This document shows, piece by piece, positions 1 to 38,438 of a stretch of 38,438 bases of DNA. The notes below the pieces were generated by a model that saw only the letters and a list, made by a program, of their open reading frames with translations, was not told the origin of the DNA and ran no database searches. The stretch is from a bacterium. Lineage in GTDB: Bacteria; Coprothermobacterota; Coprothermobacteria; Coprothermobacterales; JAADFF01. A program made the position numbers and the translations under genes. Location of the stretch: positions 1 through 38,438 of the forward strand of contig JAMORD010000082.1 in assembly GCA_027063755.1 (NCBI GenBank). The letters are read 5' to 3'. Numbering within the stretch: the first letter of the stretch is position 1; each line of letters begins with the position of its first letter.

Positions 1-2
1 CT

Positions 3-1061
3 CTTAAAACATGGACAGATGCACCATATACGATAACCCTTGATGCATCCAATGCCAGTGAGAGAGATTTTAAACTTATAGCCATTGCATATGACACAGC
101 AGGACAGAAGTCCCAGGCTGAGGTTACTATTACCGTCAGACATGGTTCAGAGCCACCGGCAGATACGACAGCCCCGTCTGTATCTATTACATCTCCAAAG
201 AATGGGGATACAGTATCCGGTAATATTACTGTGGAAGTTTCAGCTTCTGATGACCAATCTGGTATCTCTAAAGTAGAACTGTATGTTGATGGTAGTAAGG
301 TAGCCGAAGACACATCTGCACCGTATACATTCTCATTGGATACTACATCTATTAGCGATGGTACACATAAACTTGTTGCCAAGGCTTATGATGGTGCCGG
401 CAATGTTGGTACCTCTGCAGAGGTAACTATTACTGTTAAGAATACTTCTGATGAACCACCAGCAGGAGATACGGCGGATGCAAGTAGGGGATACTTTGGA
501 AAGTTCTCTTACTCTGGTGATACCAAATATTATTACCTTAATATTACAACGCAGACCCAGATAACAATTAAGGCTTATATGGAGAGCACTTTGGATATGG
601 ATATTTATCTTATGAGTAGTTCAGGTAGTGTTCTTGCCAAGTCTGAAAATGGTAAGGGAGAGGCCGAGTCTATCACCTATACGCTGTCCCCCGGTGTGTA
701 CAAGATTAAAGCCTACAATTATTCAGGATATGGATATTACATCATCTATGTTGATAACAAGATAGACACTTCCAAGCAGGTGTTTAAAGAAATTTCTGGT
801 AGTGTTGCCGATGGTGGTTATAAGACATATACATTAAATCTTGAGGGTATTACAGATGTTTATCTTGATTGGGGAGACAGCAATGTAGATCTTGACCTTT
901 ATGTATATGATGCCGCTGGTAATCTTGTTGCCAAGTCAGAATATGGTAAGTACCACTGGGAATCTCTTAACCTCAATCTTAATGCTGGAACATATAAGAT
1001 AGTGGTAAAATCTTACAGCGGTGGTAGTAACTTCACACTGAATGTTCTTACAGATAAGTAA
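3..1061 (+). CDS. Secreted/surface protein C-terminus: Ig-like (Big/cadherin-like) repeats followed by two PPC-type (pre-peptidase C-terminal) domains; 5'-truncated by window edge
   Basis: Frame is open from base 3; the track ORF starting at 231 is only an internal Met. Translation has repeats 'DTTAPSVSITSPKNGDTVSG...VELYVDGSKVAEDTSAPYTFSLDTTSISDGTHKLVAKAYDGAGN' and two PPC-like units 'MDIYLMSSSGSVLAKSENGKGEAESITYTLSPGVYKIKAYNYSG' / 'LDLYVYDAAGNLVAKSEYGKYHWESLNLNLNAGTYKIVVKSYSG'. Confidence 0.8.
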   Translation, partial: LKTWTDAPYTITLDASNASERDFKLIAIAYDTAGQKSQAEVTITVRHGSEPPADTTAPSVSITSPKNGDTVSGNITVEVSASDDQSGISKVELYVDGSKVAEDTSAPYTFSLDTTSISDGTHKLVAKAYDGAGNVGTSAEVTITVKNTSDEPPAGDTADASRGYFGKFSYSGDTKYYYLNITTQTQITIKAYMESTLDMDIYLMSSSGSVLAKSENGKGEAESITYTLSPGVYKIKAYNYSGYGYYIIYVDNKIDTSKQVFKEISGSVADGGYKTYTLNLEGITDVYLDWGDSNVDLDLYVYDAAGNLVAKSEYGKYHWESLNLNLNAGTYKIVVKSYSGGSNFTLNVLTDK

Positions 1062-1082
1062 GTGTCGTAAGGGTTTCTGCCA

Positions 1083-1120
1083 AACAGGGGGGCACAACTG
1101 TGTCCCCCTGTTTTATATAA
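1083..1120 (+). terminator. Putative intrinsic terminator
   Basis: AACAGGGGGGCACA-actg-TGTCCCCCTGTT hairpin followed by T-rich TTATAT, directly after the stop at 1061. Confidence 0.6.
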
Positions 1121-1125
1121 AAGTA

Positions 1126-1290
1126 TTATTCAGCGGGTTCAAACATATCTTTACCTACCCCACAAACGGGACATACCCAGTTTTCGGGAAGTTCTTCAAA
1201 TGATGTGCCTGCGGGAATACCGGCGCCAGGATCACCCTCAGATGGGTCATAGATGTAACCACATACTTTGCATACATACTTTTTCATCAT
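1126..1290 (-). CDS. Rubredoxin (54 aa; below the ORF-track length cutoff)
   Basis: Reverse-strand translation [54 protein letters not shown]; two CxxCG knuckles typical of rubredoxin; SD GGAGGTATCT upstream. Confidence 0.95.
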
Positions 1291-1305
1291 AGATACCTCC
1301 TTTTA

Positions 1306-2508
1306 TTAACAACCTGTTTCTGGACAGGCTTTTACAGTTTGCTGAGTGGCCTTTTCTATTTCTTTGGCAAGATTTACAATGTCTGCAACAACATTGTCTT
1401 TAATCTTACCTTTAAAAGAGATATATGGTAGCTTATTGAGTTTGAGAATACCGAGTATGTCTTCTATCTGCTTTATTGTCATGCCCCCCCATCCGTAAGA
1501 GTTTATAATGGCAAGGTTTTTGGCCTTTGGTCTTAAGGCTCTTACAAGGTGGGCAAAGTAGATAATAGATGGATGGGCCGATGCAAGCACGGTGGGTGTG
1601 GCGAATACAAGTGTTGCCGCGTCTACAAGTGCCATGGCAAATTCACCGGGATCCGTCTTGGTGAGATTGAAAACTTTGACATTGATATTTCTTCGTAGTA
1701 GTTCTCTTTCAAGCACCCTGATGGCCTCGTATGTGCTTCCATGCATAGAAATGTATGCGATAATGACTGTATCTTTGACTGTATCTGATACCCATGTTTC
1801 ATAGGTTTTTAGTACTTTCTCTACATCGTTGTGTACGGGACCGTGGCTGGGGGCGATCATGTCTACTCCCAACTCTCTCATAAGGTTGATATACTTTCTT
1901 ATGTGCATGCGGAAGGGCATCATGATCTCAGCGTAGTAGCGTTTAACCTCTATTTCTACCTCGGCCCAATTGTCAGATGAGAATATTTCGCTGGTGGCAA
2001 GATGAGCTCCGAAAAGATCGCATGTGAATATGATATTGTCTTCTGGAATATAAGTGGACATCGTTTCTGGCCAATGGACCCATGGTGTATAGAAAAATTG
2101 CAAAGTGCGCTTGCCTATGGATATTGTCTCTTTATCTTCTACCGTTATAATTTTCTCCTCTGGAATTTCCAAATGCTCTATCAGTAGCTCTTTACATTTG
2201 GGATTTGTTATGACTTTGGCCTCTGGATACATCTCAAGCAGGGTAGGTATGGTTCCAGAATGGTCCTGTTCTGCATGATTAGATACGATATAATCTATCT
2301 TTTTTACGCCTGCATCTTTGAGATTGGTTATCAGTATCTCTTTCAGATACGGTTCTACTGTATCTATGAGCACGGTTTTCTCATCTTTAACGAGGTATGC
2401 GTTGTAGCTGGTTCCATGTGGTGTGGAAACAAGTTCGTCAAATATACGTCTATCCCAATCTATAGCACCAACCCAGTAAATGCCGGGTTTTATCTCTTTG
2501 TATCCCAT
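1306..2508 (-). CDS. A-type flavoprotein / flavodiiron protein (FprA/ROO-like)
   Basis: Metallo-beta-lactamase domain HAEQDHSG...PWVHWPETM...CDLFGAH...APSHGPV plus C-terminal flavodoxin domain (IIAYISMHGSTYEAI...INSYGWGG); rubredoxin gene immediately downstream. Confidence 0.93.
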   Translation of the reverse strand: MGYKEIKPGIYWVGAIDWDRRIFDELVSTPHGTSYNAYLVKDEKTVLIDTVEPYLKEILITNLKDAGVKKIDYIVSNHAEQDHSGTIPTLLEMYPEAKVITNPKCKELLIEHLEIPEEKIITVEDKETISIGKRTLQFFYTPWVHWPETMSTYIPEDNIIFTCDLFGAHLATSEIFSSDNWAEVEIEVKRYYAEIMMPFRMHIRKYINLMRELGVDMIAPSHGPVHNDVEKVLKTYETWVSDTVKDTVIIAYISMHGSTYEAIRVLERELLRRNINVKVFNLTKTDPGEFAMALVDAATLVFATPTVLASAHPSIIYFAHLVRALRPKAKNLAIINSYGWGGMTIKQIEDILGILKLNKLPYISFKGKIKDNVVADIVNLAKEIEKATQQTVKACPETGC

Positions 2509-2567
2509 ATATATCGCCTCCTATTGATGGTCTATAGATAGTTTAGCATATTAAACATTTATAGGGT

Positions 2568-2606
2568 GTAAAAAAGATAAAGGGCAGGGATATCCCCGCC
2601 CTTTAT
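2568..2606 (-). terminator. Putative intrinsic terminator after the YjbQ-family gene
   Basis: AAAGGGCAGGGATATCCCCGCCCTTT hairpin; on the minus strand followed by TTTATCTTTTTT. Confidence 0.65.
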
Positions 2607-2626
2607 TCTAAACATTGATACGAAGT

Positions 2627-3034
2627 TTATTCTCTAATAATTTGCACATAGACTTTGCGTCTTCTGGGACCATCAAATTCGCAGAAGAATATGCCTTGCC
2701 ATGTGCCTAAGACGAGTTTGCCGTCTTTGATAATGACATTAACAGAGCTACCGGTGAGCACAGCCTTGATGTGTGCTGCACTGTTTCCTTCCATGTGGGA
2801 GTAGATATCATGGTCCCATGGAATGAGAAGTCCTAACATCTTTCTGAGATCTTGCATCACCGATGGATCGGCATGTTCATTAATGGCCACACCTGCTGTA
2901 GTATGGGGGACATATACAATGGCAACACCGTTTTCCACGCCGCTGAGTTTTACCTTTTCGGCAACTTCTTCTGTGATCTCTATGCATTCTTCATGTTGCC
3001 TGGTTAGTATTTCTATAGGATAGAAAAATGGCAT
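2627..3034 (-). CDS. YjbQ/UPF0047 family protein (secondary thiamine-phosphate synthase-type)
   Basis: 'GVENGVAIVYVPHTTAGVAINEHADPSVMQDLRKML...WDHDIYSHMEGNSAAHIKAVLTGSSVNVIIKDGKLVLGTWQGIFFCEFDGPRRRKVYVQI' is the classic YjbQ signature. Confidence 0.93.
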   Translation of the reverse strand: MPFFYPIEILTRQHEECIEITEEVAEKVKLSGVENGVAIVYVPHTTAGVAINEHADPSVMQDLRKMLGLLIPWDHDIYSHMEGNSAAHIKAVLTGSSVNVIIKDGKLVLGTWQGIFFCEFDGPRRRKVYVQIIRE

Positions 3035-3035
3035 T

Positions 3036-3818
3036 TTACCTCACCTCGTATTCATATGTTACGGGTATATCTTTTTTAATAGATGCCTGTACACCGCAGT
3101 ATCTTTCACGGGATAGGTCGATAGATTTTTTTAACTTTGCCTCGTCTACATTGCCCTCTGCTATATATTTAACATGCAGTTTGGTAAATACGCCAGTACT
3201 ATCGTCAACCTCTCCTGATACTTCCATCCTGTAGCGCCTAAGGTCTTGCTTCATCTTGATGAGAATAGAGATGGAATCCATGCCGGTGCATCCACCAAGA
3301 GAGAGGAGGAATATCTCGTATGGTGTCATACCCCACTTGCCGTCTACATCACCTGTGATGACATTATCCCGGAGGAAGTGAATGCTGTAGCCATCACATG
3401 TTTGAATAGACAGTATCTTTTCGTCCTCTATCTCAGGTAGTGTATCGGTAATTTCATATCCAATTTCAATATCTTCTTTAAGACTACTAAGAATAGGGGA
3501 TAGATTTCTGTCTACATGTTTGGCAATAGCGTCTTTGCACTCTTCAGGTGCCACAAAGTAATAGTATATTTTCATAAACCTCTTGGGATGTTCGGAGGCT
3601 AGTGTGTAGTCGGTATAAACCTTAAAGGCCTTACCGCAATCTTTCCATATTCTGTAAAGCATCTCTGTGAGTATGCTGACAACTGTCAAGGGTTTAGGTG
3701 TCATGCCGGCATCTTTGCCGTTGACTTTAGGTGTAGTATCAAGGACAACAGATTTTCTTCTGGCTGTACCAACAAGCTGAAGCCCCTCAACCTGTGTAAT
3801 TGTTGCCTTTATCTCCAT
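3036..3818 (-). CDS. Tandem (fused) OsmC-family protein, 260 aa; N-terminal half appears cysteine-degenerate
   Basis: C-terminal half has OsmC-like 'MTPYEIFLLSLGGCTGMDSISIL...LSRERYCGVQASI'; N-terminal half aligns as 'MTPKPLTVVSILTEMLYRIWKD...VDRNLSPILSSLKEDIEI' without the two Cys. Confidence 0.8.
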   Translation of the reverse strand: MEIKATITQVEGLQLVGTARRKSVVLDTTPKVNGKDAGMTPKPLTVVSILTEMLYRIWKDCGKAFKVYTDYTLASEHPKRFMKIYYYFVAPEECKDAIAKHVDRNLSPILSSLKEDIEIGYEITDTLPEIEDEKILSIQTCDGYSIHFLRDNVITGDVDGKWGMTPYEIFLLSLGGCTGMDSISILIKMKQDLRRYRMEVSGEVDDSTGVFTKLHVKYIAEGNVDEAKLKKSIDLSRERYCGVQASIKKDIPVTYEYEVR

Positions 3819-3863
3819 TTTGCTCCCTCCCTGTTCTTATATATGTTTATTTTAGCATGTATG

Positions 3864-6500
3864 CTACTGAGTTCCTGTTTCAGACTGTGTTGTTGTCGTA
3901 GGCTGGGTAGCGGTGGCTGTTGGCCGAGGTGTGACATTTTCTGCCTGTATATTGCTTGTGAAACTGCCGAGTTTATTGAGATAGCTTTCAATGTAGCCAA
4001 TAAATGTTTTTTGCCTTATAGATAGTGAAGATCCATCTGTCAGTTTAAAGTTATCTGGTACATGGATATTCTTCAGATTTTGTAAGGCAATTTTTATCTG
4101 TTTTACGGCATTGACAACTTTGTCTTTTTGATCGTCGTTAAGATATTTTAGAAGATTGGTGTTTATGTCGTTTATAATAGCCTGTTTCTGTTTGGTATCT
4201 TTGATATCTTTGGTCTTTTCATCTACAATCTGCTTCTTGATGTTTTCAATGGTATCTTTGGCGGTTTGATACCTTGCAAGAGCAGAGATAATGTCAATGC
4301 GAGGTTGAATATCATCGGTGCTTGTCAGTTTCCTTGAAGCGGATAGTGTTTCTACCAAGTTCTTGTATAAGTTGGGGTACTCGCCGGGATTTTTATATCC
4401 ACTGTATACAAGGAGGGCATCAAGAGATGATTTCAGCACATTGTCAAAGTTTTTCGGTGTGGTAGATGTCTTCAGGTATTCTGTAAGGAGCATATATCCT
4501 TCCTGATATGTCAGCTGGAAGCCATTTAGTCCATATGTAGGATAAAATCTCAGCACAATGCGGGCGGTATTAGCGTGCTTCCATGAAGACTCAAGGTCAG
4601 ACAATTTATGTTCTTTTTGCCACTTAATGTAGAAAATCTGAGATGTAGATACATGGGCACCGTAGAACCAGTGATCCCACTTAAATATATTTTCCATATA
4701 CTGAGTAGATTCTCCCAGTTTATCCATGTAGTAGGCGTTAAAGCCTAAGATCATGTAGAGGTTTTCTGGAGACCATGTATCTTTTTCGTGGGAAAGGGCC
4801 ACTTCTTTAGCAAGTTTGTATGTTTTTTCGGCATCTTTCATCTTACCCTGACTTTTGAGAACATAGGCGGCTGTGCCGTATGCCTTGGCAAGATTGAGGC
4901 TGTAGTAAGATTCTTCTGGATATGTATCATATGCCTTTTCTAAGTATTCCATAGCCGTCTGTAAAAACTGTGGGTTGATTCTACCGCCAGACTGCGATGC
5001 GTTGAGATAACTGATACCTGTTCTGAAATATCCGTCGGCTCTCCACAGCTGTATGTAGTTATAACTACCGATTACTCCTACAAGTACAAAGGCAATAACC
5101 ATAACAAGAGCTATACCCTTGGCAACGGGGAGGTTGATGTTTTCCTGCTCTCTCTCTGCCACGGGAACATCTTCAAGGTAGTATGTTGCCGCAATGATAC
5201 CGAGAAAGATGTAGAAGAATAGAGCTGTTGACAGCGTATCAAATATTGTGAGAAGGTTGGCGGCATATCCCAGTAGAGATGCAACCAAACCTGCCATGAT
5301 GATGCGGTATTGTTCGCTGGGTTCATTTTTTAGATATTTGTATGCCATTATTAGCGCAGCTAAGAACATAGAGATGTATGCCAAGATACCAATAATTCCT
5401 GTTTTGGCCCACACACTGAGATAGTTGTTGTGAGGGTCATCGTAGTTGACCTTGGGTTCAGACTGACTGAGTTCAAGGCTCTTGTATGGCATGAAGTTTC
5501 GCCTAAATACCTCTATACCTACGCCGGTTAGTCTACCGTGCTTCATATTATCCTTGATAAGAGTCAAGGTGTCTCTCCACAGTATAAGACGGGGTATAGG
5601 TTTACCATGTGAGTCGTGCCATACAAATATGGTTTTTAACCTGCTAAATACGGGAAACTTGTTGCCAAGCAGAAGACCTGTTGCTACAAATAATATGATT
5701 CCTATAATAAGTGCTATGGAAACAATCTTTATAAAGGTTTTTTTGTTTTTACCTGTGATGACCATGCCGGTGACAATGATCCACACAACAATGCCGGCAA
5801 AGAACCCAACCCAGGCACCACGGGTCATAGAGCCAATAACGGCAATAAGTTGTGCAACGAACATAGAGAAGTAGAGTATGGCCTTGCCTCTGTTGTTACT
5901 TGTGAAATAGGCGTAGGAACGGGCCAGTGTAAGGAATGCTGTAAGCACAAGCATGGGGCCAAAGAAGTCTGGGTTGCCTTGAAAACCAAAGGCCCTGTGT
6001 CCAAAGGCACCACTGCCCCAAAATGGGTCGGCGCCGAGCATCTGCATAATACCGTATAAGGCGTTGAATGTTCCAAAGTATATGAGCACATCATATAAAA
6101 ACTCAAGAGATTTTCGGTTATAGACAACGATCATAGTCAGGAAGGCCATCCATGTAATGGGCAAGAAGACGATAAGTCCCAGCTGTCTTTCATATACACC
6201 CCAAAATGATACATTGGGGTTCAGTGAAAAAATGGTAGATAAAATAATAGCCACATCAAATGCCAGTACTGTATACGCTATAGGGTTTTTCAGTTTCTTT
6301 GTTTCTCCAGGATATAGTGCTACAAGCACGGCTATAATCGTACCAATGATGGTAAAGAGCCATATGAATGTAGCACTCTTAACAATGTCAAATGCCCTGT
6401 AAATACCCCTGTAAAATGCCACAGGTGGAATAACTACTAATAGTACATAGAGCCATAGGAGAAAGTTCCTCTGCGCTTTTGGAATTTCCAGTTGTTTCAT
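3864..6500 (-). CDS. O-antigen ligase/polymerase-like (Wzy_C family) membrane protein with C-terminal TPR-like region and Thr-rich tail
   Basis: About 12 hydrophobic segments; 'GSMTRGAWVGFFAGIVVW...LTGVGIEVFRRNFMPYKS...DDPHNNYLSVWAKTGIIGILAYISMF' typical of O-Ag ligase; TPR-like 'AMEYLEKAYDTYPEESYYSLNLAKAYGTAAYVLKSQGKMKDAEKTYKLAKEVA'. Confidence 0.88.
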   Translation of the reverse strand: MKQLEIPKAQRNFLLWLYVLLVVIPPVAFYRGIYRAFDIVKSATFIWLFTIIGTIIAVLVALYPGETKKLKNPIAYTVLAFDVAIILSTIFSLNPNVSFWGVYERQLGLIVFLPITWMAFLTMIVVYNRKSLEFLYDVLIYFGTFNALYGIMQMLGADPFWGSGAFGHRAFGFQGNPDFFGPMLVLTAFLTLARSYAYFTSNNRGKAILYFSMFVAQLIAVIGSMTRGAWVGFFAGIVVWIIVTGMVITGKNKKTFIKIVSIALIIGIILFVATGLLLGNKFPVFSRLKTIFVWHDSHGKPIPRLILWRDTLTLIKDNMKHGRLTGVGIEVFRRNFMPYKSLELSQSEPKVNYDDPHNNYLSVWAKTGIIGILAYISMFLAALIMAYKYLKNEPSEQYRIIMAGLVASLLGYAANLLTIFDTLSTALFFYIFLGIIAATYYLEDVPVAEREQENINLPVAKGIALVMVIAFVLVGVIGSYNYIQLWRADGYFRTGISYLNASQSGGRINPQFLQTAMEYLEKAYDTYPEESYYSLNLAKAYGTAAYVLKSQGKMKDAEKTYKLAKEVALSHEKDTWSPENLYMILGFNAYYMDKLGESTQYMENIFKWDHWFYGAHVSTSQIFYIKWQKEHKLSDLESSWKHANTARIVLRFYPTYGLNGFQLTYQEGYMLLTEYLKTSTTPKNFDNVLKSSLDALLVYSGYKNPGEYPNLYKNLVETLSASRKLTSTDDIQPRIDIISALARYQTAKDTIENIKKQIVDEKTKDIKDTKQKQAIINDINTNLLKYLNDDQKDKVVNAVKQIKIALQNLKNIHVPDNFKLTDGSSLSIRQKTFIGYIESYLNKLGSFTSNIQAENVTPRPTATATQPTTTTQSETGTQ

Positions 6501-7234
6501 TGTTCTTCCCTCCCTACAGTTTCAAATAATTTCAACATTAAATAATCAGATTTTTCGTCAACATCTGCTCCCATCGTCGGGCTAACTGTTACTGTTGCTG
6601 CTTTAACATGAAAATTTTTGTCTACCCATTTTATCACATCATTTATAGTTAAATGACCTATCGTCAATTTTAAGAATAGATTTATTCCCATCGTCCATAC
6701 AATCATAAATGGATTTTTACGGTAAGCATAATATTTGGTGCCTTCCTCTATGACTGTCTGCCATTTGTTTTGGCTGATGAGTGCTGCTCCTGCCAGCTTG
6801 ATTTTACCGTCTTTTAATGGAATAAAAGTCTTAGACCAACCTGGAAACATTGTTTGAAAATCTTCTTTGTAGATAATACCTGCCACAAGTTCGTTGGGAT
6901 GTTCTATAAATGGTAGAAGATCTTTACCACTGACAAGAGGACAGTCACCTGTTAATAGTAATATATAGTCTGCGTCTGGGTGTATAACCGATATAGTATC
7001 CATAAGACTATTACTTTCTATTTTCATTAGTTCAGCTCCATCAAGATTGTCTATGGGCCATCCTGTTCTACCAATGACGGTAATAGGAACATCTAAGTCA
7101 TTTTTAATATTATTTACCATATGTTGAACAATCGTTGTTCCTGCCCACGGTAGTAGTGCCTTATAACCTACACCAAAATCTTCACACCACGGTTCTCTAT
7201 CTCCGCCTGCCAGTATGTATATCTTTACACTCAC
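6497..7234 (-). CDS. Nucleotidyltransferase family protein (MobA-like/GT-A NTP transferase)
   Basis: 'MSVKIYILAGGDREPWCEDFGVGYKALLPWAGTTIVQHMV' and 'ILLLTGDCPLVSGKDLLPFI'; GTG start overlapping ispE. Confidence 0.78.
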   Translation of the reverse strand: MSVKIYILAGGDREPWCEDFGVGYKALLPWAGTTIVQHMVNNIKNDLDVPITVIGRTGWPIDNLDGAELMKIESNSLMDTISVIHPDADYILLLTGDCPLVSGKDLLPFIEHPNELVAGIIYKEDFQTMFPGWSKTFIPLKDGKIKLAGAALISQNKWQTVIEEGTKYYAYRKNPFMIVWTMGINLFLKLTIGHLTINDVIKWVDKNFHVKAATVTVSPTMGADVDEKSDYLMLKLFETVGREEQ

Positions 7235-7991
7235 ATGGCCTCATCTCCCATCCTGTTTTTCTCATGCTTATTTCTATAATATCCCAATGTTTAGGTATTT
7301 GGGTTGGTGGAGATAGACTAAATATACTGCTACCACTGCCTGTAAGGTACATTCCCCGTGGTATGCTAATGCCAAAAACCCGTTGAAATGCTTCGGTAAG
7401 TGCATTACCCATAACGCCATTTTCAAGGTATATATCTGTGTAGTTAGAGTAAAATGGCTTTTCGTCCCATGCCCTGTATATCATAGGGGTAGAAGAGGCA
7501 AAATCGGGGACTGTTAGGTAGAGGGTAGAAGGGACATTGATGTTGTCAAGGGGAGTTATTTTTTCTCCTATGCCCTCCATGAGAAGTGGACCGTTGTAAA
7601 GATACATACTGACATCTGCCCCAATCTTTGGTGCCACTTCCAAGGCTTTTTGTCTGTCTATGAGTTCTAAACTAACCAATGCTCCCAGTAGTCCGCCGGC
7701 GTTGCTGCTAGAGCCTCCCAGCCCTCTGCCTATAGGTATATGCTTATATATAATGGCAGAGAAGGGAATATCAAGTAATGTTTGTAGCTTGTGAACAGTA
7801 GAGTTCTCTATGGGGTAGGGCAAAAATGTAATTGGCCCCTTTTTCCCTATATTGATGAGCATGGTGTCAAAGATGTTGATAAATGATACGATACTTCTTA
7901 GAAGGTGCATTCCATCATTTCTAACACCGACGACATCAAGGGTTATATTGATCTTGGCATATGTTTTCAGAAGAAAGCAATGTGTAGACAT
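7197..7991 (-). CDS. ispE: 4-diphosphocytidyl-2-C-methyl-D-erythritol kinase
   Basis: GHMP kinase motifs 'YAKINITLDVVG', 'PIGRGLGGSSSNAGGLLGAL', 'LTGSGSSIFSL'. Internal ATG at 7991 chosen over track start 8009. Confidence 0.92.
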   Translation of the reverse strand: MSTHCFLLKTYAKINITLDVVGVRNDGMHLLRSIVSFINIFDTMLINIGKKGPITFLPYPIENSTVHKLQTLLDIPFSAIIYKHIPIGRGLGGSSSNAGGLLGALVSLELIDRQKALEVAPKIGADVSMYLYNGPLLMEGIGEKITPLDNINVPSTLYLTVPDFASSTPMIYRAWDEKPFYSNYTDIYLENGVMGNALTEAFQRVFGISIPRGMYLTGSGSSIFSLSPPTQIPKHWDIIEISMRKTGWEMRPCECKDIHTGRRR

Positions 7992-8775
7992 GGCACAGTG
8001 TTTCCACACTCACCTCCTCACCGCGTGATGTAGGTTTTACACCGGCTTTTCTTAGTACATATTCTATACAATCTTTGGAGTATCCCATGTTTTTTAGGTT
8101 ATTAAGTAGTGTTTTGCGTTTTTGCTTAAAAACCCCTTTGAGGAAATTTTCCCATATGTCAGGATCTACATGGCACAGGGGCGTTTCTTGTCTCTTTATA
8201 AATAAGACCTCAGACATAACTTTAGGTGGTGGGGAGAAAGCCCTTGGCTTTACGACAAACGATGACACGATGTCGGTATATGTCTGCATCCATACACTAA
8301 GAGAAGATTTTTCTTTCCCCCTTTGTGCTTTTATGCGTCTTGCCACCTCTTTTTGTAGCATAAATGCCCCAAGACTCCAGGTGGAGAAGTTCTTTATAAG
8401 GTGGGTAATAATAGTGGTGCCAATCATATATGGTAGATTGCCAGCTGTGTTATATATACCGGTAGGTATATCATCTTCTTTCAGTGTGAGAAAATCTGCC
8501 CAGATAACGGTGAGATGAGGAACTTCCTTGGTAATAGCCTCCCAAAATGGTTTTAACCTATCATCAATTTCCACGGCTACAATAGGACCTTTTTCCAATA
8601 GGGCAAATGTCAAGTCGCCTGCTCCAGGTCCTATCTCCAAGATATAATCAGGACTATTTTTCCACACATAATCTGCCATTCTTCGTGATACAGTATGGTC
8701 TTTGAGAAAGTGCTGGCCCAATCCCTTTTTCGGTCTGGGTATGAGATGTTTGTATTTCTCTCTTATCTCGTACAT
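7936..8775 (-). CDS. rsmA: 16S rRNA dimethyladenosine transferase
   Basis: 'PKKGLGQHFL', 'ILEIGPGAGDLTFALLEKGPIVAVEID', 'GNLPYMIGTTII', 'FSPPPKV'; start at ATG 8775 coupled by TAATG overlap with the upstream stop. Confidence 0.95.
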   Translation of the reverse strand: MYEIREKYKHLIPRPKKGLGQHFLKDHTVSRRMADYVWKNSPDYILEIGPGAGDLTFALLEKGPIVAVEIDDRLKPFWEAITKEVPHLTVIWADFLTLKEDDIPTGIYNTAGNLPYMIGTTIITHLIKNFSTWSLGAFMLQKEVARRIKAQRGKEKSSLSVWMQTYTDIVSSFVVKPRAFSPPPKVMSEVLFIKRQETPLCHVDPDIWENFLKGVFKQKRKTLLNNLKNMGYSKDCIEYVLRKAGVKPTSRGEEVSVETLCHVYTLLSSENICQDQYNP

Positions 8776-9710
8776 TACTTGCCCTCCGGATACTCTATAA
8801 TGTAAACCCATTTGTACCTCTTGCCCCACTTGAGGGCCTCTTCTTTGGTGGGAAAGAACACATCAATGTGATAATACTTAATCCAGCCTCCAACATCTAC
8901 AGCGTCACTATTGCCGTATCCTTCTATATATAGTTTGCTGTGTAATGGAACAAGTCTTGGATCTACGGCTACAACACCTTTTCTTGCCCTGTCTCCCGTT
9001 GCCGTAACCCAGTCGACACCGGGATCTTCAGGTGAGTATGCAGTAATGAGGGCGATAAATTTTTTCAGATAAGGGCCATTGTAAAGGTGCGGGCCACTTT
9101 TGAATACCCATGGTGTTGGTTTTTTGATAATTTTCTTTTCTGTCCATGTTTTCACAACCTTATCATCAAGTATGTATTTGTTTGTTACGATCTCCATTAG
9201 CCCACCGGCGGCTTTTTGGAGCCTAATGACTTTGCCCGGTGGCAAGTTGTTGTCATAGTAAATGACCTGTTGCCATATGAGGGGTGCCAAGGGTATGAGC
9301 TTGGCTTTTTTCTGTATCCAGCCTTTGCTAACAAAGAGGGTTTTATTGTCTTTCCAGTAAATCTTATCCAGTGGGTTAGTGTTTATACCGGCAATGCTAA
9401 GAAGTGTATCTGTGCCACTGTGGGGAGGAGTCAATACATGCACTATGTCTTCTTTCGTCTCAACTTTATATTCTTTTACCCATGTGTCATATAGGACAGG
9501 GCATGAATCTATGGTGTTAATAGGAAATCCGGTTTTCTGAATGAATTCTTCTTCTGTGCGGGCAAATACATAGCCACTTTTTATGCCATCAAGGGTAACG
9601 GCACAATAAAAGCGTGTGTTTAGCACACCATATAGTATGGCCCACGCAGTAAAGATAATGATAAGTACCCTTAAAACACTGCGAGCTATATTCACTTTAT
9701 AATCCTCCAC
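8775..9710 (-). CDS. 3D-domain (YabE/RpfB-like) cell-wall protein with N-terminal TM and G5-like region
   Basis: C-terminus 'ITAYSPEDPGVDWVTATGDRARKGVVAVDPRLVPLHSKLYIEGYGNSDAVDVGGWIKYYHIDVFFPTKEEALKWGKR' is a 3D domain; preceding 'GKVIRLQKAAGGLMEIVTNKYILDDKVVKTW' is G5-like. Confidence 0.85.
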   Translation of the reverse strand: MEDYKVNIARSVLRVLIIIFTAWAILYGVLNTRFYCAVTLDGIKSGYVFARTEEEFIQKTGFPINTIDSCPVLYDTWVKEYKVETKEDIVHVLTPPHSGTDTLLSIAGINTNPLDKIYWKDNKTLFVSKGWIQKKAKLIPLAPLIWQQVIYYDNNLPPGKVIRLQKAAGGLMEIVTNKYILDDKVVKTWTEKKIIKKPTPWVFKSGPHLYNGPYLKKFIALITAYSPEDPGVDWVTATGDRARKGVVAVDPRLVPLHSKLYIEGYGNSDAVDVGGWIKYYHIDVFFPTKEEALKWGKRYKWVYIIEYPEGK

Positions 9711-10189
9711 CTTATGAGGTATGAAGGGTAAGGGGAAGGAGTAGTACCCACATGGACACCGCCAACCTCTTCGTCTACCAGTGTCATAACATATACAAGT
9801 GCCTCTGCCCCATGACTGGCGTCTGCTATAGAACTGGCATCTTCGGGTATGAGTATGGTGAGTTTCACGATGGCGGCTCCATTCATGTAGGGGGTATTTA
9901 GTTGCTCTCCTTGTATTTTGGCAGTATGGCCGTTTGGCAGAGTAGTAGATGTCTCGGCCTTGGTAGGTGTATTAGCTATTTTGGGGTAGTTTGCCGATAC
10001 CCATACAACTCCGTATTCTACAGCCGATTCTATGTCTTGCATGAGTAGTGTAGATGTTCTCACAGATATATTAAGTCTGTTTTCTTGCACGACATAACTC
10101 AGCAAAATAGCCGAGAGTAGGCCCAAGACAAAGACGATAATCAGTGTAATGATAAGTGTGGAGCCCCTTTCCCATTTCATTGTGGACAT
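9692..10189 (-). CDS. PilX-like type IV pilus-associated minor pilin
   Basis: N-terminus 'KWERGSTLIITLIIVFVLGLLSAILLSYVVQENRLNISVRTSTLLMQDIESAVEYGV' resembles PilX N-terminal region; overlaps the upstream prepilin gene. Confidence 0.65.
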   Translation of the reverse strand: MSTMKWERGSTLIITLIIVFVLGLLSAILLSYVVQENRLNISVRTSTLLMQDIESAVEYGVVWVSANYPKIANTPTKAETSTTLPNGHTAKIQGEQLNTPYMNGAAIVKLTILIPEDASSIADASHGAEALVYVMTLVDEEVGGVHVGTTPSPYPSYLIRWRIIK

Positions 10190-11088
10190 GATCCGTTCAC
10201 CTCAATATACGGGCTAACCCCCGTTATATCTTGAAAATCACTCATTGTGTAGCCATCGTAGCTTTCTATAATGTCAGAATCCTTGAATGTTATAGTGCAC
10301 ATAGGTGGAGATGTCTTGGCACCAATAGATATGGTTATTTTTAAGATAGATGGATTACTGCTGATGAGCGAGGCACTGATATCTGTGAGGGGATATCCGC
10401 TGCAATCTATATCTATGTAATCTTCTGGACTGCTGAGTTCCGGTTTGTCCTTTATAGGTTGGGTAAAATACAGGTATATAACTTTTCCCTGCGTGGCACT
10501 CATTGTGGCTTCGTCAAAGCAGGCTATTGGTAGGGCAAATGGCACGGTGAGTTTAGTCATACCAACAGTTCCTGAGATGGTTTCATTGTCTCTGGTAGTG
10601 GCAGTATATGCAATGGTGATATTGGAATATGGTTTGTAATCTGGTTGGTTATCGCTTAGTATTCTGTCACCATAAAACATCTTTATATTGGTGATGTGCA
10701 CACCGGGCAAATCAGGATATGTTCTCCCGTCATTTATAGAGATATTGCTACTATTGTTTGTTAGGGTAGTTTGGTTTAGTGTCAGCTGTTTGGTGATATC
10801 CTCTGATGTGTTGAAAGAAGTTGCCGTGTAGATGGATATATTATTAATATTGTCCGATTGTCTGTTACCATCTGTTTGGGAGCATACAGCAAATTTCATA
10901 GGGTACAATGCATCAATGAGACGGCTATTGGTTAAATATGTGGCCTCTGCCCTGCTCATGGCAGAAGGAGTTTCTATAAATGTTGTTTTCAACAGGCTTG
11001 TAGTCATAGGTACAAGTGCAATAGTTAGTATAGAGACAATAATAATGACTACCAGTAGTTCAATAAGGGTATAGCCGCTATTTTTCAT
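10177..11088 (-). CDS. Prepilin-type N-terminal cleavage/methylation domain protein
   Basis: 'MKNSGYTLIELLVVIIIVSILTIALVPMTTSLLKT' is a class III prepilin signal (Y-TLIEL variant after G). Confidence 0.85.
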   Translation of the reverse strand: MKNSGYTLIELLVVIIIVSILTIALVPMTTSLLKTTFIETPSAMSRAEATYLTNSRLIDALYPMKFAVCSQTDGNRQSDNINNISIYTATSFNTSEDITKQLTLNQTTLTNNSSNISINDGRTYPDLPGVHITNIKMFYGDRILSDNQPDYKPYSNITIAYTATTRDNETISGTVGMTKLTVPFALPIACFDEATMSATQGKVIYLYFTQPIKDKPELSSPEDYIDIDCSGYPLTDISASLISSNPSILKITISIGAKTSPPMCTITFKDSDIIESYDGYTMSDFQDITGVSPYIEVNGSCPQ

Positions 11089-11089
11089 G

Positions 11090-12922
11090 TTATTCCAGCC
11101 CCTTAAGCCTTTTCAGATATAGCATTAGGGCAACGACATCGCCACTTGATACTCCGGGTATCTGGCTAGCTTGCCCCAGTGTGGCAGGTTTAAATTCTTT
11201 AAGATAGTCTCTGCCTTCCCGCGAGAGGTTAGGCACCTTGTCGTAATTAATATTCTCTGGTATCTCAAGTTGGCTCAGTTTTTTGGCCTCATTAATAAGG
11301 CTCAGGTCTCGCTTGATATAGCCTTCGTATTTAACATCTATCTCCAGTGTTAGCTTGCCCTGATTATCAAGCTGTGATATTTCTGACACATACCTTGCAA
11401 GATCATCGGCGTGTATCTCAGGTCTTTTTAGCACCTGATAGGCCGAGGTTTTTCCTTTGAGAAAGTCAAAGTGCTCTTTATTGAGATATGTGCTTTTTAG
11501 CGATTCTTTGGCCTTTTCTATCAGTTCTTGTCTTTCCTTGACAAGTTTATATTCATCTTCTGTCAGTATTCCCAGTTCATATGCTTTCTTTGATAGTCTA
11601 AATGCGGCGTTGTCTTGTCTCAGTACAAGGCGATATTCAGAGCGTGATGTTAGCATTCTATATGGTTCTCTGATGGGATGTGTTGTCAGTTCGTCTATAA
11701 GTACGCCAATATATCCATCTTCACGGGATAACACAAATGGTTTTTCCCCCATAACATATAGTGATGCATTGATACCGGCAATGATTCCCTGTGCTGCTGC
11801 CTCTTCATATCCTGTTGTTCCATTGATTTGACCGGCTGAAAAGAGTCCTTCAATGCCTTTGACTTTCATAGATGGGTGAAGCTGATGTGGAGCTATAAGG
11901 TCGTAATCTATGGTATATCCTGGTCTAACAATTTCAGCATTTTCAAGGCCTGGTATACTCCGCACGACCATTTCTTGTATTTCAACAGGTAGTGATATGG
12001 CAAGACCGTTGGGATATATCTCTTCGGTATTCAGCCCAACGGGTTCTAAGAATATGATGTGGCTATTTCTATCGGGAAACCATACGGCTTTTTCTTCAAT
12101 AGATGGGCAGTATCTCGGTCCTATCTTAACCATATCTGATGCACGGGAAGCCGTAAGGTGTATGTGCATACGCACAATATCCATGGTGTGTTTGGTTGTG
12201 CGTGTTATATACACGGGCTTATAGCCTGGTGGATTGGGGGCCTCAAAGAATGAAAATGTTATCCCTTGTTCTCCAGGTTGAATTTCCAGTTTGTCCCAAT
12301 CTATAGTGCGACCATCAAGCCTTGGTGTTGTTCCCGTATTAAACCTCAGTATCTGTAGCCCCAGTCTCTTTAGTGCATCTGATATTCCATATGAGGGAAA
12401 TTCTCCCCACCTTCCGGCCTCTTTAGACCACGCAGAAATGTATATTTTGCCCTTCATAAATGTACCGGTTGTAAGTACAGTTGCCTTTGCCAGTATTTCA
12501 TCACCATATTCCAGTTTTACACCTACAACCCGGTTGTCTTCTATAAGCAGGTCTACGGCCAGCCCTTGAATAATTTCCAGATTATCTGTATTCATGAGTC
12601 TTTTTCTCATATTGGCAGGGTATATGTCCTTATCTATCTGTGCCCTTTGAGACCAAACGGCTGGTCCCTTTCCCTTGTTAAGTACACGGGCCTGTATGTA
12701 TGATTCATTGGTAACTCTTCCCATGAGTCCACCAAGTGCGTCTATTTCCATAACAAGCTGTGTTTTACCTGGACCTCCTATGGCAGGATTACAAGGAGGT
12801 ATGGCAATGGTATCTACAAAGCCCGTAATAAGGGCCGTTTTCATACCCATACGTGCCGCCACCTGTGCTGCCTCTACGCCGGCATGACCTCCACCGACAA
12901 CGATAACATCAAATGTCCTCAA
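11090..12922 (-). CDS. mnmG: tRNA uridine-5-carboxymethylaminomethyl synthesis enzyme MnmG (GidA)
   Basis: 'VIVVGGGHAGVEAAQVAARMGMKTALIT', 'CNPAIGGPGKTQLVMEIDALGG', 'TGTFMKGKIYI', 'GQINGTTGYEEAAAQGIIAGINA'; TTG start inside the mnmA 3' end. Confidence 0.97.
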   Translation of the reverse strand: MRTFDVIVVGGGHAGVEAAQVAARMGMKTALITGFVDTIAIPPCNPAIGGPGKTQLVMEIDALGGLMGRVTNESYIQARVLNKGKGPAVWSQRAQIDKDIYPANMRKRLMNTDNLEIIQGLAVDLLIEDNRVVGVKLEYGDEILAKATVLTTGTFMKGKIYISAWSKEAGRWGEFPSYGISDALKRLGLQILRFNTGTTPRLDGRTIDWDKLEIQPGEQGITFSFFEAPNPPGYKPVYITRTTKHTMDIVRMHIHLTASRASDMVKIGPRYCPSIEEKAVWFPDRNSHIIFLEPVGLNTEEIYPNGLAISLPVEIQEMVVRSIPGLENAEIVRPGYTIDYDLIAPHQLHPSMKVKGIEGLFSAGQINGTTGYEEAAAQGIIAGINASLYVMGEKPFVLSREDGYIGVLIDELTTHPIREPYRMLTSRSEYRLVLRQDNAAFRLSKKAYELGILTEDEYKLVKERQELIEKAKESLKSTYLNKEHFDFLKGKTSAYQVLKRPEIHADDLARYVSEISQLDNQGKLTLEIDVKYEGYIKRDLSLINEAKKLSQLEIPENINYDKVPNLSREGRDYLKEFKPATLGQASQIPGVSSGDVVALMLYLKRLKGLE

Positions 12923-13931
12923 GGTTATCTCCTCCTTCTATAATGCCTCCCATCAGTAGGTATCCTTTTCTATCAAACACAGCACCAATCTGGCCGGGAG
13001 TAGCCTGAATGCCGTTTTCTAATTTTACTATATTACCATCTATATACTTTATATCTGCCAGTGGTCCCCGATATCGTGTCTGCAGTAAAAGACCCTCTGT
13101 AGGAAGGCTGTCTACGAACATGTTGATGTCAAAGAGTTTTACAGTTGTCTTTAAAAGATATGTTTTAGGTGCAACATAGAGCGTGTTGTCTTTTTTCTTT
13201 ATGACATATAACCTTTCATGGGTCTTGGGATGGGCCCCCAGTCTCTCTCCTACAGTATATAGATGAGCCCCACGATGATGACCAATGACAATGTTTTCTG
13301 GATACAAGATAATTTCACCATGGGATTCTCCTAAGTGATGTTTTAGAAAGTCTGACATCTTCTTTGAAAAGCATATATCTTGGCTCTCCTTCTTGCCTAT
13401 GAGTGGAAGTATACCGATATCCTCTGCAAGGGCATATATTTCTTCCTTTTTCATGCCACTTAAAGGGAATATAAGATGTCTGACAATGTTTCTATCAATA
13501 AGTGCAAGGAAATATGTCTGGTCTTTGGGGTTGAGAAAATCTTTTTGTAGAAGATGTGTACCGTATGGGGTTTCATGGGATACATGACTGTAGTGGCCTG
13601 TTGCCATAAAGTCGGCTCCTAAAGTTTTCATGGCCCCATATAGTCCTTTCATCTTGGCATCTCTATTACATATGGTGCACGGATTAGGTGTATATCCATC
13701 TTTATACATCTGAAGAGTTTTTTCTACAACGGCTGTGGAAAACGGTATTTGTAGTGGTACATTTATCCATTGTATACCTAATTTTTCCATAACGAGTGGA
13801 AGGTGCTTTGGCAAAGGATGTCCCAACTGTAAAAATACTCCTATAACTTTGTATCCTGCTTTTTTTAGCAGATATGCAGCTACAGATGAATCTATTCCCC
13901 CAGATATTCCCAAGACGACAGTTTTATTCAC
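12909..13931 (-). CDS. mnmA: tRNA-specific 2-thiouridylase MnmA
   Basis: 'VLGISGGIDSSVAAYLLKKAGYKVIGVFLQL', 'NPCTICNRDAKMK', 'FMATGHYSHV', 'KESQDICFSK'. Confidence 0.95.
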   Translation of the reverse strand: MNKTVVLGISGGIDSSVAAYLLKKAGYKVIGVFLQLGHPLPKHLPLVMEKLGIQWINVPLQIPFSTAVVEKTLQMYKDGYTPNPCTICNRDAKMKGLYGAMKTLGADFMATGHYSHVSHETPYGTHLLQKDFLNPKDQTYFLALIDRNIVRHLIFPLSGMKKEEIYALAEDIGILPLIGKKESQDICFSKKMSDFLKHHLGESHGEIILYPENIVIGHHRGAHLYTVGERLGAHPKTHERLYVIKKKDNTLYVAPKTYLLKTTVKLFDINMFVDSLPTEGLLLQTRYRGPLADIKYIDGNIVKLENGIQATPGQIGAVFDRKGYLLMGGIIEGGDNLEDI

Positions 13932-14009
13932 CTACATCAGTCCTCCTCGTTAAAATAATCATACAATATAAGATGTTTTGGTATGTAAACAGAGGGGTGG
14001 TGAAGGAAA

Positions 14010-15404
14010 ATGAATGTAAAAGTAGTAGATACAACGCTAAGGGATGGTCAGCAGTCATTGCTGGCAACAAGGATGACAACGGAAGAGATTATGGAGGTTG
14101 CCCCCATACTTGATGAAGTGGGGTTTTATTCCATGGAGGTATGGGGTGGGGCCACATTTGATGCTCCCCTGAGGTATCTTGGTGAAAACCCGTGGGATAG
14201 ACTTGACGCTATACGCAAGGCTCTGAAAAATACCAAGATACAGATGCTTCTTAGAGGCCAAAACCTTGTGGGATATCGCCATTATGCCGATGATGTTGTA
14301 GAGCTCTTTGTGAAGACGGTTAAGAAACATGGTATGGATATTGTCAGAATCTTTGACGCTCTCAACGATGTGAGAAATATGAAAAAATCTATAGAAGTTG
14401 CCAAAGGAGAAGGTATGCATGTCCAGATAGCCCTGTCATATACTGTATCTCCTGTTCATACTGTTGATTATTATGTCTCTTTGGCAAAAGATGTAAGGAA
14501 ATTGGGAGCCGATTCTATAGCCATAAAGGATATGGCTGGTATCCTTTTACCAAAGAGGGGAATACAGCTTGCAGAGGCTATTAAGGATGCCACTGGGCTT
14601 CCTGTGGAACTTCACACGCATTCTACAGGTGGTGTAGGACCAACACTTATTTATGAAGCTATTGTTTCGCATAGTGTTGATATTGTTGATACAGGTATAT
14701 CTCCTCTTGCTATGGGAACGGCTCAGCCCTCCATTCAGACGCTTTACTATATGCTGAAAGATGCAGATATAGACCTGGACATTAACATAGATGTCGTACA
14801 TGAGGCATCAAAGATTATTAAGAATATTGTGCAAAGACATAATCCCCCGGCCAAGGTATACATGATGGATCCGATGGTGCTGAAGCATCAGGTGCCGGGG
14901 GGTATGCTTTCTAATCTCATAGCCCAGTTAAAGGCTATGAATGCAGAAGATAGATTGGAAGAGGTACTTGAAGAGGTTCCTCGTGTGAGAAAAGATTTGG
15001 GATATCCACCGCTGGTAACTCCTATGAGCCAGATTGTAGGGACACAGGCTGTTTTAAATGTCATTAAGGGAGAAAGATATGCGATGGTGACAAAGGAACT
15101 GAAAAACTATATAAAAGGACTTTATGGAAAACCCCCTGCTCCTATAGATTCTGAACTTGTGGAAAAGGTGTTAGGTGATGAGAAACAAATAGATGTACGG
15201 CCGGCAGATCTCCTTGAGCCTGAGTTGCCCAAAGCACGCAGACTGGGAGCCCCGTATATAGAGAGTGATGAGGATTTGCTTATCGTTGCTCTATTTCCTG
15301 AGCAAGGGTTGGAGTATCTAAAGAAAAGAGCTATGAAGAAGTATGGTGTTGATGAAGAACTTGTAGTATACGATGATGATGTTGCAGTGTATCCTGTGCC
15401 TTAG
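14010..15404 (+). CDS. Pyruvate/oxaloacetate carboxyltransferase subunit (OadA/PycB/5S-like), without biotinyl domain
   Basis: 'VVDTTLRDGQQSLLATRM', 'MEVWGGATFDAPLRYLGENPWDRL', 'LLRGQNLVGYRHYADDVV', 'DSIAIKDMAGIL', 'ELHTHSTGG'; ORF ends without an (A/V)MKM biotinylation motif. Confidence 0.92.
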   Translation: MNVKVVDTTLRDGQQSLLATRMTTEEIMEVAPILDEVGFYSMEVWGGATFDAPLRYLGENPWDRLDAIRKALKNTKIQMLLRGQNLVGYRHYADDVVELFVKTVKKHGMDIVRIFDALNDVRNMKKSIEVAKGEGMHVQIALSYTVSPVHTVDYYVSLAKDVRKLGADSIAIKDMAGILLPKRGIQLAEAIKDATGLPVELHTHSTGGVGPTLIYEAIVSHSVDIVDTGISPLAMGTAQPSIQTLYYMLKDADIDLDINIDVVHEASKIIKNIVQRHNPPAKVYMMDPMVLKHQVPGGMLSNLIAQLKAMNAEDRLEEVLEEVPRVRKDLGYPPLVTPMSQIVGTQAVLNVIKGERYAMVTKELKNYIKGLYGKPPAPIDSELVEKVLGDEKQIDVRPADLLEPELPKARRLGAPYIESDEDLLIVALFPEQGLEYLKKRAMKKYGVDEELVVYDDDVAVYPVP

Positions 15405-15475
15405 TTAATGCCTATACACAAGAGGATGCTGCTATGATACAATAGCCTATAGAGAAGTTTATGGAGGTGAACATT

Positions 15476-15811
15476 ATGTCCGATTTTAAACCTATGTACC
15501 CTGAGAAGGTAGAAAATCCCGATGTGAAAAATCTGCTAACAAGACTTAGACAGGTTGTTGATCCAGAGATAGGCCTTAATATTGTTGATCTCGGTCTCAT
15601 ATACAACATAGAAATCAATAAGGAAAACGGTGAGGCCACCATTACGATGACACTCACCGTTCCCGGTTGTCCACTATCTCAGTGGCTTGTTGAACAAGTG
15701 CGTATGGTTGCTATGGCCACAGAGGGCATTGACAAGGTTGATGTTAAACTTGTGTTTGACCCCCCGTGGACGCCAGATTTCGTGAATAAAGAAGCATTAG
15801 GCATGAAATAG
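15476..15811 (+). CDS. MIP18/DUF59 family protein (PaaD/SufT-like)
   Basis: 'LRQVVDPEIGLNIVDLGLIYNIEINKENGEATITMTLTVPGCPLSQWLVEQVRMVAMATEGIDKVDVKLVFDPPWTPDFVN'; ATG at 15476 with SD GGAGGTG. Confidence 0.92.
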   Translation: MSDFKPMYPEKVENPDVKNLLTRLRQVVDPEIGLNIVDLGLIYNIEINKENGEATITMTLTVPGCPLSQWLVEQVRMVAMATEGIDKVDVKLVFDPPWTPDFVNKEALGMK

Positions 15812-16000
15812 TGCTTTGAAAACGACATAACCTAAGAATATGCCTAAAATTCCCATAACACCTGGGAGGACAGTGGGGGCTGGCACTTCAAGTTTCAAGA
15901 AGGCAAATATGGCCCCCACTGCGAATCCTGTTCCTAGTGCCATAAGGTTGTCTTTCACACTGCCCATATATTTGGCAAGTTCCATGAAGAACTCTTTCAT
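15797..16000 (-). CDS. Small XapX-domain-like membrane protein (67 aa)
   Basis: 'LMALGTGFAVGAIFAFLKLEVPAPTVLPGVMGILGIFLGYVVFKALF' resembles the XapX (DUF1427) pattern; SD GGAGGAATAAA upstream; convergent with and overlapping the DUF59 gene by 15 nt. Confidence 0.7.
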   Translation of the reverse strand: MKEFFMELAKYMGSVKDNLMALGTGFAVGAIFAFLKLEVPAPTVLPGVMGILGIFLGYVVFKALFHA

Positions 16001-16087
16001 GTTTTATTCCTCCTTTCCATAATTATTGAAGGGTATCTATGATACCATATTTATAGATATCTTATGAAATGAAAGGGGGTAGTAGCC

Positions 16088-16534
16088 TTGGAAAGACAGG
16101 TTGTTGTCTTTAAGTTAGGTGAGAAAGAGTATGCCATTGATATTTTAGAGGTGCAGGAGATTCAGCGTTATATTGAGCCTACTGAGGTACCTAATGCACC
16201 CTCGTTTGTAAAGGGTATTATCAATCTCAGAGGTGAAATTATTCCTATTTTCGACATCAATGAACGCTTTGGGAAACCCCCTGTAGAGATAGATGAAGGT
16301 ACGAAGATTATCATTGTTATGATAGGAGATAGAAAGGCTGGTTTTATAGTCAATGATGTTCACGAGGTTCTTCGTATATCTACCGATATGATTTCTCAGG
16401 TCCCCGATAGTATAGGTGGTAGGGTAAGGGAGTTTCTCAAAGGTGTTATTAAGTATCAAGACAGGCTTATACTGTGGATAGATGTAGAAAAGCTATTCTC
16501 AGAAGAAGAGAAAGAGGCTTTGGCTCAAATCTAA
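16088..16534 (+). CDS. cheW: CheW-like chemotaxis coupling protein
   Basis: 'VVVFKLGEKEYAIDILEVQEI...EVPNAPSFVKGIINLRGEIIPIFDINERFGKP'; TTG start. Confidence 0.93.
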   Translation: MERQVVVFKLGEKEYAIDILEVQEIQRYIEPTEVPNAPSFVKGIINLRGEIIPIFDINERFGKPPVEIDEGTKIIIVMIGDRKAGFIVNDVHEVLRISTDMISQVPDSIGGRVREFLKGVIKYQDRLILWIDVEKLFSEEEKEALAQI

Positions 16535-16571
16535 TAATCTGGTTTCCTGGGCGAAGGGAGAGGGAAATAGA

Positions 16572-17954
16572 ATGATGGCATACATCCTTGCTTATGCTGA
16601 ACTTTTTGTTTCTGCAGGATTGTTTTTTTACTATATTAGACAATATGAAGTATCGGGGATGCTTTTGGCGGGGCTCTTGATGGCTGCGGTGTATGGGCTT
16701 TCGTCGATTTTTTGGGTTCACTATAGAAAAGATAAGAATTTGTATAGAGATATCTTAATACCCATTATGGGCTTTCTTACTATGTCACAGGCGTTTTTAT
16801 TTAAAGATTCTCTGCTGGGTTGGTACTTTTATATAGTTCTGGCCCTCATGTCAACCTTTATATTTAAGGGATGGTTTAGTAGAGAAGGAATAAAAAAAGC
16901 GCTATTAGTGTTTCTGCCTGTTGTGCTTCTTATGGTTTACCAGATTGTGCTTTTGTTCTCTTCTATTAATAGTCAAGGAGGGCTCTTGCAGGGACAGATA
17001 TGGCACAACTTTAATGTGGTTAAGAGCACCATAGAAGGTATGGCCTTGCATACAGAATATCAGTTTATAGCAACTACTATACTTTTAGTGTTTATTGCCT
17101 TTGGGGTTTTCCCATTTTCTTGGCTAAAAGATAAAGATTATATCGTTGTTGGGCCGGCATTCGGATATGTGGCATATGCACTTGTTTATAGACTGCTTAT
17201 CAATGCATATTATTCTCTACCTGATAACTTTACACATCTATCTATCATATCTCTTATGGTGTTTGGAGCCCTTGTTGTAATGTCATTCGGTATTAGTAGG
17301 TTTTATTCTGTTTATGCCCTTGTTCCTATATATGCTATTTCTCTAACTACAGGCAAGATAGATTTTGAAGGATTCTTTGTGTGGGCGTTTTTCCTGTTTA
17401 TTATTGCGCTGTCTGTGACACCGACAATGGACGACCGTTGGGCGCTATGGCACATGGCAGGCGGTCCACTTGGTATAGCGTTTTGGGGGATATGGATGGT
17501 TATGCTCGGTTTGTATGGTATGGGATTTCATCTTGATTGGTGGCTCATACTGCTGTTTTGGCTGGCTATGCTCAGTGAGTTTACCCGTATACGTATGAAA
17601 GACATGAATATTACAGATGAAGAGGTTATTCAGTGGATGGAAAATGCCTCTTTGAAAAATATGATAAAAACATCACTCCCGGGTCTGATTATGTCTTTGC
17701 TTTCTATCTTTATAGGTTGGTGGGGACTATATATTGTCAACTTTACCAACGGTCCTGTCAGACCGTATAACATATCTATTCTTTCTATAAAATTACCATT
17801 TGGCGATATCAATACCCCTGTTTCAGCTCTTGTTGTATTGAATGTGGTTGTTATTGCTCTTATGTGGCTTGGTATCTGGTATTCTGTTTGGGAGCCTTTT
17901 GCTCAGAAAAAACATGCGTCTTCTACTGAAACGGTAGGTGATGACAATGAGTAA
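16572..17954 (+). CDS. Polytopic membrane protein, unknown; possible distant complex-I/Mrp antiporter-like fold
   Basis: About 12-14 hydrophobic segments; region 'QFIATTILLVFIAFGVFPFSWLKD...FTHLSIISLMVFGALVVMSFGISRFYSVYALVPIYAIS' is reminiscent of NuoM/N order but lacks canonical charged residues. Confidence 0.6.
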   Translation: MMAYILAYAELFVSAGLFFYYIRQYEVSGMLLAGLLMAAVYGLSSIFWVHYRKDKNLYRDILIPIMGFLTMSQAFLFKDSLLGWYFYIVLALMSTFIFKGWFSREGIKKALLVFLPVVLLMVYQIVLLFSSINSQGGLLQGQIWHNFNVVKSTIEGMALHTEYQFIATTILLVFIAFGVFPFSWLKDKDYIVVGPAFGYVAYALVYRLLINAYYSLPDNFTHLSIISLMVFGALVVMSFGISRFYSVYALVPIYAISLTTGKIDFEGFFVWAFFLFIIALSVTPTMDDRWALWHMAGGPLGIAFWGIWMVMLGLYGMGFHLDWWLILLFWLAMLSEFTRIRMKDMNITDEEVIQWMENASLKNMIKTSLPGLIMSLLSIFIGWWGLYIVNFTNGPVRPYNISILSIKLPFGDINTPVSALVVLNVVVIALMWLGIWYSVWEPFAQKKHASSTETVGDDNE

Positions 17955-18633
17955 GATGTTTCTTATGTTGTTTGCCCCTGTTATTGCCCTTGTTGTTGGT
18001 ATTATTCCTGTTATCGTGTTTCATATAAAGTATCTATCATCGGCTGGTGCGTCGTGGTGGAGGCCCAATCACAATGCGTACTTAGGGCTTCTTTCGTTAA
18101 TAACTGCCAATACGCTTCTTATTATGGCGGAGCCTAACCTGCGTATATACAGTGACTTTATTATGTTTCTGCTTTTTTATGCACTGGGTATTATGCTAAC
18201 AATCCCCCCTCAAAAAATGCTCTCTCGGAGAGTGGCTAGCATTGGTCTTTATATTATCGGGGTAACGGCATATATATCCCATCTATATGGTGGCAGAGGA
18301 ACTGTTCCTGCTCTGACATTTAACCAGATGTGGCTGTATCAGAATAAAATGGGTATGAATGTTTTTCACTTTGCATCTGTTATTGCTGTATATATTCTTG
18401 GGGGCATTATCTTGTTTAGTGGTATACGATTTTCTATTGCAAGAGATGATGTGCTGACCGAATCATTCATTGTCTCTGGATATAGTCTGTTTGGAGCCTA
18501 TATGTACTTTGGTGGAAAATCTCTACCTGTTATGCTCTTGTTTGCCATAATATTTGCCTTTGTTGTATATGGCATCAGTGAGCTGGTGGTATTACTTGTA
18601 TGGTCTTTTACCGGTAAAAGACTTGAAGATTAG
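17938..18633 (+). CDS. Polytopic membrane protein, unknown function
   Basis: 231 aa, about 7 hydrophobic segments, start overlaps the end of the preceding membrane gene (translational coupling). Confidence 0.6.
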   Translation: MMTMSKMFLMLFAPVIALVVGIIPVIVFHIKYLSSAGASWWRPNHNAYLGLLSLITANTLLIMAEPNLRIYSDFIMFLLFYALGIMLTIPPQKMLSRRVASIGLYIIGVTAYISHLYGGRGTVPALTFNQMWLYQNKMGMNVFHFASVIAVYILGGIILFSGIRFSIARDDVLTESFIVSGYSLFGAYMYFGGKSLPVMLLFAIIFAFVVYGISELVVLLVWSFTGKRLED

Positions 18634-18659
18634 AAAAACTACTATATAACGGTAAATTT

Positions 18660-18690
18660 GCGGGCATAAAACTGCCCGCTTTATTTTTTT
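18660..18690 (+). terminator. Intrinsic terminator
   Basis: GCGGGCA-TAAAAC-TGCCCGC followed by TTTATTTTTTT. Confidence 0.85.
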
Positions 18691-18707
18691 AAAAAACTTG
18701 TGAATAA

Positions 18708-18727
18708 ATACCTCCCTATGCAGGTAT
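18708..18727. promoter_or_regulatory. Inverted repeat upstream of clpC (ATACCT-N8-AGGTAT)
   Basis: ATACCTccctatgcAGGTAT located about 50 nt upstream of the clpC start, in the likely promoter region. Confidence 0.4.
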
Positions 18728-18773
18728 ATATGTAGTGAAGTTAAAGAATTAAAAAATATGGGAGGTGGTATCT

Positions 18774-21296
18774 ATGAGATACTATGACTTTACTGAAGGA
18801 GCCATCTGGGCAATTGAGGCAGCCCCCAAGGTGGCAAAACAGATGGGACATAAGCAGATAATGCCAGTTCATCTTGTAATAGCACTTGCTGCGGGTGGAA
18901 ATACATTTGCTGCCCAGGTATTAAAACTCTTTGATGTTGATGCCGATAGCATCGTAAAGAAGGTAGATGAAAAGATTGGTACATCTGAGGCAGTATTATC
19001 TGTAATGTCTTACTCTCCGAGTTTTAAAAGCACATTGGAGAGGGCAAGAAAAGAGGCCGGTAGCCTTGGTGTAGGCTATGTAGGTACTGAGCACTTGCTT
19101 CTTGCCGCTATCGCAGAGGATGCACTAGTGCAGGAGATTATGGCCGAACTTGGTGTTTACTACGAGGACCTTAAGAAGCTTATTTACCTTATCTATACCG
19201 GTGAGTCTCCAGAGGTTGCCGTTAAGCATCTGAGGGAGACAGGGGCTAGGGCTTCATCTTCCAAGAAGCAATCTGGTGGCAAGAGAGGGAAGAAAAAAGG
19301 TGGCATTCTTGATGAGTTTGCCAGAGACCTGACCGAGCTTGCTAAAGAGGGAAAACTAGATCCCGTTATAGGCAGGGAGAAAGAAATTAGAAGAGTTATG
19401 CAGATCTTATCTCGTAGAACAAAGAATAACCCTGTGCTTATAGGTGAACCTGGTGTTGGTAAAACGGCTATTGTTGAAGGGCTTGCACAGCGTATTGCCG
19501 AAGGACTTGTTCCTGACATACTGAAGGATAAGAGAATTATTCAGCTTGACATGGGTGCACTTGTTGCCGGTACCAAATATCGTGGTGAGTTTGAGGAGAG
19601 ACTGAAGAAAGTTATTGAAGAGCTTATTGAAGATAAGGACACGATTGTGTTTATTGACGAGATACACACCATTGTTGGCGCTGGTGCAGCAGAGGGTTCT
19701 ATGGATGCTGCTAACATGCTCAAGCCCGCACTGGCAAGGGGTGAGCTCCAGCTCATTGGCGCGACAACACTGGATGAGTATAGAAAACATATTGAAAAGG
19801 ATGCTGCATTGGAAAGAAGATTACAGCCTGTGTTTGTTCCGGAGCCAACCCCAGAGCAGGCTATAGAAATTCTTAGAGGTCTCAGAGACAGATTTGAGGC
19901 TCATCACAAGGTAAAGATTACCGATGAGGCTATTGTTGCGGCTGTAACCTTGTCTGACAAGTATATTCAGGGTAGGTTTTTGCCCGATAAGGCTATAGAC
20001 TTACTTGATGAGGCTTGCGCTGCAAAGAAGCTTGATGTCTTTACCGAGCCAGAAGATCTTTCATCTATGGAAAAAGAGCTGGAGAAGATTCGTAGGGAGA
20101 AAGAAGCTGCGGCCAAGGCACAGGATTATGAGCGCGCTGCAAACCTGAAGAAAGAGGAAGAAAGACTGGCTGAAGAGATTGAAAAGATGAAAGAAGATTG
20201 GCAAAAGAAGAGGGCTGAATCTGCTGTTCAGGTCACTGCAGAAGATGTGGCTAAAGTTGTCGCCGACTGGACCGGTATACCTGTGACGCAGCTGCTGGAG
20301 GAGGAACTTCAGAAGCTCTTGAGAATGGAAGAAGCACTTCATGAGCGTGTTGTTGGTCAGGATCATGCTATTGAGGCTATTGCTCAGGCTATACGCAGGG
20401 CAAGGGCTGGTCTTAAGGATCCACACAGGCCAATAGGTTCGTTTCTGTTCCTTGGTCCTACCGGTGTTGGTAAGACAGAGCTTGCCAAAGCACTTGCTGA
20501 GTTTCTGTTTGGTGATGAAGATGCACTTCTAAGAATTGACATGTCTGAGTTCCAGGAGAAACACACAGTATCTAGACTTGTTGGTTCTCCTCCCGGCTAT
20601 GTGGGTCATGAGGAAGGCGGTCAGCTAACAGAACCTGTTAGGAGAAGACCATATAGGGTCATACTCTTTGACGAGATAGAAAAGGCACATCCTGATGTGT
20701 GGAATATACTCTTGCAGATACTTGATGATGGTAGACTTACAGATGCCAAAGGTCGTACTGTAGATTTCTCTAACACTGTTATTATCATGACATCTAATAT
20801 CGGTAGCCATTACTTTGCCGACTATCTCAAGGCAATGAAAGAAGGTCGCGAGCCATCTATGGGTCTTGATAAGATAAAGGAACTTGTCTTGGAAGAGCTC
20901 AGAAGACACTTTAGACCAGAGCTACTTAACCGTATTGATGAGATCATTGTATTTGATCCACTTAGCCACGAGCAGATGCTGGCCATAGTAGACATCTTTG
21001 TAAGAAAGTTGAGAAGACTTCTGAAGGCACAGAGGATAGAAATAGAGTTTACAGATAAGGCCAAAGAATGGCTGGCCAAGAAGGGATTTGATCCTGAATA
21101 TGGTGCCAGACCACTGAGGAGGGTCTTCCAGAGATATGTTGAAAATAAGATTGCCGAGGAAATACTTCACGGTAACTTTGCACCGGGTGACACCATAGTA
21201 GTGGATGTAGATGAAGAGACAGACACCATTGTGCTGAAAAAGAAAACATCTAAAGACGGTGACGATACTGAGCAGCAAGAGGAAAATGGCGAGTAA
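18774..21296 (+). CDS. clpC: ATP-dependent Clp protease ATP-binding subunit ClpC
   Basis: N-terminal Clp repeat domain, two AAA+ modules ([38 protein letters not shown]), UVR-like mid-region '[19 protein letters not shown]'; GGGAGGTGG SD before ATG 18774. Confidence 0.95.
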
Positions 21297-21314
21297 ATAA
21301 CTTCCTAAAGTATA

Positions 21315-21342
21315 GCGGGCCCTATTAGGGCCCGCTTTTTTA
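21315..21342 (+). terminator. Intrinsic terminator after clpC
   Basis: GCGGGCCCTATTAGGGCCCGC followed by TTTTTT. Confidence 0.9.
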
Positions 21343-21364
21343 ATGGTAAGGAGGGATGGAGTCC

Positions 21365-22585
21365 TTACCGCAGTTTGGTAGCAATATCTTTTAGTGCCTC
21401 TTTATATTCTACCTCCGATACACCGTCTTCTATTGCCACTTTGGCTACTCTTATGGCTACATGGTAATACACATGTTTTTCATCCATGCGTGGAATGATT
21501 TTATCTGGTCTTGGTTTTTCTACTCCATCAGCCAGTGCATATACAGCTTCTTTTTTCATGTTGGCTGTTATCTTACTGGCTTTGGCTGATAATGTGCCTC
21601 TAAAGAGGCTGGGAAATACCAAAGAGTTGTTTAACTGGTTGACAAAGTCGGATCTGCCTGTTGCAGTAATATATGCTCCGGACTTTAGGGCTTCATTGGG
21701 ATATATTTCAGGTACAGGATTGGATACGGCAAACACGATGGGTTTGTCGGACATCTTCTTAATGTGTTCCGGTTTAATGGCTCCAGGTGAAGAAGCCCCG
21801 ATAATGACATCTGCTCCCTCTACAGCATCATCAAGTGTTTCTCCTATGCCCGATGATAACCTTGCAATTTGGCTTTTTACGGGATTATCTTTGATATCTG
21901 GTCTGTCTAAAGATATAACACCTGTTCTATCGGTAAATGTAATGTTTTTACTGGGTAGTCCTATATCATTCCATAAGAGGGCAAAGCCTAAACCTGCAGA
22001 GCCACTACCCACAAAGACAACTTTCATCTGTTCTATGGGTTTACCAACTACCCTTGATGCATTAGTAAGACCTGCCATGAGCACTATGGCGGTTCCTTCC
22101 ATGTCATCGTGAAAAACGGGAATGCCTATATCCTGAAGGGATTCCCATGCGAGAAATGCATCAGGCTGAGATATGTCCTCAAGGTTTATGCCGCTAACAG
22201 ATGGTTTTAGCATCTTTACAAATGCAACAATGTCTTTGTAGGATAATGCATTGATAGATAGAGGATAGGCATCAACACCACCTAACACTTTGAAAAGTAG
22301 AGATTTACCTTCCATGACAGGGTGTCCAGCTTCAGGCCCGATATTACCGAGCCCCAGTATGCGGGTACCATTGGTAACAATGGCAATGGTATTGCCTACC
22401 GATGTGAGGTTGTATTTTTCATCAGGCTCTTCTGCTATAGCTCTACAGGCATCAGCTACATAAGGGGTATAGAGGTATGCAAAGTCTTCATATGTAATAT
22501 TGGGTATCTTGGGGGTGATAGAGACCTTGCCTTCATAGGCACGGTGTATGCCAAGGGCAAGGTCTCTATGAATGTCTCTACTCAT
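21365..22585 (-). CDS. Malic enzyme (NAD(P)-dependent malate dehydrogenase, decarboxylating)
   Basis: 'VTNGTRILGLGNIGPEAGHPVMEGKSLLFKVLGGVDAYPL', 'GINLEDISQPDAF', 'PVFHDDMEGTAIV', 'VFAVSNPVPEIYPNEA', 'ATGRSDFVNQLNNSLVFPSLFRG'. Confidence 0.95.
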   Translation of the reverse strand: MSRDIHRDLALGIHRAYEGKVSITPKIPNITYEDFAYLYTPYVADACRAIAEEPDEKYNLTSVGNTIAIVTNGTRILGLGNIGPEAGHPVMEGKSLLFKVLGGVDAYPLSINALSYKDIVAFVKMLKPSVSGINLEDISQPDAFLAWESLQDIGIPVFHDDMEGTAIVLMAGLTNASRVVGKPIEQMKVVFVGSGSAGLGFALLWNDIGLPSKNITFTDRTGVISLDRPDIKDNPVKSQIARLSSGIGETLDDAVEGADVIIGASSPGAIKPEHIKKMSDKPIVFAVSNPVPEIYPNEALKSGAYITATGRSDFVNQLNNSLVFPSLFRGTLSAKASKITANMKKEAVYALADGVEKPRPDKIIPRMDEKHVYYHVAIRVAKVAIEDGVSEVEYKEALKDIATKLR

Positions 22586-23204
22586 CCTTTTTGGCTTCTC
22601 CCTTCAGTGCAGAGAGATATTTCAAAACAAGCTTTCCTGCCAAGGAGGAAGGATATAACAGATACATATGGCTCTTCAGTGGTGTGTCGTCAACGAGAAC
22701 ATTAAATCTTACTGTGGCTATTTTTCCGCCATTAAAAGACTGCACAAGCTCTTCCAAAACCTCTTTGGTAAGACCTTTGGGTAGCGGTTTAAATTCTGGA
22801 GTTGTTACCTCTATAAAGGAACCTGTCAGTTCTGTCAATGCACGGGCAGATGCTCCCATCATCTGGTTCATGGCTTCTTGGAGTGCAGAGACAAGCATCG
22901 GGTCGTCTACAGATGATACTTCCATACCAAACTGACTGAGCATAAGGTTGGCAAGTAGTAGTGCCTGTTCTTCTTTAAGTAGGAGTATTGATGATCCACC
23001 AAAGTCCCCCTTATATCCAACGGTAACAAGAACGGAAGGTTCTTCAGGATGCTGGACGGCAGGTAGTGTGCCTAGCCATACTTCTGGTGTGGTGATGTGT
23101 ATGGTTTTTCCTATCATCTGGCTCAGTGCTGTTGCTGCGTTGCCCATAGCAATATTACCGATTTCACCCAAGAGATCCAGTAGCATTTCGTCCATCAGTG
23201 CCAT
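22578..23204 (-). CDS. cheC: CheC/FliY-like chemotaxis phosphatase
   Basis: Two CheC-type segments 'LLGEIGNIAMGNAATALSQMIGKTIHITTPEV' and 'LQEAMNQMMGASARALTELTGSFIEVTTPEF'. Confidence 0.88.
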   Translation of the reverse strand: MALMDEMLLDLLGEIGNIAMGNAATALSQMIGKTIHITTPEVWLGTLPAVQHPEEPSVLVTVGYKGDFGGSSILLLKEEQALLLANLMLSQFGMEVSSVDDPMLVSALQEAMNQMMGASARALTELTGSFIEVTTPEFKPLPKGLTKEVLEELVQSFNGGKIATVRFNVLVDDTPLKSHMYLLYPSSLAGKLVLKYLSALKGEAKKDE

Positions 23205-23210
23205 GGTTTT

Positions 23211-23942
23211 TCACCTCCTCCTGAAAATGTTAAATATACCTCCACCTTTTTTCGCCTTCTTTGGTGTTAGGTCTACCTGAATGGTTCCAAATAAGTATGC
23301 AGCCAGCATTGAGAATATGGTTGTTGTCTGCTCGTCAAGAGAGAGTCTTATATACAGTATGTCGTAGTCGTCAATACCATCGGTAAGCGATTCCCTAAAT
23401 ACTATTAGGCCATTACTCATAAACTGGTGAAATCCCGATGTAATTGGTATCTCGGAGAAAAAGAAGATTTCGTTGTCTACGATTTTGTCACTATCTTCTT
23501 TGTACAACATAATCTTTGCCCCGTTAATGCCGGCTTTTAGCAATACGCCTTCTATATCCTCATCACCACCTTTGTAAGATACAAGAACAGGTATAGTCAT
23601 ATCTATGAAGTTTTTCTGTTCTACAAGTTCGTTTACAGGTGTTAGCTCCATATGAGGTGAATCAGGATATATGAACATCTGGTCCCCATCAAGAATAATT
23701 CCTGTTTTGCCTTTACCGTAAAAGTTTTCAAGTCTTGTATTAACATTTGCCCATATGATATCCGCTGGTTTAGACGAACGCATGAATTTTTTCCCTAAAT
23801 CAACCTGTAAGGTGATGTATTCCTCTTCTATTTCTGTTATAAACCCCCTGAAACTAAATCGTAGTTCATTTTCTTTATCTGAACGGGTTTGAACAATGAG
23901 AATATCCCCCTTTGAAACGGCATCTCTCCACAGAATTCCCAC
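23211..23942 (-). CDS. PilZ/YcgR-like protein with apparently degenerate c-di-GMP motif
   Basis: Weak alignment with the gene at 37398: 'FIDMTIPVLVSYKGGDEDIEGVLLKAGINGAKIMLYKE' vs 'RFNVRLRTEIAWGDRDEEFVAMLEDMNVFGAKVSISKE'. Four nt from cheC. Confidence 0.6.
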   Translation of the reverse strand: MGILWRDAVSKGDILIVQTRSDKENELRFSFRGFITEIEEEYITLQVDLGKKFMRSSKPADIIWANVNTRLENFYGKGKTGIILDGDQMFIYPDSPHMELTPVNELVEQKNFIDMTIPVLVSYKGGDEDIEGVLLKAGINGAKIMLYKEDSDKIVDNEIFFFSEIPITSGFHQFMSNGLIVFRESLTDGIDDYDILYIRLSLDEQTTTIFSMLAAYLFGTIQVDLTPKKAKKGGGIFNIFRRR

Positions 23943-23944
23943 AG

Positions 23945-25252
23945 TTAATCACTCCTCTTTTGATGCCTGAGAATTTCTATGGTGTTCTTTAGATTGTTTT
24001 TCATCTCATTAACTGCGTTAACTATAAGTTTGATATCATTGTTGTATGGGTAGTCCAAATCTTCTCTAAGGTCTCCCTGTCCCATTCTGAGGATCTTGCG
24101 TTCCAGTTCAATAAGTGGGTCAAATATCTTACTAAGCATAATGTAAGATAGAGCAGCAGCAATGACAATAAGAATGATAACGAATATAACGAAGAAGTTT
24201 CTTGTTCTATTAATAGATGCTGAGATTTCCTGGACAGGTTGTAGCCAAATATCTCTATTGATAGCAGAAACAATTTTCCACGGTGTGCCGGGAATGGAGT
24301 GAACCTTTATGCGAAGATTATGTCCAAATAATGATATATCGGCAACAGAGCCATCAGGAGTGCTCTTGATTGTGTCGTAGGCTTGTTTCATCTGCTGTTT
24401 ATCTGTTTCAGTCAGCTTTAATTCTTTTTCATACTTCGCCTTCATTTCTCTTGATCTGTCTCTGTATGCCTTAAGGAAGTCAAGATTCAAGGGAAGACCC
24501 ACATATCTTTTATCTGGATATGCGAGAATAACAGGTGCCTTGGTGTTTTCATCGTCAGGTATGTAGACAAGGAAGAAGAAAGAAGAGTATTTATCGTCTT
24601 TTTTCACAGCAGAAAGTTCAGATATGTGGGCGATTTGGTCAAGGGACATATATATTCCGATAACGCCAAGCACATTATTTCCTTCCATGATAGGATATCC
24701 CATTGCAACTTCCAATTCTCCTGTATCTGGATTAAGAAACGGTGGGGAAAATGTAATAGTGGCATTATTTAATGCCTCTTCGTACCACGGTTCTGTTCTA
24801 ATATCACTAACATATTCTGATCTTGGAGGATATACAAACGAATAACCACCTGTTGTTTTTACAATAGCCACCTGGCTAACTGAACCTTCCAAGACCTTTC
24901 TGTAATCCTCAACAAGCTTATTGAGCTGATCAGAATATTTCTGGACTTGTGCTTGAGCCGATTTGCCAGACATCTGGGAAAATACATCTATTTTTTGCAG
25001 AGCATATTTTGCTTTTTCCTCCATTGTCTGGGCAGGTACAAGGGCTATATTCTCAAGCCAAGATTTAATGGCACCGGAGAAACCTTCACTCATACTGTCT
25101 AAGGTGCCTTTCACCGTTGTTTCTGCTGATTCAGTCAAAATGGATTTGTCTTTGTTCATCTGCATTAGAGAAAAGATACCTACTGGAACAGATGATAGCA
25201 GGATAAACAGAATAACGATAAGGGTAATTTGCCTTTTTAGTTTTCCCTTCAT
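23945..25252 (-). CDS. Cache-sensor plus HAMP transmembrane protein lacking an output domain
   Basis: N-terminal TM, 'SFVYPPRSEYVSDIRTEPWYEEALNNATITFSPPFLNPDTGELEVAMGYPIMEGNNVLGVIGIYMSLDQI' (dCache-type), second TM, HAMP 'IFDPLIELERKILRMGQGDLREDLDYPYNNDIKLIVNAVNEMKNNLKNTIEIL', then stop. Internal ATG 25252 preferred, SD GGAGGTGCC. Confidence 0.85.
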   Translation of the reverse strand: MKGKLKRQITLIVILFILLSSVPVGIFSLMQMNKDKSILTESAETTVKGTLDSMSEGFSGAIKSWLENIALVPAQTMEEKAKYALQKIDVFSQMSGKSAQAQVQKYSDQLNKLVEDYRKVLEGSVSQVAIVKTTGGYSFVYPPRSEYVSDIRTEPWYEEALNNATITFSPPFLNPDTGELEVAMGYPIMEGNNVLGVIGIYMSLDQIAHISELSAVKKDDKYSSFFFLVYIPDDENTKAPVILAYPDKRYVGLPLNLDFLKAYRDRSREMKAKYEKELKLTETDKQQMKQAYDTIKSTPDGSVADISLFGHNLRIKVHSIPGTPWKIVSAINRDIWLQPVQEISASINRTRNFFVIFVIILIVIAAALSYIMLSKIFDPLIELERKILRMGQGDLREDLDYPYNNDIKLIVNAVNEMKNNLKNTIEILRHQKRSD

Positions 25253-25316
25253 AAAGAGGCACCTCCTAAGTTGTATATTATCTTTATAGAATAATTCTAA
25301 CATGCAAGGAGGGACA

Positions 25317-26150
25317 ATGATGAGAATATTTATATCTACAGACATAGAAGGTCTGTCAGGTGTTTCGTCTTGGGAATGGTGGAAGAATAATGAAAAGGCT
25401 ACTACAGAAATTCTTGTAAGGCACTTGGTTCCTGTTATAGAAGTTATAAAAGAATATGACGATAAAGCGGAAATTGTTATAGTTGATAGTCATAGTAAAG
25501 GAGAAAACATATCTGTCTTAGATTTTTCCGAAAAATATTCCAATATTTTTCTTATAAATGGATTCCCTCGTAAAGATTATATGATGAGTGGGTTTGATAA
25601 TACTTATGATGGAGTGATATTTGTTGGCTATCATTCTCTTATTGGTGGCGGTGGTGCTATGGATCATACATATTCTTCTTCAAGCATTTACAATATTCGT
25701 GTTAATGGTGAGCCTGTTGGAGAGACGGCTATCAATGCTGCATTCGCTGGTGAGTTTGATGTACCCGTTATGCTTGTTGTAGGTCAAAAGGAGATGGAGT
25801 GGGAGATGAAAAGGTATTTACCTGATACGGTGTTTGTACCTGTTCAAGAGGCTGTAGGACGGTTTGCAACTAAAAATGCTTTGCTTCATGATGTAGACCG
25901 GAGTATTAGAATTGGAACTGAGGAAGCTATAATGAGAATGCAAAAAGCCTTGATTAAGCCTTTTACATTTTCATCTCCTATAGAGGTGGAAATAGATTGG
26001 TTGTCATCGTCTATCGCTGATGTTGTATCACAGATGCCTATAATGGAGAAGGTTTCCCCTCGTACAACACGCTACATCGTCAATAACTGGGTGGAAGGTT
26101 TCCGTTGGCTGCTTTCCGCTGTGTATATGAGTTATTTGGGCCAGAGGTGA
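25317..26150 (+). CDS. M55 family D-aminopeptidase (DppA-like)
   Basis: 'MRIFISTDIEGLSGVSSWEWW', 'IVIVDSHSKGENI', 'FVGYHSLIGGGGAMDHTYSSSSIYNIRVNGEPVGETAINAAFAGEFDVPVMLVVGQ'. Confidence 0.93.
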   Translation: MMRIFISTDIEGLSGVSSWEWWKNNEKATTEILVRHLVPVIEVIKEYDDKAEIVIVDSHSKGENISVLDFSEKYSNIFLINGFPRKDYMMSGFDNTYDGVIFVGYHSLIGGGGAMDHTYSSSSIYNIRVNGEPVGETAINAAFAGEFDVPVMLVVGQKEMEWEMKRYLPDTVFVPVQEAVGRFATKNALLHDVDRSIRIGTEEAIMRMQKALIKPFTFSSPIEVEIDWLSSSIADVVSQMPIMEKVSPRTTRYIVNNWVEGFRWLLSAVYMSYLGQR

Positions 26151-26154
26151 GTTT

Positions 26155-26697
26155 ATGCCACGAGGTTTTAGAAATCTTGTAAGAATGAAACCCAACTGGA
26201 ATGTACTGATGTTTCCGTTTGATGTAGATAATGTCAGGGAGATATATGGACTACTTGGAGGAAAAGGTTCTATCACATGTTTGGTGGCTCCTGGGGAGGT
26301 TGATGAGTATAAGCGACAGCTATCGTATCTTCCTTATGGTGGACCATCGACCTATGTCCTTCCTCGGGGAGCTTTGCGGGCATTGGATGGTCATTTCCAT
26401 ACAGCCATTTTTCTTATACCTATTGACAAGTTCCGCCGACCTGAGGAGGTGCTTTTTGATATTTATAGGTTACTTCATTGGCATGGTTATATACAGACCA
26501 TACACTTTATAGCCGGTGGAAAGGAAGATATATGGACTCAGTCGCCTGATAGTTATAGTATCAAGGTGGCAGCCTTGATAAAGAAAACAGGTTTTTTGTT
26601 ATCTGATGCAAGAGCATTGGAAATTGCCGATGGTATTTGGGTAAAAGTGGAGGGCGTTAAAAGGGATAGTTTGTCTAATGAAGACATAGCATATTAA
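26155..26697 (+). CDS. Hypothetical protein; possibly a methyltransferase-fold remnant
   Basis: 180 aa ORF directly after the M55 gene; 'FHTAIFLIPIDKFRRPEEVLFDIYRLLHWHGYIQTIHF' has the feel of the post-motif part of class I methyltransferases but lacks a GxGxG motif. Confidence 0.55.
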   Translation: MPRGFRNLVRMKPNWNVLMFPFDVDNVREIYGLLGGKGSITCLVAPGEVDEYKRQLSYLPYGGPSTYVLPRGALRALDGHFHTAIFLIPIDKFRRPEEVLFDIYRLLHWHGYIQTIHFIAGGKEDIWTQSPDSYSIKVAALIKKTGFLLSDARALEIADGIWVKVEGVKRDSLSNEDIAY

Positions 26698-26717
26698 TAG
26701 TGTATAATGCAATATGC

Positions 26718-26731
26718 CTACCTGTAGGTAG
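26718..26731. promoter_or_regulatory. Perfect 14-bp palindrome CTACCTGTAGGTAG just downstream of a TATAAT box, upstream of rpmH
   Basis: Seen directly: tgTATAATgcaatatgcCTACCTGTAGGTAGataatattg. Confidence 0.5.
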
Positions 26732-26785
26732 ATAATATTGTGGTATGCAAAGAAAAAGTTAATATAGGGAAAGGAGGATAGGGCT

Positions 26786-26935
26786 ATGAAGAGAACATAT
26801 CAGCCACATAATCGTAGAAGGGCTCGTACACATGGCTTTATGGCAAGAATGAGTACCAGAGGTGGAAGAAGGGTTTTAAAGAGAAGAAGACAGAAAGGTC
26901 GTTGGAGACTCACTCCATCTTATCGCAAGGTGTAA
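26786..26935 (+). CDS. rpmH: 50S ribosomal protein L34 (49 aa; below the ORF-track cutoff)
   Basis: [59 protein letters not shown]; next to rnpA. Confidence 0.97.
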
Positions 26936-26938
26936 AAT

Positions 26939-27286
26939 GTGGGAATACCCCGCAAGTATAGGCTTACATCTGGTAAGTTATTTGGTGAAGTTTATAAGAG
27001 GGGGAAGATGCTGAAGTCTCCCTTGTTTGTTGTTTACTATTTGCCTATAGAACATGGGCCAAAAGTTGGTATCGTTGTATCTAAGAAGTTTGGTAAGGCT
27101 GTAAAGAGAAACAAACTGAAAAGGCAGATAAGGGAGATTGTTAGGGGGCATCTTCCCCATTTAAAGTGTGCAGTTGTTATTTTACCCCGCATGAGGGTAA
27201 AAGAAGCATCATTTCACGAAATGAAGCGTATGCTTGATGATATGCTTGAGCAGGTAGGCGGGGGGGAGTGTAGTGAGATACCTTGA
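26939..27286 (+). CDS. rnpA: Ribonuclease P protein component
   Basis: GTG start; '[29 protein letters not shown]...[27 protein letters not shown]' has the RNR-type motif. Confidence 0.95.
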
Positions 27287-27542
27287 CAGTTTAATAAAAA
27301 AGATGGTTATAGCGATTCTGATGTTTATCCATGCTTTTTTGCATTTATTTTCTCAAGGGCCGGTATGCAGGCACATACCAACATGTTCTGCCTACACGGT
27401 AGAGGCCATACAGAAGCATGGTGTGATAGTAGGGGGCTATTTGGCACTGAAGAGAATACTCAGGTGCCACCCATGGGGCACATGGGGATATGATCCAGTG
27501 CCTGAGAAAGTACAATTGAAGTTTTTTATAAATAAAGATTAG
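27273..27542 (+). CDS. yidD: Membrane protein insertion efficiency factor YidD
   Basis: '[47 protein letters not shown]'. Confidence 0.95.
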
Positions 27543-27553
27543 GAGGGGTAAAT

Positions 27554-28351
27554 ATGGCTACACAGACGGTATCCAGTAGTGTGTCTGCCACTGTGACAGG
27601 AAAAGCAAGTGGGACTACAACTGTAGGTAGTACATTACAAACAGCAACGACTGCAACACAGCCCTTAAAAGGACTTACCGGGGCTGTTGCCATGTTTTTT
27701 ATGTGGATTTTGGATTTTCTGTATAGATTTGTTCCTTATTATCCTGTAGATATTATGCTCTTGACTTTACTTGTTAAGTTGATAATGTTTCCATTTACAT
27801 ATCAGCAGGTACGCGCTAGTGTTATGATGACTAAAATCCAACCTTTGGTTAAAAAGATACAAGAGAAATATAAAGATGATAAGAATAAGCAGGGTGAAGA
27901 ACTTATGAAACTCTACCAAGAGTACAAGGTTAATCCCCTTATGGGGTGTCTTGTTCTCATTTTTCAACTTCCTATATTTTGGGGACTTTACAAGGCTTTG
28001 CTTAACTATCACCTTTACAATCCGAACTTTAATGGTGTTTCCTTCTTGTGGGTGCCAGATATATCTAAACCCGATCCAACATGGGCAACTCCCATCATAG
28101 TTGCCGTTGCAACATACTTTCAGTTTAAACTCAGTCAGACACCAACATCTGATCCACAAACTCAAGCTCAAACGAAGATGATGATGATTCTTATGCCTTT
28201 GATGTTTGCGTGGTTTGCCATGAAGATGCCTGTTGGTGTGGCTATTTACTGGGTAACATTTGCCATTTTAGGTGTTCTTGAGAACCGTTTAGTGAGATAT
28301 ATAGTGGAAAAGGAGATCAATAAAAAAGGGATGGAAAAAAAGGATACATAG
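27554..28351 (+). CDS. yidC: Membrane protein insertase YidC/Oxa1 family
   Basis: 'MLLTLLVKLIMFPFTYQQVRASVMMTKIQPLVKKIQEKYKDDKNKQGEELMKLYQEYKVNPLMGCLVLIFQLPIFWGLYKAL'. Confidence 0.95.
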   Translation: MATQTVSSSVSATVTGKASGTTTVGSTLQTATTATQPLKGLTGAVAMFFMWILDFLYRFVPYYPVDIMLLTLLVKLIMFPFTYQQVRASVMMTKIQPLVKKIQEKYKDDKNKQGEELMKLYQEYKVNPLMGCLVLIFQLPIFWGLYKALLNYHLYNPNFNGVSFLWVPDISKPDPTWATPIIVAVATYFQFKLSQTPTSDPQTQAQTKMMMILMPLMFAWFAMKMPVGVAIYWVTFAILGVLENRLVRYIVEKEINKKGMEKKDT

Positions 28352-28371
28352 CATAGGTGGGGGTGAATATA

Positions 28372-28974
28372 GTGAGTGATATGGTTTTTACCGGTGCCTC
28401 TTTAGAAGAGGCAATAGAATCTGCTAAAAGTGTGCTTGGAGATAATTTTGAATATGAGGTTGTAGAGGAGCGAAAAGGCCTTTTAGGAAAAGTTGTAAAA
28501 ATAAAGGCTTGGAGACCTGTCCCTTCTGTTGTTGTAAAAAAGCTTCTTGAAGATATTATGAAAGCAGCTGGGAAAGATGCCACGATATATGTAGATGAGT
28601 ATGATGAGGGAGAGATACATGTTCGTATAGATGGAGAAGACCTTGCCGGTTTTATTGGTAAGCATGGCAAGTTTCTTGATACATTTGAACATTTCATAGA
28701 TCAGGTTATTAGACTTCGCTTTGATAAGCCTATTAGACTTGATATAGATATCATGGGCTATAAGGCCCGGAGAGCCGAGAAGTTACTCTCTATGATTGAG
28801 AAAAAAATACAGTATATGGAATCTCGTAGGCTGAAGAGTATAAAACTGAGCCCTATGCCTCGTTGGGAGAGAAAAATTGTTCATAAGCTTGTGCAGGAAC
28901 ATTTCCCAGCTTATACTACTCGTTCATTTGGAGAAGAGCCTAATAGGAGGATAGAGATAAAGAAGGTTGGTTGA
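28372..28974 (+). CDS. khpB: KhpB/Jag family RNA-binding protein (Jag-N, KH, R3H)
   Basis: 'DMVFTGASLEEAIESAKSVLG', 'GFIGKHGKFLDTFEHFIDQVI', C-terminal R3H-like 'MPRWERKIVHKLVQEHFPAYTTRSFGEEPNRRIEI'. Confidence 0.92.
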   Translation: MSDMVFTGASLEEAIESAKSVLGDNFEYEVVEERKGLLGKVVKIKAWRPVPSVVVKKLLEDIMKAAGKDATIYVDEYDEGEIHVRIDGEDLAGFIGKHGKFLDTFEHFIDQVIRLRFDKPIRLDIDIMGYKARRAEKLLSMIEKKIQYMESRRLKSIKLSPMPRWERKIVHKLVQEHFPAYTTRSFGEEPNRRIEIKKVG

Positions 28975-28975
28975 T

Positions 28976-30337
28976 ATGTCGGATGTTATCGTTGCCATTT
29001 CCACCCCTCCCGGGGTAGGAGCTATACATGTTGTTCGCCTCTCTGGGAGGGGTTCTTTTTTATTGGCAGAGAAAGTTATTAAGAAAAAGTTGCCACCTCA
29101 CGGTACAATGAAACTTGCAAAGATTTATGACAGCGAGGGTGATGTTATAGATCATGCCCTTGTTGTGGCCTTTTATGCTCCCCGTTCATATACTGGTGAA
29201 GATATGGTAGAGTTTCATGTACATGGTAATCCCGTTATTGCCTCTGCTTTAATATCTTATCTCATATCTTTAGGAGCCCGCCTTGCCGAGCCGGGAGAGT
29301 TTACCAAGAGGGCATTGCTTTCAGGTAAGATGACACTTTCACAGGTTGAGGCCCTCCATGAGGTGATATATGGAAAGAATATAGAGTCGGTAAAAGCCGC
29401 TACACGCAGTGCATCAGGAGAATATGAAAAAGATATCAAGGCCATTTATGATGACATATTATCTTTGGCATCAGCTATGAGGGCTGATGTGGATTATCCG
29501 GAAGATGTAGAACTGGAAGAATATGGATTTGACGATAGGAAAGGTGATTTTCTCATCCGTATTGACAGTATATTAGAGAGGTTGAATATACTGTATAAGC
29601 GCATTGAGGTAGGCCAGAAACTGGCAAGGGGATACAAGATTGTTCTTATCGGTGCGCCCAATGTAGGGAAATCTTCACTTCTTAATGCTCTTCTTGGTTA
29701 TGAACGAGCTATTGTTTCTGATATTCCCGGAACAACGAGAGATTTTGTAGAAGCCATGCATATGATAGGTCATGTTCCTGTGTCACTTGTTGATGTGGCT
29801 GGTATTAGGCATACAACCGACAAGGTGGAAAAGATAGGTGTTGATAGAGCCCGCCAGATGGCCAGTGAGGCCGATCTTCTGATATGGGTTGTAGATGGCA
29901 GTAAAGCCGCGACGGAAGATGACTTAAGGATATGGGAGGAATTTGGAGAAAAGATAGGCCTTATAGTTGTTAACAAGATAGATGTGGTCAATAAGGTAGA
30001 GAGTGTAATTTCGCAATTTAAGTCGTTTGGTTTACCCGTTATTGGAGTATCCACTAAAACGGGACAGGGCATAGATGTGCTTGTGGAAAAAATAGGTGAT
30101 CTCCTGTCTCAATCTGAATATACACCACTGTATATGTCAGGTAGGGTTATGTCTCATGTCAGTGAAGCATTAAAATATATAAAGGAAGCCCAAGAGCTTG
30201 TTGAAACAGACATGCCCGAAATAGCATCTATAGATATTGAGAGGGCGGCAAATCATGTTGGTGCTATTTTGGGGCGTGCCGATGTGTCTGAAGATGTGCT
30301 TGATAAATTATTTTCTACATTCTGTGTGGGAAAGTAG
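28976..30337 (+). CDS. mnmE: tRNA uridine-5-carboxymethylaminomethyl synthesis GTPase MnmE
   Basis: 'PPGVGAIHVVRLSG', 'GAPNVGKSSLLNALLGYERAIVSDIPGTTRDFVE', 'DVAGIRHT', C-terminal 'LFSTFCVGK'. Confidence 0.97.
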   Translation: MSDVIVAISTPPGVGAIHVVRLSGRGSFLLAEKVIKKKLPPHGTMKLAKIYDSEGDVIDHALVVAFYAPRSYTGEDMVEFHVHGNPVIASALISYLISLGARLAEPGEFTKRALLSGKMTLSQVEALHEVIYGKNIESVKAATRSASGEYEKDIKAIYDDILSLASAMRADVDYPEDVELEEYGFDDRKGDFLIRIDSILERLNILYKRIEVGQKLARGYKIVLIGAPNVGKSSLLNALLGYERAIVSDIPGTTRDFVEAMHMIGHVPVSLVDVAGIRHTTDKVEKIGVDRARQMASEADLLIWVVDGSKAATEDDLRIWEEFGEKIGLIVVNKIDVVNKVESVISQFKSFGLPVIGVSTKTGQGIDVLVEKIGDLLSQSEYTPLYMSGRVMSHVSEALKYIKEAQELVETDMPEIASIDIERAANHVGAILGRADVSEDVLDKLFSTFCVGK

Positions 30338-31186
30338 GTGATGAGTATGGATTTACGTATTGTGGTAGATGGTGATGCGGATATACCTGAAGAGTTAGAA
30401 GATAAGGTGGTTTATGTTCCTCAATATGTCATATACGATGGGATAAGCTATAGGGCGACAAGAGAAATGATACTTCGTGATATGGAGTCTTTTCTTGATC
30501 CCGATAAATTGTCTACGAGTATGCCATCTGCTCAAGATTTTTTGGATGCGTTGAATAAGTTAAAGTATCCTGCCCTTGCGATACATGTCAGTAGTGGTAT
30601 TAGTAGCACATATCGCTCAATAAAGGCTGCTGCCGAGGTGGCTTCTGTGCTTGATAAATTGTATATGTTTGATACTAAAACGGCAGCGTCTGGCATAGGA
30701 GTATATGTGTATTTTGCTTACAGCATGCTAAGAAAAGGGCATAATGTGGAAGAAGTTTATGACATGCTTGTTGCTCTTCGGGATAATGAAAAAGAGAAAA
30801 CATATGCTGTTGTGGGAGATATAAGATTTGCCCTTCATGGAAGAAGAGTTAATGGACTTGTTGTTGCTGCGGCTAAGGCTATGCGGTTTGTGGTTGTTGT
30901 TTCCCCTGATGATGAAGGATATCTACAGGTTATTTACAAGACAATGGGTAGAAAAAAAGCATTACGATATCTTGTAGAAAAAACGATAAATAGACTTAAG
31001 AATGCTAAAAAACCTATTGTTGGTATATCTCATGCATGGGCCGAAAGAGATGCTGATATGATAGCTAAGACACTGAAACAAGAACGTCCTGATGCGTATA
31101 TGTTTGTGACCTACATGAATCCCACACTTGTTGCCCACGGTGGGAAGGGAACATTGGCGGTTTCTGTACTTGATGCCGATGTATAG
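30338..31186 (+). CDS. DegV/FakB family fatty acid-binding protein (copy 1)
   Basis: 'LRIVVDGDADIPEEL', 'STSMPSAQDFLDAL', 'HVSSGISSTYRSIKAAAEVA', 'FDTKTAASGIGVYVYFAYSML'. Confidence 0.88.
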   Translation: MMSMDLRIVVDGDADIPEELEDKVVYVPQYVIYDGISYRATREMILRDMESFLDPDKLSTSMPSAQDFLDALNKLKYPALAIHVSSGISSTYRSIKAAAEVASVLDKLYMFDTKTAASGIGVYVYFAYSMLRKGHNVEEVYDMLVALRDNEKEKTYAVVGDIRFALHGRRVNGLVVAAAKAMRFVVVVSPDDEGYLQVIYKTMGRKKALRYLVEKTINRLKNAKKPIVGISHAWAERDADMIAKTLKQERPDAYMFVTYMNPTLVAHGGKGTLAVSVLDADV

Positions 31187-31219
31187 TTAGTTGTAATTAA
31201 ATATTAGGGGGGATGCGGA

Positions 31220-32062
31220 GTGTTGTCTATTGTTGTTGATGGTACGGCGGATGTACCGCCACAGCTCAAAGATACTATTACTACTGTTCCGCTTTATGTT
31301 GTTTTTCGGGGAAAGAGTTATAAGGCAACAGAGGAAATGCTTTCTGGTGAGATAGAGCATATGCTTGCGCCTGGAGAGATTTCTACCAGTATGCCCACAA
31401 CAAATGATTTTATGGAGGTTTTTCAGGCTTTACCTAAGCCTATACTTGTTGTGCATGTCAGTAAGAATATTAGTGGAACATATCGTGCTATACATGCTGC
31501 TATTGAGGAATTGGGCTATCAAGATGAGGTTATACCATTTGATACATTGACTGCGGGCACAGGTATCGGACTGTATGCTTGGCTTGCTTACGAACTAGAT
31601 AGGCAGGGGAAGTCCGTGGATGAAATTGTTTCTATATTAGCGGAAATGAGAGATAACCGGAAGGAGCATACATATTCTGTTGTGGGAGATGTGCAATTTA
31701 CGCTTAATGGTGGTAGAGTTTCAGGTTTTGCCGGTTTGGCCGCTAGAGCTATGCGTATTGTGATTACCATATCACCCGATGAAACTGGGACTCTGAAAGT
31801 TATAGGGAAATCTTTTGGTAGAAAAAAGGCATTGAGACTTCTTCGTAAGCACATGGCGGAAGCAATAGAGAATGCCAAGAGGCCTATCGTTGGTATATCC
31901 CATGCATGGTGTGAAGAAGATGCTTATCTGCTTAAAGATTATCTTCATGCCCTCCGACCAGATGCAAAATTTTTCCTTACCACTATTAATGCAACTCTTA
32001 TTGCCCACGGTGGTAAGGGAACAATTGCCGCCTCTGTTTTAGATACAGCTCCGTACATGTGA
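31220..32062 (+). CDS. DegV/FakB family fatty acid-binding protein (copy 2)
   Basis: Paralogue of the preceding gene: 'LSIVVDGTADVPPQL', 'ISTSMPTTNDFMEVF', 'HVSKNISGTYRAIHAAIEEL', 'FDTLTAGTGIGLYAWLAYEL'. Confidence 0.88.
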   Translation: MLSIVVDGTADVPPQLKDTITTVPLYVVFRGKSYKATEEMLSGEIEHMLAPGEISTSMPTTNDFMEVFQALPKPILVVHVSKNISGTYRAIHAAIEELGYQDEVIPFDTLTAGTGIGLYAWLAYELDRQGKSVDEIVSILAEMRDNRKEHTYSVVGDVQFTLNGGRVSGFAGLAARAMRIVITISPDETGTLKVIGKSFGRKKALRLLRKHMAEAIENAKRPIVGISHAWCEEDAYLLKDYLHALRPDAKFFLTTINATLIAHGGKGTIAASVLDTAPYM

Positions 32063-32107
32063 TACTTTTTGCTTTCTTTCTCGTATACATGTGTGGAGGT
32101 GGTAAAT

Positions 32108-32869
32108 ATGAAAGATAAAAAGTTGCTTGTTCTTACTGTTTTGTTCGGTATTATTATGTTTGCTGTGGGAGGGTATTGGGCTCTGTCTTCCCAAAAGGTC
32201 AGTGCTGATGTATCGTGTACTTCTACAACAGCCAAAGTTTCTGTTATTGGTGTAGCCAAGCAAGAAGTAACCCCTGACAGGGCTGTCATTACTGTCAATG
32301 TTGTAGGAGAAGATAAAGATGCCAATAAGGCAATGGAGGTTATGAAGGAAAACGCACAGTATGTTTTAGATATTGCCAAAACATACACAGATGAGAAGTA
32401 TATTACCACTACAGGGCTGAGCCTTAGACAGTCGGGACACTGGGAAAAAGATAAATATATTTACGATAAGTTTGTGGCATCTGAGGTTATCAAGATAGAT
32501 GTGGAAGTAGACAGAGTTGGGGAGCTTACTGGTAAGATTACCGCAGATAGAGCAGAAAATGTTAGACTATCTGGCATTTCCTTTTACTACACCAAGGCCG
32601 ATGAGGTTAGAAAAAATCTTCTTGAAAAAGCCATTCTTGATGCTAAGGATAATGCGGTTCGTTTGGTAAAGCCGCTGGGTGCAGAGCATATATCCCTGAT
32701 ATCTGTTTCATATGGTAGTTATGCACCTATTCTTATGGACAATGATATGAGATATGGTGCTGCCAAGGGAGAAAACGAGGTTCCCATTTCTGCTGGTTCT
32801 CAGACAATATCGGTTCAGGTCAGTGCCGTATTTGAGGCGGGTCCTGTATGTGCGTCTATAGATAAGTAG
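32108..32869 (+). CDS. SIMPL domain (DUF541) membrane-anchored/secreted protein
   Basis: Signal/anchor 'KKLLVLTVLFGIIMFAVGGYWAL'; 'VSVIGVAKQEVTPDRAVITVNVVGEDKDANKAMEVMKENAQYVLDIAKTY...ITTTGLSL'. Confidence 0.88.
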   Translation: MKDKKLLVLTVLFGIIMFAVGGYWALSSQKVSADVSCTSTTAKVSVIGVAKQEVTPDRAVITVNVVGEDKDANKAMEVMKENAQYVLDIAKTYTDEKYITTTGLSLRQSGHWEKDKYIYDKFVASEVIKIDVEVDRVGELTGKITADRAENVRLSGISFYYTKADEVRKNLLEKAILDAKDNAVRLVKPLGAEHISLISVSYGSYAPILMDNDMRYGAAKGENEVPISAGSQTISVQVSAVFEAGPVCASIDK

Positions 32870-32886
32870 AATAATAAGATATAGCT

Positions 32887-32920
32887 AAAAAAGGGGCACA
32901 TAGGTGCCCCTTTTTGTTTT
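32887..32920 (+). terminator. Intrinsic terminator after the SIMPL gene
   Basis: AAAAAGGGGCACATAGGTGCCCCTTTTTGTTTT. Confidence 0.9.
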
Positions 32921-32960
32921 ATTGGGTGCTATTCTATATTTAGGTAAGGAGGTTGATATA

Positions 32961-33368
32961 GTGGAGTTTAAACATGGTATTTATCAGAGACTTGCTGCTG
33001 GAGAGTGGTTGGTTTATCACTTTGCCCGTGATCTTGAGTCTGTTCATGGTGAAGGTATATGGAGTGAGGTGAAGTTTTTTTCAGAAAAACATGCTAAGCG
33101 TCTTACTGATATTGTTGTATCCATGAGGATAAAGCCTCTTCCCCCCAGTATGTGGCATTTATATAGCCCCTCTCCTCCCAAAAAGTGGTATGATGCTTTA
33201 GTAGATAGGGATATTGCATTTAGAGAGGTATATGAGGTGGTTATAGGTTTTTCTGATTTTTATTCAAGAATGCTAAACAGGTATCAGTTTGATGAAGAGT
33301 TTCTTGTTAGGCATAAAGAGGATTGGGATAAAGTAAAGAAAAGAATGAGGAATCTCATGGGGAGGTGA
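32961..33368 (+). CDS. Small helical protein, possible ferritin-like fold (GTG start)
   Basis: SD AAGGAGG then GTG at 32961; helical 'LAAGEWLVYHFARDLESVHGEGIWSEVKFFSEKHAKRLTDIV' with an ExxH-type motif. The track start at 32904 lies in the terminator. Confidence 0.6.
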   Translation: MEFKHGIYQRLAAGEWLVYHFARDLESVHGEGIWSEVKFFSEKHAKRLTDIVVSMRIKPLPPSMWHLYSPSPPKKWYDALVDRDIAFREVYEVVIGFSDFYSRMLNRYQFDEEFLVRHKEDWDKVKKRMRNLMGR

Positions 33369-34315
33369 ATAGTGTGGTTATTTGTGTAACACTGAATCCG
33401 GCTATTGATGCCTATCTTGAGGTGAAAAAATTTATACCAGGTTCTTTTCATAGAACCGAAAACGAAAGGTACAGTCCTGGTGGAAAAGGGTTTATTGCTG
33501 CTGAAATTTTGATGAAACTGGGCTATAATGATGTTCTTTCTACTGGCTTACTTGCTGGTCGTAATGGTCTTGCGTGGGAAGATGCTGCCACTCAGAAGGG
33601 AGTGCCGGGTTCCTATGTGTATATTCACAATGGCAATACCCGTAGGAATATTCAGATTGTTGATCTTGCTGAGAGTACTGTTACTAGTATTGGAACAAAA
33701 GGACCTGTAGCTTCCCCGCAGGATATAGAGAAATTGAAAAAGAGACTGAGACCACACCTTGGGAGAGCTGAATGGATAGTGTTTGGAGGTTCTTTACCTA
33801 GTGGTTTATCTTCTGATACATACTATGAGCTCATAAAATATTTCAATGGTCTTGGTAAGAAAACGGTTATTAATGCCACCATAGATTATTTACCTCGTGC
33901 TGCCGATGCTATACCTTTTATGCTTGTTGAAGATCCTAAGGAGGGAGAAGAGCATTTTGGAGATATTGAGGTGCACTCCTTGGAAGACGAAATAAAACTT
34001 GCAAAGACTTTGATGGATAGAGGGATTCAAATTGTTAGTTTGTCTTGGCAAATCATACACAATGTTATTGGAGTCTATGGAAATGTATATCATGTTCAGC
34101 TTGTTGATCCTCATATTTTCTCTGTTGTTGGTGCCAATAGTGCTTTAACAGCTGGCCTTATACATGCAGTTATATCGGGTATGGAAGGTCCCGATATTGC
34201 AAAGCATGCTGTGGCTACAGCTTATGCCGTGGCAACTAAACTTGAACCCGATATAGATGGTATTGTGCAGGTGCAGAAAGTGTACCAGTATGTAGAAGTT
34301 GAAAAGGTGCTCTAA
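33365..34315 (+). CDS. PfkB/FruK-LacC family sugar kinase homologue with altered catalytic motif (putative pseudokinase)
   Basis: 'VVICVTLNPAIDAYLEVKKFIPGSFHRTENERYSPGGKGFIAAEILMKLGYNDVLSTGLLAGRNG' and 'WIVFGGSLPSGL' are FruK-like; the position of GAGD reads 'VVGANSALTAGLIHA'. Confidence 0.85.
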   Translation: MNSVVICVTLNPAIDAYLEVKKFIPGSFHRTENERYSPGGKGFIAAEILMKLGYNDVLSTGLLAGRNGLAWEDAATQKGVPGSYVYIHNGNTRRNIQIVDLAESTVTSIGTKGPVASPQDIEKLKKRLRPHLGRAEWIVFGGSLPSGLSSDTYYELIKYFNGLGKKTVINATIDYLPRAADAIPFMLVEDPKEGEEHFGDIEVHSLEDEIKLAKTLMDRGIQIVSLSWQIIHNVIGVYGNVYHVQLVDPHIFSVVGANSALTAGLIHAVISGMEGPDIAKHAVATAYAVATKLEPDIDGIVQVQKVYQYVEVEKVL

Positions 34316-34328
34316 GGGGGTGAATGTT

Positions 34329-34802
34329 GTGCTTGTAAAAGATATATACATTAGAGACCTTACGGCTATTACCGACGATATGACAGTCAGGGAGGCCATA
34401 GAGATACTGTATACACACCGTTTGCCCGGTGTCCCACTTGTTGATGAGGACTTCAAAGTAATAGGTTATGTTAGTGGTTCTTCTATCTCCGATGTTATTA
34501 TTCCTGACTATGTTAAGAGGCTTGTTAGCACCTCTTATTTTCCCGATATAGGCATTTTGGCCAAGGAGTTAGCCAGTATCATGGATAGTCCTGTTAGTGA
34601 GGTAAAAAAATGGACTCCTGTTGTAGAGGAGGAAGATACAGACCTCACAGCACTAAAACTGATGCTTGAGCATCACAGAAATGTGTTGCCCGTTGTTGAC
34701 GAAGAAAATAGACTTCGTGGTGTTATCACAAAGGAGGCTATATTATCTGCAATTGTACATATGATAGATAGTGAAAACGATAAAGGTAAAGCTGACAAGT
34801 AA
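34329..34802 (+). CDS. CBS-domain pair protein
   Basis: 'ITDDMTVREAIEILYTHRLPGVPLVDEDFKVIGYVSGSSISDV' and 'TPVVEEEDTDLTALKLMLEHHRNVLPVVDEENRLRGVITKEAILSAI'; GTG start after AAGGGGGTG. Confidence 0.9.
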   Translation: MLVKDIYIRDLTAITDDMTVREAIEILYTHRLPGVPLVDEDFKVIGYVSGSSISDVIIPDYVKRLVSTSYFPDIGILAKELASIMDSPVSEVKKWTPVVEEEDTDLTALKLMLEHHRNVLPVVDEENRLRGVITKEAILSAIVHMIDSENDKGKADK

Positions 34803-34831
34803 GTAGTTGTTAGGGTTGGGGAGGGATTTCT

Positions 34832-36136
34832 ATGCATATTACATTTACTATTGCTGTGATTGCACTTTTTACCTTAGTTTATGTCTTTTTAATGACTGAT
34901 ATGAGGCATAGAACGGCTGTGGCTATGCTTGGTGCAGCAGCTACCGTATTTGTAGCTGAGGTATTTTATAAAAATACTGAGGATTTTTGGTCTTTTATTG
35001 ATTTTGAAACTCTTGCTTTGCTTATGGGCATGATGATAATTGTTGGAGTTTTAGCCCATAGTGGCTTTTTTGAATATCTTGGTGTGAAGACTCTACAATT
35101 GTCTAAAGGTGATCCGAAAAAATTTTTCTTTGGCATGTTTTTTCTTACCGCTTTTACATCTGCTTTCCTTGACAATGTTACAACTGTTCTGTTGATGACC
35201 CCTCTTATTCTGTATGTTACGGCTATTCTTGAGATAGATCCTATGCCGTTTTTGCTGGGAGAGATAATGGCTTCTAATATTGGAGGTACTGCAACTTTGA
35301 TTGGCGATCCTCCGAATATTATGATCGGTACAGGTGCCGGTTTATCCTTTATGCAATTTATTAAGTACGAGACACCAATTAGCATTTTTAATGTTATTAT
35401 GTCAGCAATTTTTATCTATTATATATTTAAAGACAGATTTGCTTTAAAGTATCCTGAGAATATACAAAATAAGATAAAAGAGTTTGACCCCCAAAAAGCT
35501 ATAAAGGATAAATATCTAATGCGTGTTGGTTTGATTATATTGTTTTTCGTTATAGTGCTATTCTTCCTCTCAGATGTCATTGGTGTCTCAGAGGCTGTTA
35601 TTGCATTACTTGGAGGTTCATTGGCATTGTTCCTTATTATGGATCATGAGACAGTGGAAAAAGTCATTATGCAAGTAGAGTGGACAACGCTGTTATTCTT
35701 TATGGCTTTATTTATCATTGTTGGTTATCTTAATTCAACTGGTGCTTTGGATATGGTTGCCCGGTGGATGGTTAAGATTAGTGGCGGTAATAAGATTGTG
35801 CTTGTGATGGTCATACTGTGGGGTTCTGCTATTATCAGTGCCTTTGTAGATAATATACCCTTCACTGCAACTATGATACCTGTTATTAGTGCCCTTATAG
35901 CAAGGAATCCATCTCTGAATACTCATCATGTTCTTTGGTGGGCTTTGTCTATGGGGGCATGTCTTGGTGGCAATGGCACGGTTATTGGTGCCTCTGCTAA
36001 TGTCGTTGTTAGTGGTATAGCCAAGAAAAATGGTATAGATATCAACTTTAGAAATTATGCAAAAATAGGGGCTCCTGTTACCATTTTTATATTGCTTATC
36101 AGTAGCGTATATCTGTATTTCTTGGCCACTCTGTAG
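34832..36136 (+). CDS. ArsB/NhaD-type ion transporter (IT superfamily permease)
   Basis: 'SAFLDNVTTVLLMTPLILYVTAILEIDPMPFLLGEIMASNIGGTATLIGDPPNIMIGTGAGLSF' and mirrored 'SAFVDNIPFTATMIPVISAL...CLGGNGTVIGASANVVVSGIA'. Confidence 0.92.
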   Translation: MHITFTIAVIALFTLVYVFLMTDMRHRTAVAMLGAAATVFVAEVFYKNTEDFWSFIDFETLALLMGMMIIVGVLAHSGFFEYLGVKTLQLSKGDPKKFFFGMFFLTAFTSAFLDNVTTVLLMTPLILYVTAILEIDPMPFLLGEIMASNIGGTATLIGDPPNIMIGTGAGLSFMQFIKYETPISIFNVIMSAIFIYYIFKDRFALKYPENIQNKIKEFDPQKAIKDKYLMRVGLIILFFVIVLFFLSDVIGVSEAVIALLGGSLALFLIMDHETVEKVIMQVEWTTLLFFMALFIIVGYLNSTGALDMVARWMVKISGGNKIVLVMVILWGSAIISAFVDNIPFTATMIPVISALIARNPSLNTHHVLWWALSMGACLGGNGTVIGASANVVVSGIAKKNGIDINFRNYAKIGAPVTIFILLISSVYLYFLATL

Positions 36137-36154
36137 GTTGTAATTTTTTTAGAT

Positions 36155-36190
36155 AATAAAAACAGGGGAGACGCATGTCTCCCCTGTTGT
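36155..36190 (-). terminator. Intrinsic terminator (minus-strand T-run) between convergent genes
   Basis: AACAGGGGAGAC-gcat-GTCTCCCCTGTT perfect 12-bp stem; minus strand continues GTTTTTATTATC. Confidence 0.75.
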
Positions 36191-36207
36191 GGTTACTGTA
36201 GGATTTA

Positions 36208-37311
36208 CTATCGTTTGGCTGTGATATCCCACCACTTGATGTCATCTTGAGATATAAATATACGGTCTATACTCGGGGTTGCTGTACCAAGATGTATTTC
36301 ACCAATAGTATAAGAATATATAGTTTTTTCTTTAATGGTCCCTATACCGAATATCTTGCCATCAATTATTCGTGGATCAAAATATTTGGCTCCAGAAGTT
36401 GTTTGTATCAGCTTGCCATCAAGATTATAGACCTTAATTGTTGCCTTGCCTATTTGGTATCCCCATACAAGAAGTTTCTTGCTTGTATTATCAATCCATA
36501 GCCCCTCTGATGGAACACTTTTCAGCGGATATGATAGTGTTAGAGAGCCTGTTTCTGGTTTGAATGTATATACACCGCTTTTGCCCAGCAAATACACGGT
36601 GTGGCTATCACTGTCTATATATGCCACCTCATAGGGTGGATGAATTCCTTGAGTTATAATGGCATCAAAGTCATTGCTTTCCTTGTATTTGGTAATAATT
36701 TTTTCATTACCCCTAATGTCTCTGTATACCAATGCTTCATCGGGTGCTCCATTAGATCCAACATATACCATGCTGCCGTCGTCACCTATGGCGGCAATCC
36801 ATTTAATTGAGCTGTAAAGTTTTCCCTTGTTAATAAGAGATATATTGAGTTTCGTAGGGTTGTTTAGTATATTGCTTGTGTCCAATATAATAAATAAGTT
36901 GTTACCTGTGGCTATTCCATCTGGCCATACATGCACGGCCAGTTTTTTTCTACCTGGAGAGATTAGCATGCTAATCATAGTTCCAAATTGATCTGGGGTA
37001 ATAAGCTTCACAGTTTGATCGGTTTTAAGGTTTTTGTATATTAGTTCTGGGTTATCCATTTCGGCCGTTTGACGGAGGTATACAAAGGCATTTTGGTTAA
37101 GAAGAAGTCCATACAATCCGTCGTCAATTTTCTTGATGATGTTGTTATGTACATAATACATTGGGCTTGTCAGTTTACCTGGTGTATCAAGTGTAATAAA
37201 CATGGCATATGGTGCAGGCTTAGCTAAATCTGCGGTAGGGATATTAGAACATGAGACAAATAGTGCTAATATGGCAATTGTGAAGATAACTGTCTTAATT
37301 GATAGTTTCAT
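36208..37311 (-). CDS. Lipoprotein, possible beta-propeller-like, unknown function
   Basis: Signal with lipobox 'AILALFVSCSNIP'; repeated beta-type segments such as 'VAYIDSDSHTVYLLGKSGVYTFKPETGSLTLSYPLKSVPSEGLWIDNTSKKLLVWGYQIGKATIKVYNLDGK'. Confidence 0.75.
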   Translation of the reverse strand: MKLSIKTVIFTIAILALFVSCSNIPTADLAKPAPYAMFITLDTPGKLTSPMYYVHNNIIKKIDDGLYGLLLNQNAFVYLRQTAEMDNPELIYKNLKTDQTVKLITPDQFGTMISMLISPGRKKLAVHVWPDGIATGNNLFIILDTSNILNNPTKLNISLINKGKLYSSIKWIAAIGDDGSMVYVGSNGAPDEALVYRDIRGNEKIITKYKESNDFDAIITQGIHPPYEVAYIDSDSHTVYLLGKSGVYTFKPETGSLTLSYPLKSVPSEGLWIDNTSKKLLVWGYQIGKATIKVYNLDGKLIQTTSGAKYFDPRIIDGKIFGIGTIKEKTIYSYTIGEIHLGTATPSIDRIFISQDDIKWWDITAKR

Positions 37312-37341
37312 ATTCTCACCTCCTGCAGTTTATTTTACATT

Positions 37342-37351
37342 ACCTGTAGGT
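37342..37351. promoter_or_regulatory. Palindrome ACCTGTAGGT upstream of the PilZ gene pair
   Basis: TTTACATTACCTGTAGGTGTTTGCTTCGGTATAAT; same core as at 26718-26731. Confidence 0.45.
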
Positions 37352-37397
37352 GTTTGCTTCGGTATAATTTATATAGACGCAATATAGGGAGGTAGCC

Positions 37398-38039
37398 GTG
37401 AAACTACGATGGAATAATATTGTAGACAAGGATGATGTACTTCTTGTTACCTTTGTCTTGGATAGTGTAGAGTATACTGTTCTTGGTGTTGTTCAGAGAA
37501 AAAGTGCAATAGAACTTGATATAAAACTTTTTAACCCACCTCTAAAAGATATTCCCGAGGGTACCGAGGCTTATGTCATAGTTTCAAAGCCTACAGGTTC
37601 TTATTTGTTTAATGGATTTATTCGTCTTTATATCTTGTCCCAATGGCTTATGGTTCTTGTCCCTGTAGGTTCCGTAGTTTACTGGGATAGACGAAAGATG
37701 AAACGTTTTAATGTCAGACTTCGTACTGAAATAGCATGGGGTGATAGAGACGAAGAATTCGTAGCTATGCTTGAGGATATGAATGTGTTTGGCGCTAAGG
37801 TTAGTATTAGCAAAGAGCAATTTATATTTTGGAATGTTGGATTTGAAGAACCTTTAGGTAAAGAAGGTATGTTGTTTATTGTTGTTCCCTATAAAGGTGA
37901 GATTGTGTCGTTTGTAGTGAGATTTTTTGTTAAGTGGATTAGGCAAACAGATACAGATGTCTATATGGGGCTTGAGTTTATTATTTCTAATGATGATGTC
38001 AAGCAGTATCTTGAATATTTCTCTCGTATACTATTTTGA
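37398..38039 (+). CDS. YcgR/PilZ domain protein
   Basis: 'YWDRRKMKRFNVRLRTEIAW...MLEDMNVFGAKVSI' resembles PilZ RxxxR and D/NxSxxG motifs with S to N change. Confidence 0.78.
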   Translation: MKLRWNNIVDKDDVLLVTFVLDSVEYTVLGVVQRKSAIELDIKLFNPPLKDIPEGTEAYVIVSKPTGSYLFNGFIRLYILSQWLMVLVPVGSVVYWDRRKMKRFNVRLRTEIAWGDRDEEFVAMLEDMNVFGAKVSISKEQFIFWNVGFEEPLGKEGMLFIVVPYKGEIVSFVVRFFVKWIRQTDTDVYMGLEFIISNDDVKQYLEYFSRILF

Positions 38040-38063
38040 TTTCTGCTTAGGGGGGTATGTATC

Positions 38064-38438
38064 ATGATAGATTATGTGCCGTGGCGTAATATTATGATTC
38101 CTGATGCTGTCATTGTTATGAAAAGTGCTGGTAGAGATGGTGGGATGACTGTGGGACTGGTAGACAAGGTAGGAAGAAAAACTGTTGGTGTGAGATTACT
38201 TTCAAATTGGGATATTGACGGCAATCAGATAGATATCTCTGTAGCTACAGATAATGGATTGTATTCCATACCTGCTGAGATTAAGAAAGTTAATCTTGTG
38301 AATGGTGGAGGGTATGTAACACTTGTGCCTCTCTCACAGGCTGCTAAGATTGATAAACGCAAGGCTGAAAGGTATTCTATAGCCCTACCTGTCTTATTTA
38401 GGCCAATTGGTGGAGATCGGTTTTATGAAGGTATCATG
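38064..38438 (+). CDS. YcgR/PilZ domain protein, 3'-truncated by window edge
   Basis: Open from ATG 38064: MIDYVPWRNIMIPDAVIVMKSAGRDGGMTVGLVDK...IDKRKAERYSIALPVLFRPIGG; layout matches the preceding gene. Confidence 0.75.
   Translation, partial: MIDYVPWRNIMIPDAVIVMKSAGRDGGMTVGLVDKVGRKTVGVRLLSNWDIDGNQIDISVATDNGLYSIPAEIKKVNLVNGGGYVTLVPLSQAAKIDKRKAERYSIALPVLFRPIGGDRFYEGIM

Follow-up and report, generated by a model that had tools for sequence, protein, structure and literature searches.

A PfkB-family sugar kinase homologue lacking the catalytic aspartate is conserved across the order Coprothermobacterales as a likely pseudokinase

Sugar kinases of the PfkB family carry a C-terminal G/AxGD motif that holds the catalytic aspartate, and a homologue from which this residue is missing raises the question of whether the gene has been damaged, whether the protein is an enzyme by other means, or whether it has taken on a role without catalysis. 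Such a homologue is encoded in a stretch of 38,438 nucleotides (contig JAMORD010000082.1, referred to here in its entirety as the window) from a draft genome (MAG) of 1.5 Mb that is 88% complete. An earlier, sequence-only reading of the window described a FruK/LacC-like PfkB homologue with GANS in place of GAGD, and proposed that it is a likely pseudokinase. Here, we compare this protein with its orthologues and related kinases, and consider what it may do.

The listed open reading frame (33365-34315, plus strand) is intact and opens at GTG 33365. GTG 33374, located 9 nt inside it, is probably the better start, because a Shine-Dalgarno sequence (GGGGAGGTGA) is present in both members of the genus and the orthologues of the sister family begin at the same residue (Table 1). 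Residues are numbered from 33365, which places GANS in frame at codons 256-259. The protein matches PF00294 (PfkB) over residues 14-293 with 48.9 bits relative to a curated cut-off of 25.8 (7e-13), and its best curated models, both matched over their full length, are those for 1-phosphofructokinase (TIGR03828, FruK; 172.4 bits) and hexose kinase (TIGR03168; 171.4 bits), each scoring below the NCBI cut-off (292 and 216.4, respectively). An AlphaFold model (pLDDT 80, pTM 0.84) has the ribokinase-like fold with a lid, and is closest to PDB entry 2ajr (TM 0.87), with LacC at 0.82. The FruK/LacC-like assignment of the earlier reading therefore holds, and because the profile matches extend along the whole length, the GANS motif is aligned without ambiguity. 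Annotation pipelines would probably label the gene as a 1-phosphofructokinase, crediting these thermophiles with a fructose/tagatose step that is probably impossible for the protein; a canonical FruK was not found in the window's genome or its congener, so this mis-annotation would alter the reconstructed metabolism.

Table 1. Features of the putative pseudokinase gene and its four-gene unit (positions in the window)
Feature	Positions	Strand	Remarks
Terminator-like hairpin	32888..32915	+	Upstream of the unit
orf154	32904..33368	+	No family match; stop overlaps GTG 33365
Shine-Dalgarno-like GGGAGGTGAA	33360..33369	+	Serves start 33374
Putative PfkB-type pseudokinase gene (FruK/LacC/TM0828-like), 313 aa	33374..34315	+	From profiles; start from Shine-Dalgarno and orthologue starts
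Substrate loop PGGKGFI	33476..33496	+	GGKG retained; invariant Asn/Asp after GGKGx lost (Ile44)
GANS codons GGT GCC AAT AGT	34130..34141	+	In place of anion-hole/catalytic GAGD
Two-CBS-domain protein, 157 aa from GTG 34329	34329..34802	+	Directly next in the unit
CitMHS/ArsB-like ion permease	34832..36136	+	Final gene of the unit
Terminator-like 12-bp palindrome	36161..36188	-	End of the unit; near-palindromic; strand is that on which it was found

Orthologues were identified by protein search in all seven genomes of the order that were searched, which form two families: the window's genome and G001 (family f1), and G002-G006 (family f2). The G001 protein is 94% identical to that of the window, and the five from f2 are 36-37% identical. 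The motif reads GANS in six of the seven and GANA in one (L007), and the catalytic aspartate is absent from all. When the seven were compared with 32 canonical related kinases, both the anion-hole Gly258 and the catalytic Asp259 were found in every kinase and in none of the orthologues, the glycine being replaced by asparagine in all seven. At position 44 in the substrate loop the kinases have asparagine (26) or aspartate (6) and the orthologues have isoleucine without exception, changing GGKG-I-[N/D] to GGKG-[F/V]-I; an otherwise invariant glycine at position 173 has also been lost. The codons of GANS and the departure after PGGKG were thus reported correctly in the earlier reading, and neither of the sequence-based objections that it raised against itself applies: the translation contains no other GxGD, and no orthologue in either family has a normal GAGD. 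The sugar-phosphate side is retained throughout the seven, including NPAxD (Asp15), Arg30, the N-terminal GG motif of the family (GGKG; Gly40, Lys41, Gly42), and Arg93. Among PfkB matches over cut-off in nine genomes of the phylum, and leaving aside a few weak partial matches that are ThiD-like in appearance, all sugar-kinase-type paralogues outside the orthologue set keep GxGD. One of these paralogues, at 532-1455 of G000:C176 in the window's genome (L043), is a divergent FruK/LacC-like protein with an intact GAGD and with GSKGAN instead of GGKGxN.

Where a single motif is missing from a draft MAG, an error in sequencing or assembly, or a gene in decay, is a conceivable cause. However, the motif is common to seven genomes, two of which have only one or two contigs, and comparison of the window with G001 gives a dN/dS of 0.033 (Nei-Gojobori, own script), a rough value given how close synonymous sites are to saturation. 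Purifying selection on the gene is nonetheless clearly strong, and the gene product is 94% identical between these two genomes relative to 84% for MnmE, 83% for YidC, and 75-88% for the MnmE/YidC/DegV neighbours as a group. Error and decay are thus refuted by the seven orthologues and the dN/dS ratio, and we give them next to no credence. At the level of sequence, the protein has the hallmarks of a pseudokinase, as had been proposed: catalytic residues lost in a conserved manner from a protein otherwise constrained.

A conserved active site could also be a working one. Among orthologues only about 37% identical, V188, DPK, S225/S227, NVIG, GAN, and AL are invariant, and segments facing the active site have 45 of 76 positions invariant in the clade versus 28% overall, although these segments were hand-picked from the alignment and overlap motifs already conserved, so that the enrichment is indicative only. 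The protein could therefore be an enzyme still, with a PfkB fold whose remodelled site (DPK, SxSxxxxxNVIG, GAN[S/A]AL) catalyzes either some other reaction or a slow transfer of phosphoryl groups that needs no aspartate base. Against this, L007 has alanine at the aspartate position, showing that no side-chain chemistry is needed there, and the anion-hole glycine is asparagine in all seven. We regard continued catalysis as unlikely, and its absence as well supported by the residues lost.

In a maximum-likelihood tree of 41 proteins the seven orthologues form one clade (support 100/100) on a long stem (1.11), which is sister (94/93) to aspartate-bearing proteins of the phylum G057 – presumably Thermotogota – that resemble TM0828 of Thermotoga maritima; L043 and a paralogue from the sister family (L063) together form one long branch. 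TM0828, a 'possible 1-phosphofructokinase', is also the closest solved structure by sequence (2ajr; phmmer, 3e-29). To our knowledge its substrate has not been established, and nothing relevant to it was found in the searchable literature. Like the putative pseudokinase, TM0828 lacks KPNxxE and SxGxxG, but unlike it, TM0828 and its G057 relatives retain the aspartate of G[V/T/A]GD and the asparagine of GGKGxN. The losses specific to the stem are therefore the catalytic aspartate, the anion-hole glycine, the substrate-loop asparagine, and Gly173. Because KPNxxE and SxGxxG are already degenerate in these aspartate-bearing relatives, their loss is uninformative as to catalysis, and we rejected it as further proof of a dead site. 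No member of the clade was found among 129 genomes of three other phyla (G057, G029, and G035), where the best score was 151 bits versus at least 507 for members, and a search of 251 genomes of a fourth phylum, itself uncontrolled, gave no match at a strict cut-off of 1e-40. Genome-contig searches with single-sequence patterns recovered the same-genus copy only, and plasmid records contained only ordinary FruK-like matches with up to 32.5% identity.

The neighbourhood was the other source of functional clues in the earlier reading, which described an operon with a CBS-domain protein and an ion permease, and that arrangement is indeed present. In the window's genus the gene lies in a four-gene unit – orf154, the putative pseudokinase, the CBS protein, and the CitMHS-type permease – between strong terminator-like hairpins, and the unit is kept in both genus members. 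The listed start of orf154 lies inside the upstream hairpin, so its true start is probably downstream of that; orf154 is the fastest-evolving gene in the neighbourhood, with 72% identity and a dN/dS of 0.17, also a rough ratio. Further upstream (30338-32062), mnmE of a yidC-jag-mnmE cluster is directly followed by a tandem pair of degV-like genes, each about 50% identical to the counterpart of the other.

The four-gene unit could be a local signalling device in which the CBS protein reads adenylate, the putative pseudokinase reads sugar phosphate, and the permease is the target. Its presence between hairpins in both genus members is consistent with this, as is the CBS protein itself, which is 99% identical to the same-genus copy (about one change in 147 aligned codons) at near-saturated synonymous sites, and is unusually constrained for a lineage-specific gene. 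In the sister family, however, the putative pseudokinase gene is solitary, flanked by a PBP gene (divergent) and bpsA (convergent), in the order serS-pbp-pseudokinase-bpsA-acpS-nnr-dnaG (names read from translations), and no CBS homologue was found when looked for there. No partner is conserved in gene order with the putative pseudokinase across the two families, and because the CBS-permease operon is confined to the window's genus, the CBS protein is rejected as a general partner. The operon does not account for what the protein does across both families, and we think a local signalling unit very improbable. What had been read as hints to a role thus stand for the window's genus only: the altered motif is conserved in every orthologue, and the downstream CBS gene is not.

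A partner could instead be encoded elsewhere in the same genomes, with the protein acting as a structural or regulatory subunit that pairs through its lid with an active PfkB paralogue and modulates it. Dimers mediated by the lid are common in the PfkB family (PMC5405513), and paralogues with active motifs are present in the same genomes. Nonetheless, a GAGD-bearing FruK, which would be the nearest candidate for such pairing, occurs in G002, G004, and G005 alone. It was not found in G003 (95% complete) or G001 (93%), and the putative pseudokinase occurs in all seven; the remaining paralogues (psuK and the C176 type) are distant. An obligate FruK partner is unlikely given this patchy distribution, and we consider the subunit explanation as a whole quite improbable.

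We favour a ligand-binding regulator, because the sugar-side residues have been kept and the former nucleotide site is conserved. By this account, an ancestor of the order possessed a PfkB sugar(-phosphate) kinase similar to TM0828, which would have lost the catalytic aspartate, the second anion-hole glycine, and the substrate-loop asparagine, and retained its fold together with Asp15, Arg30, GGKG with Lys41, and Arg93, whose roles in holding the sugar phosphate are those known from LacC and Pfk-2. The protein would bind a phosphorylated sugar or a similar anion without phosphorylating it, the lid would close on the ligand, and the conformation of the lid or dimer would be the signal by which the state of the ligand is passed to a protein partner. 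Replacement of the aspartate by asparagine in E. coli Pfk-2 removes most of the activity with only a mild effect on substrate binding (PMC5405513), and binding without phosphorylation would be expected here from the residues that remain. Conservation rather than drift of V188, DPK, NVIG, and GAN[S/A]AL suggests that the former nucleotide site has a different ligand or partner, or serves to hold the lid. The ligand, the conformational signal, and the partner are elements that we infer, and we consider it reasonably probable that the protein is a pseudokinase fixed long ago, which serves as a sensor or regulator by binding a sugar phosphate or a similar anion and signalling to a partner. A bolder version, in which a PfkB kinase that had lost its catalytic aspartate and anion-hole glycine gave rise to an order-wide and essentially core bacterial sugar-phosphate sensor, whose remodelled and conserved nucleotide site binds a different ligand or partner, is conceivable, and we advance it tentatively.

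In either version, a sugar kinase would have been cleanly turned, throughout the order, into a protein that is presumably without catalytic activity. The protein resembles FruK and LacC (TIGR03168, TIGR03828, and TIGR01231) in its full-length profile match, NPAxD, GGKG, TR, and fold, and differs from them in that it has lost the catalytic aspartate, anion-hole glycine, and substrate asparagine. No bacterial PfkB pseudokinase was found in the searchable literature on PfkB/ribokinase pseudokinases. The nearest precedent is provided by plant FLN1 and FLN2 of the plastid RNA polymerase, which have the PfkB fold and a non-metabolic role, and are without detectable kinase activity (PMC5405513, PMC3409070). 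These are plant proteins of the fructokinase branch, however, and presumably of independent origin. The parallel with yeast Gal3p is an analogy in manner of working only, as its fold superfamily – that of galactokinase (GHMP) – is different. Gal3p is a relative of sugar kinases that binds its ligand and signals without catalysis (PMC3409070). If the protein described here is a sensor, it offers a small and presumably thermostable system for asking how a sugar kinase turns into a regulator, with the GAGD paralogue in the presumed C. proteolyticus genome as a control, and it would be a bacterial counterpart of both Gal3p and FLN1/2.
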